From positions 24,240 to 88,239 of the IMG/VR virus record IMGVR_UViG_3300035670_000111: DNA of 64,000 nucleotides; one strand, given 5' to 3'. The stretch is from a virus. Made by a program: the position numbers and the translations under genes. Shown one piece after another: positions 1 to 64,000 of this stretch (the first letter of the stretch is position 1; every line of letters starts with the position of its first letter). The notes beneath the pieces are model-generated. The model was given only the letters and a program-made list of their open reading frames with translations. It did not search any database and was not told the origin of the DNA.

Positions 1-824
1 TCGATTCCTAGCTTTCTAAAAGAATCTAATAAAAAGTTACTAGCCTTTATGCCGGCTGGATCGTTGTCCATAGCAATTACTAGGGTCTCAGCTCTACGCA
101 TGATCTCAATCTGATCTGCGCTAACTATTGCTCCACAGGTAGCCACGCCGCCAGAGATGCCCAAAGATTTTAATTTAACGGCATCTAAGGGGGATTCAAC
201 AACAATCATCTGCCCTGACTCCCAGATATCTAAACCAAATAAAGTTTTTGATTTTGGGATGCCTGGAGGACGGTTAAAAAATCTTCTAGATATGTGGCCC
301 TTCTCCTGCCATCCCAAAAGTTTTTTATGGTCGACTGAGCGTATAGGCAGGACCCAAGTAGAGTCAGACTCTCTCCACCTAACCCCATACAAGTTGCAGG
401 CTTCAACAGTCAGGTCACGATCTTTAGCCGCCCATTCAGGCACATCCTTAAAGATTGCTAACCGAGCCTCGCTCATAGGAACTAGCTTGGGCAGATGAAT
501 GTAGGTTTTTCTAGCCTCATCTAACTGCTTGGATAACAGCTCCCAATCTACTTCTACATTCGATCTAAGCCATTGTTTGGCCTTTTCTAGATCTCCGTAC
601 TCTAGGAGATCAGAAATTAAAGTTAATAGGTTGCCTTTGTAACCGCAAGAAAAACAATGATGGGCACCAGTCTCTGAGTTTATGGACCACGAAGGGTTGG
701 CGTCTTCTTTGCCTACCCTGTACTTGTGCATAGGACAAGCAGCAAACAATTCACTACGTCGTTCGGTACTGTCTATACCTAAACGAAGTAAGGCTTTTTC
801 TATGTCCCCTTCTTTATAAAACAT
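1..824 (-). CDS. DNA primase (CHC2 zinc finger and Toprim), 3' end cut by window edge
   Basis: DnaG-type primase that would lay RNA primers for phage replication. The first 50 residues carry a CHC2 zinc site: CPMH followed about 28 residues later by CFSCG. Further on a Toprim domain shows the acidic motif ESPLDAVK and then MDNDPAG, the usual metal-binding Glu and Asp-x-Asp. The frame stays open to base 1, so the C-terminus is missing. The ATG shares one base with the TAA of the small gene before it (TAATG). It closes a cluster with the helicase and loader genes, which supports a replisome role. Confidence 0.9.
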   Translation of the reverse strand, partial: MFYKEGDIEKALLRLGIDSTERRSELFAACPMHKYRVGKEDANPSWSINSETGAHHCFSCGYKGNLLTLISDLLEYGDLEKAKQWLRSNVEVDWELLSKQLDEARKTYIHLPKLVPMSEARLAIFKDVPEWAAKDRDLTVEACNLYGVRWRESDSTWVLPIRSVDHKKLLGWQEKGHISRRFFNRPPGIPKSKTLFGLDIWESGQMIVVESPLDAVKLKSLGISGGVATCGAIVSADQIEIMRRAETLVIAMDNDPAGIKASNFLLDSFRKLGI

Positions 825-1036
825 TAGTGCCTATCCAAGGGTGTAGGAGCTGTTGCATAGGTTCCACATACAGAGCATTCCATATCTAAAAAGTATGTTG
901 CAATCTCATAGTCATCAAAGCAAGCTTTGACATTCCAGATGTTTGACTCACATACCGGACACTCGTGAAGGATTTCTTTTTCATAATCCATAGACCCCGT
1001 GTAATCCGGCTTGAGTTCACGAATAGACTTTTTCAT
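824..1036 (-). CDS. Small zinc-ribbon-like protein, 70 aa
   Basis: Unrecognised small protein with two CxxC pairs, CPVC and CSVC, about 28 residues apart, as in a one-zinc ribbon. The frame could be extended upstream, but that stretch lies antisense-free over the WhiB gene in another frame and is full of hydrophobic shadow sequence. The ATG chosen here follows a good ribosome site (GAAGGAAG) and overlaps the end of the WhiB gene by 20 bases. It probably belongs to the replication and regulation operon. Function unknown. Confidence 0.7.
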   Translation of the reverse strand: MKKSIRELKPDYTGSMDYEKEILHECPVCESNIWNVKACFDDYEIATYFLDMECSVCGTYATAPTPLDRH

Positions 1037-1283
1037 ACTTCCTTCTATGGGATCTAAGTCTCTGACGTTCTCTCGGGGTTGTGGCGCCCCATATTCCGTC
1101 CAGATCCGCATTAGATATCGCGTAGTCGAGGCAGTCAGAGATAAGAGGGCACTGATTACAGATAGCTTTAGCAGCGTTAACTTTAGCCCGAGCAGTGTAA
1201 TCTTCCGGAAAAAATAATTCCGGATCTTCTTTTTTACAGAGCTGACGGCCATCATACGGATAATGAAGATCCATATTCCTCAA
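1017..1283 (-). CDS. WhiB-family iron-sulfur transcription regulator
   Basis: An 88-residue WhiB-like protein. Four cysteines lie at residues 16, 42, 45 and 51 (CNQC then C six residues on), the spacing that binds a 4Fe-4S cluster in this family, followed by GIWGATT, the family's G[VI]WGG-like turn, and a basic tail (RERQRLRSHRRK) for DNA contact. WhiB proteins are confined to actinobacteria and their phages, and the mycobacteriophage TM4 version is known to interfere with host WhiB2 and septation. Here it sits between helicase and primase genes, so it is likely expressed early. Target genes cannot be read from sequence. Confidence 0.93.
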   Translation of the reverse strand: MRNMDLHYPYDGRQLCKKEDPELFFPEDYTARAKVNAAKAICNQCPLISDCLDYAISNADLDGIWGATTPRERQRLRSHRRKYEKVYS

Positions 1284-2484
1284 ACCTTCCCTCTTCCCAA
1301 TCCCAGAGTAGCTCTACTTCCGCAGGGCCACAGTTGCGACTTGCAACAATTTTTAACAATCTAGAAGTGTCATCTGTTTCGTCTTGCCGCTGTAATCCAA
1401 ATATAACGTCTGAGTCTTGGAAGAAAGATGATGAGTAACCAATGGAATCTGCAGTTACCTGTCCTCTACGCATCTTGTGAGTCAGCACCTGAGTAGTAAT
1501 AACTATTGGCTTCTCATGCTGTTGTGCGAGGCGCTTCATAGACCTGCTTATATTTGTAAGAGCTAGAGGAGTAGTCATCTCCCCTGTCATCTCATCTACC
1601 ATCAAGTAAACGCCGTCAACAAAAATAATATCGGGCTGAAGCTTTTCTATCTTTAAAGATAAAGTGCTTATGGTCTGAGCTGACACGGACTCGGTTAGGA
1701 AGAAGTTGTGCATGTTCTCCATCTTCTCCAAGGTCCGCTTGTATCGTATTTCTTCTTCAGGCTTAAGTGCCCCACGCATTAAACGACCACTGGAGATGTG
1801 AGCACGCATCGCATCATGACGACGTTGTTGCTCTATGTTGCTCATCTCAAAAGATTGGAACATAGGAACAAACCCGTCTTCGTGTACGTTTACTGCCATT
1901 TGCATAGCCAGAACTGATTTACCAGTCTTGGGTGGAGCAATAATTGTGATGAGCTGTCCTGGCTGTAAACCAGCAGTAGCAAAGTCCATAACCTGAAAAC
2001 CGGTAGCCATTCCAAGTAAACCGTTAGGCCTGGTCTTTACATTAAGGTACTCATCAAATCTTTTTAAAGGATCTCTTGTAAGGTTTATATCAGTTACTTG
2101 AGATACGCCTTCTTCAGTTAACTTTGCAACACCAGCACCCATAAGAGTGAGAGCTTCGTGATGGTCTCCAGAAGAAATAGCGTCTGCAGCTAACTGAACT
2201 ACTTCTATAGTCTTCTGACGTTTTCTATATTCAATTAACTGATCTAGAAGATATAAAGAACTATCTTGTACATCTAAAAGCCTGTATGTTGGGAAGTTAT
2301 CTTTTACTGTTACCGCGGTAGGTACTTCGCTGTACTTCTTCCAATGATCGTGTATGAATCTCCATACAGCTCGGTTATCGTCTACATAAAACCAATCGTC
2401 GCGGATACCGCGCTCTAGCAATGGCGCGATGTCTCTATCACGTATGGCTTTTGATATAAGCCGTACTTCGTTATCCGCTGCCAC
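1252..2484 (-). CDS. DnaB-like replicative helicase
   Basis: 410-residue RecA-fold helicase of the DnaB family, expected to unwind DNA at the phage fork. A Walker A motif, APPKTGKS, lies near residue 185, with the Walker B strand IIFVDGVYLM near 285 and a following ITTQVL segment typical of DnaB motif 3. An N-terminal helical region precedes the ATPase core, as in DnaB, but is short. Start is GTG, sharing one base with the TAG of the preceding gene. The DnaC-like loader gene lies about 0.7 kb upstream in the same operon. The first Walker A residue is Ala rather than Gly, common in phage DnaB relatives. Confidence 0.9.
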   Translation of the reverse strand: MAADNEVRLISKAIRDRDIAPLLERGIRDDWFYVDDNRAVWRFIHDHWKKYSEVPTAVTVKDNFPTYRLLDVQDSSLYLLDQLIEYRKRQKTIEVVQLAADAISSGDHHEALTLMGAGVAKLTEEGVSQVTDINLTRDPLKRFDEYLNVKTRPNGLLGMATGFQVMDFATAGLQPGQLITIIAPPKTGKSVLAMQMAVNVHEDGFVPMFQSFEMSNIEQQRRHDAMRAHISSGRLMRGALKPEEEIRYKRTLEKMENMHNFFLTESVSAQTISTLSLKIEKLQPDIIFVDGVYLMVDEMTGEMTTPLALTNISRSMKRLAQQHEKPIVITTQVLTHKMRRGQVTADSIGYSSSFFQDSDVIFGLQRQDETDDTSRLLKIVASRNCGPAEVELLWDWEEGRFEEYGSSLSV

Positions 2485-2891
2485 TAAATGCTCCTACCGA
2501 TATCTATAAATCTGCTGCCGTATCTTAGACCCCTGTCAGGCAAATCCACAACTCCCATTAGCTCTGGCCTATAAGGAAGCTCACGAACCAGGTCTGACAC
2601 AGACTGATAACAAACGTAGTAATTAAAAGGGTTGGTGCCTAAATTGTCAAGATCGTCTTGAATCTCTTTCATTTCTTTTTTTGTATATCCAAAACCAACC
2701 AACTCAAGGACGTAGTTGTACCTATTTGCGTATCTCCAAAATAAAGACAGAGCCTGACGGTTGTAAGTAATCTCTTCTTCAAAAACAGGGATACCAAATA
2801 CTCGCTTAACGTTAGGCTTTTTATCTATTATGCAATCTAAAGTAACCGCAACTCTTAGCGGAACTTCGTTTGAGATATCCCCCCCTTTCAA
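2484..2891 (-). CDS. Conserved-looking hypothetical protein, 135 aa
   Basis: Not recognised. It begins with TTG behind a GAGG ribosome site and contains alternating hydrophobic strands (LRVAVTLDCII, VLELVGFGY, MGVVDLPD), suggesting an alpha/beta fold. A first-strand aspartate in LDCII is reminiscent of HAD-like proteins, but no second motif is convincing. It is packed between the SWIM-finger gene and the helicase gene with 2-base and 1-base junctions, so it likely serves replication or nucleotide handling. The start codon is the least certain part. Confidence 0.6.
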   Translation of the reverse strand: MKGGDISNEVPLRVAVTLDCIIDKKPNVKRVFGIPVFEEEITYNRQALSLFWRYANRYNYVLELVGFGYTKKEMKEIQDDLDNLGTNPFNYYVCYQSVSDLVRELPYRPELMGVVDLPDRGLRYGSRFIDIGRSI

Positions 2892-2893
2892 GA

Positions 2894-3160
2894 TTAAATA
2901 ACCTCTATCTTTCCGTACTTCATAAGTAAATTTCTAAATTCATCATCAGATTCTTTTGCTTTTTTTATTGCAGAATCTGGAGTTGCCTTGTCTACCTGTA
3001 TTGGGAAAACGCCATTAGCTAAACTCGTCTCGCACCAAGTTACGTGTTTGCACTTTTTACGTTGCTTAAAACCCTCACAAGTGCATGAAAGATTTGCCGC
3101 CGTATCAGTTAAAACTTCTTCTACTCCTGTAAGACCTAAAAAGAACTGAATGGTTTTCAT
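2894..3160 (-). CDS. SWIM-type zinc finger protein, 88 aa
   Basis: The segment CTCEGFKQRKKCKHV gives the C-x-C-x(n)-C-x-H pattern of SWIM zinc fingers, which bind DNA or protein partners in recombination and helicase-associated proteins. No other domain is present, so this is a stand-alone finger with a short N-terminal strand region (KTIQFFLG) and a helical tail. It overlaps the DnaC-like gene by four bases (ATGA) and lies in the replication operon, so a role at the fork or in recombination is plausible but inferred. Confidence 0.75.
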   Translation of the reverse strand: MKTIQFFLGLTGVEEVLTDTAANLSCTCEGFKQRKKCKHVTWCETSLANGVFPIQVDKATPDSAIKKAKESDDEFRNLLMKYGKIEVI

Positions 3161-3846
3161 AGTTTTCTTCTATCCCCTTCCTTGGAAGTAATAACATATG
3201 GGAAAAAAGCTTCGTGTGCAAAACTTGCCATAGGACTGCCGTATACGTCTGCCCATTGTTGTAACGGAATGTTTGTTGTGATAATGGTAGGTAGTCCAGC
3301 ATTAAACCTAGAACGCAATAGAGCGTCAAAAGTATTCTCAGACCAACCCGATACATTTCGGTATTCCTTGCCGAGATCATCGAGGATCAGAATCTTTACG
3401 TTTAAGTGATCCGGGTTATCCCCGTAAATGCCGTCTACCAGGGTGGCTTCTAGATCGTCTGAGTCTGGCTCCCATTGACGCTTCTGAAGCCTTAGGAACC
3501 TTGGATAGTCTGTAAAGTACGCTGGACGGGCTGGGGACCTTTCAAGAGACCCTAGGACCTCTCTAGGAATGCCCCGTAGAAGCTCCTGGAGGGCCGTAGA
3601 GGCCAGAGTAGTCTTCCCGTGACCTGGATTACCGATCAGAAGCAGACCCATACCGCAGGTGGGCTCCCCAACGGCTTTTATGACCTTGCCGGAATTGACC
3701 AGATCTATCCACTTCTTGACCCCGTCTACAACATTGCCTTCATAAGGCCGGAGGTCAGAAAGCTCCAACCCAACGGTTTTCATTGGGAGACTAGCCTTGT
3801 TGATGTAGGAGCGAATGCTAGGAGCTATAGTATTTAAACTATACAT
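3157..3846 (-). CDS. DnaC-like AAA+ helicase loader
   Basis: 229-residue AAA+ ATPase. Walker A is GNPGHGKT near residue 75, Walker B is ILILDDLG near 150, and the sensor-1 strand is PTIITTNIP. This arrangement and size match DnaC/DnaI/IstB-type loaders, which place DnaB rings on DNA. It shares one base with the upstream initiator-like gene, and the helicase gene follows further down the same operon, giving the classic initiator, loader, helicase order. Confidence 0.88.
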   Translation of the reverse strand: MYSLNTIAPSIRSYINKASLPMKTVGLELSDLRPYEGNVVDGVKKWIDLVNSGKVIKAVGEPTCGMGLLLIGNPGHGKTTLASTALQELLRGIPREVLGSLERSPARPAYFTDYPRFLRLQKRQWEPDSDDLEATLVDGIYGDNPDHLNVKILILDDLGKEYRNVSGWSENTFDALLRSRFNAGLPTIITTNIPLQQWADVYGSPMASFAHEAFFPYVITSKEGDRRKL

Positions 3847-4763
3847 CAGTTGCCACCAAGAAGTTTAAGCATCTTTTCTTGATGAGCCGCAAAGTCATCA
3901 TCTACATACTCCTTCACCTCAGGTTGGATTACCTTACCGTGAACCGTAGGGTAGAACTGAAAGAATCTTCTGTAAAGTGGATGGCCAACTCCAGCGTCGC
4001 TGTAAAGTCTAGGATCGCTAAAGAACATCCGCATAGCTTTTAGTATTGCCACACGTGGAGTTCCTTTGCCAACAAGATCATTAATCCAAGTAGCAAGATA
4101 TTTGCCGTTAACCTGACTAGGTACGCCGGGAGCGTGTTCTTTAACCAAATCATAAAACTCGCCAATGAGGTCTTTGGTATCCCAGAGATCTTCCGGCTTT
4201 TCGTATCGGCGCATCACGGCAGGTGTTGACTCAATCGTAGTCTTCTTGTACTTAGCGTTTCGTTTAGCGATCTTGTCTTCGACTTTGCCCACAGATCCTA
4301 CTTCGTAGTCCGTGTCTAGTTCTCGCTTCTTTTTTGGCTGAGGTTCATCTATTGGCCAGGGCATAATCTCCTCTCTTGGCGCGTCAGCGCCTAGATTAGA
4401 AATACGTAGTATTTCTAATCTATTACTGCTATCTAGCTTACTAGTAGTGCCTGGTTCACCGACGGTCGGGATTCCAGGCATCGGTTGATAATTCCAGTTG
4501 AACAGGTCTAAGTAGTGCTGACCCATAGGTGTAAACCGTAGAGTTGTTACCCAACGGCCTCCTGCAACTTGTTCTTTGAATGCTTTGATGTACCCTGTAC
4601 GCTTCAGCTCTGAGGCTGCAGCTCGTATGGCATCTCTGCCTTCGTTCATGTAATTAGATTCAATAACTTCTTCTGTAGACATGGGTCTGCCCACGGTTGC
4701 GTAAACCATCCATAGGGCACGAGCCATACCAGAAAGATATGGGTTTAGATTAGGTGCTTGCAT
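3846..4763 (-). CDS. Replication initiator-like winged-helix protein
   Basis: 305 residues. The first 90 look like a winged-helix DNA-binding domain (VGRPMSTEEVIES, then AASELKRTGYIKAF and a strand pair ending RFTPMGQ). A charged linker rich in Pro, Lys and Glu follows, then a helical C-terminal domain around residues 200-300 that could bind the loader, as in phage O-like or DnaD-like proteins. Position directly before the DnaC-like gene fits an origin-binding initiator. The linker-coding DNA contains a perfect inverted repeat (see the repeat at 4392-4422), similar in placement to the lambda origin inside gene O. Family name not certain. Confidence 0.65.
   Translation of the reverse strand: MQAPNLNPYLSGMARALWMVYATVGRPMSTEEVIESNYMNEGRDAIRAAASELKRTGYIKAFKEQVAGGRWVTTLRFTPMGQHYLDLFNWNYQPMPGIPTVGEPGTTSKLDSSNRLEILRISNLGADAPREEIMPWPIDEPQPKKKRELDTDYEVGSVGKVEDKIAKRNAKYKKTTIESTPAVMRRYEKPEDLWDTKDLIGEFYDLVKEHAPGVPSQVNGKYLATWINDLVGKGTPRVAILKAMRMFFSDPRLYSDAGVGHPLYRRFFQFYPTVHGKVIQPEVKEYVDDDFAAHQEKMLKLLGGN
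4392..4422. repeat. Perfect 13-bp inverted repeat in initiator gene, origin candidate
   Basis: TAGATTAGAAATA and its exact reverse complement are separated by five bases (CGTAG). The arms are AT-rich and lie in the linker-coding part of the initiator-like gene. A protein-coding constraint does not explain a 13-bp perfect palindrome. A replication origin or operator is inferred; a transcript hairpin is the alternative. Confidence 0.55.
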
Positions 4764-4783
4764 TTTCCCTCCTTAAGCAGATC

Positions 4784-5059
4784 TTATAGTCGATCGATCC
4801 TATTCGGCAAGCCACGCATTTGTCTTACCGACACTCCGGTAAAAGCTTGCTCTACTGCTAGGGATAATGTCAAACCGACAAACGTTGTGGCTAGAGCGTA
4901 GACAACCAAGGTATAGTCATGAACTCCTAGAATGAAAGGGAAGATCATTCCACCGAGTAAAGCTACTAAGCCTCGCCACTTTCCAATAGGCAAAATTAAG
5001 CCTTCTATGGCGGTAAGAATTGAAGCAGTGGCTAGAGCAGAAAGTACCAGAGTTGTCAT
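4784..5059 (-). CDS. Small membrane protein, 91 aa
   Basis: Three hydrophobic stretches cover most of the protein (residues about 3-22, 30-48 and 50-70), followed by a polar, basic tail (RQMRGLPNRIDRL). It is therefore an inner-membrane protein with no recognisable family. It lies between the last tail gene and the replication operon. A holin-like role is possible by shape, but the lysis genes are far away at 53-57 kb, so no function is assigned. Confidence 0.65.
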   Translation of the reverse strand: MTTLVLSALATASILTAIEGLILPIGKWRGLVALLGGMIFPFILGVHDYTLVVYALATTFVGLTLSLAVEQAFTGVSVRQMRGLPNRIDRL

Positions 5060-5068
5060 GCTTCGACT

Positions 5069-8000
5069 TTACTCTCTGAAAACTACCCTGTCAACATGGA
5101 AGGTATGCCCCGGCTCTGGAGTGTCTACGTCAGCTGTTATACGAACCTCAGCATAAGATGCGCCAATTGTCTCTGCGTTAGTCGCAAAGGTCGCTATATA
5201 TGCCCAGCGATCATTTCGGCGTAACTCAATAGTTGAGGTCTTAATTAGAATCAGAACATCAAACTCGTCATAGAAGTTTACTGTTATAGTGTAGTCTCCA
5301 AAAGCGTCCACGTTTTCTGGACGTATAGCTGCTGAAGCATAGTAACCTCTTTGGCTTTTAACAGAAATATCACCTGAGGTTATACCAAAAGTAGAGCTTG
5401 CGGTTGCGTTTACCCTACAAAACGCAGTTCCGTGTGTGGAAGTTTCATCAAATAAGGTACCTCGAGGAATAGATCTTGTTAAGTTCGCTGATATTCCCGC
5501 CCAAGATCCTAAATCGTTTTCAAAAGACGCAGAGGGTATTAACGAATCTTCTAGCTCTGGGAATGAAAGAGTACTCTTACCTGGAACAATTGCCCAGGTA
5601 CTTCCATTAGGCATGACTCTAGATAGAGTTGTGTATAGACGGGCGTATTTATCTGCGTATGTTGTCCAGTAAAGACTTTTTCCACCATTTCTACTCTCGT
5701 ACTTCATAGCGTACATGTTTACAGAAGGGTTAAGTAGATTAGGTCTTGTAATGGTTTCTGGAGATGCTGGATCTGTAAACTTGCTAGGTATTCTTCCAAA
5801 CTCAGCCTGTACTCCATCAAAATAAAACACAGCTGCTGCTCCATTACCTGTAGATAAAGATATGGATAGAGTAAACGACGTCTCTCCCGCAGGCAAAATT
5901 CTTTTAGTGTGTATTCTTGTCCATTCGTCTTTATTAGCTTCAGTTACTATGAAATTTCCTGCGGCCTGTCCTGTAGTGCTGATGGAGTAGGTTCCCGCCT
6001 TATTTCTTACATAGGCTGAAACTACTACATCTTCTCCACCTATTGCCGCATATGGCAAATATACGGTAGTAGACACTTCTCCACCGCCAGCTTTACTTAT
6101 CTTGCCCTGTTTATTTCCAAATAAAGCTGGAACTTCAGAAACAGAAGTAAGCGTAGATCCAGAACCTGCTGTCCAACCAGTTGTTGTTTCTAAAGAGGGA
6201 GTAGGTACGTAATTTAAAACACTCTTAGTTTCCCAACGGCAGTCTTCTATGTCAAAAAAAGTCTCTGTTATAGGAGATATAGGTGTAGGAGCACCGTCTC
6301 CGCAGAAAAATGCATCTAGTTCTGAGTTTTGTTGAAATAACGCAGAATCAAAATAAAAGGTGTCGTTTATGTCTGCAGTGTCTATATACACGGACACTTT
6401 TGCAATAGGTTTACCAGAATCTTGAGAGAACACTGGAGATATAGAGCTTACAGATATTCTTTGAGCAATTGAGTCTATTTCTGCAGGCGCAGAGTCTACG
6501 ATATATGGTGTTTGAGCGTAGTATTGCCCGTCTTCATCTGAAAGGATTGTAGTCTGTTCATCAATGCTTTGTGGCACAGAGTACTCAATTCTTGCAATAG
6601 CATTATGGGCAGACCCACTAACGTAAATACTAAATGTATAGCTTTTGCCTGGATCTACGGGGATCCAATCGGATACTAAAGCTACTCTGTCTTGATCAGT
6701 TGTAGCAGTAAGTTTAACTACGCAGTCTCCGTATACTACGGAAGTAGCTGGGGCATTAAAGTCTTGACTTATGGTTGAGTTAAGAGAATACCAACCACCC
6801 AATCCTCCTTCAAAAGTAGGGTTAGGTATTAGGTTTTCAGATTCTCCAGAAACAACTACCTGAACGAGTCTTGCGTCTTGATACTCTAAGCTGTATTGAG
6901 CCTCTGCAAATTGAAGCATATCTAGATAGAACTCTACTTGATTGTCTATAGGAGTTAGCAATATATTTAAAGTTGCGTAAGCAGCATCTTCTGGAGCTAT
7001 TTTTCCATTACGCCCAGCAACAGACCCCGAATTAAATTCTTGCCACGTAGTGCTAACCTGTAACGCAGAGCTGTATGTTTCAGAGGATATTAGCGTTCCA
7101 GACCCATCATGCCAGTTAATTCTTGCCTGTACTGAACCTACTTTGTTAGATACCGCACATCTTGTCCAACCAGTGAATAAATATCTTTTTCCTGGAGTTA
7201 CAGGTATCCCATAAAGCACAGGATTGCTTTCACCTAAACTGAGGGTTTCTGGAGAGTTGTGACCATGAGCTCTAGCAAATGCGTTTCCTCTAGGAGGAAA
7301 TAAAAGATCGTACAGGCCTGGAGATGGGGCCGTTACCGCTACTCCTAGTTCTGATAAAGAGTTTGCAAAAGTGTGTCTATCAAAATCTCCAACGTCAGCT
7401 GTCCACCTACCAGTAGATTCTTCAAAAGAAGAATCGTTATAATCCAGCATCAAGTTGTGCCCAGTTACTACTTCGTTAGTCCAGTGAGTCAAAGCAGTTG
7501 TATAAGATTTTACTCCCGAAGGGGTTCCCTTTAAGCTATTAATAATGTTTCCAGAGCCGTATAAAGCTCTGTGATATAGATCGCCAAGAGCAGGCTCATA
7601 GCTAAAACCAAGGTCTGTTATTTTATTTTTTAATATAGCAGATGGAAGATACTGATAGTTTGAGCTTTTATACAGAAGTTCAGCCTCTGTTCTAAACTTA
7701 TCGTATTCAAATGCATAAGCTGATAGTGTGTTATACAGGTCGGAATCTTCTGGCTCACCGGTAGCATCTCCTGGTTCGTTAAGCCAAGATCTAGGAATCC
7801 ACTTGCTTATCTTATTTAAAGTATCAGTTTGACTTATTAAGACAGCTCTAGCGCTTCCGCAATTAATCCAACGAATTCCGTTAAAGATCCAAAAAGAATA
7901 GGTTACTTCTGACCCCTCACTTATGGTGTCAAAATCAATCTTAGACAGACGATAGTTAGTAATAAGATCGCCGTCTACCAAAACACCGTCGTATGGGTTG

Positions 8001-8437
8001 TTAGGGGCACCTGCGTAGCTCTTAATCAATTTCCAATGAGTGGGGCGACCAACTGTTGCAGAGCCTACCGGATCTATTGTGGTCAGCGGGATATCTGCGT
8101 TTGACTTAGTATATGTAAAAGTAGTGGGTGAGAGGATAGAGCTAATTGTATAGTTTCCGTTTGTAGCCTCTAAAGTTCCGCTTATGTTTACTGGAAGGTT
8201 CTCAATAAAATTGTGAGCAGACGCAGTGGTTACGGTAACAACGTTATCTTCTAACACAATAGAAACAACCTGGGCAATAATGTAGTCAGCAGGGTCGCTG
8301 GTTACAGAACCCCAAACTATAGAAACTGTTTGATAGTCATAGGACCAGGCTCTTAAATTTACGTTGTTATAGACACGGGTGTTTTCTATTTCACCGTATT
8401 TGGGTAAGCCGTATGGAGCAAACGAATACTTAGCCAT
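5069..8437 (-). CDS. Large baseplate/tail protein with four carbohydrate-binding-like modules
   Basis: 1122 residues. The N-terminal third, with segments such as SKWIPRSWLNEPG and ILKNKITDLGF, looks like a baseplate wedge or tail protein I-like anchor. After residue 330 come four similar beta-sandwich modules, each opening with an N-x-(S/T)-FE...GW signature: DYNDSSFEESTGRW, LIPNPTFEGGLGGW, YVPTPSLETTTGW and LIPSASFENDLGSW. This pattern is that of CBM4/9-type galactose-binding-like domains. Located just beyond the baseplate J gene, the protein most likely forms a peripheral baseplate or receptor-binding part that sticks to surface glycans. The anchor assignment is less sure than the repeated modules. 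Confidence 0.7.
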   Translation of the reverse strand: MAKYSFAPYGLPKYGEIENTRVYNNVNLRAWSYDYQTVSIVWGSVTSDPADYIIAQVVSIVLEDNVVTVTTASAHNFIENLPVNISGTLEATNGNYTISSILSPTTFTYTKSNADIPLTTIDPVGSATVGRPTHWKLIKSYAGAPNNPYDGVLVDGDLITNYRLSKIDFDTISEGSEVTYSFWIFNGIRWINCGSARAVLISQTDTLNKISKWIPRSWLNEPGDATGEPEDSDLYNTLSAYAFEYDKFRTEAELLYKSSNYQYLPSAILKNKITDLGFSYEPALGDLYHRALYGSGNIINSLKGTPSGVKSYTTALTHWTNEVVTGHNLMLDYNDSSFEESTGRWTADVGDFDRHTFANSLSELGVAVTAPSPGLYDLLFPPRGNAFARAHGHNSPETLSLGESNPVLYGIPVTPGKRYLFTGWTRCAVSNKVGSVQARINWHDGSGTLISSETYSSALQVSTTWQEFNSGSVAGRNGKIAPEDAAYATLNILLTPIDNQVEFYLDMLQFAEAQYSLEYQDARLVQVVVSGESENLIPNPTFEGGLGGWYSLNSTISQDFNAPATSVVYGDCVVKLTATTDQDRVALVSDWIPVDPGKSYTFSIYVSGSAHNAIARIEYSVPQSIDEQTTILSDEDGQYYAQTPYIVDSAPAEIDSIAQRISVSSISPVFSQDSGKPIAKVSVYIDTADINDTFYFDSALFQQNSELDAFFCGDGAPTPISPITETFFDIEDCRWETKSVLNYVPTPSLETTTGWTAGSGSTLTSVSEVPALFGNKQGKISKAGGGEVSTTVYLPYAAIGGEDVVVSAYVRNKAGTYSISTTGQAAGNFIVTEANKDEWTRIHTKRILPAGETSFTLSISLSTGNGAAAVFYFDGVQAEFGRIPSKFTDPASPETITRPNLLNPSVNMYAMKYESRNGGKSLYWTTYADKYARLYTTLSRVMPNGSTWAIVPGKSTLSFPELEDSLIPSASFENDLGSWAGISANLTRSIPRGTLFDETSTHGTAFCRVNATASSTFGITSGDISVKSQRGYYASAAIRPENVDAFGDYTITVNFYDEFDVLILIKTSTIELRRNDRWAYIATFATNAETIGASYAEVRITADVDTPEPGHTFHVDRVVFRE

Positions 8438-8977
8438 TTACATCCCTGCAAGTAAAAACGGATCAAACCTTACCGCTTCAGCCTGAGCTAGTGCGGTGTT
8501 CGCTGTGTTATTTAGTGTGTTGTATTCAGTACTGCCTACGTATAATACATTTGCCGCGTTCACTTTTGGTATGCCTGCGCTGTTTATATTAAAACCCAAA
8601 GTGTTATCAGAAGCCCTGGCTTCAAAAATATTAGAAGTTCCAGAAATAGTTTTAATGACTAAGCCGACAGTTCCAGCTGTAGGTTGGATAGCGTCGCCGG
8701 CTTTTTTAACGTATGGGCTATTGATACCAGTTCCGCTAACTAATCCAGCTTCAATATTATTGATGCGCTGATCTAAGCTTGTCCACTCAGTAGTGGTAGA
8801 GAACGTGCCGGTATAGGTAGAGGTTAGCGGGTTTCCTCCTAGAGCTGTAGCTCCAAGAACTATTTCTAGAGCACGTACTTCGTCCTGGATGGCGTTTACG
8901 TGGTCGGCAAGTACGGTATCTACAAGGTCAACCTTGTTCGTAAATGTACGAATACTTGAGGGATATGATGCTGGCAT
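8438..8977 (-). CDS. Tail fibre-like protein, 179 aa
   Basis: Small Ser/Thr/Asn-rich protein whose N-terminus (VDLVDTVLADHVNAIQDEVRALE) resembles a coiled-coil trimerisation stretch used by short phage fibres and head fibres. The remainder is low in charge and rich in beta-forming residues. It sits between the baseplate J gene and the large glycan-binding baseplate protein and abuts the latter, so it is probably a baseplate-attached fibre or connector. No enzyme motif seen. Confidence 0.6.
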   Translation of the reverse strand: MPASYPSSIRTFTNKVDLVDTVLADHVNAIQDEVRALEIVLGATALGGNPLTSTYTGTFSTTTEWTSLDQRINNIEAGLVSGTGINSPYVKKAGDAIQPTAGTVGLVIKTISGTSNIFEARASDNTLGFNINSAGIPKVNAANVLYVGSTEYNTLNNTANTALAQAEAVRFDPFLLAGM

Positions 8978-9010
8978 TTTAGATACCTCTTCCTAGTTTT
9001 TGGTATTTTC

Positions 9011-10555
9011 TCACGATAGTCCACCAGTTGTCGTGATAATCAGGTTGTCCGGTAAAAGAAATGGGATTTGGCTAGCGGTTAGGGAAATATTGCCGGCAGA
9101 GGCACCGTTGTCCGTATTTAACTTTGTTACGGTTACTGACTCTACACCTTCAATTCCAGCAGCTGTAGCTATTACTTTAGAGAAAGCTATAGATCTTGCA
9201 AAGGTGTTTTGTTCAAATGAAAAAAGCTGATTATCGTCTAAGAAAGCTTTGATAAGGTTTAGCTTAACAGTGTTGTTTCTGTAAGACGGGTTTACGGTTA
9301 CTGATAGTGAAACGTATAAAGGCACATATGTAGGCGGTTGAGTAGTAATAGTTGTTCCAACAGGAACCTTGTCCTGCATATACAGACTTACATTAGAAGC
9401 AAGATCTGTCCAAGCTGTTGTTGGGTTTCCACTCTGGATTCCTGGGGTACTAGTGCCGTCATTTTGAGGTTGGATGTAAAGAGTGATGGAGCTATAGACT
9501 GCCCCTACCGCGTTTACTTTTCCAATTTGAGGTACTTGTAGCGCTATGTACTTGTAATCATCTAGGGTTACTGCTCGACGTCTAGCAATAATTGCAGCTT
9601 TAATTTTATTTCTAAGCTGGGTGTTGTCATCTGCGTCTGCTCCACCAAATGCGGCTGCGGAGTTAGTAGCGGTTAAATATGAAATAGCTTCTGGGTCTAT
9701 GTTTCCTGGAATGAACGTTACTTCAGATATAGCATTAGAAACTACGTTTCCTGCTTCTCCTACGCTTGTTTTGTACAGAGCGCTAATTAGCTGTCCCGTA
9801 GCAGGGATAGAACCATTAATTCCATCCCCAAATACAATTGTTAAACTTCCATCTTCATTTTGAGACGTAGTAAATACTAGATCCGTTGGACTAGCGTTAG
9901 ACAAGCTGTCTGTGTATGTCCATGGGGCAAATGCAGCTCCCTGGCCTACATACACTATTAGAGACGCATCTACTACGCCAATATCAGTAATCGTGAACTC
10001 TTGATTAGACTCTCCGCTAGAAGTTCCTAGGCTTGAAGGAAGTGGCTTATTATTGCTAGGATTGATAAGATCTGGGCGATCTGTATTTACTGTTTTACCT
10101 TCTTTTGCAGTCAAGGTTATTTCTTGATTTGGCTGAAGCTGAATTGCAGCTTGAGTAGTTTCAAAATAAACTTCTGTATACGGACCAAATAACAGCGGGG
10201 CCATAACTTGAGTACCAATAGGTATATCTATAGCCGCTGTGCTTATATTTTCAAAAGTTACAGATACTGTGGCTGGGGTAGGACCAGAGGGTTTGTAGCC
10301 ATACAACTCAGCAAAATTTAATAGGGTAGATCTTTGAACAGCGGTGTCAACAGTGGTTTCATTAGCTACTCTGTCCAGGTAATAGGACATTATGTCGCCC
10401 ATATAAGCAAAAGCCTCTACAAGAACTCCACCCAAATCAGATGGATCAGACGCATCCCAGTCAAGCTGAGTACGTGCATTTATAAGATTTATAAGGTCAT
10501 TTTTTAGTGCCGCAAAATCTCTAGAGGTATAGTCTATTTGTATTTCGTTAGCCAT
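9011..10555 (-). CDS. Baseplate J-family wedge protein (gpJ/gp6-like)
   Basis: About 514 residues with the family's N-terminal pattern (DYTSRDFAALKNDLI, then AFAYMGDIMSYYLDRVA and the ATVSVTF strand), a central VGEAGNV segment and a conserved RRAVTLDDYK motif. These proteins form the inner wedge ring of contractile-tail baseplates. Two ATGs stand in tandem; the second, used here, is five bases from a GGAG ribosome site, the first only two. Its first base overlaps the stop of the gp25-like gene. Confidence 0.92.
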   Translation of the reverse strand: MANEIQIDYTSRDFAALKNDLINLINARTQLDWDASDPSDLGGVLVEAFAYMGDIMSYYLDRVANETTVDTAVQRSTLLNFAELYGYKPSGPTPATVSVTFENISTAAIDIPIGTQVMAPLLFGPYTEVYFETTQAAIQLQPNQEITLTAKEGKTVNTDRPDLINPSNNKPLPSSLGTSSGESNQEFTITDIGVVDASLIVYVGQGAAFAPWTYTDSLSNASPTDLVFTTSQNEDGSLTIVFGDGINGSIPATGQLISALYKTSVGEAGNVVSNAISEVTFIPGNIDPEAISYLTATNSAAAFGGADADDNTQLRNKIKAAIIARRRAVTLDDYKYIALQVPQIGKVNAVGAVYSSITLYIQPQNDGTSTPGIQSGNPTTAWTDLASNVSLYMQDKVPVGTTITTQPPTYVPLYVSLSVTVNPSYRNNTVKLNLIKAFLDDNQLFSFEQNTFARSIAFSKVIATAAGIEGVESVTVTKLNTDNGASAGNISLTASQIPFLLPDNLIITTTGGLS

Positions 10556-10965
10556 CATAACTCCGTTGCTGAGATAGTTCCGTCTATATTAAAAATTGCC
10601 GTGCTTACTGAAAGAGTAGTTATAGTGCTATTAGGAAGTTTAACTAGGATCTCAACTTCTGCCGACCCACTTTCATCTGGCAAAGACACGTTTATTTCCT
10701 CTATAGATATTTCTGGTAGCCAAACATTCACGGCGCTTCTTACTGCTTGATTAATGGAAAACTCAAGTTGGTTATCATTTTCGTAAAGGGCTCTAAGAAC
10801 GTCTGTACCATACTCAGGAAGCATGGGCCTTTGCCCCGGACTAGTGGATAACAAAGTTAGCAAACGATCTATGTAGATTTTTACTGGGTTTTCCGTACTA
10901 TCTAAAACACCTAGTGGGCTAAGAGTAAAGGGATAGGATATTGCGCTCACTGTACTCCAATCCAA
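10555..10965 (-). CDS. gp25/GpW-like baseplate wedge subunit
   Basis: 136 residues matching the gp25-like lysozyme-fold wedge family: an N-terminal YPFTLSPLG segment, the motif TSPGQRPMLPEYGTDV, and ENDNQLEFSINQAVRSAV. This small protein joins baseplate J in the wedge and contacts the sheath start. Its stop overlaps the first base of the baseplate J start, and its start lies inside the end of the spike gene, so the three are co-translated. Confidence 0.92.
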   Translation of the reverse strand: MDWSTVSAISYPFTLSPLGVLDSTENPVKIYIDRLLTLLSTSPGQRPMLPEYGTDVLRALYENDNQLEFSINQAVRSAVNVWLPEISIEEINVSLPDESGSAEVEILVKLPNSTITTLSVSTAIFNIDGTISATEL

Positions 10966-11600
10966 ACAGGGTATTCGGGATCTCCGGCTATGAACATGAC
11001 CCAGACCATCTGCCCCTTATATGGGATCAAACGATGAGGGGTATGTTCGGCTACTCGAGCTGGGTCAGAAGATCTATTGGTGCCAAAACCAGCAGCTATA
11101 GGGTCTATGTCTAAACCCCCGGCTGTTAGGTTTTGTTCCTGAGAATCATTCCACCGCTGAGTAGTGTTTGCTATTGTATCGTGGGCATGGGTTAATTTAT
11201 AGGTTGTATCTGGAGTCTTTCCGGCATGGTTGTTTGTGTGGGCATCATGAGCAAGGCTTATTACTACAGGGTGAGTATGAGCTGTACCGGCTGATGCGGC
11301 CCCACTTGTTACCGTAGCTGAGTGGGTAGCGTGAGTCGCGTGTGCTTGCAGCAAATTAGCTACTTCAGAAGCTAGGTGAGGCAAATGATCTGGATGATTT
11401 GCATTAGCTATTATTGGGTTGCAAGCTCTTGCCCATCCCGTAACTTCTTGACCAGTTGTTTGAAATACCTTTACCTTAATACGTCCCTTTTTTAGGGGAT
11501 CTTGAATATCTTCGACTTTAGCTTCGTATATGCCAAAAAACCTATTACGACCTACTGGGTCCATGCCATATTCAGAATCGGCTACATGCTTGTATTTCAT
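10947..11600 (-). CDS. gp5/gpV-like central spike protein with His-rich insertion
   Basis: 217 residues. The two halves of a spike OB fold are visible: FFGIYEAKVEDIQDPLKKGR near the N-terminus and GQMVWVMFIAGDPEYPVWIG at the C-terminus. Between them lies an insertion of about 110 residues with roughly 13 histidines, including HTH and HAH. Phage spikes such as P2 gpV end in a metal-binding HxH tip, so the insertion may form the spike itself. The start was set at the second possible ATG: it follows GGGAGG by five bases and makes an ATGA overlap with the preceding gene, whereas the longer form has no ribosome site. Confidence 0.82.
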   Translation of the reverse strand: MKYKHVADSEYGMDPVGRNRFFGIYEAKVEDIQDPLKKGRIKVKVFQTTGQEVTGWARACNPIIANANHPDHLPHLASEVANLLQAHATHATHSATVTSGAASAGTAHTHPVVISLAHDAHTNNHAGKTPDTTYKLTHAHDTIANTTQRWNDSQEQNLTAGGLDIDPIAAGFGTNRSSDPARVAEHTPHRLIPYKGQMVWVMFIAGDPEYPVWIGVQ

Positions 11601-12193
11601 ACAGCCTCCCATTTTACAGTTCTTTTAACTCTAGAAAAATTAGGAGGTTTAACAGAATATGGATCTTCTGGTATGACAGTTTCTGGTACAGCTGTTTCTC
11701 TAGGCTTTACCACGGAGGTAGGCTCTGTCTTTCCATAAGTTGGGGTTAAACTAGAACTATTAATTGCAAAAGAATAATCTTTTAAATTAGATTCAGCAGA
11801 CGTTAATGCTTGATTAGATAGCTCTCCCTGTATATCTCTTATAGGAGTAGCATTTCTAGCTGAATCAGTGGTATCACCAATAGTGTCAGTTCCTATATCT
11901 ACTTCCATCATATAGTCAGCGGGACTTCCCCCAAAAATATGTTTTACAGAGAGTACCGTCCAATATCCAGAAAGCCCATTAGGCAACCCGTCTAGATAGA
12001 TGGCCTCATAAGGCTTTACAAGAGAATTGCCTACAAGCACTACTCTCGCCCGGTACTGGTATCGCTTTGCATCAGCTAAGTCGTTGGCAATGTACTTAGA
12101 CTCAGTTAAGCTTGTAGCTACATCATAAACTTGATGCTTTTGAAAAGAAGCTACGTTTTCTTCGGTTCCTTTAGTATATCTAGAGAGTGTCAT
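11597..12193 (-). CDS. Tail hub protein, C-terminal part of a split gpD/gp27-like hub
   Basis: About 198 residues. The middle reads like the C-terminal domain of gpD-type hub proteins: ARVVLVGNSLVKPYEAIYLD, a short gap, then GYWTVLSVKHIF and a closing strand. Residues 110-198 are a Pro/Ser-rich tail not usual in the family. The partner domains are encoded by the gene immediately upstream, overlapping by 14 bases in another frame. ATG at 12193 follows GAGGAG by seven bases; a TTG three bases earlier is the alternative. Confidence 0.75.
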   Translation of the reverse strand: MTLSRYTKGTEENVASFQKHQVYDVATSLTESKYIANDLADAKRYQYRARVVLVGNSLVKPYEAIYLDGLPNGLSGYWTVLSVKHIFGGSPADYMMEVDIGTDTIGDTTDSARNATPIRDIQGELSNQALTSAESNLKDYSFAINSSSLTPTYGKTEPTSVVKPRETAVPETVIPEDPYSVKPPNFSRVKRTVKWEAV

Positions 12194-13031
12194 CAAAGAA
12201 CTCCTCGCTAGGTACTACAACACCTTTGTCTTCAAAATTAAAGTCTTTTAGTTTATGCAATGTGGCAATGATGGTTCCAGTACGCTCATTGTAACCGGTG
12301 ATTATGCGATCAACCTTTGCTCCCATTTCTGGAGCGGTATCCGAGATCTCAGGCTTAAAGCTTATTATAGTTCCATAGCTGCGGTTATACTTAACAGATG
12401 TGCCGCCTATCTCTGAATCTATGTATTCAAAATAAGGAGCGCTTTGTTTACTTTTAGTAAAAATTTTATTCTTAGATACAAAATAAATAGTAGTTCCTTC
12501 AGATCTTAAAGCAAAACCCGTCTGCTTTGCTAGACGTCGTAGCAACTGCCAGTCTGTTTGCCCTGCTTGAACTATAGTTTTTCGTACTCTAGGATGGCGT
12601 TGAGTAACCGCTTTCATCCCTGTTTTTTCAGCAATCTTTTTAACTACCTGATCTGCAGTTACGTTTTTATATATTTTTTGATCTGTATTTTTTAATACGT
12701 GAGATGCTGAAATACAGATTATATCTGTATTGTTTGAGTCTAAATCGTCTTTAGGGTCTATAGCATAGACGTAGCCTACAAACTCTTGCTTTATTCTATC
12801 TGTAGTAAAGGTGAACCTAACTGGGTCTTCAGATTTAATAACAGTATCGTCATTGAAGGGTTTGCCCTTAAAGTGAAGCACTAAACGGTCGTGCTGTTCA
12901 GTATCTTGATATAGCTCAGCTCCAATTAACAGCATTTCTAGATCTGGAGTTTTAGGCAACTCTACTTTATAGGTAGAGTAGTTAGCTGTAGACTCGTATA
13001 CATAATTGCGTTGAAAGTTATTAGTTGTCAT
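12180..13031 (-). CDS. Tail hub protein, N-terminal part of a split gpD/gp27-like hub
   Basis: 283 residues with gpD/VgrG-like hub features: the strand pair VRFTFTTDRIKQEFVGYVYA, the peptide ITADQ-type segment NVTADQVVKKIAEKTGM, and QTDWQLLRRLAKQTGFALRS, which is very typical of this family. The family normally continues into a further beta domain; here that domain is a separate gene. The two products presumably assemble into the trimeric hub that holds the spike and the tube. Confidence 0.85.
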   Translation of the reverse strand: MTTNNFQRNYVYESTANYSTYKVELPKTPDLEMLLIGAELYQDTEQHDRLVLHFKGKPFNDDTVIKSEDPVRFTFTTDRIKQEFVGYVYAIDPKDDLDSNNTDIICISASHVLKNTDQKIYKNVTADQVVKKIAEKTGMKAVTQRHPRVRKTIVQAGQTDWQLLRRLAKQTGFALRSEGTTIYFVSKNKIFTKSKQSAPYFEYIDSEIGGTSVKYNRSYGTIISFKPEISDTAPEMGAKVDRIITGYNERTGTIIATLHKLKDFNFEDKGVVVPSEEFFDDTL

Positions 13032-13302
13032 ATGGAATCCTAATAACAGTTCCTGGGGCTATGTTAGTTGGATCAACTATTTCTGGATTTATTTCTAAAA
13101 TTTCCCACCAGTACTTAGAATGACCTATGTACACTTTAGCTAGGGCACCTAAACTATCTCCGTCAATCCAGGTGTATTCCACATATTGGACAGACTTGCT
13201 TTCAGGAAATTTTCTAAAAACTCCAATAGAGTACTGTCCCGTATATTTTTGTTTTATTTGAAACAAAGGCCCGTCGTAATATCGAGAAACTCTTTCTATC
13301 AT
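13021..13302 (-). CDS. LysM-domain baseplate protein
   Basis: 93 residues. The C-terminal half is a LysM motif adapted for baseplates: YTWIDGDSLGALAKVYIGHS, WWEILEINPEIVDP and APGTVIRIPY. Such proteins (P2 gpX or T4 gp53 type) clamp hub and wedge together instead of binding the host wall. It overlaps its neighbours by a few bases on both sides, between the hub gene and a 574-residue baseplate protein. Confidence 0.85.
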   Translation of the reverse strand: MIERVSRYYDGPLFQIKQKYTGQYSIGVFRKFPESKSVQYVEYTWIDGDSLGALAKVYIGHSKYWWEILEINPEIVDPTNIAPGTVIRIPYDN

Positions 13303-15023
13303 GACTTGGCCTCCTCTCCAGTACCAGCAACTTTAGCAGCACGATTTTGAAACTCTTGTTTAATCTTTTTCTTTGAAAGTTCAAGAGATGGGTATCTAAT
13401 AAAGGAGATATTTACTACAGACAGCATTGGAACCATTTCTTGGGTAAACATAACGTGTTTTACGTCTAAGCTTGCCATGGATCCGTAATACTTTAGATTA
13501 TTATGTAGATGGAACCAACAAGGAGTACCCGTTATATAACCAAAGTCTGAAGTCTTTCCGTCGTAGTCTAATAGAGCAGTTTTTCCAGGATCTCCATTTA
13601 AAACTCTGTATAAGAACTCAAGATCGTATTCTGTTCCTCTATAAAGGATCCCTTCAATTTCTTCTTTTCTTAATGCTCTTGGATAACCATTTGTATAGTC
13701 TATTCCATTACTTGTTGTTACCGTTGATTTTAAATTTTTTAGGGCGGTCATGTCAACAATGCGGTTTAAGTAAAGCTCGATGTTTACTGTTGTATTTCCA
13801 CCAAGAAGGTTTGCGGGATCTTTGCTGTTAAGCATCCAATCTACAGACGTGTTTGTAGTAGTACCGTAATTCATAGATTGAGGGTTATAGGTAAATCTAA
13901 AACCCCACAATTTTCTTTCTCCTTTTGTGGGTTTATTTAGAGCTTCAGCACCATCCGTAGACTGGTATATCTTTCCAAGCCGGTTATTTCTATTATTTAA
14001 TGCGGCTACAACTCCCCTAGGATCTATGGTTACATCGTCCCGTTTATTTATAATTTCTCGCGTTCTTTCCCCATGACCTACAGATCTAGTGACAAAATGG
14101 TTTGGTGGGTTGTACTGAATTTTGTCTAAATCAGGAGGGGGCAAAATTTCTCCAAGAGCTGGATTAGGGGTTTCTTCTTCCCCGCATACGGCTCTTACAG
14201 CCTGTAATAAAACTTCTTGAGCTTGTCCAAAATAGGTATTAGGACCAGTAGCATCTACGGCTTCTCTTCCTAGGTACTGTTCACGTATTTTTTGACCATT
14301 TTTACTGTAGTAAACAAGCGTGGTATCAACTTTACCGCCAGCAACGTTTGTAAGATAAAACCCTACCCATTCATTAGTGCATCGATTCCATCGAGCTCTG
14401 TCTGCTCCTACAAGAGTTTTTAAGGCTGGCGGGATCTTTGGTTGAGTAGATGCTTTTGTAAAATTTAAGGTTTTCATCCTAGCATTTGGATATAAACCTA
14501 TTTCAACAGGCTCAGGATTAAGAGGGTTTTCTTGACTTCCAGCTTCAAGGGTTACTTGTATTCTTGGAGTAATAACTCCCTTATCAGTACCGTTTATGAA
14601 AAAGGTAAATACTGTGTTTCCTTTTCCTGAAACAGGAGAGCTCTGTCTAACATAATTTCCAAAACTTTTTGGACAAGTTGCGTAAGAGGCAATGCTGTCT
14701 AACCAGCTTTGTAAAACAACTACCCTAACGCCGTCATCATCTCCCAACAAACCTACTGGATTTGGACCAAGGCCCGGAGAAGTTTCTTTCCAAACACGTA
14801 CTTCAAACTTTAATTGGTGCTTATAGTTTACTTGTTTTCCGTTATCTGGCGATAGCCAGTCTCCAGTTATAATTGGGTCATCATCCCAGCCATATATGCT
14901 TGCCCAACCATCAGAGTCTACAGCGTTAGTTGTTTCGACCCCAGTGTTTCCACTGCCTAAGTTGTCATCTATAAACTCGTAATAGTCAATGGTATAGAAA
15001 TATCCAGACTCATATGTCGGCAT
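13299..15023 (-). CDS. Baseplate/tail structural protein, 574 aa
   Basis: The C-terminal 200 residues (WGFRFTYNPQSMNYG, then a strand-rich region with YRGTEYDLEFLYRVLNG and WFHLHNNLKYYGSM) resemble baseplate proteins that carry the LysM-like tail clamp in other contractile systems and are located just after the tape measure gene. The N-terminal 300 residues look like an extended beta domain rich in Gly, Asn and Pro, unrecognised. A TAATG junction joins it to the tape measure gene. Most likely a hub-wedge connecting protein. Confidence 0.65.
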   Translation of the reverse strand: MPTYESGYFYTIDYYEFIDDNLGSGNTGVETTNAVDSDGWASIYGWDDDPIITGDWLSPDNGKQVNYKHQLKFEVRVWKETSPGLGPNPVGLLGDDDGVRVVVLQSWLDSIASYATCPKSFGNYVRQSSPVSGKGNTVFTFFINGTDKGVITPRIQVTLEAGSQENPLNPEPVEIGLYPNARMKTLNFTKASTQPKIPPALKTLVGADRARWNRCTNEWVGFYLTNVAGGKVDTTLVYYSKNGQKIREQYLGREAVDATGPNTYFGQAQEVLLQAVRAVCGEEETPNPALGEILPPPDLDKIQYNPPNHFVTRSVGHGERTREIINKRDDVTIDPRGVVAALNNRNNRLGKIYQSTDGAEALNKPTKGERKLWGFRFTYNPQSMNYGTTTNTSVDWMLNSKDPANLLGGNTTVNIELYLNRIVDMTALKNLKSTVTTSNGIDYTNGYPRALRKEEIEGILYRGTEYDLEFLYRVLNGDPGKTALLDYDGKTSDFGYITGTPCWFHLHNNLKYYGSMASLDVKHVMFTQEMVPMLSVVNISFIRYPSLELSKKKIKQEFQNRAAKVAGTGEEAKS

Positions 15024-18000
15024 TAGTAGATACCTAATCCTTCCCCATACTTAATCTTTGCTTCTAATCTCTTTAGTACATCGTCGGCAAGTTTGTTTGC
15101 TTCTCCAACAGATGCTCTTGCTATATTAACGTTCATGTGTACCTGCACGTCTATTTTAGAGGACGCATTGAAGTTTGCTCCACTACTTCTTTGAACAACT
15201 ACAGAAGAACCTTCAGTAGCCAAACCTCCAGAAGAGGAGTTACCCATTGTTTCTGGGCCCCCACCAATTCCAGATTTTTGAGCTATTCGATTAGCGTCGT
15301 CCATCCAATTAAGGAAAGTACCGTCTTTATAAACAGACCAAGGCTCCCAATTTTTTCCGCCTTTGCTTATTTCAAGCGCTGCTGCAAGATTGTATTTAGG
15401 ATTTTTTAGTCGAGAAGCATCTCTCCATGGATTACTATAGGATTTCCAATTATTTAAAGACCTTATTTGAAACGGCCCATAACTTGGTCCCCACTTACGA
15501 GTTACTAAGCTTTTATCTCCAACAGCATCTACTCTTCCACCAGATTCTGCCATAGCTACTGCAAAAGCAGTTTTTAAGGCGTCTCCTCTAAAACCAGCTT
15601 CATAGAGCATACGCATAAAGCCTGCTCTACTTCCTCCGGCTATGCCTTGTTCTCCGCCCCTACCCTCAGTATGCCCTGGGTCTAATATATCCTTGTATCT
15701 ACTATCCTTTGGATTAATTCCGCTCATAAGCCTGTCGTAGTTAACCGGGCCGTTATTTCCAAACATACTAAGTAATTGCGCTATGGACGGGCTTGTATAT
15801 TTCTTGCTTAATGGGGTGCCGAAGTCCTCAAGATTTCTACTTTCAGCATTTGTTCCTTTGTGGCCCGTAAACGTATTTGCTACTGCGCCTACCATTGATT
15901 TTAGTCCACTAACAATTTTAGTTCCTACGGCTTTTATAAAGGAGAATGCTTTACCAAAGAAACTCTTAGGATTTTCTCTTCCTTGAGCACCGACTCCACC
16001 GTGGTCTCTAACTTCAAAGTGAAGGTGAGGACCTGTAGAACTTCCTGCTCCTCGAGCGCCCTTCTTACCGCCAGACTTTGCAATTACCTGACCTCTTTTT
16101 ACACGTTGACCTTTTTGAACTAAGATCTCGCTTAAGTGGGCATACAGAGTCGATTTAACTTGATGTTTAATAATTATATAGAATCCGTATTGTGCATGAG
16201 TCCCAGTCTCGTAGACTATTCCGTCAGCTGCGGCTTGTACAGGACTTCCTACTGCAACTGCGTAGTCAATACCTCTGTGATTAGAACTAATGCCTGGATT
16301 CTTTCTTGCTGCTTCTGCGCGAGGGCCATAATCAGAACTAATACGTGTACCTGGTTTTACAGGTGGTTGAAAAACTTTACCGTATTGTGCTGGAGCTCCG
16401 CCGCCATCTCCACCAATACCATGTGAGCAACCCATATTTCCGTGGTTGCACCCGCCGCCATCTCCGCCCATACCAGCAAGGGTTTGTCCAACACCTATAG
16501 CTGTACCTATTGCAGCACCTATACCAGTTCCTATTACTGGTATAAAGCTTCCAATAGCTGCGCCAGTAAGGGCCATACCGCCAATATTTGCTGCGGCAAG
16601 GCCGGCTTTTCTTACGCCTGGACTTACTTTTTCTCCAAATAACGCGTCTAATCCTTCAGCACCTAGTACTGCAGCTATTGATCCAAGCGTTAATTTACCT
16701 TTTGAAGATTTAAGTAGTTTTAATAGTGCTGCTCTTTTTGTAAGTGCTGCTGCACCAGTAGCTGTAGCTGCTGTTGCTCCAGCCGCAGCGGCTCCTGCGC
16801 TAACTCCTCCAGCTGCCATCGCACCTGTTCCCATAAAACCAGCTTTGCCTCCAACACCTAACATACGGGCAGTTAAACCTAATTGGAGTGCACTTCCAGC
16901 CGCGCCTGCCATCATGCCGCCTAAACCAGATAAGGTAGCGCCTGTGTTTCCAGCCCCAGGTAAAGTTTGTAAAATTCCTTTTAGAGTCATCAAGCCATCG
17001 TTTACTGGACCTAAGATGTCAGCCATAGTGCTAAACGCATCGTTTACAGACGCGGTTGTTCTTAGGGAGACGTTGTAGCCACCTACTAATCCTTCTTCGG
17101 TAGCTTGAAGTTTTCTTGCCTCAGAGGTGTTGTATCTAAACTGAGCACGGAGCGGGCTTTCTTTTCCAACGCCCATAATGTCTAATGCTCTGTTAGGATC
17201 TGATAAATCTTTTTTAGTTAGGGAAGAGCCTTTACTTGCTCTTGCAATAATTCCCATCTGTAGCTGTTGCAATAGCTCTGGATTTCCTCCAGAGAGTTGC
17301 ATGAGGGTCGCATAGCCTTTAGATCCTGGATTAAGGACCATCATGGCTTGCTCTTTAGTTATCTTACGTCCGCCATATAGGAAGCCATATGCCTGATTAA
17401 CAAGCTGGTTAGGAGCAACGAGGTTTCCTTGGCGATCACGTGCTCGTATACCCGCACGTAAGAAGCTCATCGCATTTATTCCAGCAAATGCGCCAGCTAC
17501 TTGTTCATTAGACGCTCCGGTCAAAGCAGACATACCGCCTACTTGACCCATAATGCGTCGTGAGCTTAAAGTGTTAGCTAAATATCCGCCCTGATAGCCC
17601 AGCGTAGCTGCAGCCGCAGTAGGTCCCATGGCGCTAGTTGCACCGCCACCTACTAGCCTATTAGACTGTGCTATTAGGCCTTGAGCACCCATCCCGCTGA
17701 GTCCAGCAAGAGAATCAGCGTAGATTCTTTGTGTAACGGCGGACATGGTGTTTGGAGCCATGCTGTACGCTGTAGCTCCAGCAGCAAGGCCAATAACGCC
17801 CAAGCCCATGGCTTGCTGTTGACGTCTAGTTCCGCTACTAAAAGCACCTAAACCTAGTGTTTGACCGCCAACACCTTTGTTCCCGGTTGTGGCTTCAAGT
17901 AAAAGATCGCGGTATTCTCTGGCGTTCTTAACTAGCTTTTCAGAATAATCTACAAGTTTTTTCATGCCCGCATCGCTCTTAGAAAATACTTTATCTAAGA

Positions 18001-18073
18001 CTCCGGGCATGGATGTAAAGTTTTCGGAGTCCGAAGCTCCGACCATATTCTGTCCACCGGGTGGAGTTGCCAT
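15023..18073 (-). CDS. Tape measure protein with M23 peptidase and lysozyme-like domains
   Basis: 1016 residues. The first half is helical and Ala/Gly-rich with hydrophobic stretches, as tape measures are. Around residue 575-680 is an M23 (lysostaphin-like) endopeptidase with zinc ligands in SNHRGIDYA and HLHFEV. Around 820-920 is a transglycosylase/lysozyme-like domain (AVAMAESGGRVDAVGD with the likely catalytic Glu, then YGPFQI). The tape measure sets tail length and is ejected first; the two wall-cutting domains would open peptidoglycan during DNA entry. The gene follows a frameshifted chaperone and starts at a TAATG junction. Confidence 0.93.
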   Translation of the reverse strand: MATPPGGQNMVGASDSENFTSMPGVLDKVFSKSDAGMKKLVDYSEKLVKNAREYRDLLLEATTGNKGVGGQTLGLGAFSSGTRRQQQAMGLGVIGLAAGATAYSMAPNTMSAVTQRIYADSLAGLSGMGAQGLIAQSNRLVGGGATSAMGPTAAAATLGYQGGYLANTLSSRRIMGQVGGMSALTGASNEQVAGAFAGINAMSFLRAGIRARDRQGNLVAPNQLVNQAYGFLYGGRKITKEQAMMVLNPGSKGYATLMQLSGGNPELLQQLQMGIIARASKGSSLTKKDLSDPNRALDIMGVGKESPLRAQFRYNTSEARKLQATEEGLVGGYNVSLRTTASVNDAFSTMADILGPVNDGLMTLKGILQTLPGAGNTGATLSGLGGMMAGAAGSALQLGLTARMLGVGGKAGFMGTGAMAAGGVSAGAAAAGATAATATGAAALTKRAALLKLLKSSKGKLTLGSIAAVLGAEGLDALFGEKVSPGVRKAGLAAANIGGMALTGAAIGSFIPVIGTGIGAAIGTAIGVGQTLAGMGGDGGGCNHGNMGCSHGIGGDGGGAPAQYGKVFQPPVKPGTRISSDYGPRAEAARKNPGISSNHRGIDYAVAVGSPVQAAADGIVYETGTHAQYGFYIIIKHQVKSTLYAHLSEILVQKGQRVKRGQVIAKSGGKKGARGAGSSTGPHLHFEVRDHGGVGAQGRENPKSFFGKAFSFIKAVGTKIVSGLKSMVGAVANTFTGHKGTNAESRNLEDFGTPLSKKYTSPSIAQLLSMFGNNGPVNYDRLMSGINPKDSRYKDILDPGHTEGRGGEQGIAGGSRAGFMRMLYEAGFRGDALKTAFAVAMAESGGRVDAVGDKSLVTRKWGPSYGPFQIRSLNNWKSYSNPWRDASRLKNPKYNLAAALEISKGGKNWEPWSVYKDGTFLNWMDDANRIAQKSGIGGGPETMGNSSSGGLATEGSSVVVQRSSGANFNASSKIDVQVHMNVNIARASVGEANKLADDVLKRLEAKIKYGEGLGIY

Positions 18074-18228
18074 TAATTCACCGCCTTAGGTCTGCTCATA
18101 GCTTTGTCTAACCACATCATTCTTTCTCTAAACGACAACGATTTAATATCGCTTAAAGACCATCCTGGATAGAAGTACACTAAATAGTTATAGGCCTCTA
18201 TAACTAATTCGTAACTTGTTTCATTCTC
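18073..18228 (-). CDS. Tail assembly chaperone frameshift extension (51 aa, no start of its own)
   Basis: Open frame in the +1 register relative to the chaperone gene. It encodes a well-formed peptide with segments such as YELVIEAYNYLVYFYPGW and LSFRERMMWLDKAM, and its TAA overlaps the tape measure ATG by one base (TAATG), which marks it as real. There is no ATG, GTG or TTG near its beginning; the frame is open only from 18246 downward. Expression therefore most likely needs ribosomes to shift near the chaperone stop, giving a protein of about 320 residues. Confidence 0.75.
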   Translation of the reverse strand, partial: ENETSYELVIEAYNYLVYFYPGWSLSDIKSLSFRERMMWLDKAMSRPKAVN

Positions 18229-18232
18229 GAAA
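18221..18232 (-). other. Candidate +1 ribosomal frameshift site
   Basis: The last codons of the short chaperone frame read TTT CGA GAA TGA. A tRNA-Phe on TTT can slip one base forward to TTC while the slow CGA codon or nearby stop delays the ribosome; translation then continues GAG AAT GAA into the extension frame. This is inferred from codon pairing only; a minus-two shift would give the same frame. Confidence 0.5.
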
Positions 18233-19036
18233 CAAGTCTGCCAGGGTTAGTGGCAGTGGTACCTCCGCTTCGCAAGATGTGCACGATTTCTTTATTTCGC
18301 TAAGTTGTGGTCCGGGGTTGCGGTCTGTTATGGCCTTGATTAAATCACGGCGATCTTTAAGACTTAGGTCCTTGATCTGCTGTACGTTGAGTACAGGCAT
18401 GCCGTTTATGGATTCAATACAGCTCTTTAACAAGATGGTGTCTAGTTCAGCTGCATTCTTATTTGTTGCATTTACTAGCGCTTTTTGAGCGCTTCCGGTA
18501 GGAAGTCCTACCGTTACTTTTCCTACTTTGCAATCAAGTGTAAAAACTCGGTCTGACTCATCTAGAGTTTTTGTCTCTACGTCTGTGCTTAGGTCTATCT
18601 CAAAGGTCTGCTCTTCTCCGCAGCTAGTGCAGATAGGCATTACTTTTACCTTAGGTCCAAACGTTGCAACTCGGATTGCAAGAAGCAAGGCTTCTCGATC
18701 TCCGGCTAGAAGAGAATCTAAAGTCTCTTTGTCAGCAGGCTTATCGCCTACTTTTACTGTAGCTCTTTCTAGAATAGTCAATAGAGCTTTTCCAGGGTCT
18801 CCTATGCGAGCAATGATCTCTTCATCGGATCCGGTAAGTTCTCTAATTTCAGCAGTATTTATAGTTCCGTCAAAAGGATCTGTTAATCCTCCTGGAAGAA
18901 CTACTGATGTATCAGGTGGTAGCGACACTTCTACTTTTGGTGTTGGTGTCGCTACCTCCTGAGCAGAAGTAGCTTCTGCTACAAGCTTATTTGCAAGTGC
19001 AGGGTTATTTGATGCGCTGATAGTTTCTGTAGCCAT
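18221..19036 (-). CDS. Tail assembly chaperone (short, unshifted form)
   Basis: 271 residues, located between the tube and tape measure genes, exactly where tailed phages keep the chaperone that coats the tape measure. It has an acidic, Pro-rich N-terminus, then a compact domain with two CTSC pairs near residues 142 and 250, which could hold zinc. The end of the frame overlaps a second open frame lacking a start codon that runs to the tape measure start, the pattern of a programmed frameshift (see the extension and slip site). A T4 gp26-like baseplate role was considered and is the main alternative. Confidence 0.7.
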   Translation of the reverse strand: MATETISASNNPALANKLVAEATSAQEVATPTPKVEVSLPPDTSVVLPGGLTDPFDGTINTAEIRELTGSDEEIIARIGDPGKALLTILERATVKVGDKPADKETLDSLLAGDREALLLAIRVATFGPKVKVMPICTSCGEEQTFEIDLSTDVETKTLDESDRVFTLDCKVGKVTVGLPTGSAQKALVNATNKNAAELDTILLKSCIESINGMPVLNVQQIKDLSLKDRRDLIKAITDRNPGPQLSEIKKSCTSCEAEVPLPLTLADLFRE

Positions 19037-19057
19037 TTAGTTTACCTTTTCTTTATT

Positions 19058-19696
19058 TTACAGTGCTGAAATTACTGTAGTGTCTGAGAGCTTCTGTGCA
19101 GAACCTGACTGAGTGTAGTTCTTAGCAAAGGTTACATCGAAGCCTTCGTGTACAAGAGTAATTGATTCAACGAGCAGGGTGTTTGATCCAGCATCAAGAT
19201 CGCTGTAGGACAACGAAGTTATCCAAGCGTTGTTAACACGGAATCGAACAGATGCATGTTGATCATATGCAGTATCCACTGCAGCTGTGCCACCAGATCC
19301 AGCGTATGCTGCTGGGTTTGGATGGCTTAGTACTGCGATATCTAGATCGCAGCGGAAGTCCGCACCAATTCCACTGGTTGCATTTGGAGTCAACACAGAG
19401 AATAGACGGCGCATCCAACGAGCATGAGAATCATTACCAAGCATTACTCCCTTTGATAGGGTGATTGGTGTAAATGAGCTCTGTCCAGGAATCTGGTGGA
19501 AGTTAGTGTTATAGCCACCTTCACGGTAAGCTATAGACTCAGTAGAGACACTTAGTCCAGAAAGAGAGACGAAACCCATCTTTCCAAAGGAAGATCCCCA
19601 CTTAGAATCGTTAGTTTGAGGGAGAAATTCAACCACAAACTTAAAATTACGTACCGGATCTGTTAAGAGGGTACTGAGGGTGTTATTTACGGGCAT
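19058..19696 (-). CDS. Tail tube protein (gp19-like)
   Basis: 212 residues with the gp19 tube pattern: DPVRNFKFVVEF at the start, GFVSLSGLSVSTESIAYREG, then the ITLSKGVML strand and a C-terminal VESITLVHEGFDV. Hexamers of this protein stack to form the inner tube pushed through the envelope on contraction. It lies next to the sheath gene, with the chaperone on the other side. Confidence 0.93.
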   Translation of the reverse strand: MPVNNTLSTLLTDPVRNFKFVVEFLPQTNDSKWGSSFGKMGFVSLSGLSVSTESIAYREGGYNTNFHQIPGQSSFTPITLSKGVMLGNDSHARWMRRLFSVLTPNATSGIGADFRCDLDIAVLSHPNPAAYAGSGGTAAVDTAYDQHASVRFRVNNAWITSLSYSDLDAGSNTLLVESITLVHEGFDVTFAKNYTQSGSAQKLSDTTVISAL

Positions 19697-19710
19697 CTTT
19701 ATCTATCTCC

Positions 19711-21270
19711 TTATGCCGAAGCTGTTCCGGTTATCTGACCAAGCTTGATCACAATAAACTCAGCTGGATACTCAAGGGCCACGCCAACTTCAATGTTAAC
19801 ACGACCATTTTGGATATCAGACTGGCTTGTTGTGCTTGCATCTACTTTTACGTAGTAAGCCTTGTCTGGACTGGATCCACGCAATCCGCCTTGCTGCCAG
19901 TAGCCACGTAGGAACGAGCCAAGGGCAACACGTAATTGAGACCACAGACGTTCGCTGTTGTTCTCAAATATTGCGAATGCGCTTCTATCAGTCAATTCTT
20001 TCTTAATATAGGTAAGAGAACGACGTACGCTGATGTAGCGATCTCCTGGAGTATTGTTCAGGGTGCGAGCGCCCATTACAACAATTCCGTTTCCAGGAAC
20101 TTGGCGGATAGCGTTTACTGGAACTGCACCAGTATTTAGGTCATCCAACTCAACGTTGGTGAACTGACGCTCCGTTGCTACAGCTAGTGCTACGCGGTTT
20201 GTCAAACCTGCAGGGGCTTTGAAAACTCCGCGAGAAGCATCTGTAGCCAAGAACTGGCCCATCATTGCTGCTCCTGGAGCTTGAGCTCTTGTTGCTCCGC
20301 CAGATGCACGTAGAGTGTCTGGAATAAGCAACCATGGGAAGTACGCGGCAGCGCATCCTCCGTCTGAATCTGGTGCAGCAGCCTTAACCTCTGTAAAGAA
20401 TGTCTTAGCTGTTGCTACGGTTTCTCCGATAGGTGAATCAATAATTGCAAATGCGTCTCCGCGAAGCTCGCAATAGTTGATTAGATCCCCCTGGATATTT
20501 ATCGCAAGGGTTCTTTCTGTACTTGTTCCTGTTGGAGTGTAGATATATGCTGCAGCAGGAATGTTAAATAGAAGGGGATTCTGAATAGCGTCAAAAGTAG
20601 CTAGAGCTACAGAGTAATCAGTTCTGCTTGGAGCTGATCCATTTACGCCACCAGTTAGATCCTTTAGACCATCAATTTCTGGAAGATCGTCAGGAGAAAC
20701 AGAAGCAGAGTTTTGATCCGCTACTGTTACGTATGCTGAAGAAGAATTTATGACAGATACCACATAACGAGGATCTGTTGAGTCCATGCTTAGATCAGTA
20801 AATTGTTCAAGAAGATTTGAATTAGCTACAGAGCCAATTGGAGCTCCATAAACTAAAAGAGTGAATCTATTGCTAGTTCCTGCTTCTTGTACTTCTACTG
20901 CAAGGTCATTTCCCCATGCTCCTTGGTTAGCTGCTCGAACCAAGAGGGTGTTCAATGCTGAGTTTGAACGGTCTGTCAATACTACAGAGGCCTGCGCTGC
21001 TCCTGAGCCTAGAATACGTCGCACATAAAGCTGACGACCACCATTGGCAAAGAAGTTGTATGCTGCCCATGTAGTTGGGTATGCGTCTTCAAGACTTCCA
21101 AAAGTCTTGACAAATTGTGTCCAAGAAGTTACAAGAACTGGAGTTACTGATGGTCCCTTTGCAAGGGTACCCACCAAAGCTCCTGCTGCCGTGCCCACAT
21201 CTGCAAGCGCGACTTCTTGAGGAAGCTCAACTTCTTGAATAAAGACGCCTGGTCTACTATATGTAGCCAT
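19711..21270 (-). CDS. Tail sheath protein
   Basis: 519 residues. The N-terminus YSRPGVFIQEVE, the segment TAAGALVGTLAKGPSVTPVLV, and the C-terminal RYISVRRSLTYIKKELTDRS and EYPAEFIVIKLGQ regions are typical of contractile sheath subunits. The sheath shortens to drive the tube. Its presence settles the virion as a myovirus type. Confidence 0.96.
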   Translation of the reverse strand: MATYSRPGVFIQEVELPQEVALADVGTAAGALVGTLAKGPSVTPVLVTSWTQFVKTFGSLEDAYPTTWAAYNFFANGGRQLYVRRILGSGAAQASVVLTDRSNSALNTLLVRAANQGAWGNDLAVEVQEAGTSNRFTLLVYGAPIGSVANSNLLEQFTDLSMDSTDPRYVVSVINSSSAYVTVADQNSASVSPDDLPEIDGLKDLTGGVNGSAPSRTDYSVALATFDAIQNPLLFNIPAAAYIYTPTGTSTERTLAINIQGDLINYCELRGDAFAIIDSPIGETVATAKTFFTEVKAAAPDSDGGCAAAYFPWLLIPDTLRASGGATRAQAPGAAMMGQFLATDASRGVFKAPAGLTNRVALAVATERQFTNVELDDLNTGAVPVNAIRQVPGNGIVVMGARTLNNTPGDRYISVRRSLTYIKKELTDRSAFAIFENNSERLWSQLRVALGSFLRGYWQQGGLRGSSPDKAYYVKVDASTTSQSDIQNGRVNIEVGVALEYPAEFIVIKLGQITGTASA

Positions 21271-21313
21271 TCGATTTTACTCCTTACTGTTAGGTTTTCT
21301 TTGGGTTCCGAAT

Positions 21314-21913
21314 TTATATCTCTATTGGTTCGAAGTCTGTAAATTGCTCTTCTAGTGTGATGTTTGGTGGTGTTAGCACTTCGTATACTTGGTTCAACTG
21401 AGCTGGGAGGAATTCCGAGCTAACTTGAACATTGTAGATATTACTGAACAGTCTTTTATCTTGTTCTGTAGTATCTCGTTTAACGAACCCCAGCACATCT
21501 ACCCTGCGTACAGTGCCATCTTCAGGGATTTGTAGGAGTCCGAACCTAAGTGGTAAACGACCTGGAGCAAATAACGCATTGATTATTTGTCGATCATGTC
21601 GTGGTTGACGAGAGTATGTAGTTATCTGATATAACAAGTTAACTGGTATTGGATACCAACCCTCGTACTCTTCTTCTGAATCTGCTCCTTCTGGAAGATA
21701 TCCATAAGGAACATAGCCTCTGTGTGCTCGTTCAAAAGCTTCATTTATTCCAACAAGCTCAATTGTAATGTATGGGTAGCTCTGTTGACGGATCTCAACG
21801 TCTGGCTGACCAAACCAAACCCCTACAGATCTGGTTGGATTCCCGGAATCCGCAACAGTTATGCCAGATAGCAGAGTCTTTAGAGCTTGATCTTCATTTA
21901 TTAAATAAGGCAT
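21314..21913 (-). CDS. Tail terminator/neck protein
   Basis: 199 residues beginning PYLINEDQALKTLLSG, with a central IPVNLLYQITTYSRQPRHDR stretch of the kind found in tail-completion proteins that measure a fixed number of subunits at the head end of the tail. Position between the HK97 gp10-like neck gene and the sheath gene supports a terminator (T4 gp15-like) assignment. Overlaps the preceding gene by one base. Confidence 0.65.
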   Translation of the reverse strand: MPYLINEDQALKTLLSGITVADSGNPTRSVGVWFGQPDVEIRQQSYPYITIELVGINEAFERAHRGYVPYGYLPEGADSEEEYEGWYPIPVNLLYQITTYSRQPRHDRQIINALFAPGRLPLRFGLLQIPEDGTVRRVDVLGFVKRDTTEQDKRLFSNIYNVQVSSEFLPAQLNQVYEVLTPPNITLEEQFTDFEPIEI

Positions 21914-22236
21914 CAGATCAACCTAGCCTTCTTTAAATGTTTTTCTATCTCATTTTCCATACCAGTCTGGTACAGATCTTGAAGAAAAGTTCGTATGGCA
22001 GGGGCTGGAGGGATTGACTGGGTGCCGTATTCCAGGGTCAGAATTGAGTTTTTAAACATAGGTGGGTATTGGACGACGTATTCCCCGTCCTCGATACTTA
22101 CACGTAGATGTGAAGAGACTTCTGCAGGCCAACCTAAATCTTTGGCAAAGTCTCTAAGCTCCATAGTTAACTCTGAAGCTGAGTCTTCTGCCGCTTCTGC
22201 GTACGCCTTTACTAAGAATTTGGAGAGTGGATTCAC
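21913..22236 (-). CDS. HK97 gp10-like neck/tail-completion protein
   Basis: 107 residues; the C-terminal segment LEYGTQSIPPAPAIRTFL carries the E-x-G-T...P-x-P pattern of HK97 gp10-like proteins, which sit at the head-tail interface. It starts with GTG in a GTGA overlap with the small gene before it, and its stop overlaps the terminator gene, placing it in a tight neck cluster. Confidence 0.7.
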   Translation of the reverse strand: MNPLSKFLVKAYAEAAEDSASELTMELRDFAKDLGWPAEVSSHLRVSIEDGEYVVQYPPMFKNSILTLEYGTQSIPPAPAIRTFLQDLYQTGMENEIEKHLKKARLI

Positions 22237-22388
22237 TTATTCCGAATCCTATTCGTGAGTAGATACCCTGCAACAAGGCCAACAAGAAGGGGTTTCTTGG
22301 TGTCTTTGAGGTTAGCTAAACCACGAATGAATTCTTCTTTATCGGCTTGGGTCTCAGCCCTATTTAGCCGGTTAATAAGTGCAATCAT
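22233..22388 (-). CDS. Small protein, 51 aa, neck operon
   Basis: Short gene found in the gap before the gp10-like gene. A clean GGAGG ribosome site stands four bases before the ATG and the TGA overlaps the next gene's GTG, so it is very likely translated. The peptide starts MIALINRLNRAETQADK and ends with a hydrophobic patch (PLLVGLVAGYLLTNRI) that may be a membrane or packing helix. Not recognised. Confidence 0.7.
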   Translation of the reverse strand: MIALINRLNRAETQADKEEFIRGLANLKDTKKPLLVGLVAGYLLTNRIRNK

Positions 22389-22463
22389 AATTCCTCCATT
22401 GAGGCGCAAGGTAAAGCAGCAGGGTTCCGGGTTTCCCCGGCGTCAATCCAAGGATAAAGAAAA

Positions 22464-22482
22464 AGCCCCCATATTGGGGGCT
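22464..22482 (-). terminator. Rho-independent terminator
   Basis: On the minus strand AGCCCCC, loop AATAT, GGGGGCT is followed directly by TTTTTCTTT. It lies just after the Lys-rich gene and before the neck genes, so it ends or attenuates the fibre-block transcript; the neck and tail genes downstream then need read-through or their own promoter. Confidence 0.9.
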
Positions 22483-22488
22483 AAATTC

Positions 22489-22809
22489 TTACTTCTTTTT
22501 CTTCTTTTCCCGCTTCTCTTCGGCCTTTTCGCCCTTCTTGCCCTCTTTCTTTTCGTGGGCTTTTTCCTTCTTTTCTATGCCTTTGATAATCTTCTTGTCA
22601 ATAGCGATATCTTTACGCATAGTCTTAGGGTTGGCTTTTTTGCCGTGAGCTTTGTCTTTCTTTTCAAACTCTTCTTTTTGTTCTTTGTCAAGCTTCCTGG
22701 TTAGGTAAGCATCGACCGGTTCGTCCTTGGACTTGACGTACTTGCCCTTCATCATCTTAGCCTTAGGCTTTTTCATTAGGGTCTTCTTTCTGACAGGTGC
22801 AGCCACCAC
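22489..22809 (-). CDS. Lysine/glutamate-rich protein, 106 aa
   Basis: Very charged, low-complexity protein with runs of Lys and Glu and a tail KREKKKKK; probably a helical or disordered DNA- or RNA-binding or packing protein. Starts at GTG (two in tandem) or possibly at the ATG 12 codons in; none has a strong ribosome site. It is the last gene before a strong terminator. No family recognised. Confidence 0.55.
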   Translation of the reverse strand: MVAAPVRKKTLMKKPKAKMMKGKYVKSKDEPVDAYLTRKLDKEQKEEFEKKDKAHGKKANPKTMRKDIAIDKKIIKGIEKKEKAHEKKEGKKGEKAEEKREKKKKK

Positions 22810-22818
22810 AGCCGCAGG

Positions 22819-22923
22819 TTACTTCTTCTTGCTCTGGCGAGCTGATTTGCACGTGTTGCAGCGGCATTTGCATCCTTTCATAGCTTTGGACTTAGTACAT
22901 TTACAACCACAGGAAGCACACAT
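22819..22923 (-). CDS. Cysteine-rich 34-residue protein
   Basis: Eight cysteines in 34 residues, arranged as CASCGCKC at the start and CKCRCNTC later, then a basic tail (SARQSKKK). Such density suggests metal binding in the manner of a metallothionein or a tiny zinc knot. The ATG overlaps the stop of the preceding small gene by one base (TAATG), and a GAAAGG ribosome site lies upstream. Too short for automatic calling but well placed in the operon. Confidence 0.7.
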   Translation of the reverse strand: MCASCGCKCTKSKAMKGCKCRCNTCKSARQSKKK

Positions 22924-23060
22924 TATTTTTTACCTTTCTTAGGGGCAGGTACCTTAGATTTTCCTTTACCCTCCGGCACACAGTTAGGGACTTTCTTACC
23001 AGCTTGGCTTTTAAAGCCCACCTGGACATAACCTTTCCAGCAGGGATTACTTTTTGCCAT
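22923..23060 (-). CDS. Small phage protein with NPCWKGY...VPNCVP motif, 45 aa
   Basis: The peptide contains SNPCWKGYVQVG and KKVPNCVPEGK, a motif pair I recognise from many tailed-phage small proteins and from the C-termini of some structural proteins; its function is not known. The tail is Lys/Pro-rich. It starts inside the end of the preceding small gene and ends with a TAATG onto the Cys-rich gene. Confidence 0.75.
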   Translation of the reverse strand: MAKSNPCWKGYVQVGFKSQAGKKVPNCVPEGKGKSKVPAPKKGKK

Positions 23061-23181
23061 TCTTCTTTTTCACCTTCTTGGGTAGTCGCTTACCTTTGGG
23101 AGTCTTTTCTTCCCACTCAGCAGCCATCTTAGGGTCATTAGCATACATCCACTTACGCTGAGCTTGGGACTTGAATGGCAC
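23047..23181 (-). CDS. Small phage protein with FKSQAQRKWMYA motif, 44 aa
   Basis: GTG start seven bases after a GAGG ribosome site. The sequence FKSQAQRKWMYANDPKMAAE followed by a basic tail belongs to a very common family of 40-80 residue phage proteins of unknown function, often found near head or neck genes. It overlaps the next small gene by 14 bases, giving a coupled trio of microproteins. Confidence 0.75.
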   Translation of the reverse strand: MPFKSQAQRKWMYANDPKMAAEWEEKTPKGKRLPKKVKKKNGKK

Positions 23182-23184
23182 GGT

Positions 23185-23766
23185 TTAACCTCGGTTTGTT
23201 CTAGAAACGAATGGGGTGTAGTTAGCGTATTCCTGGAACTGGGGATCATTGATGAGCTCTTCAGCATTAACCTGGTTACAGTCAATTGTAAAGAGGGTAT
23301 AGTCGTCAGTAATGATTCCCTTAGGGAAGATCTGCTTTACCGCAAATACTTGTTTTCTAAAGACCACCCTATCGCGTAGATATGCGTCTGGGTTAGTAGG
23401 CAGATACTGAAGCTCTGGGATAACCCTTGATTCTCCACCAGATAAGCTGGATCCATCGATGATATCCATGTTAATGGTAATTCTAAGAACGTCGGTGTTG
23501 TAGAAGCCTCGTTCACTCTGTACAGTTACGCCCTGGAATAGAGCAGCATTAACTACTGGGATTGTATGAGGTCCGTGATATCTACGACCTCCTCCTACGC
23601 TGCTTCCCACGTCATAAAGAGCGTCTACTTGGGTTAGGTCCTGGTCATATAACCACCAGTCGATTTCGTAACCTACAGTACGAACAACTTCTTTGGTGGT
23701 ACCAGAAATAATAGACCCACGCTCATGTTGGATACTAAACCGGCCCTCCCGCTGTTCTCCACGCAC
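23185..23766 (-). CDS. Probable neck/head-completion protein, 193 aa
   Basis: GTG start five bases after GAGGAG. The protein is strand-rich with segments GYEIDWWLYDQDLTQVDALY and PVVNAALFQGV that look structural; the rest, including IITDDYTLFTIDCNQVNAEE, fits a small beta-barrel head-closure protein. It lies upstream of the gp10-like and terminator genes in the same direction. Assignment is from position and style, not a clear family match. Confidence 0.55.
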   Translation of the reverse strand: MRGEQREGRFSIQHERGSIISGTTKEVVRTVGYEIDWWLYDQDLTQVDALYDVGSSVGGGRRYHGPHTIPVVNAALFQGVTVQSERGFYNTDVLRITINMDIIDGSSLSGGESRVIPELQYLPTNPDAYLRDRVVFRKQVFAVKQIFPKGIITDDYTLFTIDCNQVNAEELINDPQFQEYANYTPFVSRTNRG

Positions 23767-23768
23767 TT

Positions 23769-23993
23769 TTACTCCTCTACTGGAAGGCTGTACTCATCGA
23801 TTAGAGGGTCGTATGTTGCTCCAACTACTATGTTATGTGATTCGAGTGGCATTTTGTCTGATACGTCTTTAATTACAGGTTCGCTTAAAAAGATAGCGCC
23901 AAGGCGTTCATCGGTATGTAGGATGTCTACAACCTGGTTATCAATGATAAAAGCAATCTTGACTGGTGGTATTTCTTGAGTGTAATCAGCCAT
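23769..23993 (-). CDS. Hypothetical protein, 74 aa
   Basis: Small acidic protein containing a strand pair (KIAFIIDNQVVDILHTDERL) and a DPLIDEYSLPVEE tail. It overlaps the zinc-ribbon gene by eight bases and is followed after two bases by the neck protein. In other phages a similar gene carries the start of a head-tail completion operon. No function assigned. Confidence 0.6.
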   Translation of the reverse strand: MADYTQEIPPVKIAFIIDNQVVDILHTDERLGAIFLSEPVIKDVSDKMPLESHNIVVGATYDPLIDEYSLPVEE

Positions 23994-24228
23994 TTATTTC
24001 CTCCTTATAGATATTGGTTACTGCTTCCCACTTATGTAATGGGCAAGAGGCGTTAGGAAGCTTTGTCTTAAGCTTCATTATGCAGCCACACTCTTTGCAT
24101 TGAGTGGTGGCCTTTATAAATCTATCGCAGGTCTGACAGATCTCTAGTCTTTTCTGGGCAATATCGGTTTCTACTCGACCTATATTCTTATTGAATAGGT
24201 CCCAGGGACGGGCGGGTCTTTCGCTCAT
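23986..24228 (-). CDS. Zinc-ribbon protein, 80 aa
   Basis: Cysteine pattern CQTC, then CKECGC and SCPLHKW, the layout of a small treble-clef or zinc-ribbon family found next to head and neck genes of many aquatic phages. It likely binds one or two zinc ions. N-terminus is basic and Pro-rich. Overlaps the following gene by eight bases. Biological role not known. Confidence 0.7.
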   Translation of the reverse strand: MSERPARPWDLFNKNIGRVETDIAQKRLEICQTCDRFIKATTQCKECGCIMKLKTKLPNASCPLHKWEAVTNIYKEEING

Positions 24229-24236
24229 TTATACTC

Positions 24237-26012
24237 CTATATTGTCGCCAAGAAATTGTCTACGGTAGATCCTTGACTTCCTGTGGAAGGCGCCTTAATT
24301 ATACCCACAGAAGTTCCCTTGGTGGGGGAAGTTGGGGTATGGCTTAGATCAGCCCCAAGTTGCGATCCGCCAAGGTTTGATCCAGAATAGGCCTTTGCCG
24401 TTATTACGTTACCTACAGTAGTTACGTATACAGAGCCGACTGTAGTAAAGCCAGAGTTATTGCTAGATATCTGTAAAGAAGCGGCCTCGCTTACTACTTC
24501 AGACACAGAGCTGGCTATTACTAGGGACGATACATAGGTAGTTACGCTCCTAGTGCCGGTGTAGCAAGAATAAGTTGTGACGCTTCTAGTGCTGGTGTAG
24601 CAAGAATAATTAGTGGTGTACGCGGTATAGCAAGAGTAATTTGTGGGCTGGTTTACTTGCTGTGTATAGCAAGAGTAGACTGTTCTATTTCTAGTCGAAG
24701 TATAACAAGAATAACTTACCGGATTAGTTACGGTACGTGTAGAGGTATAGCAAGAATAGGTAGTAGGGGTTGTAGTAGTACTATTACTGGTGTAGCAAGA
24801 ATAAGTGGTTGGCGTAGCTGGGTTATAGCAAGAGTAGCTAGATAGCTCTTGTCCAGGGCTGCAATAGTAACAAGCAGTATAGGTGTTAATACACTCTCCG
24901 GAAATACCTTGACAGCAGTCATATCCAGCTATGCGCTGCTCATAGGTTTTAGTAATTGATGTTGCCGAATTTGAATAAGATCTAGCAGATCCTGGATTAG
25001 TAGTGACGCCAGAACAGCAGCTTCCTGATGGAGGGTTACTAGTACTTGTTACTTGACCTTGATTGCAGACTGTGGTGGTTCCACCTCCAGAACTAGTGAC
25101 GCCAGAACAACAGCTTCCTGAGGGAGGGTTACTAGAACCACTAACCTGTCCTTGATCGCAGACTGTAGAGGTTCCACCACCGCTTGTTATAACGCCGGAG
25201 CAGCAGTTAGTTCCAGAACAGCTTGAGTTTGAGCACCCAGTTAGGCCCTGATCGCAAACACTAACAGTTCCACTAGAAACTCCTGAGCAGCAGCTTCCAG
25301 AGGGCGGATTACTATAAGAATCTACGTATCCTCCGGTACATGCAGTTCCACCTCCGGAAGTAGTTACTCCAGAACAGCAGCTTCCAGAAGGAGGGTTGTT
25401 TGTGTTGGTGACCTGACTTTGGTTACAGGTTTGAGAGCTAGTTATGTCAGAGCAGCAATTTCCAGCAGGAGGACTATAGGTGTTAGTTGCCTGACTCTGA
25501 TCGCATACTGAAGTGCTTCCAGTAGTTACTCCAGAACAGCAATTGCCAGCAGGAGGGTTTGAGGTATTGGTAACTTGACTCTGATCACAAAAAGTTTGAG
25601 TGCTTGAAGTATACCTAGGATAAGCAGCCCACCAAGATCCAGCGGAGCTTATCCAGAAAGAAACGCCAGTTCCACCAGTGGTATCTGTTTGTATCTTTAC
25701 ATCAGTATTTCCAAGGTTAGCCGAAGCTATTGGATATGTGCTAGCCGCATCATCTGCAATAGCTGTGTTAGAACCACTGATACGCCAGTTTCCGCGTAGA
25801 GCTGTCCACACCTGACCTGAGTCAGCTGTTCCTAATCCATTTACAGTAGAAGTTCTATTAAACGCATCTTGTATTTTGGATGCAAACCATTGTTTCCATT
25901 GTCCACCCACTTTTACGAAGGCGCCAGTAGCGGTTTTCCATTGACCGCTTACTTTTACAGAAAGACCGCTAGCAGTCCTCCAGACGCCTCCTACTTTGGA
26001 TGAACCCGGCAT
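24237..26012 (-). CDS. Virion protein with 36-cysteine repeat block inserted in a jelly-roll-like domain
   Basis: 591 residues. Residues 1-45 hold short VKVxGQWK repeats seen in tail appendages. Residues 46-135 start a LamG/jelly-roll-like domain (FNRTSTVNGLGTADSGQVW, GSWWAAYPRY) that resumes at about residue 496 (SLVIASSVSEVV, GFTTVGSVYVTTVGN, QGSTVDNF) and runs to the end. Between the halves, about 360 residues are foreign: seven NPPSGSCCSGVT-like units, each with CDQ or CNQ, then eight YSCYT units. I count 36 cysteines. The block probably forms a disulfide-rich stalk or loop on a surface fibre. It follows small fibre genes and precedes a zinc-ribbon gene. Confidence 0.75.
   Translation of the reverse strand: MPGSSKVGGVWRTASGLSVKVSGQWKTATGAFVKVGGQWKQWFASKIQDAFNRTSTVNGLGTADSGQVWTALRGNWRISGSNTAIADDAASTYPIASANLGNTDVKIQTDTTGGTGVSFWISSAGSWWAAYPRYTSSTQTFCDQSQVTNTSNPPAGNCCSGVTTGSTSVCDQSQATNTYSPPAGNCCSDITSSQTCNQSQVTNTNNPPSGSCCSGVTTSGGGTACTGGYVDSYSNPPSGSCCSGVSSGTVSVCDQGLTGCSNSSCSGTNCCSGVITSGGGTSTVCDQGQVSGSSNPPSGSCCSGVTSSGGGTTTVCNQGQVTSTSNPPSGSCCSGVTTNPGSARSYSNSATSITKTYEQRIAGYDCCQGISGECINTYTACYYCSPGQELSSYSCYNPATPTTYSCYTSNSTTTTPTTYSCYTSTRTVTNPVSYSCYTSTRNRTVYSCYTQQVNQPTNYSCYTAYTTNYSCYTSTRSVTTYSCYTGTRSVTTYVSSLVIASSVSEVVSEAASLQISSNNSGFTTVGSVYVTTVGNVITAKAYSGSNLGGSQLGADLSHTPTSPTKGTSVGIIKAPSTGSQGSTVDNFLATI
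24548..24842 (-). repeat. Tandem YSCYT-coding repeats
   Basis: Eight copies of TAYTCTTGCTATACN-like DNA, separated by 12-45 bases of Ser/Thr/Arg-coding sequence. Unit spacing varies, so it is a degenerate tandem array that can change length by slippage or recombination. Confidence 0.8.
25008..25590 (-). repeat. Tandem NPPSGSCCSGVT-coding repeats
   Basis: Seven units of about 75-100 bases encode C-(D/N)-Q-x(n)-N-P-P-(S/A)-G-(S/N)-C-C-S-G-V-T. The core GGAAGCTGCTGTTCTGG-like stretch is nearly the same in most copies, while the linkers differ, which suggests recent unit duplication. Confidence 0.8.
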
Positions 26013-26242
26013 TAGACGTACTGCACCCAGATATCTCCGTCATTCCCACCTGCTGGAGCGTTGGTGGAGACGGTTATGTTTCTAACAACGTTAGAAGATG
26101 TAGAAGCAGTAGTTACCTGACCATTGACAACGTTAACTGCGCCAATAGCTGAAGGGGTTATACCTAAAGCTGCAGGGTTTAGTTGTGGGCTACCAAAAGC
26201 TTCCCACTGACTTGTAGTGTTATTCCAGCGCTTTATAGCCAT
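26012..26242 (-). CDS. Short fibre-like virion protein, 76 aa
   Basis: Begins AIKRWNNTTSQWEAFGSPQ, a phrase typical of small phage appendage proteins, and ends NDGDIWVQYV, a motif shared with the next gene (DGDIWVDSD). Low charge and Asn/Ser/Thr-rich. It has one-base junctions with both neighbours. Probably an adaptor or tip of a tail or head fibre. Confidence 0.65.
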   Translation of the reverse strand: MAIKRWNNTTSQWEAFGSPQLNPAALGITPSAIGAVNVVNGQVTTASTSSNVVRNITVSTNAPAGGNDGDIWVQYV

Positions 26243-26811
26243 TAATTAACTCCATACACTAAAGCTGTACCACCAGAGAATGTTCCGGTAGATAGCGAGA
26301 TTGTCATTTTAGTTAAGGCTCCAGGAACGGTAAAGGCATTTGTATTGTCTAGGATCGTTACGACGTTAGAGTTGTTGGTATACACGCCTTTTAGATATCC
26401 CCATGAAAAGCTGGTGGTATCTTGGGTATCTACTATGTCTACAGACCAGTGGTTAGTATCTACCCCAGATTTTACGTTTGCGATACTAAATAGGGCTGTT
26501 CCAGAGGCATAGTTAGTCACATCATCATTTAGAGTTATGTTAACCGTAGCGTTTGCTGATGGTTTTACGCCCCTAAATACGACGTATACGTCCTTGTAAA
26601 GAGAGATGATAGAAAGATCTACAGATGATCCCGTAAGGGTTGCTATGGATACAAGGTTCTTACCAGCATTGTTTTGAACGTCAGAGTCCACCCAGATGTC
26701 GCCATCGGTAGGGTTAGTGGGCTGGTTAGCACCAAAGAAAACTCTTTTGCCAGGATAGTCGTCGGTAAATAAAATAGGTCCGACTGGCTGGCCGTTATTT
26801 TGAACGGCCAT
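26242..26811 (-). CDS. Fibre-like virion protein, 189 aa
   Basis: N-terminus contains FGANQPTNPTDGDIWVDSD, a common fibre phrase, followed by a 120-residue beta-rich domain with alternating hydrophobic strands. It shares the DGDIW motif with its downstream neighbour and lies within a run of small appendage genes, so it is likely a head- or tail-attached fibre component. No enzymatic motif. Confidence 0.65.
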   Translation of the reverse strand: MAVQNNGQPVGPILFTDDYPGKRVFFGANQPTNPTDGDIWVDSDVQNNAGKNLVSIATLTGSSVDLSIISLYKDVYVVFRGVKPSANATVNITLNDDVTNYASGTALFSIANVKSGVDTNHWSVDIVDTQDTTSFSWGYLKGVYTNNSNVVTILDNTNAFTVPGALTKMTISLSTGTFSGGTALVYGVN

Positions 26812-26813
26812 GG

Positions 26814-27155
26814 CTATGCTACCTCAGAACCAAATGCCTGGAATGTAAGGTTTGCTGTAGATGCGACAACAGTGATCGTATCTGAAGCAGACAGGGTAAC
26901 TCCAAGGGTAAAGGTGGTAGTAGTGTTAGCCGGGATAGCGGCATCGTAAGCAAGATACTGCTTGTTATCCAGGGCAGCGTTATCCTCACGGATAGCTATA
27001 CGGTAGGTTGCTGCGGAGGTTCCGCGATTACAAACTACGATGGTAGATACCACAGCAGCGCTTCCCGCAGTAGAGGAGACAGCATACAGTTGGCTTCCTC
27101 CAGATACGTTGGCTGCTGGGGCAACCTGACCTAAAATTTTATAAGTCGTCGCCAA
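26814..27155 (-). CDS. Small virion decoration-like protein, 113 aa
   Basis: The segment VVSTIVVCNRGTSAATYRIAIR is a recognisable signature of a small beta-sandwich protein frequent in aquatic phage structural clusters. Start is TTG, seven bases after GGAG, overlapping the glycosyltransferase end by 17 bases. Expected to decorate the virion; precise location unknown. Confidence 0.7.
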   Translation of the reverse strand: MATTYKILGQVAPAANVSGGSQLYAVSSTAGSAAVVSTIVVCNRGTSAATYRIAIREDNAALDNKQYLAYDAAIPANTTTTFTLGVTLSASDTITVVASTANLTFQAFGSEVA

Positions 27156-28212
27156 GAGATTGCTCCTTCGAGTAGAAAGCTAGATTCGCTGTAAGGCGCG
27201 GATCATTTGGGTTCAATTCTACGGCTTTAGTCCCGTATTGAACTGCCTTATCTGACAAACCTAGGCGATACGCCGCAATTGCTGCATAATCCCAGGGATC
27301 TGATCCCCAGGCAAAGTCTTCGCATAAATACTCTAGGGGCTTTTCCGTTATTTCTAATGCGTTTTCTGCCGCATCTAGGCAGTCAAACCAGCGGTTGTTT
27401 TCATAGTAAAGCTTGGCTAGCTCTACATACCCCTCTCTACGATCAGGAGCTTCTTCTACTGCTTTTTTTAACCAGTCTTCTCTTTCAACAAAGTCTTCCA
27501 TCATTTTGGATATATACCTCATAGACGCCGCTCGTTCGGGTTTCCATACCGCTTTTGGTAAGGAAAGATGTCTCTTAAATTCCTCCACTGCTTCTGCAAA
27601 ACGCCCATAAAAGTATAGTTCTCTAGCGTGATAGAAGGCGTTTCTATCGTCGTAGGGATCTTCTTTTACCGACTGAGCTAGCAAAGGAAAGTATTGAGAC
27701 CTAGGCTTTGTGTTATCTGCGTGATGGTGGATTTCTAAACCTATCCAGCTTTGGACCTCATCTATGCGGTCAGAGACCAATACTTCGTGTACAGGGTGCT
27801 TCCACCTATAGCCATGTCTACGGTGGATCTTATCTCCACCGTATTGCAGGCCTGGACTTCCATCTATATTCCAATTCCATGTATATTGGTATCTAGGGCG
27901 AGTAACGTATTTATCGATAGATTCTAAATGCGCTCGCCACCCAGGAACTAGTACCTCATCCATATCAAGAGCAATACATAGATCTATATCATCAGGCAAT
28001 ACAGCAAGCGCAGCATTACGGGCGTCATCAAAACGCCAAGGTTTTACTGAAATTGATACCACATTTATACCAAGTTTCTTAGCTGCTTTAACTGTGGAGT
28101 CGGAAGATCCGGTATCAGCTATGAGAAGATAATCAGCTTCTTTTGCTGACTCATACCAGGGCTTTACAAACTGTTGCTCGTTTAACGCGATAGTGTAGAT
28201 CGCTATCTTCAT
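27139..28212 (-). CDS. GT2-type glycosyltransferase with TPR-like tail
   Basis: 357 residues. The N-terminal 200 form a family 2 glycosyltransferase: MKIAIYTIALNEQQFV, ADTGSSDSTV and the DxD-like metal site ALDMDEVLVPGW. The C-terminal 150 are helical repeats like TPRs (REGYVELAKLYYENNRWFDC). It could glycosylate fibres, capsid or a host surface polymer. Its place inside the fibre operon favours modification of virion proteins. Donor and acceptor cannot be told from sequence. Confidence 0.85.
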   Translation of the reverse strand: MKIAIYTIALNEQQFVKPWYESAKEADYLLIADTGSSDSTVKAAKKLGINVVSISVKPWRFDDARNAALAVLPDDIDLCIALDMDEVLVPGWRAHLESIDKYVTRPRYQYTWNWNIDGSPGLQYGGDKIHRRHGYRWKHPVHEVLVSDRIDEVQSWIGLEIHHHADNTKPRSQYFPLLAQSVKEDPYDDRNAFYHARELYFYGRFAEAVEEFKRHLSLPKAVWKPERAASMRYISKMMEDFVEREDWLKKAVEEAPDRREGYVELAKLYYENNRWFDCLDAAENALEITEKPLEYLCEDFAWGSDPWDYAAIAAYRLGLSDKAVQYGTKAVELNPNDPRLTANLAFYSKEQSLGDDL

Positions 28213-28223
28213 TTATGCTCCGA

Positions 28224-28334
28224 TTATTCTTCAGGATATACTAGGTCGTAACCTACTACTACTCCTTCATCGTTCTTGACTTCAAACTTCTCTGCGCCAG
28301 TTTCTGGATCAATTCCTAGGCTTGTACGTATCAT
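28224..28334 (-). CDS. Small protein, 36 aa
   Basis: Microgene in the gap after the collagen/cupredoxin fibre gene, joined by an ATGA overlap. The peptide (MIRTSLGIDPETGAEKFE and an acidic tail ending VYPEE) looks folded into a strand pair. Function unknown; overlap with the fibre stop is the main support. Confidence 0.55.
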   Translation of the reverse strand: MIRTSLGIDPETGAEKFEVKNDEGVVVGYDLVYPEE

Positions 28335-30469
28335 GAGAACCTTCCCCAAACGCTAATTGTACTAGAGGACATGCTGCTAATAGTGGTAGGTAAATCTGTC
28401 TGAGCGGCCACTGCTCCAGTAAGTCTAGGAGCTAGTGTAGATAGGGTAGCCGGCACAGAACTATACGCAAGTTGTAGGTTTCCAGTTGTAGATGCTAATA
28501 CTATGATTCCAAGGGCGTATCTAGTTCCCGCAGTAAGGGCATAAGTTGAGGGGAAACCTCCCGTAGTATCAAGATTTCGTGTGTAAAGGGTGTTAGTAGT
28601 GCTAAACAAGGTAGTGTCGTTAGCTGTTCTGGCTACTAAAGTTGCAGTATTTCCAGAGACTGTATAGATACCTAGTCTGATTAAAGAAGCTCCGGTAGTT
28701 GCAATAGTAGATGAAGCTACACTTATTGAATCTACTACGGCATCCCAGCTAGGGGTAAACATAGTTAGGTAAACAGTTCCGCTTGTAGGCGTTCCAGTAA
28801 AGTTACCGATTCTTGGGTAAACATCAACAATATCTGAGCTTTGATTTAAAGTACCCGCAGCAGCTATTAGAGGATTATCCCAGACCAATCCCGTAGATTC
28901 TGCAGAGTTTGCTGATAAGAACTTTCCATTTGCTCCAACCGCTAAGTTATCTATAGTTCCACTAGCTGTAGCAGCTAATAGATCTCCCTTTGCCGTAACT
29001 AAGTGGGTACCCAAAAGAGTTGTATTCTCTGCTGGAACCGTAACGGTTACGTCTGCTACAGGATCTGTAAAACTTAAAGTTGTCTCAAAGTCGTTAGCAG
29101 TTCCCTCTACGGTTAAGCTTGAATCAGAAATATATAGACCTGATACTGTTGGGGTTGTTAAAGTTAAATCTGCAACTGAAGTTGTAGTGTCACCTAAAGT
29201 TATAGCTGTAGATCCAAGCGTTATTCCGGAATTTTCAAGCTTATCATTTGTTACGTCACCGTCAACAATTTTTGCTGTGGTAACCGAACCGTCTAGCGGA
29301 GTTCTTTCATCAGATAGACGACTATCATCTCCAAGGACAACCTCTCCCGCTGCGGCATCTCCTGTGGTTGAATAATTTTTACCTGCTGCGGTTCCCGCAT
29401 CAGAAACCTGTGAAAGGGTTATAGATAACAGAGATTGATCAAGACCTAGCACTGCGGCGGTAGATGTTCCAGTATTTGTAACAGGACCCGTTACAGAGAT
29501 AACTCCAGATGGACCGGTTGGGCCTATATCTCCCTGAGGACCTGTTGGGCCGGTGTCTCCCTGTGGTCCAGTAGGACCTTGTGGACCAACAATCTGACCG
29601 GCGCTGTACCAGCCAGAGATATCGCTCCAAACGTAAACATCTCCATCTGAGTCAACAATGTAAGCATCATTTTGGTTTGGAGTTGGAGTTGTTGGTAAAT
29701 CTATAGGAGTAGCAACGCTACCAATAAGGTTGATAGCAACACCTTGTGGACCTGTAGGACCAAGCTCTCCTTGAGGTCCTGTTGGTCCCGTTTCACCTTG
29801 AGGACCGGTTGGTCCAAGGTTTGAAACCGCGATTGCTCCAGCCATTGGTGGGTGGTATTGGCAAACGTAATAAAGTTGCGGTGCGTCAAAAGGAACTTCA
29901 AAAATAATAGTTCCACTTTGAGTACCATTGTTAGTAATTCCTGTGCTGTAAATATTTCCAGAACTATAGGCTCCAGATACTGTTTGAATCCAGAATGGAT
30001 GGCCTACAGCATTAACATTAATTACATATCTGTGACCACGAATGAAAGATAACGTTGGGTTGCTTTCGCCATTAATTACGTAAGCGCCTGATCCAGAGTT
30101 AGTTACATTTAGAACAATACCGCCACTAGGACCAGTTGGTCCAGTTGGTCCTGTTGGACCTGTAGGACCGGTGACACCTTGAGGAATACCAAAGTTGTAT
30201 ACGGCTGCAGTTGCAGTTCCTGTATTAACAACGGTTGCAGAAGATCCTGGGGCTAGGGTAGAAACAACTCCTACAGTTGCTGTAGAACTTGGGCCTGTTG
30301 GACCTGTTGGTCCGGAGGAGTAGGGCAAAGAGTTCCAAGCAGATGAACCATTTCCAATTTTAAACTTACCAGTGTCGTACTCGTAACCAACTTCTCCTTG
30401 GGAAAGGATTGGGTTTGCGGTTGCCCACTCAGATACAGTTCCGCGTCTAAATTGAACTTTAACTGCCAT
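28331..30469 (-). CDS. Collagen-like tail fibre with an embedded cupredoxin-like domain
   Basis: 712 residues. Residues 1-50 (VQFRRGTVSEWATANP, GEVGYEYDTGKFKIGNG) match the anchor domain found at the start of many phage fibres and Mtd-like proteins. Four blocks of GPTGPTG or GPQG collagen triplets alternate with globular parts. Residues 118-217 resemble a cupredoxin: FIRGHRYVINVNAVGHPFW and CQYHPPM, with potential copper ligands His157, Cys203, His206 and Met209. The C-terminal 170 residues form a beta-rich tip. ATG at 30469 has a TAATG link to the preceding gene; a TTG six bases earlier is possible. Confidence 0.8.
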   Translation of the reverse strand: MAVKVQFRRGTVSEWATANPILSQGEVGYEYDTGKFKIGNGSSAWNSLPYSSGPTGPTGPSSTATVGVVSTLAPGSSATVVNTGTATAAVYNFGIPQGVTGPTGPTGPTGPTGPSGGIVLNVTNSGSGAYVINGESNPTLSFIRGHRYVINVNAVGHPFWIQTVSGAYSSGNIYSTGITNNGTQSGTIIFEVPFDAPQLYYVCQYHPPMAGAIAVSNLGPTGPQGETGPTGPQGELGPTGPQGVAINLIGSVATPIDLPTTPTPNQNDAYIVDSDGDVYVWSDISGWYSAGQIVGPQGPTGPQGDTGPTGPQGDIGPTGPSGVISVTGPVTNTGTSTAAVLGLDQSLLSITLSQVSDAGTAAGKNYSTTGDAAAGEVVLGDDSRLSDERTPLDGSVTTAKIVDGDVTNDKLENSGITLGSTAITLGDTTTSVADLTLTTPTVSGLYISDSSLTVEGTANDFETTLSFTDPVADVTVTVPAENTTLLGTHLVTAKGDLLAATASGTIDNLAVGANGKFLSANSAESTGLVWDNPLIAAAGTLNQSSDIVDVYPRIGNFTGTPTSGTVYLTMFTPSWDAVVDSISVASSTIATTGASLIRLGIYTVSGNTATLVARTANDTTLFSTTNTLYTRNLDTTGGFPSTYALTAGTRYALGIIVLASTTGNLQLAYSSVPATLSTLAPRLTGAVAAQTDLPTTISSMSSSTISVWGRFS

Positions 30470-30612
30470 TAGCAATCACACTTCTTTCCTTTTTTCATTT
30501 TCCACCACATCCAAACATGGTGAGCCGCCATTAGTCCCATAAGAGCCCACATAACTTTCATCTCAGTTATTTGAAAAGAAAAGTCTGTTGAGTGATTTGT
30601 ATGATCATGCAT
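30469..30612 (-). CDS. Small His/Met-rich membrane protein, 47 aa
   Basis: Found between two fibre genes with TAATG overlaps on both ends. The N-terminus is His-rich ([11 protein letters not shown]), the middle is one hydrophobic segment rich in Met and Trp (MKVMWALMGLMAAHHVWMWW) and the end is basic with CDC. Likely a single-pass membrane peptide. The His, Met and Cys content next to the cupredoxin-bearing fibre is noteworthy, but a metal role is speculation. Confidence 0.7.
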   Translation of the reverse strand: MHDHTNHSTDFSFQITEMKVMWALMGLMAAHHVWMWWKMKKGKKCDC

Positions 30613-30905
30613 TAGTCGTTAGGCCCTCCGCAATCAATAGGGACAACTCCACCGTACGTAGAAGACGGAGTTCCGCAATCTACGTTTTGAAAGATAGGAC
30701 CAGTCGGTCCAGTTGGACCAGCAGATCCAGTGGGCCCAGTTACAGCAGGACCGGTTGGCCCGGTTGGACCAGCAGGACCTGTAGGTCCGATTGGACCTAA
30801 AGACTCTTTAATGACCCACTTGTAACCGTCCCAAAGCCAAGTAGTTCCTGCAGCACTGAACTCTTCGTTTAGCGCAGGGGAATTAGGAAAGTCAATTGCT
30901 GGCAC
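30612..30905 (-). CDS. Short collagen-like fibre protein, 97 aa
   Basis: Starts with [19 protein letters not shown] and [10 protein letters not shown], a small folded anchor seen in phage appendages, followed by about 11 GPT/GPA collagen triplets and a Cys-containing tip ([11 protein letters not shown]). Could trimerise with the larger collagen fibres of this operon. Stop overlaps the next gene by one base. Confidence 0.75.
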
Positions 30906-30927
30906 ACCTTAGATTTTACCTTAGGGG

Positions 30928-31629
30928 CTAGTCGTAGGACTTCTTAACCCAAACTACTTTTCTGTACCCGTCGTATAGGTATTTAGCGACTTGGAACAGC
31001 TGCTTGTTTAGCCAGTTCTTGTCAGTCTCTTTGACTTCGCTTTGCCAACCTTCTCTTTTAAAAGGGATGATTTGCATTATGGGGGTGCCCGCAGGGATGG
31101 TTCCTTCAAACCCTTCTTTTAAGAAGAAGGGTATCTCCCCACCAAGGGAGAACCCGTCAGAGTCAACAACTCCAGAGGTAGTTGTAAACGGGAGATCAAA
31201 CCTATTTAAAGGGTGGGTGAACACACAGCTATATCCTTGAGGAACAGATACTGCCCAATAGGTGTGCCAAGCGTACAAGTCATGGTCATGACCAGACGGT
31301 CTGGGCAAAGTAGAAGCCATGTCTTTTGGTCTAATTTCTACAATGGATGGGGCTTCGTTCCAGAAAAACCCCACCTCATTGCCTTTACGTTGAACTAGCA
31401 AATCTACTGGCAGTGTCAGCATATAACCAGTAGTTAAAGCGTCTAAAAATGGAACGCATAGCTTTATGTCTTTATTAATTCCACCAGCCTCTCCAAGAAT
31501 TTCCATTTTACCGCTACGAAACCTTTTGGCTTTTTTGTACCAATCTGGAACATAGGACTTAGCGGATTTTGGTGGTTCGAACTTAGACACGTCCTCATTC
31601 ATAGGCATAAAACTAATGCGCTTTGTCAT
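30928..31629 (-). CDS. Conserved phage protein of unknown function (DUF6065-like)
   Basis: About 233 residues with SFMPMNEDVSKFEPPKSAK, DWYKKAKRF, CVPFLDALTTGYMLTLPVDL and GTPIMQIIPFKR, which I recall from a family of phage and bacterial proteins of unknown function (DUF6065, from memory). Strand-rich with a possible double-stranded beta-helix core. ATG at 31629 was chosen to avoid overlap; an ATG six codons earlier lies too close to a GGAGG. It sits next to a permease-like protein. Confidence 0.6.
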   Translation of the reverse strand: MTKRISFMPMNEDVSKFEPPKSAKSYVPDWYKKAKRFRSGKMEILGEAGGINKDIKLCVPFLDALTTGYMLTLPVDLLVQRKGNEVGFFWNEAPSIVEIRPKDMASTLPRPSGHDHDLYAWHTYWAVSVPQGYSCVFTHPLNRFDLPFTTTSGVVDSDGFSLGGEIPFFLKEGFEGTIPAGTPIMQIIPFKREGWQSEVKETDKNWLNKQLFQVAKYLYDGYRKVVWVKKSYD

Positions 31630-31630
31630 T

Positions 31631-32581
31631 TTATAGAATTCCTCCATAGTACAGGGTTATACCCATCAATACGACAGGCACTACAAGCGCAAGGATAGCC
31701 TTATAGTAATCTTTAAGCGGAGTCCTAAAATAACTCTTTCCTACAACTAGGCACTTGTGGGCTGGGGATAGCATGTACCCAGCGTAGTCAACGGCAAAGA
31801 ACAATGGCAAGGTTTCAACGCCAAATACTCCTACAGATAGGACCACAAATCCAGCAAACTTGCTACTGCTTCCTAGGGCAAAGCTGGCTAGAAAACCAGT
31901 AAATGCTACAAGAATAAGTAGGTTGTTTTTATGGGCGGCCTCAATCCATCCGTTAATCGTGTCGATATTAGCCTTAACAATGTTGCTAAGCACGATAACA
32001 ATGGCGGTGAATACTAAGACTCGTGCGTAGTCAATGAGTTGCTTACGATCACGCTTGGAATCTGCCTCTAACTGCCAAGACTCCTTATCCTTCTTCTTTA
32101 GCGGTTTCCCTGGAATAACGATTTCAATATCATTTTCTTTTAGTACCTTAAAGATATAGAACAAAATAACAACTGCTGCGGTAGCAAGTAAGGGCGAAAT
32201 TTTACTCATTAACTCCCAGTAACTAATGCTTAGAGCTGCCATAGGCAATAAAACAGTAGCCTCTAATGGGGACCAGAAGTAAAAATGATGCGTAGATAGG
32301 TAGTCAATAATTCCGTAATTCTTACGCTTTTTGTGATCTTCTGGAGCAATGGTATCTAGAGCACCAGCCGAAATAGCGACGCGACCTGAAATCGGTAGTA
32401 CACCAGAAAATAGGGAGATCAGCGCTACGACTGCTCTCTTTGACTTAACACGTGTAGCAATCCATGCGTAAAACGGCATGAATACTTGTGTCTTTTTTGC
32501 AGCAAAGGAAAGTCCCATTACTGCGGCCAGTAGAATGAGGAATTGCTGATTATCCAGCAACAACGATGATGTAAATTCCAT
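31631..32581 (-). CDS. Multi-pass membrane protein, permease-like (possibly DUF401)
   Basis: 316 residues with eight or so hydrophobic helices. The motif GVLPISGRVAISAGALD followed by a polar segment and FYFWSPLEATVLLP resembles DUF401/GntP-like permeases. A charged cytoplasmic loop lies near residues 150-175 (KPLKKKDKESW). Integral transporters are rare in phages. It overlaps the U32-like gene by 32 bases and precedes the DUF6065-like gene, so the three may work together. Substrate unknown. Confidence 0.6.
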   Translation of the reverse strand: MEFTSSLLLDNQQFLILLAAVMGLSFAAKKTQVFMPFYAWIATRVKSKRAVVALISLFSGVLPISGRVAISAGALDTIAPEDHKKRKNYGIIDYLSTHHFYFWSPLEATVLLPMAALSISYWELMSKISPLLATAAVVILFYIFKVLKENDIEIVIPGKPLKKKDKESWQLEADSKRDRKQLIDYARVLVFTAIVIVLSNIVKANIDTINGWIEAAHKNNLLILVAFTGFLASFALGSSSKFAGFVVLSVGVFGVETLPLFFAVDYAGYMLSPAHKCLVVGKSYFRTPLKDYYKAILALVVPVVLMGITLYYGGIL

Positions 32582-34193
32582 TCCACCACATCCTTTCGTT
32601 TTCGATGCTGTTTAGCATCTTTTTGGAGTATACGGGTGTAAGACCCGCGGCTTTCACCGCATCGTCAGCTGCACGCACCGTATCTGTCCAATTCGCGTCA
32701 TCGAACACAAGGATGGCTTGCTTAGCGAAGCAGTCCCTATAACGGGTCACGGCCTTATAAATATGCTCGTACTCGTGAGGTCCGTCATAGAAAAATAAAT
32801 CCACATCTTTGATGGTGGACACATCAACTTCGTGCATATCCTCATTAATGATGTGCACTTTGTTATCGCCCACATATGGGGCTATATTTTTTTCAAACTC
32901 ATCTTGGTTATTAGGCGGGAGCTCTCCGTGCTCTTCTCTAACCGGCTGTAGGTCTTCTTCCCACATGTCGATAAAGTAGGCGTCCAGATTATTTCCCGCT
33001 AAAGCGGCCGCTCCTGTAGCGCCCAGATAAGCGCCTATTTCTAGGTAAACCTTTGATTGAGAGGCCAACCCATTGAGCAGTTGTTGAATACGTTTGCTGG
33101 TAAGTCCAGGGATATTAATATCCAACTTTCGGTTTACCGAATCAACCAGTTCTCTAGTTACAACCAAGGTGCGAGGCTGTCGCTTGTCTCCATACTTAGC
33201 CGCAACAATTTTGTCGCAGTACCCGCAGTCCCAGCAGTCAAACTTGCAAGTCTTAATCTTTTCACGCCAGATATTAATTGGTCTGTCTACCAAGTTTCCT
33301 TCTTCTACGAAGTCCTTGAAATGGTCAAACAGAATTTCTTTACCAGCAATATAATTGCGGATAATCTGCATAGTCTCTCTGAGCCTAGAGCGAGATTCAC
33401 GACCGTGCATCTTTATGACATCAATACCAAGTTCGTTTAAGAAGTAATCCCAGTCCTCTTTCCATGGTGGAAAGTTGGCTGTTTTTAACGGAACTGCTTG
33501 ATCCTCATAGTCCCACTTCATACAAGAAACACGGCTAATAGAGTCCGCAAAATATTGTGAAGATTCGGACCTAGTGTTGTTAAAGTGGTAATGCTCGTCC
33601 ATCATAGGGCAACCACCCAGGCATCCTTCGTTAGCCAACAGGGATAGTTTTACCCCGTATTGTTCTTTTGCCTTTTTAAATCTTTTTAGTTTTTCATGAT
33701 CTCGCATCAAATCTCGGTCTAGATTTATGTAGTTAAACCCAGCCTTTGCCAAATGAGATATTTCCCGTGGTTCAGATACATTTCTAAGAATAGTGTTCTT
33801 AATAAAGATTCCGGGAAACTCCGCCTGGATTTGACCACTAGCAACCCAGTGAGTGTGTGGGATTGTGATTGATCGAATACCAGCCTCGTATAAAGGCCTA
33901 AAGTTTTCAATAAATAGGTCTAAGTTCTCTTGGGTAGGTGGTACATATATGTTGTTAAACACGGCAGAAGCTGTGATGCCGGTAAAGGTTTGAATATTTA
34001 TAGCAAGTTCGTTTAGATACTTGTGGTCTTCTTCGGGGTTGGAAAAGACATCACCCATCGCATCTTGCATAAAAGGCGGTATACGGCAGGTAAAGTAAAA
34101 GTCATAGATATAGCTTTTGCACTCATCTAAAAATTCTATGAACTCTTCAAGTTCCTCTTGATTCAGCTTGGGATTTAAGGGTACTGTGAACAT
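32550..34193 (-). CDS. U32 peptidase-like iron-sulfur TIM-barrel fused to a SAM methyltransferase
   Basis: 547 residues. Residues 1-345 look like a TIM-barrel of the U32/UbiV kind: ITIPHTHW, ANEGCLGGCPMMDEHYHF, SCMKWDYE and CKFDCWDCGYC supply cysteines suitable for a 4Fe-4S cluster. Residues 375-545 are a class I methyltransferase: YLEIGAYLGATG (SAM loop), AYFIDMWEE, and DLFFYDGPHEYEHIYKAV with ILVFDDANW. The fusion suggests a modification reaction on RNA, a quinone-like ring or a sugar. It overlaps the gene before it by 47 bases. Neither substrate nor cluster type is certain. Confidence 0.65.
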   Translation of the reverse strand: MFTVPLNPKLNQEELEEFIEFLDECKSYIYDFYFTCRIPPFMQDAMGDVFSNPEEDHKYLNELAINIQTFTGITASAVFNNIYVPPTQENLDLFIENFRPLYEAGIRSITIPHTHWVASGQIQAEFPGIFIKNTILRNVSEPREISHLAKAGFNYINLDRDLMRDHEKLKRFKKAKEQYGVKLSLLANEGCLGGCPMMDEHYHFNNTRSESSQYFADSISRVSCMKWDYEDQAVPLKTANFPPWKEDWDYFLNELGIDVIKMHGRESRSRLRETMQIIRNYIAGKEILFDHFKDFVEEGNLVDRPINIWREKIKTCKFDCWDCGYCDKIVAAKYGDKRQPRTLVVTRELVDSVNRKLDINIPGLTSKRIQQLLNGLASQSKVYLEIGAYLGATGAAALAGNNLDAYFIDMWEEDLQPVREEHGELPPNNQDEFEKNIAPYVGDNKVHIINEDMHEVDVSTIKDVDLFFYDGPHEYEHIYKAVTRYRDCFAKQAILVFDDANWTDTVRAADDAVKAAGLTPVYSKKMLNSIENERMWWNGIYIIVVAG

Positions 34194-34572
34194 GTGGTTT
34201 CATGACTTGCCAAAACGCGTCGGCTTGTCTTTTGTCCTCCTCAGTTAACTCGTATTTGTACCGCATAGGGCAATCAACTAGGTCGCCCATCTTATTACGT
34301 TTTGGGTGTTCCACAAATCGCGTTTTTTGCTCTGGAGTGAACTGATCCATTACATTTGAGTGCGCCCAGACGTGAATGTACCCCCTATTAATATCGTAGT
34401 ATTTGTACCCCATAGCCTCATACTCGCTCATGGGTATATACGGAAGTTCCTCTGGCACGTTCTCTACTTCAGTAAAGTACCAAAACATAAAGGACCCTTT
34501 TATCTTTAGGGCGTCCCATTGATCCGGGCTAAACTTATAGATATCGTCGTGAAATAGTCCGGCGAAGGTCAT
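34147..34572 (-). CDS. Hypothetical protein, 141 aa
   Basis: Charged protein with aromatic clusters (GSFMFWYFTEVENV, YKYYDINRGYIHVWAH) and a helical C-terminus. No family recognised. It is sandwiched with overlaps between a coiled-coil protein and the U32/methyltransferase fusion, and so may belong to that accessory unit. Confidence 0.6.
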   Translation of the reverse strand: MTFAGLFHDDIYKFSPDQWDALKIKGSFMFWYFTEVENVPEELPYIPMSEYEAMGYKYYDINRGYIHVWAHSNVMDQFTPEQKTRFVEHPKRNKMGDLVDCPMRYKYELTEEDKRQADAFWQVMKPHVHSTLKSQAESRGT

Positions 34573-35342
34573 TCTATTTCTTTAGGCTTATCTATTAACT
34601 CAATTGTAAATTGTTTGTTAGCCAACTCTTTAATCTTGGCTGACTGAATTTGACCTAAAGCATTATCTACACGTGTCGCCCAATCCACAGCAACAGTCAA
34701 AGCTGCTACAGCAGAATCAGTGTCCATCTGAGAGATGGCGTCCATGTTTCCCGTGCCAATTTTTCCCATAGCCATTAGGTCCAAGGCAGCCTGTTTTCCT
34801 AGGCGCTGAACCCAATGGTCTGCCTCAAGCTTGGCTGACAGCTCTTCATTTTGCACAGCATCTTTTAAATCAGTTCCGTCTGGAAGGTACGCCTCACCTG
34901 TCTGGTACATCTCTTCTAACGCAATTATGTAATTTTTACGTTCTACATAACATTGGTTTAGCCTGCGGTGCATTTTTATGAGGTCGTTTTTATTAGTAAT
35001 TAATTCAAACTCTTTTAATTTAACTTTTGCCGGAGATGTGGTTTCTGACATCTCTTCATGAACCACTTCTATCTGAGCCTCTTGTTTTGCAATGTTCATT
35101 AGAAGGTTTTCAATAACCTCTTCACGAGATCTAATTTCTAAAAGAAACTGTTTGTATTTTTGATAAGGTGTAATTTGGGCGTCACCCACAAAGTGCTTAA
35201 TCTTAAAGTAAGGGGTGCTATGGTCTATGTCTAAAGAGAACTTTAGTAGTTCTACTTGCTTATCATTAAGGTCCCCGGTGTCGGTAACCAACTTTTGACG
35301 AGCTGCTTCTAGGCGCTCTTCAAGGCTTGTAATATTATCCAT
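34569..35342 (-). CDS. Coiled-coil protein, about 257 aa
   Basis: Mostly helical, with long heptad-like stretches (SLEERLEAARQKLV, EEVIENLLMNIAKQEAQIEV, IKMHRRLNQCYVERKN). Resembles uncharacterised coiled-coil proteins of large aquatic phages. Three ATGs are in frame; the one used here lies six bases after GGAG, while the furthest upstream would overlap the preceding gene by 53 bases and lacks a ribosome site. Function unknown. Confidence 0.6.
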   Translation of the reverse strand: MDNITSLEERLEAARQKLVTDTGDLNDKQVELLKFSLDIDHSTPYFKIKHFVGDAQITPYQKYKQFLLEIRSREEVIENLLMNIAKQEAQIEVVHEEMSETTSPAKVKLKEFELITNKNDLIKMHRRLNQCYVERKNYIIALEEMYQTGEAYLPDGTDLKDAVQNEELSAKLEADHWVQRLGKQAALDLMAMGKIGTGNMDAISQMDTDSAVAALTVAVDWATRVDNALGQIQSAKIKELANKQFTIELIDKPKEIE

Positions 35343-35376
35343 GTTGTTCTCCATGTTGTTAGTGTACCAGGTGCTG

Positions 35377-36399
35377 TTAATCTCTCCAGAACCCGTGTCC
35401 TGAGGACCTTCCGTTAATGGCGGCTCCATTTGTATGAGTACCAGTAAGAGAAGTTGATGTTACGCGGAAGCCAGAATCCGTAGCAAAATCAAACTTTCCA
35501 ATATCATTGGTTTGACCTGTCGTGGATGCGTTACCACCTGTGGTATCTGAGTAGTGACCCAGCATAATGCCGTGAGTCTGGCTCATAGAGAAGTTTTCTT
35601 CACCGCAGAACCACACGCTCTTTTGTGGGGTTGCTACTGTGCTCTCTGTAGTGTAATTCCACTTTCGGAAATAACGACCAGACCCATAAGTCCCCTCGTT
35701 ACCTCCATAACCAAATCCGGTTTTAGCCGGAGAACCCTTTTGCTGTCCGTGGAACCCTGGAGAAGATCCAGGAGTAGACTCTGCTTCCGTTGCAAAAACA
35801 AACTTTCTACGATATGTAGAGTCGCCATCTGCGTTGTCTCCCCAAAAATAACCCCAGTTCTCGCTCATGTGAGCCCCTGCGCCGGTACCGGCCTGTCCAA
35901 AACCAGTTCCTGCCGTCGAGGTGTGGACTTCGGTTGTTAAATTAAACTTTTGATATACGGCTGTACCTTGGTTTCCTGTTTGCCATGAGAATGTGTAGTT
36001 TCCTGTAGTGTCTTGGGCAAGAATAGTGGCTGAATCTCCAACAGTTTGAGCGGTGTTCATGGCCGCTTGTTTTGTATACGTTGTATCGTTTCTCATACTA
36101 AATACTGAAGTAGAGGTAAATGCGCCAACACCACCAGTGCCCCAAACAAAACCTATATTTCGGTTATGAGCACCGGACGTATAGTTAGCTGTTTCTGTAA
36201 GGATGTTTCCTAGGTTACTTGCAACGTCTGTAGAAAATGCGTACTTGTTTACATTCTGCCATGGAACGCTGTCTTTGTATCCAGCGGCTACATAACCAGT
36301 TGTTAAAACTTGACGCGTTAGAAAAGGAAGAATTCCACCTCGCTTATAGCGAGCGCTGAAGACACCATTAACAGATCTTTGGGATGCAAAAATAGGCAT
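35377..36399 (-). CDS. Beta-propeller-like virion protein, copy 1
   Basis: 340 residues built of repeated units of about 50 residues of the form GYVAAGY...W-x-N-V-N-K-Y-A-F-S-T, with recurrent KF-x-F-A-T and GxGGNEG phrases, as in Kelch-like propellers of phage fibres. It begins PIFASQRSVNGVFSARYKRG, nearly identical to copy 2 upstream, with which it shares a TAATG-type junction. A tandem gene duplication is evident. Likely receptor-contacting appendage. Confidence 0.75.
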   Translation of the reverse strand: MPIFASQRSVNGVFSARYKRGGILPFLTRQVLTTGYVAAGYKDSVPWQNVNKYAFSTDVASNLGNILTETANYTSGAHNRNIGFVWGTGGVGAFTSTSVFSMRNDTTYTKQAAMNTAQTVGDSATILAQDTTGNYTFSWQTGNQGTAVYQKFNLTTEVHTSTAGTGFGQAGTGAGAHMSENWGYFWGDNADGDSTYRRKFVFATEAESTPGSSPGFHGQQKGSPAKTGFGYGGNEGTYGSGRYFRKWNYTTESTVATPQKSVWFCGEENFSMSQTHGIMLGHYSDTTGGNASTTGQTNDIGKFDFATDSGFRVTSTSLTGTHTNGAAINGRSSGHGFWRD

Positions 36400-37439
36400 T
36401 AGTCACTCCACATTCCTGCGCCAGATGAGCGCCCTTCAATAGCCGCTCCAGCCGAAGATCCTGTTCCGCTTTGTGTTCCAGTAGGCCATTGTCCTGAAGG
36501 CCATAGCGCTCTAGCACCAGTAGCAAACTCATAGTAACCGGATTCGTTTACTTGAGCTCCATTGTAGTGACCAAGCACATACCCACGGGTCTGCGACTGA
36601 GAATGGTTCTCTTCTCCAGAATTAAGGATTGCTTTTGTATTAGCGCCAAGAGTTGTAATGGTGCTAGTTGCGTAAGTGTACTGTCGGTATGAGTAGCCCG
36701 CATTATAGCCGCCCTCGTTACCGCTCCAACCTTTTCCATCTTTAGAGACAAGACCTTTTTGTTGAGATGCTGGAGATGCTCCGGAAAAAGATTGTCCGGG
36801 GTTTGTCTCCGCTTCTGTAGCATAAGTAAAAGAGCGTTGACCGTCTGCAGCTGTGGTTGCAGTACTATCTGCCCAATAAATAGCGCGAGTCTCATCAAAG
36901 TGAGCTCCGGCTCCAGTACTCGCATTGTTCATGCCAGTTCCTGGTCCTGTAGTCCAAACATCATTGGACATATTAAATTTGTAATAGTTAGCGCTAGAGT
37001 TTCCGCCCATTACATAAGCTATCCAGCCAGTTCCAAGTGTGTCGTAATAAATAGGCGACTCAGCGTCAGCCATAGTTCCTGGGGCTGTTCCAGGTTGAGT
37101 TTGGGTAGTAAAGTTTTTTAAATGAAACTTAGAAGTCTTGTTGTAAGAGCCCATACCTTCATTACCAGTACCGTTAGTACCAAAGACATAACCCATGGTA
37201 CGACTCATAGCGCCACACACGTAACCGCCAGCTTCATTTAAAATGTCACCGCGGTTAGTTGGGGTCTCAGTTGACCATGCGTATGAGTTAACGTTGCGCC
37301 AAGCAACGCTGTTTTTATACCCAGCAGCTACATAGCCTGTAGTGATGACTTGCCTAATCTTAAAAGGCAGAATACCGCCGCGTTTGTATCTAGCGCTAAA
37401 TACGCCGTTAACGGAACGCTGCGAGGCAAATATTGGCAC
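36399..37439 (-). CDS. Beta-propeller-like virion protein, copy 2
   Basis: 346 residues, paralogue of the following gene. The first 30 residues are almost the same, then similarity falls while the unit pattern (GYVAAGYKNSVAWRNVNSYA, GGNEGGYNAGYSYRQY, EENHSQSQTRGYVLGHY) persists. GTG start five bases after GGAGG. The conserved start is probably the virion anchor, while the diverged blades would carry specificity. Confidence 0.75.
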   Translation of the reverse strand: MPIFASQRSVNGVFSARYKRGGILPFKIRQVITTGYVAAGYKNSVAWRNVNSYAWSTETPTNRGDILNEAGGYVCGAMSRTMGYVFGTNGTGNEGMGSYNKTSKFHLKNFTTQTQPGTAPGTMADAESPIYYDTLGTGWIAYVMGGNSSANYYKFNMSNDVWTTGPGTGMNNASTGAGAHFDETRAIYWADSTATTAADGQRSFTYATEAETNPGQSFSGASPASQQKGLVSKDGKGWSGNEGGYNAGYSYRQYTYATSTITTLGANTKAILNSGEENHSQSQTRGYVLGHYNGAQVNESGYYEFATGARALWPSGQWPTGTQSGTGSSAGAAIEGRSSGAGMWSD

Positions 37440-37452
37440 TCTAGCCTCCTAA

Positions 37453-40227
37453 TTAACCGAAGTTTACGCTTGCGTTACCTAACGCTGTCCAAGCACCGCC
37501 ACGTCGTACTAGGGTGAAATTGTACACGTCAATGCGTCCTGAGGTAGATGTTGGAGTTGGCGCTTGTGCTCCGTACCATCTAATTGTTACTGGTGAACCG
37601 GCAACTTGTAGGGTAGCAGGGTAATAACCAGTTCCGCCTTGGGTAACAAAACCGGTAACGGTAAATGTTCTGCCATCTGTTGTAGGAGCGTTAGTGATGT
37701 TCCAGGTCATATTTCCAGAAGGAGTAGATGTAATCCAGAACACTGATCCGGATTGGTAGTTTAGAGTCGCAACGTTTGAGGCAAGCGCTACGTCTACTAC
37801 ATCTTCTACCAGCTCCTGCATACGGAATCCGCCAGTTATTGTTACCTCACCGCTAAATGAAGCGTTTCCAGATACATCCAGAGTTCCGGTAACTGTAGTG
37901 TTTCCTACACGTACTGGAGCAAAACTTACTCCAGCCTCTGCAAAGTTAACAGTTGAGACAGGTCGCTCTACTAAACCTCTAAATAATTTAAACGTTCCAC
38001 CATCGTTTGCATCTCGAGCCACACCAGAGTATTCTCTGCGTGAAGACACAGAAGCAGAACCGGCTGGAGAAACAGCGGCTGATGTTACGTTCGCATTTGT
38101 TTTGTCATAAGTAAACGTTGTAGCGGTTGGTACGTCTTGGATGATGTAAGTTCCATTGAATGTAGCATCTACTCCAGATACAACTACCTGGTCTCCAGCA
38201 CGATACGTGTGAGCAGCCGCAGTTGTTAATGTTGCTACGTTTGAGGTCAATGCTTTGTTTGTCACTGAGGCTAAGATTGGCGATACGGTTACTCCGTAAC
38301 GAAGCACAAGTCCTAGATCTAAAGCATCTGCAGCGTTACCGACACCCGCAAAGATTAGCGGGTCAGAAACTGCCAAGTTGTCTGTGGTAACTGTGGTTCC
38401 ACCACCACCGAAGGTAATAGCACCGGTGATATTTACGTTACCAAGGATGTTCATATCACCCTGGATACCAACTCCACCTACAACGGTAAGAGCACCTGTA
38501 GTTGGGCTGGTTGACGGTGTTGGGATTTCAATGTGGACTGAGACATCTGGGGTAATAACCATCTGTGTGTTGTCAGAGGCAAGACCACCGGCTGCAAAAA
38601 CAATAGCGTTTTCTTGTCCAGTATCGCTTGTTGCAAGGACTAGGTTTCCGTTACCTGGGGTTCCGTATGGAGCGGCCATAAAGATATAGCCATCGTTTAC
38701 TCCAGTAATAGTGAACTCAGGGTCACCAAATGTTGAGGATGTAATGCCCATATCAATGTAGCCAGAGAAGTCATTTCCATTATCTGGGTACGCGATAAAG
38801 TCAGTTGATACGTTAGTTCCAGAAGAGGTGTTGTGGATGATTAACTGTGAGAAGTCCGAGTCTGCATCAGTAGTAAATACGGCGATTGGGTTTGTCCAAC
38901 CTGTTACCGCACTTGCAGTTAATCCTGATCCTATAACTGAGGTTAGGGCTACATCTGCGCCAGCGCTATCGTAAGTGAAGGTGGTAGGTGTAGGGACGTC
39001 GATAATTTCTACTTCTCCGTCAAAATCCACATCGCCAATAGCAACAGTAACGAACTGGAATGGAGAAAACCCGTGAGCAACGGATGTAGTAATAGTTGCT
39101 ACGTTGCTGGCCTTCTCTTTAGCACTTACGGTTTTTACGTTTTCACCAATAGAGTCTGTTAAAGTTCTAGCGTCTGGTCCAACGTAAATAAGCTCTGAAT
39201 CGGCTTCAATCGCACCAGCCGTGTAAACATCTCCTGTGGCTGAGTCGACTGTAAACTTATTGGTGTCTACCTCAATGCCGCCATTGGCCGCTAAAGTGCC
39301 GGTTAAAGTTGTAAGACCTGTTACGTCTAAGTTGCCTTCGGTAGAGATATTTCCAGTAACTGAGGCTGATCCAGCAGGAGAAACTACCCCACCCGCATCA
39401 GTTGCTGTAGAGGTTGAATAACTAAACGTTGTGTCTGTGACCGCGGTAAGTAATGCTCCACCAGCGTTATACCCTGCGCCAACTCCGGTTACGATTACTC
39501 GGTCTCCAACGTCAAAGTAATGTTTTCCGTCAGTAGTTAGAGTTACTACGTTACTAGCAATAACCTTTTGAATAACATCAACTGATCGTGATGTGGTGGC
39601 AACATTTCCTTTTACGTTTGCGTCTCCGTCAACAGTTATGTCGGAAAGAGTTGATAGAGTTGTTACTGTTGGGGTACCTGACCAAGATGTAGCTGATCCA
39701 TCAGTTACTAAAACTGTGTTCTCATTTCCTACTTGATTAGGGAATGCGCCATCTACAAATAACTCCCAATAAGTTGTGTCAGTTGGAGTGTTTCCTGTTG
39801 TGCGTAAAATACAAATATATGCAGAACCACCGTAGGTTACTACGTCGCCAGGTTGGTAAGTTGTTACTCCAGCGTATGCTCCCTCATATTGAATACCATC
39901 AACAATGGTTGCCCAGTAAGTTCCATTAGGTGGACGGTTTCCAGTTGTGTCAGCAATGCAGATGTAACCTTTGGCGCCTTCAGTTACGAGGTCACCAATC
40001 TTGTACGCAGTTGCGTTGTCGTAAGCGCCTTTAAAGTCAAGGCCCTCAAGCATCAAATCCCAGTAGGTTGTGCTTGTTGGGAGATTACCGGTTGACTCTA
40101 GCGCGTTCTTGTATACGTAGAGGTTACCACCATAGCGGACTACGTCATTTAGTTCGTAGGCAGTGGCTCCAGAATAAGTCCCTTTAAATACGAAACGAAG
40201 TTTGCCTAGATCGATAATCTGAGCCAC
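37453..40227 (-). CDS. Long tail fibre with three chitin-binding-like modules
   Basis: 924 residues from a GTG placed seven bases after GGAGG, with a TAGTG overlap; the longer reading has no ribosome site. Residues 10-160 contain three copies of a 50-residue CBM5/12-like module (FKGTYSGATAYELNDVVRYG, YEGAYAGVTTYQPGDVVTYG, each closing with GN-x-P-x-x-x-T-Y-W). A long beta-rich shaft follows, including four Ig-like segments with a common AHxxxxGDQVVVSGV-type phrase, and a C-terminal tip. Such proteins bind cell-surface glycans. Ordinary part of the fibre operon. Confidence 0.75.
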   Translation of the reverse strand: MAQIIDLGKLRFVFKGTYSGATAYELNDVVRYGGNLYVYKNALESTGNLPTSTTYWDLMLEGLDFKGAYDNATAYKIGDLVTEGAKGYICIADTTGNRPPNGTYWATIVDGIQYEGAYAGVTTYQPGDVVTYGGSAYICILRTTGNTPTDTTYWELFVDGAFPNQVGNENTVLVTDGSATSWSGTPTVTTLSTLSDITVDGDANVKGNVATTSRSVDVIQKVIASNVVTLTTDGKHYFDVGDRVIVTGVGAGYNAGGALLTAVTDTTFSYSTSTATDAGGVVSPAGSASVTGNISTEGNLDVTGLTTLTGTLAANGGIEVDTNKFTVDSATGDVYTAGAIEADSELIYVGPDARTLTDSIGENVKTVSAKEKASNVATITTSVAHGFSPFQFVTVAIGDVDFDGEVEIIDVPTPTTFTYDSAGADVALTSVIGSGLTASAVTGWTNPIAVFTTDADSDFSQLIIHNTSSGTNVSTDFIAYPDNGNDFSGYIDMGITSSTFGDPEFTITGVNDGYIFMAAPYGTPGNGNLVLATSDTGQENAIVFAAGGLASDNTQMVITPDVSVHIEIPTPSTSPTTGALTVVGGVGIQGDMNILGNVNITGAITFGGGGTTVTTDNLAVSDPLIFAGVGNAADALDLGLVLRYGVTVSPILASVTNKALTSNVATLTTAAAHTYRAGDQVVVSGVDATFNGTYIIQDVPTATTFTYDKTNANVTSAAVSPAGSASVSSRREYSGVARDANDGGTFKLFRGLVERPVSTVNFAEAGVSFAPVRVGNTTVTGTLDVSGNASFSGEVTITGGFRMQELVEDVVDVALASNVATLNYQSGSVFWITSTPSGNMTWNITNAPTTDGRTFTVTGFVTQGGTGYYPATLQVAGSPVTIRWYGAQAPTPTSTSGRIDVYNFTLVRRGGAWTALGNASVNFG

Positions 40228-40547
40228 TAGTTTACCTCCAAGTAGAGATGGTCCGAGGACCAAGAGAACTTAAGCAGGCTGGTGGTCCAAACCCATACCT
40301 TGTAGTCATTATTCCTTAAAATGTTGTCTTTTGGTAGGTCAACCGCGTCTCCATCATTAGATTCAATTTTAGTGATGGTTAATTCTCCGGTAGAAGGGTT
40401 TAGTTTCCATCCGTAGAACGTCTTATCGCCTATTTCCTCAATTGTTGGGTAGCCACCGACAGCGCTTGCTAATGGCAAGGTGTCTCGGGAGTCATACCCT
40501 ATTACGGTCGCCCCAGTTAAGTCACTAGGGTCTGCATATCCTGGCAT
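40227..40547 (-). CDS. Fibre-associated protein, 106 aa
   Basis: Contains the phrase GYWKLNPSTGELTITKI-like (seen as GWKLNPSTGELTI), which occurs in small proteins next to phage fibres, and a C-terminal SDHLYLEVN strand. Stop TAG overlaps the GTG of the long fibre gene, so the two are coupled. Possibly a fibre chaperone or connector. Confidence 0.6.
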   Translation of the reverse strand: MPGYADPSDLTGATVIGYDSRDTLPLASAVGGYPTIEEIGDKTFYGWKLNPSTGELTITKIESNDGDAVDLPKDNILRNNDYKVWVWTTSLLKFSWSSDHLYLEVN

Positions 40548-40555
40548 TTCTTCTC

Positions 40556-40894
40556 CTATACCGTAGCTACTTGATCAATGCCCTGTAGGTAAAAAGCAAT
40601 GCCTTCAGAGCCTGCTACTTTAACTACGTCTGTTGGGTTTACCCCAAATCTATATGTTTCATACCCATTGAACCCAGTCACAGGTAATGAGTATGCAATT
40701 ATCCCATATTCAACTTCAGTAGTTGCTCCGTTAGGTATTACGTAAACGTAAATTACTCCGTCGGTAGCTTTTTTGTTAATAGCAATAACTGAAATTAGGT
40801 AGTTGTCATCTGCAGTAAATAGGGTAGTTCCGCTGGATCCAAAATCTACATCTGTAGCAAGATGAACTATTCCTCTGCGTTCAATTGCCGCCAT
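40556..40894 (-). CDS. Small virion protein, 112 aa
   Basis: Beta-rich (GIVHLATDVDFGSSGTTLFT, ISVIAINKKATDGVIYVYVI) and similar in style to the 113-residue decoration-like protein at 26.8 kb, which also has a NTD-like VVST/ISVI strand followed by a soluble sandwich. Found between two fibre genes. Probably a virion decoration or fibre component. Confidence 0.6.
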   Translation of the reverse strand: MAAIERRGIVHLATDVDFGSSGTTLFTADDNYLISVIAINKKATDGVIYVYVIPNGATTEVEYGIIAYSLPVTGFNGYETYRFGVNPTDVVKVAGSEGIAFYLQGIDQVATV

Positions 40895-42847
40895 TTAGTA
40901 TCCTAACCACCACGTAGTTGCTAAATCAGCACTGCCAGCAGTGCCTGTTCCCGCTGGTCCTGTTGGACCAATCTCTCCTTGCGGACCAGTTGGTCCAGTA
41001 TCTCCTTGGATACCTTGTGGTCCAGTTGGTCCCGCAGGCGATGCGCCAACTTCAACCCAATAACTGTCATAGTATACAAAAGCTTTACCTGTTTCTGGGT
41101 CAAACCAAGCATCACCAGGATTAGCAGTTACTGGTAATGTTGAATAAGCAAAAGCTCCTAAAGGACCAGTTGGTCCAGTTGGTCCTGTTGGACCAGTTGG
41201 ACCGGTTGGACCTGCAAGTTGCCCAGCGTCATCCCATGTAGAAGTTAACGCATCCCATACCCAAACGTGCCCACCGTCTTCTTCAACAATCCAAGCATCA
41301 CCAGGATTACCGGTTTCAGGAAGATCAGCAATTAAAGTTTTTGTTCCAAGAAGATTAAATGATTCTCCTTGTGGTCCAGTTGGTCCAGTTGGTCCAATAT
41401 CACCTTGTGGTCCCGTCGGACCAGTAATACTTTCTCCTTGCTCACCTTGAGGTCCAGTAGGTCCTGTTTCTCCAATAGGACCAGTTGGTCCCGTTGGACC
41501 TTCTGCACCTTCTAAACCAGCTAGACCTTGTTCACCTTGCGGACCAGTTGGACCTGTTGGTCCTGTTGGTCCTGTTGGTCCTTGAGAGCCGGTAGGTCCT
41601 TGGATACTTCCAACGTTTTCCCAGTCAGAAGTAGTTGCGGACCAAACATATAAACTTCCATTTACTAAATAACTGTCACCAAGATTTCCAGTCGGATGAG
41701 CGGCAACTAAAGCTTCAAAACTCTCATAGGATCCAAGTATTGTTACGCCAGTTCCCTGTGCTCCAGTTGGGCCAATTTCTCCCTGAGGACCAGTAGGACC
41801 AGTAGCTCCAACTTCTCCTGTTGCGCCAGTAGGACCTGTTGCACCAATTTCGCCTTGAGCACCTGTTGGACCGGTTGCACCATCGGTACCAGGTAAACCC
41901 GCTAAACCTTGTTCACCCTGAGGACCTGTTGGACCAGTATCACCTTGTGCACCTGTAGGTCCAGTGACGCCTTGAGCACCTGTTGGACCAGTAGCTCCTG
42001 CTGCACCTGCGGGTCCTGTAGGACCTGTTACATTGCTATCTGCTCCAGTAGGACCAGTTGCTCCGGTAGGTCCGATTTCGCCTTGAGGTCCAGTAGGACC
42101 TGTAACGGTCGATGCCGCACCAGTAGGGCCGGTGGCACCAGTAGGACCTTGAGGACCTGTTGGACCGACAATTTGTCCTACGTTATCCCAAGTATTGCCT
42201 TCCCAAACGTAAAGATCTCCGTCGATGATGTAAGCATCGCCCTTGACCTGTCCAGTTATTGCATACAGTTGAGCGGTATTAGCTAAAGATCCTTGAATAG
42301 ATATTCCGGTTCCCATTGGTCCGGTAGGACCTGTAGGACCAGGGACTGTTGAAGCAGCTCCAGTAGGACCAGTAGGACCAGTTGCACCTTGTGGACCATA
42401 AGGACCTGTAACACCTTGTGCTCCTGTTGCTCCTGTAGGACCAATAGCTCCAGTTGGACCAGTGGCTCCTGTTGGACCAATTGGACCTGTTTCACCACGA
42501 GAACCAGTTGGACCAGTTGCTCCCGCTGTACCAATAGGCCCTGTTGCACCCGTTGGACCAGTGGGTCCAGTTACATTTGATGCAGCACCAGTAGCGCCAG
42601 TCGGACCTGTTGGTCCCTGTGCACCTGTAGGGCCTTGTGCACCAGTAGCACCGGTAGCTCCTGCAGCGCCTGTTGCGCCGGTAGCTCCGGTAGGACCAGT
42701 AATTGATGTGCCAGCAGCGCCTGTTGGTCCGGTTGGACCAGTTGGACCAGCAGGGCCTGTTGGTCCACTGCCGCCAGTTCCAGGCTCAACAATAACTACA
42801 GGAGTTGAATCCTCAGTTATTTCTATAATCTCGATTTCGTCAGACAC
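40895..42847 (-). CDS. Collagen-like fibre protein, 650 aa
   Basis: Almost entirely G-x-y triplets (GPTGPTG, GATGAAG, GPQGEQG). They are interrupted by four small globular inserts of about 40 residues with a shared core: [51 protein letters not shown] and [17 protein letters not shown]. The same insert occurs in the cupredoxin-bearing fibre at 28-30 kb. The protein should form long trimeric fibres with small knobs. GTG start overlaps the previous gene by eight bases. Confidence 0.85.
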
Positions 42848-43934
42848 TGAAATTTCCCTGGGTAGTCGTTACTTCTGTGCGAGTAAATACCTTGCCAGTC
42901 AGATACGTCTTAACTCCACCCAAGGAGTCTGTGAGTTGTATATCCCAATATGCAGTTCTAGGCAATGTTGCCGTCACTTCTGGATCAAGGTGAAGAAGCA
43001 GAGTATCTAGAGTTCCGCCAGAAACAGACGCTTCCTTTGTAATGTCAAATGTAGCAAGAATAAGAGGCCCAACTTGATTAACAGGATACTTTGGAAATAG
43101 CCGTATCTGCGAAAGAGGGGTAAGTGTAGCCAAATCCTTGTTGAACTTGAGACGGAGATTGAATTCGTCCCCAGCGTATATAGAAAGATCTCGTGTAGGT
43201 ACTGGACCTTCTGGAGTAATGTCGCCATAGTTTGGCATTGGAAGAAATACTCTTTGTGGCAGGGATCCGTCGTCGATTTCCTGTGGACGATAAACAGGTA
43301 CGTAGCGGTTTGTACGACGGCTGATACGACGTAAAGTAAAGGTTTCGATCTTGTACATTCCAAGACCCAGCATGTTGCAAAGCTCACGGTACTGTTCTTT
43401 ACGTTGCTGTACTAGCTCCATAAGCTGGCGATAGCGCTCAGAACGAGGGATAGAAACACCGTCTGGAGAGATAATATCAATGTCAAATGCGGCGTCTGTA
43501 GCTAGGGTATATAGGGCCATGCTTGAAGCCAAAATTACTAGTGGATACTCATCGATAGAAGGCAGCGTAGTCATAGTTGCCCTTGCGCCATTACTATCTA
43601 CAGTAGTTCTTGCATGCTCGTTAAAGGCAGTCTCTACGTAGTATTGAATTTCAGAGTCTGTAAAGTATTTAAATGTTGTGCCAGAAATAGTAACAGTGGC
43701 ACCGTCTACGGGAGCTGTAGCTAGCTCAATCATTCCAACGACCTCTTCTACAACTGAGGTGCTTGATACGTTGGTACTGCCCACCTTAACAATCAAGGTA
43801 GATGCTTTTACTGGGGCATAAGTTAATTGAAAGCGTTTATTAACGCCGTCACCTTGAAAGGTTTCTACAAAGGATCGGCCAATATCACCGATCTCAGCAC
43901 GAAGTCTGTCAGAAAGCGCTGTAAGCGTGGCCAC
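42840..43934 (-). CDS. Head-tail adaptor-like protein with C-terminal Ig/BppU-like domain
   Basis: 364 residues. The N-terminus ([20 protein letters not shown]) and central helical part ([31 protein letters not shown]) look like head-tail connector proteins, in keeping with its position after the capsid genes. Residues 245-360 read like a beta domain of BppU or other fibre N-termini: [19 protein letters not shown] and [21 protein letters not shown] fusion of connector and fibre-attachment domain would fit a neck appendage. GTG start five bases after GGAGG. Confidence 0.55.
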
Positions 43935-44003
43935 AAGATCCTCCGGCTATCATCAATCTAATCATCCAATTGTTTTGGATATTAATCCTGCTAAACATAA
44001 GAA

Positions 44004-44039
44004 GCCCACTCCAACAGGAGGGCGTTTGTTGGAGCGGGC
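44004..44039 (-). terminator. Hairpin before adaptor gene, possible terminator
   Basis: Arms of 13 bases (GCCCACTCCAACA against TGTTGGAGCGGGC) pair with one mismatch around a 10-base loop. On the minus strand the hairpin is followed by CTTCTTATGTTT, a weak T tract. It separates the small head gene from the adaptor and may end or trim the head transcript. Confidence 0.6.
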
Positions 44040-44054
44040 AACTTAATAGACGGC

Positions 44055-44420
44055 TTAGAGCCTGTCGTACAGATAGCCCTTCTCCTGAAGATGCTGAGCC
44101 ACTGCTTTTGATACTTTGTATTTTTTACCAGCTTGGAATGAGTAATGATTACCCACACCAATGGTTACAAAGTCCAAATCTTCCGCTACTCGGATTACTG
44201 TTGATTCATCTGCGGTGGAAACTCCAACGCTTTCGACTTCATCAATTACAGTAGGAACGCCTGGTACTGTTAGATCCACTACCTCTGTTTCTAAACGAGC
44301 TACGTCAACTGCCGTAGCAATTGACATTTCTTCTGCTCGCTTTGCTAGAGCCTCAGCATTTTGCTTAATAAGCTCTTCGCGTTGACGTCCAGTGACGTCA
44401 GTTACTTTTGCTTTTGCCAC
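44055..44420 (-). CDS. Small head protein, 121 aa
   Basis: N-terminal helix rich in Lys, Glu and Ala, then a beta domain ending NHYSFQAGKKYKVSKAVAQHLQEKGYLY, a phrase often seen in small proteins coded directly after capsid genes. Likely a head-completion or capsid-associated protein. GTG start ten bases after AGGAG. Confidence 0.65.
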   Translation of the reverse strand: MAKAKVTDVTGRQREELIKQNAEALAKRAEEMSIATAVDVARLETEVVDLTVPGVPTVIDEVESVGVSTADESTVIRVAEDLDFVTIGVGNHYSFQAGKKYKVSKAVAQHLQEKGYLYDRL

Positions 44421-44447
44421 GATTATTGTTCTCCTAAAAGTTTAGTA

Positions 44448-44478
44448 GGGGAGCCGGTTTTCAAATATCCGGCTCCCC
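44448..44478 (-). terminator. Hairpin after major capsid gene
   Basis: Perfect 10-bp stem (GGGGAGCCGG against CCGGCTCCCC) with an 11-base loop, ten bases after the capsid stop. The following minus-strand bases (CTACTAAACTTTTAG) are only moderately T-rich, so partial termination or transcript protection is as likely as full termination. Confidence 0.65.
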
Positions 44479-44487
44479 CAAGATTTA

Positions 44488-45564
44488 CTAGTTGGTTTCT
44501 GCCAACACTACAGACTGGTCAGTAATTAGACCAAGACCGTAGATAGCATACCAAGCAAGCGCATGCTCACGACCGAAGTCAAGAATACCGCCATCGCGGA
44601 GCTCAACTGGTAGAGAGATTGCGTGACCAAATGCATTGTCACCAATAAAGATAGCTGTGTAGCGATCCTTGTTACCGTTACCGGTCTTTGTTACTGGAGT
44701 GGTGTAACCGCCACCAGTTGGGTAGACAATTGAGCCAGGAGCAACAGCGGTATCGGTGGTGTAACCAGAACCTGCACCGTTTGTTACTTTCTGGATTTGG
44801 GTTGTCTCAATGAATACTGTGTCGTACAAACGACCGATTTCACCGAGCATGAAGTTACCTGGAGCAGCGTACTTAGTTACTTCGATGAACTCTGGGAGGT
44901 CACGAAGACGACGGCTCTGGTGTGGGTGAACGAATGCCACATAGGTTTCACCCAACCGTGGAATGTTCTTGGTTGCTAGAGTCTCGACAGCGTCCTTAAC
45001 AGTGTGAGTTGTAAGGTGGAAGTTACCAGTCAAGGAAGCACGTGATGTTCCAACGGTTCCTGAGGTATACCAGTCGTTAACAGCAACGTTAGCAGAACGA
45101 TCATAACCGTAAATAACGGAAGATGCTGCCATGAGTGTGTCACGAGCTTGTCCATCGAGATAGAGGGCCATGTTACGGCCAAGTAGACGTGAGGCTGATG
45201 CCATTACGTCATCGAATGATGCGTTCAATAGAAGCTCAGAAACTGCAATAGCATAACCATGCTCAGCAACAGTAATTGAGAATTGCTGTGCGGTTAGTGC
45301 CTTAGTTTCCATGCGAACACCTTCGACAAGTGCTGATGCAAAGCCGAGGTTGTTGTAACGCATAAAGTTGATCTGAAGACCTGGTGCAACGCCAAGCTCT
45401 GTCTTCTTAACAGCGAACTGTTCGAAGCGAAGAATTGGCATCGACTGGAAAAGAATTTCCTTTGACCAGATCGTCTGGATTGCTTGCGTAAGCTGGCTAT
45501 TTGCGCCAGAGTACGCTGTAGGTGCGGCAGCTAAATTGCCGGTACCTGTGAGGGCTGATGCCAT
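44488..45564 (-). CDS. Major capsid protein (HK97 fold)
   Basis: 358 residues, with an N-terminal arm, then WSKEILFQSMPILRFEQFAV, the E-loop-like stretch and FVHPHQSRRLRDLPEFIEV, all typical of HK97-fold capsid proteins of large actinophages. A scaffold gene and portal gene precede it in the expected order. It has its own palindromic promoter-like element upstream, an AAGGAG ribosome site, and a hairpin right after the stop, consistent with high expression. Confidence 0.92.
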   Translation of the reverse strand: MASALTGTGNLAAAPTAYSGANSQLTQAIQTIWSKEILFQSMPILRFEQFAVKKTELGVAPGLQINFMRYNNLGFASALVEGVRMETKALTAQQFSITVAEHGYAIAVSELLLNASFDDVMASASRLLGRNMALYLDGQARDTLMAASSVIYGYDRSANVAVNDWYTSGTVGTSRASLTGNFHLTTHTVKDAVETLATKNIPRLGETYVAFVHPHQSRRLRDLPEFIEVTKYAAPGNFMLGEIGRLYDTVFIETTQIQKVTNGAGSGYTTDTAVAPGSIVYPTGGGYTTPVTKTGNGNKDRYTAIFIGDNAFGHAISLPVELRDGGILDFGREHALAWYAIYGLGLITDQSVVLAETN

Positions 45565-45594
45565 GTCGGTCTTACTCCTTAGTGTTTAGTTTAA

Positions 45595-45608
45595 TAAGTT
45601 ATAACTTA
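45595..45608 (-). promoter_or_regulatory. 14-bp palindrome with -10-like TATAAC before capsid gene
   Basis: TAAGTTATAACTTA is a perfect palindrome in the 45-base gap between scaffold and capsid genes. Read on the minus strand it offers TATAAC as a -10 box some 35 bases before the capsid ATG. No good -35 is visible. A capsid-specific promoter or regulator site is inferred. Confidence 0.45.
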
Positions 45609-45609
45609 A

Positions 45610-46383
45610 CTACCCGAAGATTCCCTTGCCACGATCAGCTGCTACTGTTCCTAGCAACTTCCCGCGGTATTTTGCGTACTCGGTAACCGACATAGCGGCT
45701 ATTTGCTCCGCTGTAAACTGCTGTTGGTCCGAATTTGTGTCCAGGGGTCCGGAAGGTGGCGCGGTTACCCGGCTACCTGTCATTTCACGACGAGCAGACT
45801 GCATAGCCTGCTGTGCTGAGTCAAGGATACGCGATGAGCGCTCCTTTAATCCTGCGATACTTTGCTCTATTTCTTCCTTGGTATTACCAGTGATTAGGTC
45901 GAGCAACTCGGGGATGATGTTTTCACGCTCCTCATTTAGGCGACCTGAGCGATACTCGCTTAATTCAGCGAATTGGCGCTCGCGCTCTAGGAGGGTGAAT
46001 GCTTTTTCCCTCTCGAGTCTTTCTGACTCAAGTTTTTCCGCCCATTCTTTTTCTTTTGTTTCCAAAAGCTGACGGACGTCCATCTCAGCTTCGGCCTTCT
46101 TACGGGCCTCAGCTTCTTGTTCTGCACGAAGCCTCTCAGCTTCTGCGAGACGTTCTTCGCGCTCCTTCTTCAGAACGGCAAGCTCTTCCTTTAGAGAATC
46201 TATTTGTGGGTAGAGCTTAGATTTCTCTTGCTCACGCACTTTCTTTAGATCCTCCTCAGTATAAGACTTGTTAGGAGTCTGCGACTGGACGGGTGCTACG
46301 AGTGTATCTGTCGTTGCCGGAACATCCTGGAAAAACGCTTCCTGGGCTTCAGGCGAATCAACAATATTAGTTGTTTCTGACAT
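45610..46383 (-). CDS. Capsid scaffolding protein
   Basis: 257 residues, highly charged and helical, with a long Glu/Lys/Arg coiled coil (residues about 45-125) and a short C-terminal globular end (YAKYRGKLLGTVAADRGKG) that resembles the capsid-binding tail of other scaffold proteins. Lies directly before the capsid gene. Shape, charge and position all fit a scaffold that is removed during head maturation. Confidence 0.85.
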   Translation of the reverse strand: MSETTNIVDSPEAQEAFFQDVPATTDTLVAPVQSQTPNKSYTEEDLKKVREQEKSKLYPQIDSLKEELAVLKKEREERLAEAERLRAEQEAEARKKAEAEMDVRQLLETKEKEWAEKLESERLEREKAFTLLERERQFAELSEYRSGRLNEERENIIPELLDLITGNTKEEIEQSIAGLKERSSRILDSAQQAMQSARREMTGSRVTAPPSGPLDTNSDQQQFTAEQIAAMSVTEYAKYRGKLLGTVAADRGKGIFG

Positions 46384-46479
46384 ATATATTCCTTAGGTTT
46401 TGGAGGTCGTTGTCCGAATTAATGCCACGATGACCTGCGGATTTATTTGGGAATAGGCTTGCAAAGAAATGGTTTTTTG

Positions 46480-46490
46480 TCAGCCTAAAC
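46480..46490 (-). promoter_or_regulatory. Shared 11-mer GTTTAGGCTGA before scaffold gene
   Basis: This 11-base sequence follows the portal stop codon at once and recurs exactly at 49010-49020, after the terminase stop. Both copies precede head genes by 60-100 bases. It may mark a phage promoter or processing site; a clear -35/-10 pair is not visible here. Confidence 0.35.
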
Positions 46491-48203
46491 TTAGTTATCC
46501 CCGTATTTAGAGTCTTCTGGTGAAGTACCTCTACGTTGAGGGATTTTGGTTCCATATGCTTTGGTAACCAACTCTGTGGACATTTGCTCGAGTGTCTGTG
46601 CCTCGAACGGAGTTACGACGCCAGGTTGTCCTGAAGGACCTGGGCCGACACCAGCGCCAACATCATTTCCAGGAGCGGGTTCCATGCCCTGGTTTTCTGG
46701 TAGCAAGCCGGTTAGGGAAGCAATAGCTGAGTTAATTTGGGACCTAATTAGGTTAAGAGCCCCATCTGCCTTGGCATCTTCAATGAGCTCTGTACGAATT
46801 TCGTCGAGCTTCTCGTCTGGGAATTCTTCGCCAAGAGTGCGAAGGGCGCCTTTACGGCTTTCAAGATTCATTCCCATCTTAGTTTGGATCTCGTTCAACA
46901 CAATCAATTTATCAAGAGGCAACGGTTGTGGGAAATGTACGGTTGTCTCGTAAGTTAGAGGGTCATTAATGTCTAGAACTGGACGTTGATCTGGCTTTAT
47001 TGGTCCATTAAATTCTGGATTGTATATAAATAGTTCAGGCTCTTTTACAGCAAGAGTTAGGAGAACTAGTTCATTGATGCGTGTAATTCCTTGGCTGTAC
47101 TGCGTAATCTTTTGATTGTATCTGTTCATCAAAGGCTGGTATTGAATAGCCAATGCAACACCAGAGGTATTTGAGATCGGTTGAACTTCACCCAACGCTG
47201 ACTGAGGAACTCCGATCATTTCGTGCATTGCACGTTTAATAATTTCTAGGTATTGAATTGCTCCCTGCAGACCTTGTCCGCCACCTTCTAGATTAAATAC
47301 TTGGGCATCCTTAGGGAGACCTCCCCAGACCTTTTTAGGTCCCTTCTCAAGGGAAGATGCCTTAGCTCCAGTGATAACTGTTACAGGAGCAGCGTGGTAA
47401 TTAACAATGTCTGCTACGTCTGTAGCAATTTCGTTATAGCTTCTGTTAAGAACAATTATGTCGTGGCAATCAGATAATCCCCATGGAGATCCGGATACTC
47501 GAACATTTGGTATGTGAACAATAGGAACTTTACCTATTGGGTTAGGACGTGAATCAATCAACTCATCGTTGATGTATTCTTCAATTCTGTCGTCAGTAAG
47601 AATTTCTGTATATGTATAAACTTGACGTGTACCTTCTAAAGATGTGCCCCAGAAACGATACTTTAATTTAAATCTAATCAATCGATCACGATCATGCGGG
47701 TGAAACTCTGGAAAACAGAACGAGGAGTTAAGCGGGAGTATTCTTACTCTACCTGGATTGCGTCTTCCTACGCTATCTTCAAATGCTTCTTCATATGCGA
47801 CCTTAACAAAACAATCGCCTGATACCCCGCCTTGCTGACCCATTTCCCACATAACGCCGTGCTTATTGTTATCTACTTCCCATACACGCTGTAGGATGTC
47901 TGGAACTATTGCTTCTGTTGGATAAGGGCTACGGAAGATAGCTCCACGTCCAAAACTAAAATTAATTATGTAATCTGTAAACGCCCTGTAGTAGTTGTAT
48001 ACCATTTGAGATTCGCCGATTTCTCTGCGATATGCCCAATGATGTCCTAGATACATCGCCCAGTTAAGCGAGTAACGATTTAAGCGAGGACCATGTACTT
48101 CAAATTCTTCGTCTGCAAGTTCTACAAGTCCAAGAGGAGAAATTGATATTGTTAAGTCAGAGGAGGCGGCCCTATACGACGGAGGACTAAAATCAATACT
48201 CAT
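46491..48203 (-). CDS. Portal protein
   Basis: 570 residues of portal type, with LNWAMYLGHHWAYRREIGES near the start, a wing and crown region (YNEIATDVADIVNYHA), and the stem-like segment AMHEMIGVPQSALGEVQPIS followed by GVALAIQYQPL, which is diagnostic of SPP1-type portals. The C-terminus is Pro/Gly-rich. It sits between the terminase and scaffold genes. Dodecamers form the DNA gate. Confidence 0.93.
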   Translation of the reverse strand: MSIDFSPPSYRAASSDLTISISPLGLVELADEEFEVHGPRLNRYSLNWAMYLGHHWAYRREIGESQMVYNYYRAFTDYIINFSFGRGAIFRSPYPTEAIVPDILQRVWEVDNNKHGVMWEMGQQGGVSGDCFVKVAYEEAFEDSVGRRNPGRVRILPLNSSFCFPEFHPHDRDRLIRFKLKYRFWGTSLEGTRQVYTYTEILTDDRIEEYINDELIDSRPNPIGKVPIVHIPNVRVSGSPWGLSDCHDIIVLNRSYNEIATDVADIVNYHAAPVTVITGAKASSLEKGPKKVWGGLPKDAQVFNLEGGGQGLQGAIQYLEIIKRAMHEMIGVPQSALGEVQPISNTSGVALAIQYQPLMNRYNQKITQYSQGITRINELVLLTLAVKEPELFIYNPEFNGPIKPDQRPVLDINDPLTYETTVHFPQPLPLDKLIVLNEIQTKMGMNLESRKGALRTLGEEFPDEKLDEIRTELIEDAKADGALNLIRSQINSAIASLTGLLPENQGMEPAPGNDVGAGVGPGPSGQPGVVTPFEAQTLEQMSTELVTKAYGTKIPQRRGTSPEDSKYGDN

Positions 48204-48472
48204 TAAAGTTGACCGCTCATTTTCTTAGCTCTTTTCATGCGAGCCACTTTTGCCTTCTTTTTCTTTTCTAATTCTGCTTTAGGGTCCCTTAACTTTGGGT
48301 TTACTTCTTTTAATGAGCCTACCCAAGATCCACCACTTTTTTCGTATTGTTGGCTTGCCCAACGATTTGCAGCAAATGATGTGTGAGCTTGTGGACTTCT
48401 TGGAGGATATTTAGCAAGAGCTTGCTTCATTAAGCTGTTCCACAGCTTTTGATTTGCAGCAACTTTTGCCAC
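48203..48472 (-). CDS. Small basic head-associated protein, 89 aa
   Basis: Carries LWNSLMKQALAKYPPRS and NRWASQQYEKSGGSWV, a phrase I know from small phage proteins near head genes (DUF5872-like, from memory), then a Lys-rich tail (KKKKAKVARMKRAKK). GTG start behind AGGAG. A DNA- or portal-associated role is plausible from charge. The stop shares one base with the portal start. Confidence 0.6.
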   Translation of the reverse strand: MAKVAANQKLWNSLMKQALAKYPPRSPQAHTSFAANRWASQQYEKSGGSWVGSLKEVNPKLRDPKAELEKKKKAKVARMKRAKKMSGQL

Positions 48473-48494
48473 GGCTCTCCTAAATCTAAATTGA

Positions 48495-48534
48495 GGTGCC
48501 CGGCTTCAAAGAAGGGAGTATGAAGCCGGGTACC
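48495..48534 (-). terminator. Hairpin between head genes
   Basis: A 14-bp stem with one mismatch (core CCCGGCTTCA against TGAAGCCGGG) and a 12-base loop lies between two head genes, right after the stop of the upstream one. Following minus-strand bases include TTTAGATTTAG, a weak T tract. Similar to the hairpins at 44.0 and 44.5 kb. Confidence 0.6.
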
Positions 48535-48547
48535 TAGTGTAGCGTAA

Positions 48548-48946
48548 TTAGTCAGTAACTGATGCAGGGTTCATGCGCTGATAGCGAGAACCTGTACGGA
48601 AGACCTCTTCGATCTTCGTTTCTGCATAATCACTAAATGTTCCTTGAGAGAACTCGTTTGTATAGGTAGGTGCTTCTACCCATGCAGCTGAGCCCACATG
48701 AGCACGCTCACGCATTGTCTCTTCTGGGTACTTCTCGAAAACATTCATGTTGTGATTAGGGCGGCCAGCTGGAGTTTCATATCCATGATCTATGCCTGCC
48801 TGAAACTGTGTAGGAACGTCGGTGTCAGTTGCTACGCCCTCTTCGAAACGAAGTGGTCCACGAAGACCTGGGGTAGCTGGAGACATCTTACGCTCATACA
48901 TGTTTCCGGTTTTCTCCGGAAACTGTGGTGTTGGAGCAATTGCCAT
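48548..48946 (-). CDS. Head-cluster protein of unknown function, 132 aa
   Basis: Pro-, Gly- and Glu-rich soluble protein with little secondary structure (TPQFPEKTGNMYERKMSPA, GYETPAGRPNHNMNVFEKYP). It has its own upstream promoter-like region, a strong AAGGAG ribosome site, and a hairpin after its stop, which together suggest abundant expression. Could be a capsid decoration or portal-associated protein; not recognised. Confidence 0.6.
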   Translation of the reverse strand: MAIAPTPQFPEKTGNMYERKMSPATPGLRGPLRFEEGVATDTDVPTQFQAGIDHGYETPAGRPNHNMNVFEKYPEETMRERAHVGSAAWVEAPTYTNEFSQGTFSDYAETKIEEVFRTGSRYQRMNPASVTD

Positions 48947-49005
48947 TATTTTTTTCTCCTTACGGATAAAGGATCCTTAGTATGAGTTTGGTCCTAATAC
49001 CTTGA

Positions 49006-49037
49006 ATTATCAGCCTAAACATAAATTTTCTTATCAA
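49006..49037 (-). promoter_or_regulatory. Promoter-like region after terminase, with the shared GTTTAGGCTGA
   Basis: Minus strand reads TTGATA, 20 bases including TATGTTTAGGCT, then GATAAT. Boxes are good but the spacer is three bases longer than ideal. Located 60-90 bases before the head protein gene and containing the 11-mer repeated at 46.5 kb, plus a 10-mer (TTATGTTTAG) repeated at 44.0 kb. Confidence 0.45.
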
Positions 49038-50671
49038 AAGAAGGGTGACGAGCTGACCTCTACGGTCGGCATAACCATCTCTTGGGTAAGAGAACAAGCC
49101 AAAGCCAATGAATCCACAAAATCATCGTGAGCGTGCGCCTCGTCAGGAGCCGCCACCAAGAAATTAGGACCCTTATATTGTACTTCTGCATCGGTCATTT
49201 GTTGGTAGAAACGCTTCCAAATACGCAATCTCCGGGTTTTGGCATGGGACGGCCAAGAAATCATTTGGCGTTGAATTAAAGCCTGTAAGTGTTTCCAGCG
49301 TTTGGACTGTTCTCCTGGGGTAGAAAGAGAAGATATTACCTCCGCCCTAGGTAGTAAAAGCTTTAGTCTTTGAGCTACAGCGTCTCCAACTCCATTAGAG
49401 TCCACGGCTACGGCTAAAACATCGTAGTTCCCAAGGAAGTTAACTATCTGAAAGTACTGGTCTTCCCAATCATCGCCTTGTAGTTCCATCCAGTTTAGAA
49501 CTCTATGGTCGTAGTATCCGAATTCGTCCGGCCTATCCCAGTCAACCCAGACTACAGTAACGACTGTTGAGTCCATTTTACGAGCGGGATCTATACCCAC
49601 GACGACTGGAGATCTATGCCATGTCTTAACTAGTTCCTGGGAAGTATCCCCAAGATCGTCCATAACGGATGAGGTTACGAACATTCCTCGTTCTAACAAC
49701 CACTTACAGTTATATGAAAGCTGAAATTCGTCCGAATCCTCGCCGATACGAAGCATCTCTTTTCGTATGAACTTTTCATAGTTAGCGTTAAATTTAGACA
49801 CATCTTTCCAGTCCCATTGGAAATGGTTCTGTCTTGCGTTGCGCCCCGAGTTCTGGCGGCGCTTGTTTAGCTGTATAGACCTGTAAAAGTTATTCTTGTG
49901 AGTTGTAGGGGTCCCAGTCTTAACCATAGTTGCGTTGTAGTACGCACCCATAGGAGCAATTGATTTAGAGACTATGAAGTCATCAGCTTCCTGACACTCA
50001 TCTATAACTATCAAATGGAAGGACTTAGACTCAATTTTTGCTCTTGGGTTTGCGGTCATCATCATTAGCTGAGAGCCAGAGTTTTTGAGTTTAATGTTTC
50101 TGGTTACGCCTGGAGTTTTAGAAGGAATATCATCAATCTCAGGGTCGCCAAGAACTTCCATAGCTCTCTCGCTAGTTAGTCTAGATACAGTTCTAGAGAA
50201 CAAAGTTTCTACCTGAGCTTGAATTGGGGCAAACATGCCTACCCAGATTCCATCATGGAATTTGCCTAGTAGCTCTGGGTACATCTTAGCTAGTCTAGGT
50301 AAGAGCACCATAAGAGTGGCTACAGTATTAGCTACAGTTTCCGACTTACCAGACTGACGAGAAGCAAGAGCGGTGATCTCTTCTCCGTCATTTATGATTA
50401 CACTTTCAATGATTCTTTTGGCTAAAGGCTTTTGATATGGGTGGAGTTCGTGACCTGTTAACAGGGTCATAAACTGCATGACTTTATCAATTAACGCAAG
50501 AACAAACTCTTTAGATAGCTCGTCAAGTTCTTCTTCTTCGTGAAGGTCTTCAAAATCTTCATCTTCTTCTTCAACTTGTTCTTCTTGTCCATCGAACTCA
50601 TCATCCTCAAAATCTTCGAAGTCTTCCTCATCATCCGCGTCATAATCCTGAAAATCAAAGTCTTCTTTCAT
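49034..50671 (-). CDS. Terminase large subunit with acidic N-terminal extension
   Basis: 545 residues. ATPase motifs: ALASRQSGKSETVA (Walker A) near residue 100, and FHLIVIDECQEAD (Walker B). Nuclease motifs: VVVGIDPARKMDSTVV and later VAVDSNGVGD, with DDFVDSLALA near the C-terminus. It packages DNA into the prohead through the portal. The first 55 residues are almost only Asp, Glu and Phe (DADDEEDFEDFEDDEFDGQ), which is not usual in this family and may bind a basic partner. Confidence 0.95.
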   Translation of the reverse strand: MKEDFDFQDYDADDEEDFEDFEDDEFDGQEEQVEEEDEDFEDLHEEEELDELSKEFVLALIDKVMQFMTLLTGHELHPYQKPLAKRIIESVIINDGEEITALASRQSGKSETVANTVATLMVLLPRLAKMYPELLGKFHDGIWVGMFAPIQAQVETLFSRTVSRLTSERAMEVLGDPEIDDIPSKTPGVTRNIKLKNSGSQLMMMTANPRAKIESKSFHLIVIDECQEADDFIVSKSIAPMGAYYNATMVKTGTPTTHKNNFYRSIQLNKRRQNSGRNARQNHFQWDWKDVSKFNANYEKFIRKEMLRIGEDSDEFQLSYNCKWLLERGMFVTSSVMDDLGDTSQELVKTWHRSPVVVGIDPARKMDSTVVTVVWVDWDRPDEFGYYDHRVLNWMELQGDDWEDQYFQIVNFLGNYDVLAVAVDSNGVGDAVAQRLKLLLPRAEVISSLSTPGEQSKRWKHLQALIQRQMISWPSHAKTRRLRIWKRFYQQMTDAEVQYKGPNFLVAAPDEAHAHDDFVDSLALACSLTQEMVMPTVEVSSSPFF

Positions 50672-50895
50672 TTAGATCTCTCGCTAAGGGTATTTACTAC
50701 CGCCAACAGCGCCTCAGCGCCTAATTTAGCCTCTTTTAGATAAAACGGATCTTTGCTGGACTGCCAAGAAGAAAGGTTACGACTAACTGAATAAAGAGTA
50801 GTTTCAGACCAACCTACAAGTTCTGAAGTAGGCATCGTCTCAACACGCTTTTCTATCTTAGACTTTTCTTTTTCTGCCTTGCTTTTTTTAAACAT
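50668..50895 (-). CDS. Hypothetical protein upstream of terminase, 75 aa
   Basis: Basic N-terminus then helices (TSELVGWSETTLYSVSRNLS, AKLGAEALLAVVNTLSER). Small helical proteins in this position in actinophages are sometimes terminase small-subunit substitutes, but no HTH is evident here. The stop overlaps the terminase start by four bases. Confidence 0.6.
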   Translation of the reverse strand: MFKKSKAEKEKSKIEKRVETMPTSELVGWSETTLYSVSRNLSSWQSSKDPFYLKEAKLGAEALLAVVNTLSERSK

Positions 50896-51178
50896 CGTCC
50901 ATCTCCATCGACCGTATTTTATCCCAGTTAACTTCGCTCTTTTTTAATCCCCTCCCTTTTATTGCATAGGTTAGGGCCTGGCTTTCAGTATATCCTGTTT
51001 TTTTCCATACTCCTACAACTATAGCTTTACGACTGAAGGGTACACGAAAAGCTATGCCTTTTCCTCTGCGGAAAGGGCTATCAAGCTCCTGTGTATCCGC
51101 TCTTTCAGCTAGACCTCTAGGCTTATACGGGTATGTAAGGGGATGCCAATATAGGTTTCCTACGTCTTTGGTTTGCAT
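50888..51178 (-). CDS. Hypothetical protein, 96 aa
   Basis: Basic, aromatic protein with a strand-rich centre (GIAFRVPFSRKAIVVGVWKK) and a helix (TESQALTYAIKGRGLKKSEV). No family recognised. It is chained by overlaps to the KTSC-domain gene before it and the 75-residue gene after it, in the packaging operon. Confidence 0.6.
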   Translation of the reverse strand: MQTKDVGNLYWHPLTYPYKPRGLAERADTQELDSPFRRGKGIAFRVPFSRKAIVVGVWKKTGYTESQALTYAIKGRGLKKSEVNWDKIRSMEMDDV

Positions 51179-51801
51179 TACGTAGTTTTCCTAGGAGAAG
51201 TAGCTTTTTGAATCTGTGCGCCTCTAGCAATTACATACGCTTCAGATCTCATATCAGCAGGCAAATCAGACAAAGATGCTGGTCCTCTTGGCTTTACATC
51301 AAGATAATCTCGTATGTATTGCCATTTGCTGTCTCGATCTCTAAATGCTATCCATTCTTCTAATTCCACATCATAGTAGTTGTAAAGAGTTGAGTCTCTA
51401 AACATAACTGTTAAGACGCCACGTTCTGGGTTGTACGCAGCTGCAACAGTTCGTGGACGATCTGGATTACTGGTTTTTGTAGGAACTTCGTATAAATCTG
51501 GGGAGGTGTATCCAGCTGGAGCATAAGCTCGATCATCTGTTGGATATATGGCACGTAGAGGATCTGTTCGGATCTCTGCGTTCGCTCCACGGATGTCTAT
51601 ATTCTTTTCAATGAATTCTTCGCCAAATTGCTCCAAAGGCTCCATAAGGGACTTTCTGCCCTTTTGGAAAGACCATCTTAGATCTTGAGGGAGTAATGAG
51701 GAAGCAACCTGCTCATCAGTTATGCGGTTTCTACGCATAGCCGCATTAGCTCTGCGACCAGCTTGAATTGAAGGGGATGTCTTTTTTCGTCTTGGTGGCA
51801 C
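51178..51801 (-). CDS. KTSC-domain-like protein, 207 aa
   Basis: The C-terminal part (RTVAAAYNPERGVLTVMFRD followed by STLYNYYDVELEEWIAF) matches the KTSC domain pattern, a small beta-rich module of unknown function often found in phages. The N-terminus is strongly basic (PPRRKKTSPS) and helical. GTG start. Position at the head of the packaging genes suggests a DNA-packaging accessory role, but this is not established. Confidence 0.65.
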   Translation of the reverse strand: MPPRRKKTSPSIQAGRRANAAMRRNRITDEQVASSLLPQDLRWSFQKGRKSLMEPLEQFGEEFIEKNIDIRGANAEIRTDPLRAIYPTDDRAYAPAGYTSPDLYEVPTKTSNPDRPRTVAAAYNPERGVLTVMFRDSTLYNYYDVELEEWIAFRDRDSKWQYIRDYLDVKPRGPASLSDLPADMRSEAYVIARGAQIQKATSPRKTT

Positions 51802-51802
51802 G

Positions 51803-52066
51803 TTATGCCTCGCAAATATGGATCTCTATTTGGGTTTCAGCAACTAGCATTTCGCATAGGTTGCACCTAAACCACTTAGTTTCTTGGTAATTGTTTTGAG
51901 CAGTTCCTTCTACAGGCAACTCTTCTCCACCATTGTCTGATTGACGATCATAGTCATAGACGATACGTGGTTCAGCCAATATTTCTGGGGGAAATGGTCC
52001 CCTTGGCCTAGTGACTGTAGGCGGTACGTAATGTACCTGCTTAGTTACTATCTTCTCGATCTTCAT
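51803..52066 (-). CDS. Small zinc-finger-like protein, 87 aa
   Basis: The C-terminus has CNLCEMLVAETQIEIHIC, a C-x2-C...H-x-C finger. The N-terminal half is Pro-rich. It overlaps the preceding gene by 26 bases. Function unknown, likely nucleic acid or protein contact in the packaging operon. Confidence 0.65.
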   Translation of the reverse strand: MKIEKIVTKQVHYVPPTVTRPRGPFPPEILAEPRIVYDYDRQSDNGGEELPVEGTAQNNYQETKWFRCNLCEMLVAETQIEIHICEA

Positions 52067-52256
52067 CGCTCACCGTTTCTAGAACAACTACTTCTTCCTC
52101 TTTTACTTCTTCCTTCTTGGCTTTTGTAGTTTTCTTTTCTTTTTCTGGGAGCGGAGCTGGTTCCTCTACAACTGGGGCAGGAGTTTCAGCAACAGGTAGT
52201 ACTTCAGGCTCAATGGATATATTGGCATTGAGTAGAGCTTGCTTTTCTTTTTCCAT
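52041..52256 (-). CDS. Acidic/Lys-rich protein, 71 aa, first gene of packaging operon
   Basis: Starts at the ATG three bases after AAAGGAA rather than seven codons earlier, where no ribosome site exists. The chain is Pro/Glu/Val-rich with a Lys patch (EKEKKTTKAKKEEVKEEE), so probably disordered. First minus-strand gene after the divergent lysozyme region. No family. Confidence 0.5.
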   Translation of the reverse strand: MEKEKQALLNANISIEPEVLPVAETPAPVVEEPAPLPEKEKKTTKAKKEEVKEEEVVVLETVSDEDREDSN

Positions 52257-52346
52257 GAAATTCCTTTCAAAGGACATAGTCTACACGTAATTTGTCCGAT
52301 TTATCCTTTTATAGGTTGTGGGTTGCATCAGTACTGTAATTACTGC

Positions 52347-52461
52347 TACGGTAGACCACGTGGCCGGAGAAATCCGGCCATAAGCACCTCCGTAACAAAA
52401 GGGTTGCATACCGAATTCGGCAGAAAGAGGCCGAATTGCTTAGTGTGGGTGACAGGCACAC
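52347..52461 (+). ncRNA. Structured 5' leader of the lysozyme gene
   Basis: Three stems can be drawn before the lysozyme start: TGGCCGGA/TCCGGCCA with a GAAA tetraloop, enclosed by TACGG/CCGTA; AATTCGGC/GCCGAATT; and GTGTG/CACAC. A GGGTTGCAT repeat lies outside at 52320 and 52401. Perfect stems in a non-coding stretch suggest a regulatory leader. I compared it with the ydaO class by memory and found no match, so its class is open. Confidence 0.45.
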
Positions 52462-52496
52462 GAAGTCAGGAATGGCCCTCTAGCCTAGGAGAAAGA

Positions 52497-53039
52497 GTGC
52501 TAAAGGATGAAGCAAAACGCTATATAGCAACTTGGTCGGCCGCCCTGCTTATCGCAGGCATACCTGCGGCTTTAGCAAGTCAAACAGACGGCGCTACAGT
52601 GACAGTAGCTGTCGAAGTAGAAGAAGTGGACCCCCTAGATAAGTACCGTAAAGCAAAAGAGCTTTCTGATACTGAGCTAGTTGAGTTATTGTCTTTAGTA
52701 GGTTTTGAGGGCAGAAGCCTAAAAATAGCTTGGGCAGTAGCTAAAAAGGAGTCTAACGGAAGACCAAAAGCTCACAATGACAACATATCTACAGGAGACG
52801 ATTCCTACGGAGTATTCCAGATAAACATGATCGGATCTCTTGGCGAAGATCGTAGAGAGAAGTTCGGCATAGAAACTAACAAGGAGCTGTTCGATCCAGT
52901 AAAGAACGCTAAAGCGGCCTTTTATATGACCGCTAAGGGAACAAACTGGGGATCTTGGGGCTACGGCCCAGATGCTTATGACGGAACTTCGTCAGAGCCC
53001 AAGATAGAACAATGGTTAGAAAACTACCCTAAGCAATAA
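52497..53039 (+). CDS. Secreted lysozyme-like transglycosylase on the plus strand
   Basis: 180 residues from a GTG five bases after GGAG. Residues 1-30 are a signal peptide or anchor (TWSAALLIAGIPAALAS). From about residue 60 a lysozyme-like/SLT domain follows: AWAVAKKESNGRPKAHND with the likely catalytic Glu, then DDSYGVFQINM. It is similar to the wall-cutting domain of the tape measure protein. Opposite orientation to its neighbours with its own leader and terminator: an independent unit, perhaps a lysis or wall-loosening enzyme expressed at another time. The open frame continues far upstream but without a ribosome site. Confidence 0.82.
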   Translation: MLKDEAKRYIATWSAALLIAGIPAALASQTDGATVTVAVEVEEVDPLDKYRKAKELSDTELVELLSLVGFEGRSLKIAWAVAKKESNGRPKAHNDNISTGDDSYGVFQINMIGSLGEDRREKFGIETNKELFDPVKNAKAAFYMTAKGTNWGSWGYGPDAYDGTSSEPKIEQWLENYPKQ

Positions 53040-53042
53040 AAA

Positions 53043-53068
53043 TAAGGGGCCGGGTAACCGGCCCCTTA
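53043..53068. terminator. Bidirectional terminator between lysozyme and endolysin genes
   Basis: An 11-bp perfect stem (TAAGGGGCCGG/CCGGCCCCTTA) with a four-base loop lies between converging genes. Plus strand tail is TCTTTAG; minus strand tail is TTTTTATT, a better T run. It ends both the plus-strand lysozyme transcript and the minus-strand lysis transcript. Confidence 0.9.
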
Positions 53069-53092
53069 TCTTTAGATAGGGATCACATCCTT

Positions 53093-53665
53093 TTATTTGG
53101 GACGACCACAACAAGAGCATGTCTCTGCAGCTGAGGCTTCAGGAGACGGAGATGATTTAGCAGCCCCTTTAAACTTTGGGCGACCAAATCCAACGATGGA
53201 GACTTGCACATTCTTTTTATTTTTTCTATATGCACGTAGTTTTTTGCAGACCTCTCCTCCATTACGCTGGCTACCTTTGGAATCTCCAGAGGTATTTCCC
53301 TCTATGCACCATACGGTGCCGTCTTCGTTGTCTTTGATGACAATTCCGACATGGGAAATTCGATCTACCCCATCCGATGGAAAATCAAAATAAGCTATAT
53401 CGCCTGGCTCTGGATCAGCCATATCTCCGTCAATCCAAGCGTTTTTCTTCTTAAACGCTGCTGCACCATTTGGGGTGTAGACAGTATTAGGGACCTTTAC
53501 TCCCGCTTCATTAGCGCACCAATTTACAAAGCTTCCGCACCATGGCTGAAAGTTAGCTTTTGTATAAGCGCCGTACTTTGTTTCGTTGTCTTTAGGGCCT
53601 TCTACAGTGCCGAGCTCAGCTTTTGCAACTTCAATAAGACGAGCTGCTGTTCCTTGTTCCGCCAT
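53093..53665 (-). CDS. Endolysin with CHAP amidase/peptidase domain
   Basis: 190 residues. A CHAP domain fills residues 5-150: KANFQPWCGSFVNWCANEAG holds the nucleophile Cys and RISHVGIVIKD the His, with WCIEGNTSG following. CHAP enzymes cut peptidoglycan peptides or amide bonds. The tail is Ser/Pro-rich and ends CSCCGRPK. Sits after a holin-like gene, sharing one base with it. Best endolysin candidate of this phage. Confidence 0.88.
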   Translation of the reverse strand: MAEQGTAARLIEVAKAELGTVEGPKDNETKYGAYTKANFQPWCGSFVNWCANEAGVKVPNTVYTPNGAAAFKKKNAWIDGDMADPEPGDIAYFDFPSDGVDRISHVGIVIKDNEDGTVWCIEGNTSGDSKGSQRNGGEVCKKLRAYRKNKKNVQVSIVGFGRPKFKGAAKSSPSPEASAAETCSCCGRPK

Positions 53666-54075
53666 TAGTCGTTATCCCAATCTTCATCTATTGGTTGTGG
53701 TTCTGGCATAGCACCATCTGGCTTAGCTAATCTACGAGCTTTAGCTTCATCGATCTCTGCTTCAAGCTTCTTGTCAGCTTGAGTATTTTTGGCATCCATC
53801 TCTTTATTTGCAAGTTGTGCTGCCATAACATCTTTAGCGCCTGATTGGCCAATGAGAAGTCCTGCAAGAGTTCCGGTGATGAATGTTGCTACGCTACCAA
53901 GAACGTTAAAAAACATCTTGTCGTTTTCAGACTGAGCCCCAATAGGCTGAGTAACGAATAAAAGGCCATAAAGAATACCTATGGCTGTAAAAAATAAAAT
54001 AGAACCTAGAGTGATACCTAGAATGAACTTTAGGCGAGCATCTAGTTCTTGGGGCGTAAGTCTTTCTTTAGCCAT
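53665..54075 (-). CDS. Holin-like membrane protein, 136 aa
   Basis: Two hydrophobic helices, ITLGSILFFTAIGILYGLLF and VLGSVATFITGTLAGLLIGQ, are joined by a short polar loop and followed by a highly charged coiled C-terminus ending in acidic residues. This topology and the overlap with the endolysin gene fit a holin. Charge-rich tail is typical. Confidence 0.75.
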   Translation of the reverse strand: MAKERLTPQELDARLKFILGITLGSILFFTAIGILYGLLFVTQPIGAQSENDKMFFNVLGSVATFITGTLAGLLIGQSGAKDVMAAQLANKEMDAKNTQADKKLEAEIDEAKARRLAKPDGAMPEPQPIDEDWDND

Positions 54076-54097
54076 TTTGTGTTCCTTCTTGTTCTTG

Positions 54098-54277
54098 TTA
54101 TGGTTTTACTAAGTCTTCTGGACAAGAACCATTTGACGTGCAAATAGGTGGCTTGCATTCCGCTGTTTCCCAGTTTGCGGGATCTTGACATGGATACCTA
54201 AAGTGTCCGTCATACCCACAACCTGTCAGGAATACTAAAGATATTCCTGCTAGGAATAGTTTACTCTTATTCTTCAT
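54098..54277 (-). CDS. Small lipoprotein, 59 aa
   Basis: Signal sequence [20 protein letters not shown] ends in a lipobox (LTGC), so the mature protein would be lipidated at Cys20. The mature part is Cys-rich (YPCQDPANWETAECKPPIC). It resembles small lipoproteins of aquatic phages, and by position may act like an outer lysis component. Just under a common size cutoff. Overlaps the two-helix membrane gene by 11 bases. Confidence 0.8.
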   Translation of the reverse strand: MKNKSKLFLAGISLVFLTGCGYDGHFRYPCQDPANWETAECKPPICTSNGSCPEDLVKP

Positions 54278-54440
54278 CCTTTGGGTTCCTCAGGGGGTAA
54301 GTTACTGCCCAAGCAATAAATGTTCCAACAATTGCCCATCCTACAACAGTCTTAGCTGACCCGTCTAGGACAACCCAAGCAATAAACATACCTAGAACAG
54401 TCCAAAGCTGCTCTGCCATGTCTTTTAATAGCTTTACCAT
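54267..54440 (-). CDS. Two-helix membrane protein, 57 aa
   Basis: Helices at residues 13-26 ([13 protein letters not shown]) and 31-49 ([20 protein letters not shown]) with a charged end (RNPKDEE). Compact hairpin topology suggests a holin or antiholin. It starts inside the end of the secreted Pro-rich gene, which implies coupled expression. A pair of holin-like proteins in one lysis region would allow fine timing. Confidence 0.75.
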
Positions 54441-56791
54441 TTTCCTCGTCTCCTAACGATTTTGTCTCCGCCCTTTGCGGTTCCACCTGAAGGGGCCCCA
54501 CCACCGGTATTGGTAGTGGTAGCCGCCGCTGCCATAGTTGCCGCATTTACGGCAGCTTGACCAGCGATGACGGCAGCAACGATTATTTTTTCGGATTCTT
54601 CACGTTCTTCAGGTGACATATCGGCACCTATGCTTCCTAGAGCCATTAGTACCTGTCCAGGATCTTCAAATAGTGCGCCAAGTAATTCTGTGGGGTTCTC
54701 AAGAAGAACCAGAGCCGCAGCTACTTCTGCGGTAATTATGACAGCATTGCCTTCCTCATCAGTTCTAATCTCAACCGGTGTTTGTGGCGGCAAGTCTTCA
54801 TAGCTGACGCCGGCCTCTACAAGCTGCTCTACAGTTATAGGCTCGTCTTGTTCTAATAACTCTTCTATAGGTGTATTATTAGAGGATGATTCTATGGACT
54901 GATTTTCTTGCTCTATCTCTTGTGACGGCTGTTGTGGTTCTGGTTCCTCAACTACGGTCTCTTCCTCCGTCTGCTCCTGCTGTTCTTCGGATTCCGATGA
55001 AGGCTCTTCCGTATCTACTGTTTCTTCTGTGGGTGTCTGCGGTTCTTCTGTGGAAGGCTCAGTAGATGAATCAGTCTCAGTTGGTATATTCTCAGTATCA
55101 TTATCACCATCATCAGGCGTATCAATATCTTCTTCGAGTTCAGGTTCATCTACAGGCTGCTCAGGCTGGGGCTCTTCTGGAGTTTGAGGAGATTCCTGAG
55201 TGGCTTCTTCGTTTTCGGAAGGAGCTTCAGGTTGCTCTGGAGACGGTTCCGGAGTTGGTTCTGGCAGAGGTTCGACCGGAGGTTCAACAGGCTGTTCAGG
55301 AGTTATTGGAGGATCCTCAGACTCAGGTTCTGATGGAGCGTCTGGCTGAGGCGGAATTACAGGATCCTGGGGTTGCTGAGGCTCGGGAGAGGTTGGCTCA
55401 GGCTGAGGCTCAGGTTGAGGTGTTGGAGCCGTGGGCTCAGGAACGGGAGTAGGTTCAGGTGAAGGTTCGGGTGTGGGCTCTGGCTGCGGTTGCGGCTCTG
55501 GCTGCGGCTGTGGCTCTGGTTCAGGCTCTGGTGCGGGAGTTGGCTCAGGTTCTGGAGTCGGAGTGGGATTGGGCTGAGAATCAGGAGAAGGAGTAGGTTC
55601 AGGTGAAGGAGTTGGTTCTGGCTGTGGGGTTGGCTCAGGCTCTGGGGTGGGCTCAGGAGTTGGTTCTGGCTCAGGCTCCGGTGTTGGCTCTGGCTCAGGT
55701 GTCGGCTCTGGTGTCGGCTCTGGTGTTGGTTCTGGCTGGGGCTCTGGCTCGGGCTCTACTGGGGTAGGAGCAAGCTCAACTGCTTCTTCTATTTGCGTAA
55801 CACCAGCTTCTTCTAAAGTAACAACAGTTCCATCTTGTAATCTAGCGCCAGTGCGCTCGCCGCCATATAGCGGTCCATCTACTGTGTAGGTATAAGCAAC
55901 AGTCCCGTCAGTTTGAATCTGACCAGTGATAACAATCTGTGTAGTTTCTCCGGCCATCTGTCCAAACGGACGATAGACGCCATCTACTTGGAACCCACCT
56001 TCGCTTGTACGAATGATGAAATGAGTGTCTGGCATCTGTTGCGGAAGAACCCACCAGTCACGAGACTCAACAGAGATAGATGGAGTATTTGGATAAGTCC
56101 AATAAGTTCCGTCTGCTTGACCAAAGGTAATTACTGAGTTGGTTGTAGCATATACGTTCTCGTATGTAACTCCGTTAAAGACTACAGATGTCTCTAGAGG
56201 AATGCGATAAGATGTGTCATCTCCGCCAGGAGTTACTGTTTCAGTTACTACTGGCTCTGGTTCTGTAGGAGGAGTTGTAGATGCTTGACTTTCAGGGCTC
56301 GTGGATACCGTGGGCGTGGACTCTGTATTGTTTGTTGACTGGGATGATTCTGGGGAAGTTGTGGACGTCGGCTCCACTAAAGCGTCAGATTGAGTTTCTT
56401 CAGTCGTCTGGGATGGAGCGGGTTCTTCTGTTTGAAGATTTGTATCGGAAGGAGCAGGAGAAGGTTCAGTGGCTTCAGGCGAAGGTGAAGGCTCAGGAGT
56501 CGGACTTGGATCGGATGAATCAGAAGTTGGTTCAGGGCTCGGGGATGGAGGCTCCGCAGTGGAATATGTCGTACTGGAAGTTTGAGGGTCCGAAGTTGCA
56601 GAAGAGGGTTCTGGAGTTGGAACAGGAGTTGGAGTCGCTTCGGTCGAAGACTCTGTGGAAGGACTAGGCGTAGGAGTTGATTCTCCTTCTGCGCGAGCAG
56701 GAGCTATCGTTAACAGTACATATATTGTTATAAATCCAAGAACGAAATAAAGTTTTCCGGTTAGTGCTGCGAATAGACGCAGTAATTTCAT
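54434..56791 (-). CDS. Secreted Pro/Glu/Thr-rich protein in the lysis region
   Basis: 785 residues. N-terminal signal peptide ([21 protein letters not shown]), a Ser/Thr/Pro linker, then a beta domain of about 150 residues ([50 protein letters not shown]). Next come about 230 residues of Pro/Glu repeats (PTPEPEP), an acidic stretch, and a hydrophobic Ala-rich C-terminal domain ([36 protein letters not shown]). Could span the thick wall like a stalk and act in lysis or superinfection exclusion. Function is not known; the repeat and secretion signals are clear. Confidence 0.7.
55380..55770 (-). repeat. Pro-Glu codon repeat tract
   Basis: Dense repeats of GAGCC, GARCCW and GAGCCTGAGCC-type units (Pro-Glu-Pro-Thr) create a strongly biased tract of almost 400 bases. 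Slippage-prone; length may vary between isolates. Confidence 0.85.
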
Positions 56792-56820
56792 CTCTTAATT
56801 ACTTTATCATAGTAAAATAC

Positions 56821-56848
56821 AAATGGCTGGCCTTACGGCCAGCCATTT
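56821..56848. terminator. Strong hairpin terminator after PASTA gene
   Basis: Perfect 12-bp stem AAATGGCTGGCC/GGCCAGCCATTT around a TTAC loop. On the minus strand the following bases are GTATTTTACT. It separates the PASTA gene from the lysis region, which then probably has its own start. Confidence 0.85.
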
Positions 56849-56865
56849 CGTTATTAAGTTGTTGT

Positions 56866-57411
56866 TTACGGTGCGGTGTAAGCGTATTTGACAAGTGCTA
56901 CTGCATCGCCAAGGTTCTTGACAGATGCTGCTGCAGGAGTCTGTGTCTTTACAAGACCGTCGTTTTCTGATGTTGCACCAGCAGCATTATCTGCAGTAGT
57001 TACAGCGCCCTTTACAAAGCCAGCTGCAATAAGAGCAGATTCAGCAGCTGCCTCGGTTAGACCAACTACGTTAGGTACTGCTGCCTGATCAGTTGTATCC
57101 AAGTATGGAGCTTCTGGTGTGTAGTCTGGATAACCGTTCCAGTTATTTGTAACTACGCTGTGGTTGTTTCCAACAACTGAGCTTAGCCCTGGGCTAAGGT
57201 TAACGGTAATAGCTGTCTTTGTTAGAGCTGGGCTCTGCTTTACAGAGTAACCGCTCCAATCTACGTTCTGTGCAGCGTCGGCAGCAACTACTACTGTTGC
57301 GTTTCCGTCGCCTGTGCGATCGTCGTCCGGCTGCATAGGGAAATTACCCCATACAAAGTCAACGGCGATGTTTCCGGCAGTGTTATTTGGATAACCGGTG
57401 TCTCGTGCCAT
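56866..57411 (-). CDS. PASTA-domain virion or surface protein, 181 aa
   Basis: The C-terminal 70 residues form a PASTA domain: VPNVVGLTEAAAESALIAAG, then AVTTADNAAGATS and VALVKYAY. PASTA binds unlinked peptidoglycan or beta-lactam-like ligands in kinases of actinobacteria and firmicutes. The N-terminal 105 residues look like a beta-sandwich of a virion protein (NIAVDFVWGNFPMQPDD). No signal peptide, so a virion-attached wall-binding protein is the likeliest role. Confidence 0.8.
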   Translation of the reverse strand: MARDTGYPNNTAGNIAVDFVWGNFPMQPDDDRTGDGNATVVVAADAAQNVDWSGYSVKQSPALTKTAITVNLSPGLSSVVGNNHSVVTNNWNGYPDYTPEAPYLDTTDQAAVPNVVGLTEAAAESALIAAGFVKGAVTTADNAAGATSENDGLVKTQTPAAASVKNLGDAVALVKYAYTAP

Positions 57412-57435
57412 TAAAGTTCCTATTCTCTAGAGAGT

Positions 57436-57708
57436 TTAACAATCCCATGCGCGAAGGGATTTGTTAATTCTACTATTTGGGTCTCGGGCAGTCTTGCTAG
57501 ACGTGTTCTTTTTCTTCATACCCTCCATACGGGCGCAGAAGGACTTACGACGTGCTGCAGACTTCTTTGACTTACTGGCTTCAGCCTTCTTTACAGGAGG
57601 CTTTAAATTACCCCCGGTTTCACGGTTATAGGAGGCACGGCCTTTGGCGTTTAACCCACCCTTTGGGTTCTTGCCCTCAGATCTTTGCCAAGCAGCGGAT
57701 TTAGCCAC
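57436..57708 (-). CDS. Basic phage protein, DUF6321-like, 90 aa
   Basis: The phrases AWQRSEGKNPKGGLNAKGRA and KSFCARMEGMKKK, TARDPNSRINKSLRAWDC are typical of a small family (DUF6321, from memory) common in phages. Role unknown, maybe DNA or RNA binding because of its charge. GTG start. Overlaps the next gene by eight bases. Confidence 0.8.
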   Translation of the reverse strand: MAKSAAWQRSEGKNPKGGLNAKGRASYNRETGGNLKPPVKKAEASKSKKSAARRKSFCARMEGMKKKNTSSKTARDPNSRINKSLRAWDC

Positions 57709-57991
57709 GTTTCTTAGCCACCTTCTTTGTTAGAGTCGCCTTCTTCTTTGTAGGCTTCTTTTTAGCAGACTTCTTTGCAGCCTTTTTCTTTGCAGGAGCT
57801 TTCTTAGCTGTCTTTTTCTTAGCTGCGGCTTTCTTTTTGGCTTTTGACTTAAATTCAATTTCATCAAGTGTTTTAAGAGCGTCTGAGATGAAGAACTCCA
57901 TCATTTCGTCTTCTTGACGCTTCTTATCATTTATGATGGCCCAAGTACCAATACCTACAGCCATAGCTCCTAAAATTATCCATAGTTCCAT
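57701..57991 (-). CDS. Membrane-anchored Lys/Ala-rich (histone H1-like) protein, 96 aa
   Basis: Starts at the ATG after the preceding stop; the longer frame covers another gene. The N-terminus is one membrane helix (WIILGAMAVGIGTWAII), followed by a short polar link and a tail of AKKKAAAKKKTAKKA repeats like histone H1 or mycobacterial HupB tails. A DNA-binding tail tethered to the membrane would be unusual. Confidence 0.65.
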   Translation of the reverse strand: MELWIILGAMAVGIGTWAIINDKKRQEDEMMEFFISDALKTLDEIEFKSKAKKKAAAKKKTAKKAPAKKKAAKKSAKKKPTKKKATLTKKVAKKRG

Positions 57992-57992
57992 G

Positions 57993-58292
57993 TTACTTAC
58001 CGTCTTTCTTTCCTGCTCGCCGTTTATTTTCTTTGCCCACATTTTTACTGTGGGATATTGCTCTAAGGTTACCCTTAGAGTCATTGTTCTTGTTGTTATC
58101 TTTGTGATCTACGTCTGTATCTTTAGATAACTTCCCATTTTTCTTCTCGTACTTATGACGAGCAGCGTTTTTAGATGTAGTTCTCCATTTACCAGACGAG
58201 TCCTTGTAGTGTATGACGACGATCTTACGGCCGCCGTTCTGCTTAGAGCCTTTATACTCCTTGCCTTCACCTACTACTTTTTGTTTAGCCAT
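57993..58292 (-). CDS. HNH endonuclease-like protein, 99 aa
   Basis: The motif DVDHKDNNKNNDSKGNLRA resembles the HNH active site with the first His and a following Asn/His set (ISHSKNVGKENKRR). Protein is small and basic, as phage HNH enzymes are. Near the head of the basic-protein island, overlapping the next gene. It may be a homing-type or packaging-linked nuclease; activity uncertain because the third catalytic residue is not clear. Confidence 0.65.
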   Translation of the reverse strand: MAKQKVVGEGKEYKGSKQNGGRKIVVIHYKDSSGKWRTTSKNAARHKYEKKNGKLSKDTDVDHKDNNKNNDSKGNLRAISHSKNVGKENKRRAGKKDGK

Positions 58293-58473
58293 TTTTTCTG
58301 TGCCACACTTTCGTAGCTCTTACACCCTGAGCAACAGTTTTAGCACCAGCTTTTTTAGTTAGGTTAATCTTGTCGTACTTGCCTTTCTTACCGGCATGGT
58401 CGACAATAACGTCACCTTTCTTGTTTTTCTTGACTGTATGCTTTTCTCCGTCAGCTTTAAATGTCTTAGCCAT
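58285..58473 (-). CDS. Small basic protein, 62 aa
   Basis: Lys- and Gly-rich, with a strand-turn-strand core (VIVDHAGKKGKYDKINL) and a tail ATKVWHRKNG. Overlaps both neighbours by eight bases. No family recognised. Likely nucleic acid binding from charge alone. Confidence 0.6.
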   Translation of the reverse strand: MAKTFKADGEKHTVKKNKKGDVIVDHAGKKGKYDKINLTKKAGAKTVAQGVRATKVWHRKNG

Positions 58474-58615
58474 TCTTTTTCACCCTTGGATACGGTTCTA
58501 GCTTAGCTTTTATAGTTCCATCTTTGCGAAGACGTACGATCCAACCGTCTTTTATCTGTGTTTTGTTAAAACCATGGTGTGGTTTAAACTTTCCGCTACT
58601 CAAATGGACCACCAT
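58466..58615 (-). CDS. Small basic protein, about 49 aa
   Basis: Core GFNKTQIKDGWIVRLRKDG and a PYPRVKKNG tail suggest a small beta-rich fold. Start is uncertain: ATG at 58615 is used here; a TTG at 58603 overlaps the stop of the preceding gene as TTGA and is also attractive; an upstream GTG would overlap much of that gene. Confidence 0.5.
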   Translation of the reverse strand: MVVHLSSGKFKPHHGFNKTQIKDGWIVRLRKDGTIKAKLEPYPRVKKNG

Positions 58616-58758
58616 CCTTCGTATTTTGCGTTCGGGTTGGCTTTTTTCCACTCCCTAGCAAGCTGATTTTGAAGAGCCCAGTCTACCTCATGGGTATCTT
58701 TGCCACATTTGGGGCATATTTTTGTCCCAAAATTTTTATAAACGTGCTCGCAGTACAT
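58600..58758 (-). CDS. Small zinc-binding protein, 52 aa
   Basis: Short gene not over 60 codons. MYCEHVYKNFGTKICPKCG has C-x-x-H and CPKC, a likely zinc site; the rest (DTHEVDWALQNQLAREWKK, then YEGWWSI) is a pattern I recognise from small proteins of aquatic phages. ATG shares one base with the TAG/TAA of the gene before. Function unknown. Confidence 0.75.
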   Translation of the reverse strand: MYCEHVYKNFGTKICPKCGKDTHEVDWALQNQLAREWKKANPNAKYEGWWSI

Positions 58759-59009
58759 TAGCAGCCACACTTTGTCTTAAATTGACCACAAGGACGGCAA
58801 GTAAGACGGTCTTTTGACTCTAAAATGCCTTTATCTTCGATGGTGTTCTCGAATTCGTGCACTTTTTTGTAACTTCCAAAGCCTCGCCTGCCCATTCCAT
58901 GATAAGAATTAGCAGCTACAACTTCTGGATCGTTCCACGGACGCGCTGATTTAGCAGTTCTGTCGTGGATCGCTCCAGAAGTAGTGGCTTTGTTACGTCT
59001 TTTTGCCAT
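58758..59009 (-). CDS. Small basic protein with Cys-rich end, 83 aa
   Basis: Basic N-terminus (AKRRNKATTSG), central charged part, and a C-terminal knot LTCRPCGQFKTKCGC that could bind zinc. Begins nine bases after the disordered 555-residue gene ends. No family recognised. Confidence 0.6.
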   Translation of the reverse strand: MAKRRNKATTSGAIHDRTAKSARPWNDPEVVAANSYHGMGRRGFGSYKKVHEFENTIEDKGILESKDRLTCRPCGQFKTKCGC

Positions 59010-59018
59010 AAACGTGTC

Positions 59019-60686
59019 TTAATCTAAGCTAAGACGCTTCTTAGGCTTCTTAACTTCAACAAACTTAGGACGCTTACGAGGTACACGCTCAGAAGTTGTC
59101 CCTCCACCTTCAACAGGCTTGGTGCTGATGTACGCACCGCCAGTGCCTAGAGGTGGACGCTCTGTCTTAGGAGCAGCTTCTCCGCCACTCATAGCAGCAG
59201 TAAGAGCAGATGTAGCTCTATCCTGACGACGTTGACGATTGGCCTCACGAGTATCTTGCGCCTCCATAGCTTTACGTTCTTTGTGCGCGTGAATCTGAGC
59301 GTTTAAATACTCAGTATGGGTCAAAGAACCCTTAGGAGCTCTAAACTTTTTATATACTTTTATATTTCTGCCCTGTTCATCACGGGTCTTTGTTTGATGC
59401 CAACCCTCATAGCTACGAGACTCTTTGTACTCTCCACTAGAAGGGTCGATACTCCAACGGGTTATCTTTCCGGCAGAACGAGTCATTTTGCTACCTGGAG
59501 GGCCAACTTTTGTTTTTTTAGTACTAGCCGAGTGTGCTTCAGTAACATGCCTATGGAAAGATGGCATATCTGAACCGCTATGTTTTACATAATCCATAAT
59601 CTCTGTAGCGCTGTGATCCGGGAAATGTACACGAGCAAGTTCTTGAGCCATAGCTTCATGTGAGTAGGTATATTCGCTCATGCTTGGTACTGATACAGTA
59701 GCTTTAGGATTTTTTGCTTGAGCAGTTTCTCTATCAAGAGTTTGAGCAGCAAGAGCTGACTCACCAATCTTTGATGGAAGTTTTATTTTTCCTGATGCAA
59801 TGCGTTTAGCAAGCTTTGCCGCAGCACGTTTGCGCTTGCGCTCGCCACTTGTAGAGCGACCAGCAATATCCATAGGACGGTACTCAGTAGTCTTTAATCC
59901 GCCAGGAAGTCTGCGCTTTGCTTTGCGTCTAGTTTCTTTAATGCTTCCTGCACTACGCATTTCGCGTGTTTCTGAATTAGTTGCTTCAATTTTTGGTGCG
60001 GAGGTAAGTACTTCTCTGGTCATAGGTACACCAGCAGCAGTAGTTACTGGAACATCTTTTTTCTTCTTTTTTACTGTAATTGGTTCTTTTTTTACACCTA
60101 CTTTAGACCCAGCATAACCTCCGGAGAGTGCATCTGGAGCGCCGGCACCTTTACCAACGACCATAGCTCCGCCGAATTCAGCGCCACGATCTGGTTTTGC
60201 AGGTGGAGTTCCTGGGGCAGTTCCGCGTCCTGGAACAATGGCTGGGCCAGCTGCCTTATCTGCAGCAACGGCACGCATTGGTTTTCTCTTTGGACGTGGG
60301 CTAGAAGGCATTGGTGTTTCAGAGATTGAAGCTTCAAGCTCTGCTTTTCTGCTTGCAAACTTATCTTTCTTATATGCAGGTAGATCAGATAGGTTTTGTG
60401 CACCTAATTCTCTGTCTGCAGCTTTTCGTTCTCTTACTTCAGCAGCTTCTTTTAGGCGAACACCTTCGTTTTCTGCCCTAACTTCGTCAGCACTCTTATA
60501 ACTACGGAAGTCGCTTTGTTTTCCTTCACGAGGATCAACAATACCTCTACGACTTGCTGGTTTATCAGCACTTGTTTTTTCTTTCTTTATGCCGCCAGTT
60601 TTTCCGCGAAGCTTGCTCTTAACAGGAGCTTTCTCGTCAGGAACATAGGTGTAGGTAGCCTTAGGGCTTGGTTTGCGCTTAGCCAT
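59019..60686 (-). CDS. Large basic, mostly disordered protein, 555 aa
   Basis: Rich in Lys, Arg, Ala, Ser and Pro with few hydrophobic clusters, except a short folded patch near residues 345-385 (EYTYSHEAMAQELARVHFPD). Basic character recalls internal head or DNA-condensing proteins. It may be a virion-packaged or host-DNA-binding protein. TAATG junction with the following gene. No family match. Confidence 0.6.
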   Translation of the reverse strand: MAKRKPSPKATYTYVPDEKAPVKSKLRGKTGGIKKEKTSADKPASRRGIVDPREGKQSDFRSYKSADEVRAENEGVRLKEAAEVRERKAADRELGAQNLSDLPAYKKDKFASRKAELEASISETPMPSSPRPKRKPMRAVAADKAAGPAIVPGRGTAPGTPPAKPDRGAEFGGAMVVGKGAGAPDALSGGYAGSKVGVKKEPITVKKKKKDVPVTTAAGVPMTREVLTSAPKIEATNSETREMRSAGSIKETRRKAKRRLPGGLKTTEYRPMDIAGRSTSGERKRKRAAAKLAKRIASGKIKLPSKIGESALAAQTLDRETAQAKNPKATVSVPSMSEYTYSHEAMAQELARVHFPDHSATEIMDYVKHSGSDMPSFHRHVTEAHSASTKKTKVGPPGSKMTRSAGKITRWSIDPSSGEYKESRSYEGWHQTKTRDEQGRNIKVYKKFRAPKGSLTHTEYLNAQIHAHKERKAMEAQDTREANRQRRQDRATSALTAAMSGGEAAPKTERPPLGTGGAYISTKPVEGGGTTSERVPRKRPKFVEVKKPKKRLSLD

Positions 60687-61381
60687 TACATGCCGCCCTT
60701 CTTGTTACCATTAGAACTAGAAATATTTCCATTTGCCTTTGGTTTAGGAAGTGAAGGTTTCTTTGACTTTGTTGTCTTTTTAGTTTTAGGAGTAGTATCC
60801 ATTTTTCCAGCACTATCTTCACGTTTTGCAACCATAGAATCATAAGCCTTATTAAGGCCAAGACCTTCGGCTTCCTTAATCTTTCCGCTAGTAACAGCCT
60901 CAGAAACTTCTTTTTTGGTTACATATGGTTTTCTACCGCTAGGGGTTTTTCCCGACTTCTTACCGGTATCTTTCATATCTGATGTAGAAGTATCTGGAGT
61001 AGATTCTGGGGTGTTAGTGGTAGTACCTTTTGTTTCAGGTTTAGCTCCGCTCTTGCCCTTAGTTCCTTTTTTATCTGAACCAGGCTTAGGAGTTGGAGGC
61101 GTATATGTTGGTTGAAACTCCATACCTTGACGCCCAAACCTCTTTACATTTTGGTCTTTAAGAGTAGGGATTAATTTCATCATCTCATCACGACCAATGC
61201 GATCAGCTGCAAGATTCATACTTGCTTCATTTGCGCGATCGTATTGCTTTAAAAGCATATTTCTTTTTCCGCTAATCGAATCGATTGCGAATTTACCGAG
61301 GCCAGCTAGAAGATTACCTGTTCTGCTGCCACCTGTAGCATCTGGGCCGAATCCACCTGAACGGAAGGGCTGTTTTGCCAT
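60686..61381 (-). CDS. Basic, mostly disordered protein, 231 aa
   Basis: First 80 residues may be folded (LLAGLGKFAIDSISGKRNML, then RIGRDEMMKLIPTLKD), the rest is Lys/Thr/Ser/Gly-rich low-complexity (KGTKGKSGAKPETKGTTT). Together with the 555-residue neighbour it forms a pair of disordered basic proteins. Function unknown. Confidence 0.6.
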   Translation of the reverse strand: MAKQPFRSGGFGPDATGGSRTGNLLAGLGKFAIDSISGKRNMLLKQYDRANEASMNLAADRIGRDEMMKLIPTLKDQNVKRFGRQGMEFQPTYTPPTPKPGSDKKGTKGKSGAKPETKGTTTNTPESTPDTSTSDMKDTGKKSGKTPSGRKPYVTKKEVSEAVTSGKIKEAEGLGLNKAYDSMVAKREDSAGKMDTTPKTKKTTKSKKPSLPKPKANGNISSSNGNKKGGM

Positions 61382-61393
61382 TTATTCCTTCTT

Positions 61394-61576
61394 TCAAAAT
61401 AACGGGGTAGCTTTTGCTCCCTTTTGTTTTAACGCCGTAGCATGTTTATTGTAATGGTGCATACAGAAGAATAAAGTCCCAAACGGCATAGAACAGCGAA
61501 TCAGCGCCTTAGCGCTGCAGGAATCGCAGGTTTCAGGAAGCCGAGCCTCCGCCGTCTCCTCCTGCAGAAGATCCAT
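61394..61576 (-). CDS. Cys/His protein of the DUF7455 type, 60 aa
   Basis: ETCDSCSAKALIRCSMPFGT then LFFCMHHYNKH matches an actinobacterial zinc-binding family (DUF7455, from memory: CD-x-C-G-A...L-F-C-x-H-H). Its presence supports an actinobacterial host. The longer reading overlaps another gene in a different frame; ATG at 61576 is used, though no strong ribosome site precedes it. Confidence 0.65.
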   Translation of the reverse strand: MDLLQEETAEARLPETCDSCSAKALIRCSMPFGTLFFCMHHYNKHATALKQKGAKATPLF

Positions 61577-61775
61577 CTGTGCCTGTGCCACTAGTGGAAT
61601 CCTTTCCAAAATCGTTTTGAGCGGTTTCATTTGCTCCTCCGGGACCACCGTAGGGAGCCATAAAATTAGTTCCACCATACCAAAGATAGTAATATGGCAA
61701 AGCAGGAAGGGAAACGCCCGCAGTTACATATTTTCTTTTCTTGGGCGATTTAAATTGATGGTTCTTTTTATGCAC
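61533..61775 (-). CDS. Gly-rich small protein, 80 aa
   Basis: Basic N-terminus, an aromatic patch (LPALPYYYLWYGGTNFMAPY) and a Gly/Ser/Asp-rich tail (TSGTGTDGSSAGGDGGGS). Partly overlaps the DUF7455-type gene in another frame. No family. Could be a virion or membrane-associated peptide. Confidence 0.5.
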   Translation of the reverse strand: MHKKNHQFKSPKKRKYVTAGVSLPALPYYYLWYGGTNFMAPYGGPGGANETAQNDFGKDSTSGTGTDGSSAGGDGGGSAS

Positions 61776-61790
61776 AGATGGAGTATAGAG

Positions 61791-62357
61791 CTATCGTCTT
61801 TGTATGAAAGTGCGAACAGTCCCACCTGAATATACATCGTGCTTCTTAGCAATCTCGATAGACTTCCTAACCACTTTTTCGGCGGACTTAGGGTCAGTAC
61901 ATTTGTTGTAGTTTAAAGCCTCAAGTGCACCTAGAGCGTAATCTCCTCCAGAGCCGGCTACATAAAAGCCTCTAGCATCTCTATCCCAGGAGTAGTCTTC
62001 AAAGACGATGTACATAACACCGTGTACAGCAATGATGAATTCTGAGTCGTGAGAGGCGAACTCGCCTTCTTCTTTCATGTCATAGCCTGCATCCATGAAT
62101 GTAAGACGCATTTGCGGGATGAATTGAACGCTCATCCATTCATCTAAGTTTTGATTAACGCGGGGTTTTGCTGGCTTCCAACCATAATGCATTAAGTTAG
62201 ATCCGCGTCCTGCACCAGCACCAGCAATAAGAATGCCGTTGTTCTCAACAATTTTTGGGGTAGCGGTATCTAATAGTCGTCCGCTATCAAGTGATGCTCT
62301 GGATTCAGATCCGAGAACACACCATCCGTCGCCTTGCACACCTACTAACGTCGTCAT
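61791..62357 (-). CDS. Proteasome beta-subunit-like Ntn hydrolase
   Basis: 188 residues with the beta-subunit fold pattern. After removal of Met1, Thr2 becomes the N-terminal nucleophile (TTLVGVQGDGW). Glu18 (GSESRAS), Lys35 (TPKIVENNG), Ser136 (FYVAGSGGDYALGALEA), Asp174 and Ser177 (KHDVYSGG) fall where proteasome beta subunits carry their catalytic set Thr1, Glu/Asp17, Lys33, Ser129, Asp166, Ser169. Mature-type protein with no propeptide. Own promoter with a perfect TATAAT. It may degrade or process proteins during infection; substrate and partner ATPase unknown. Confidence 0.88.
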   Translation of the reverse strand: MTTLVGVQGDGWCVLGSESRASLDSGRLLDTATPKIVENNGILIAGAGAGRGSNLMHYGWKPAKPRVNQNLDEWMSVQFIPQMRLTFMDAGYDMKEEGEFASHDSEFIIAVHGVMYIVFEDYSWDRDARGFYVAGSGGDYALGALEALNYNKCTDPKSAEKVVRKSIEIAKKHDVYSGGTVRTFIQRR

Positions 62358-62365
62358 CTACAGCC

Positions 62366-62422
62366 CTTTCGTCTTTGGCTATTATAGATGCCCGTCGCGT
62401 ATGTTGACCCAAGAGACGAAAG
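62366..62422 (-). promoter_or_regulatory. Promoter with flanking inverted repeat before Ntn hydrolase gene
   Basis: Minus strand TATAAT at 62386-62381 lies 24 bases before the ATG. Arms CTTTCGTCTTTGG (62366-62378) and CCAAGAGACGAAAG (62409-62422) form an imperfect inverted repeat around it. A -35 is not convincing. The palindrome suggests an operator, or a hairpin in a longer transcript from upstream. Confidence 0.6.
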
Positions 62423-62518
62423 CAGAAAGGACTTAATCACCATACCACGGGCTGTCGGCCCAACCGATAACCGACCTTAGCAGAAGTATATACCAAAACG
62501 GCGGGGAAAGGGGTGTAG

Positions 62519-62968
62519 CTACGCTATTTCGATAACCTTAGGCTTATGTTCCTCAGGGATGCGGCGCTCCAGGTCAATGAAGAGGATGCCGTCGACGAAG
62601 GAGGCTTTAGCGACCTCCACATAGTCAGCCAGGACGAATTCGCTCTTGAAGTCTCTCATGCCGATCCCGCGATGGACGAACTCGTCATCACGCTTCTCAG
62701 CCTTAGATCCCTCAATGGTTAGGACGTTATCCTTTAGCTGGATAGCGATCTCCTTCTTAGTGAAGCCGGCCACAGCCATCTCCACCGTATAGGTGTCCTC
62801 ACCGTGCTTAACGATGTTGTATGGAGGATATGAAGACCCCCGACCCATAGATTCGCTCATACGAGCTAGGGTGTCGATTTGTCTCTCAAAGCCGACCATC
62901 CATGGCCAAGCAGTGAATGGTACGCAAGAATTTGCAGATTTGAATGAAGTGTTGAATGTAGGTATCAC
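62519..62968 (-). CDS. Small heat shock protein (Hsp20/alpha-crystallin)
   Basis: 149 residues. The alpha-crystallin domain spans residues about 45-140: YNIVKHGEDTYTVEMAVAGF, VLTIEGSKA, GMRDFKSEFVLAD. It ends with an I-x-I-type motif (VIEIA). GTG start five bases after AAGGAG. Prevents aggregation of unfolded proteins. Phage Hsp20 genes are known mainly from marine cyanophages. Neighbour to the Ntn hydrolase, so it may act in a common protein-handling unit. More GC-rich than most minus-strand genes. Confidence 0.93.
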   Translation of the reverse strand: MIPTFNTSFKSANSCVPFTAWPWMVGFERQIDTLARMSESMGRGSSYPPYNIVKHGEDTYTVEMAVAGFTKKEIAIQLKDNVLTIEGSKAEKRDDEFVHRGIGMRDFKSEFVLADYVEVAKASFVDGILFIDLERRIPEEHKPKVIEIA

Positions 62969-63306
62969 TTTAACTCCTTAAAGCAAGTTAGTTTAGGCAT
63001 CCCCAAACGGCAGATGCGTACCCAGTATAAGGCCACTGCCCCCCGTTTTATTCCCCTGAAAATTTTTGAATTGTGTCTCAGATCACGAAATTTTACCTTT
63101 TGGGACCCCATAACCCCCCAATTTAAATTTTAGGGCCACTGCCTACTATTTAAATAGCTGCTAGTGGATCTCTCCTGGCTAGAAAATCGGACATTTCGGA
63201 CTAAAGGTGCGGGGGGGACAAAACGGACATTTCAGACATTGACAGGTCGCTAGTAAAATAAGCGCGTCATTATGGCTCGGCTAGTAAGGTAGAGCCCGAC
63301 ACTAGG

Positions 63307-63330
63307 GCGGTAGCATGTCTATGCTACCGC
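63307..63330 (+). terminator. Hairpin in divergent region, possible terminator
   Basis: Perfect 9-bp stem GCGGTAGCA/TGCTACCGC with a six-base loop, then ATTTCTTG. The T run is weak. May attenuate a transcript toward the plus-strand gene. Confidence 0.5.
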
Positions 63331-63356
63331 ATTTCTTGTTGCTTCCAATGTGATGG

Positions 63357-63387
63357 GTCGGTAGGGGGTGCGACTCCCCCTGCCGAC
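63357..63387 (+). ncRNA. tRNA minihelix-like hairpin
   Basis: GTCGGTAGGGGG and CCCCCTGCCGAC pair over 12 positions with one wobble. Loop TGCGACT has seven bases and differs from a T loop mainly at the second base. Size (7+5 bp, 7-base loop) equals a tRNA acceptor/T-arm. Outer bases CCAATGTG and CGCATTGG also pair. No CCA end and no D or anticodon arm. Chance resemblance or attenuator remain possible. Confidence 0.4.
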
Positions 63388-63442
63388 ACGCATTGGCAAA
63401 TCGCCATGCCCGCAGTAATGCGGTATCACTAAGGAGATACCT

Positions 63443-63970
63443 ATGTCATTCATTGACCTAGTTATTGAGAAAGCCAGCGAGCGGGGCACTAAGGGCACGG
63501 AGCGTGTCCTATTGTCCCTAACTGAACTCGCTGGGCAGGAGGGTCATAAGTGCCCTAACCCTGCCGACATCGTTGCTCTGCTACCACGCACGAGCAAGGA
63601 CGAGCCAGAGGTTGAGCCTCTGGTGTTTGCCTACGCCCTCTACCTCATGGTGGAGTATGCGTTTGAGGTGGGAGAAGCCCGCCGATACGCCAACAACTTC
63701 CGTCAGGAGTTGGACAACCTCATGGTTGAGGGTAATGTATTGGTCACCAAGACCAACATCACTAAGGCAGACATTGAGCGTAAGACCTCGCTCAAAGATA
63801 CAGCCATCGAGCGTAAGATCGAGGCGCTAACCAATAGCGTCAAGTCTTTCCGTAAGATGGTCGCTGATGGTCGCACTCTATCCGATGAGGACGAGTTGGC
63901 TATCGCAAACTTGGTGTCTGACCTACAGACACTAGTCACCCATACATCACGGGTGGAAGCACTAGTCTAA
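63443..63970 (+). CDS. Unrecognised plus-strand protein, 175 aa
   Basis: Starts with ATG six bases after AAGGAG. Mostly helical, acidic, with a hydrophobic middle (PLVFAYALYLMVEYAFEVGE) and coiled C-terminus (AIERKIEALTNSVKSFRKMV). No family recognised. First gene of a presumed rightward operon that leaves the window. Its codon use is clearly more GC-rich than that of most minus-strand genes, suggesting an early-gene block or different origin. Confidence 0.7.
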   Translation: MSFIDLVIEKASERGTKGTERVLLSLTELAGQEGHKCPNPADIVALLPRTSKDEPEVEPLVFAYALYLMVEYAFEVGEARRYANNFRQELDNLMVEGNVLVTKTNITKADIERKTSLKDTAIERKIEALTNSVKSFRKMVADGRTLSDEDELAIANLVSDLQTLVTHTSRVEALV

Positions 63971-64000
63971 TAGTTCTAGGCCACTACATCGTTAGCCGTG

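Follow-up and report, generated by a model that had tools for sequence, protein, structure and literature searches.

The closest described relatives of the protein analyzed here are the group I proteasome homologues, which comprise HslV, BPH, AAH, CPH and PPH (Fuchs, Alva and Lupas 2021, PMC8665760). BPH forms an unfoldase-free double ring in which Thr-1 reacts with epoxomicin, and it is inert toward standard peptides and casein (PMC5777263). PPH and AAH occur in phages and lack unfoldase partners, and, as of 2021, AAH had not been found in any phage specific to actinobacteria (PMC8665760). Phage genes of the HslV, AAH and PPH types are thus known (PMC8665760, PHROG 1040, GenBank annotations), and phage encoding of such a protein is not, in itself, new. 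These phage homologues have been catalogued before but never explained, and our literature search found no functional study of PHROG 1040-type phage proteins.

We characterized a gene of this kind in a 64,000-nt stretch of viral DNA (hereafter, the window), which corresponds to positions 24240-88239 of an 88,239-bp IMG/VR virus record. The gene encodes a group I proteasome homologue of the HslV/BPH type, closer to BPH and HslV than to 20S beta subunits. BPH (PDB 5OVS, 5OVT, 5OVU; PMC5777263) is the best match both by fold and by profile, with active-site positions common to the two proteins, and both are compact subunits without C-terminal additions that lack a propeptide and a known unfoldase, but their identity is about 20%, BPH is the product of a bacterial gene, and position 17 is Asp in BPH and Glu here. 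HslV (ClpQ) shares with the window protein the Thr1 protease type, the absence of an alpha subunit and the compact fold, but works with HslU (HslVU), whereas no HslU-type ATPase scored over the cut-off in any record tested here. With AAH and the other phage group I homologues (PMC8665760), the window protein has in common the fold family, a length of about 180 aa, the phage setting and the lack of an unfoldase. The phage proteins annotated as 'peptidase HslV family' or 'protease' (PHROG 1040) are direct homologues and represent the same kind of gene in actinophages; those of phages DSL-LC01, Pitbull, Hum25, Pumpernickel and WaterT and of Planktophila phages E7 and F5 are at most 36% identical to the window protein.

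Family assignment and predicted fold

The first-pass annotation of the window had proposed a proteasome-family Ntn hydrolase for this open reading frame, and both the gene and its broad family hold up. The sole Pfam match of the protein is PF00227 (Proteasome; 4.4e-9, 36.7 bits against a cut-off of 22.4), and the PHROGs match to phrog_1040 ('peptidase HslV family', 2e-21) covers residues 1-187, indicating membership over the whole protein. Identical copies of the gene are present in two further IMG/VR contigs (L002 and L003), the former with the same neighbors as well, and, together with the 429 relatives and the low dN/dS values described below, these matches attest to a real gene. The NCBIfam HslV models reached 26-27 bits against cut-offs of 137-158, and the archaeal beta subunit model arc_protsome_B reached 39 bits against 224, so that, with scores this far under the cut-offs, the protein is neither an archaeal beta subunit nor an HslV by that standard.

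The AlphaFold2 single-chain model, for which the input alignment consisted of 25 sequences (24 viral contigs and one Burkholderiales genome), has a pLDDT of 94 and a pTM of 0.89 and displays four core helices with no C-terminal additions. Foldseek comparison with the PDB placed BPH first (epoxomicin-bound; TM 0.78-0.80), followed by HslV (TM 0.62-0.75) and 20S beta subunits, with no other Ntn family among the best 50 matches, in keeping with the original identification; viral structure models resemble the model at TM 0.91-0.95. When the alignment profile was compared with solved structures, the values were 2.7e-27 for BPH, 4e-13 for HslV and 5e-8 or weaker for 20S beta subunits; the BPH score is perhaps somewhat raised, as one of the 25 alignment rows (L101) is BPH-like, and the Foldseek ranking agrees with it. 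The profile match and an Ntn fold with Thr/Ser1, Asp/Glu17 and Lys33 place the protein in the proteasome superfamily (PF00227, MEROPS T1). The narrower designation as a proteasome beta subunit does not stand, given that BPH and HslV surpass any 20S beta subunit by profile and BPH ranks first by fold.

Three more specific assignments were rejected. A 20S beta subunit is at odds with the far better BPH and HslV profiles, with the arc_protsome_B score and with the presence of a single PF00227 gene; HslV proper, with the NCBIfam scores and with the lack of an AAA_2 ATPase in the possibly incomplete record; and PPH, with the size and fold of the protein, PPH being about 140 residues long without the second helix and the window protein 188 aa long with H50-59 and H71-89.

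The same fold could also serve an Ntn hydrolase that is not a protease, or a connectase-like ligase or transpeptidase of high specificity that directs Thr1 chemistry at one target. One monomeric proteasome homologue, connectase, acts as a specific ligase (PMC8665760), and BPH itself shows no general protease activity. Since this ligase belongs to the superfamily, certain phage relatives might likewise differ in their chemistry. However, connectase is missing the first helix pair and carries an insertion between strands 3 and 4 (PMC8665760), whereas the window protein is predicted to have both helix pairs, the first formed by H50-59 and H71-89, and no strand 3-4 insertion, and we accordingly regard a function of this type as doubtful.

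In a maximum likelihood tree, the deep order of which is unsure because of long branches, the window protein groups with viral sequences and not with BPH, which sits on a long branch. Its nearest relatives in the tree are 57-59% identical. A separate branch (93/96; 99/96 without pT24) unites the bacterial and phage sequences that show the AAH pattern, the AAH reference having been chosen here by taxonomic pattern (Rhizobiales, Streptomyces, phages); relatives on plasmids of Rhizobium, Sinorhizobium and Streptomyces fit this pattern. The window protein lies outside the AAH-pattern branch, within an actinophage branch that is moderately supported (82/71), and its profile-profile probability against AAH and the other phage group I homologues is 99.9%.

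Active site, constraint and start signals

Profile alignment with BPH (5OVS) equates BPH Thr-1, Asp-17, Lys-37, Gly-50 and Ser-139 with T2, E18, K35, G48 and S136 of the window protein; the catalytic roles of these BPH residues, with Gly-50 in the oxyanion hole, have been described (PMC5777263). The complete catalytic set that had been read from the sequence alone, T2, E18, K35, S136, D174 and S177, is present exactly as listed, and, as had also been noted, there is no propeptide, Thr following directly after the initiator Met (Table 1). Across 51 distinct viral sequences, variation at these positions is only conservative. K35, G48 and D174 are invariant (51/51 each), position 2 is Thr in 50/51 and Ser in 1/51, position 136 is Ser in 48/51 and Thr in 3/51, and position 177 is divided between Ser (27/51) and Thr (24/51). 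Position 18 is Asp in 46 of the 51 sequences and Glu in five, the window protein among the latter, making Glu18 a minority residue of this viral lineage; the Thermoplasma 20S beta subunit naturally has Glu17 (sequence identical to the PDB chains). Pairs of relatives for which dN/dS was computable gave values of 0.02-0.11, with synonymous changes far outnumbering replacements. Taken together, the conserved active-site set and the low dN/dS point to a constrained and probably active threonine peptidase.

By inspection, a TATAAT motif at 62386-62381 starts 29 bases 5' of the protease ATG, and a Shine-Dalgarno-like AAAGGG is located at 62369-62364, 6 bases 5' of it. We grade these start signals as weak because a promoter scan using its own criteria did not list the TATAAT site.

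Table 1. Features of the protease gene, its neighbors and other genes of the window mentioned in the text (window coordinates).
Feature	Coordinates	Strand	Basis or remark
Proteasome-family (HslV/BPH-like) Ntn hydrolase gene	61791..62357	-	188-aa ORF, ATG at 62357 to stop at 61791; PF00227; PHROG_1040; predicted structure
Thr2 codon, predicted nucleophile (Thr1 after Met removal)	62352..62354	-	conservation; aligned to BPH Thr-1
Glu18 codon (proteasome position 17)	62304..62306	-	conservation; Glu17 natural in Thermoplasma 20S beta
Lys35 codon (proteasome Lys33, BPH Lys-37)	62253..62255	-	conservation; profile alignment
Gly48 codon (BPH Gly-50, oxyanion hole)	62214..62216	-	conservation; profile alignment
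Ser136 codon (BPH Ser-139)	61950..61952	-	conservation
Asp174 codon (proteasome Asp166)	61836..61838	-	conservation
Ser177 codon (proteasome Ser169)	61827..61829	-	conservation
Probable start signals of protease gene	62364..62386	-	by inspection of upstream letters; weak
HSP20 small heat-shock gene	62519-62968	-	PF00011 8e-19; phrog_432; directly upstream of protease gene
DUF7455 protein gene, downstream of protease gene	61394-61678	-	
Head module (portal, scaffold, capsid)	44488-48203	-	
785-aa protein gene	54434-56791	-	
Tail sheath protein gene	19711-21270	-	PF17482

Search for an alpha subunit and an unfoldase

A profile search of the whole 88,239-bp record, which may be incomplete, identified one PF00227 gene only and no alpha subunit. 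The same record, with the same possible incompleteness, contains no AAA_2 (Clp/HslU-type) unfoldase; all AAA matches in it are below the cut-off and are confined to two proteins, a helicase resembling DnaB and a protein resembling DnaC/IstB. In 11 related records of up to 160 kb, several of which are fragments, no AAA_2 match exceeded the cut-off. The lack of an alpha subunit and an unfoldase, originally remarked for the window, thus extends to the entire record.

Distribution and probable host

A scan with two short motifs detected relatives in at least 429 contigs of IMG/VR, from which the 80 best were retrieved for analysis. Applied to 84,980 bacterial and archaeal genomes, the same scan, which is limited to motifs of the window protein's lineage and silent on other lineages, returned two relatives, both from Burkholderiales, one of which looks like BPH itself. 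An alignment of all phage relatives was too divergent for scans of these collections, so four closer sequences were aligned for this purpose instead. Named phages that encode relatives include Actinomycetia phage DSL-LC01, Arthrobacter phages Pitbull and Hum25, and Microbacterium phages, namely, Pumpernickel and WaterT-like ones. Relatives are also present in the unannotated records OX376640 (LanE43-AprE7) and OX376641 (LanE43-AprF5), which by title correspond to Planktophila phages E7 and F5, both in cultivation (PMC10202952).

The window's record carries a WhiB gene, as do 9 of 11 related contigs, and the control was positive only in Corynebacterium. On account of these WhiB genes, the phage very probably infects an actinobacterium, as the first-pass annotation had supposed. 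The host probably belongs to the freshwater actinobacteria. Our literature search found no paper linking Nanopelagicales with a proteasome.

20S proteasomes are common in Actinobacteria, and, with WhiB marking an actinobacterial host, the phage subunit could conceivably insert into the host PrcA/PrcB 20S core as a poison or decoy, blocking or redirecting the core. In Rhodococcus, proteasome expression is raised during infection with phage WC1, which is compatible with such an interaction. However, the kin of the window protein, by profile and by fold, are the BPH and HslV homo-oligomers, not actinobacterial beta subunits, and a decoy would not need a full catalytic set under strong constraint; insertion into the host core therefore appears very unlikely. 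The earlier suggestion that the phage protein replaces or poisons the host proteasome is, more generally, not favored because of the HslV/BPH kinship and because the search of the possibly incomplete record yielded neither an alpha subunit nor an unfoldase of the Clp/HslU type. Another option considered at that stage, an HslV-like ring of the phage protein's own, is in keeping with its kinship with BPH and HslV.

Gene neighborhood and mobility

In the available stretches around the relatives of the protease gene, no nearby HSP20 gene was found except in copies of the window's own phage. A functional link between HSP20 and the protease was dropped, the pair being confined to copies of the same phage.

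In near relatives (57-59% identical; L023, L024, L026, L027, L052), the protease gene adjoins a block that ends with a queuine tRNA-ribosyltransferase-like gene and a ribonucleotide reductase gene. The same block, with the same gene order, is present without the protease gene in the window's record (L008 406-6189), where the protease gene is located at the opposite end; in L024, L026, L027 and L052, it resides inside the block. In L006 and L007, the protease gene lies within a block that is collinear with the genome of Planktophila phage E7, but E7 itself carries the gene by its probable portal gene. These different positions in otherwise collinear phages indicate that the gene moves while its surroundings stay. 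Directly upstream of the protease gene, 26 of 48 distinct loci have a metallophosphoesterase gene that nearly touches or overlaps its start, and these metallophosphoesterases come from two different families (L092:3840-4994, L053:3949-4998); the window does not have this arrangement. The queuine tRNA-ribosyltransferase (phrog_887, 7.9e-48; L026:6982-8442, L008:2481-3971) is a possible DNA- or tRNA-modification enzyme.

Strong constraint together with a shifting genome position is what might be seen with a counter-defense protease, a ring that would specifically remove a host anti-phage protein. In several phages, moreover, the gene lies among small accessory genes before the terminase, where host-interaction genes are often located. 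Nevertheless, no defense gene or partner was found, and the wide spread of the gene over unrelated phages and hosts points to a general role, which makes dedicated counter-defense unlikely.

Independence from the head module

A placement near structural genes recurs in this family: in 16 of 52 distinct loci, the protease gene immediately precedes the portal gene, after which come the genes for scaffold and major capsid protein, and, in Planktophila phage E7, an unannotated proteasome-like gene (OX376640.1:7500-8036; L109) comes directly after the probable portal gene. The window portal is about 61% identical to that of a lineage with the gene upstream of the portal. This arrangement would suit a prohead maturation protease that cuts the scaffold or capsid protein in head assembly. 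However, in the window, more than 11 kb separate the protease gene from the genes for terminase, portal and capsid, and related phages differ in where they carry it. Furthermore, five complete Streptomyces phages (LuckySocke, Alone3, pSt2308, BRock, GiJojo) possess the same portal-scaffold-capsid module, with capsid proteins 72-74% and portal proteins 57-61% identical to those of the window, but no proteasome-family gene by either the lineage profile or PF00227, searches in which the positive controls E7, WaterT and DSL-LC01 were found. Conversely, Microbacterium phages WaterT and Lifes carry this gene plus a separate annotated capsid maturation protease. Given the Streptomyces phages without the gene and the two Microbacterium phages with both, a role in capsid maturation is highly improbable. 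The protease gene is independent of the head module.

Proposed role in infection

On balance, and with moderate confidence, we favor a compact homo-oligomeric threonine peptidase of the BPH/HslV type that acts as a non-structural accessory enzyme in infection; its ring, catalysis, timing and substrates are what we infer. Removal of the initiator Met would expose Thr1, and copies of the one subunit would assemble into a barrel of one or two rings that encloses the Thr1/Glu17/Lys33 sites. Such a barrel, having neither a propeptide nor an alpha subunit nor a dedicated viral unfoldase, would be active on assembly. During infection, it might cut proteins that are already unfolded or specifically recognized, or else be fed by a host AAA+ unfoldase. 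Its accessory role could then lie in host takeover, in the turnover of damaged or early proteins, or in the removal of a host defense protein, and not in virion building.

A broader proposal, which we offer only tentatively, is that actinophages carry their own lineage of unfoldase-free, self-compartmentalizing threonine proteases, distinct from AAH, that could serve as a mobile host-takeover or counter-defense machine. If true, this would be a viral proteasome core operating without viral ATPase partners. To the existing catalogue of phage proteasome homologues, the present analysis adds the size of the actinophage lineage (at least 429 contigs), a catalytic set that is intact where examined, strong constraint, mobility and independence from the capsid module. 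The analysis updates the 2021 observation on AAH and actinobacteria-specific phages only if this lineage is counted with AAH (PMC8665760). The cultivated carriers, namely Planktophila phages E7 and F5, Arthrobacter phages Pitbull and Hum25, and Microbacterium phages WaterT, Lifes and Pumpernickel, make the role of the protease directly testable.

Other features of the phage

The similarity of the head module (Table 1) links the phage to a group of soil actinophages (BRock, GiJojo, Alone3, LuckySocke, pSt2308). The presence of a tail sheath protein makes a contractile tail probable. The 785-aa protein encoded elsewhere in the window has an N terminus that resembles a signal peptide and a long tract of repeats rich in Pro, Thr and Glu.
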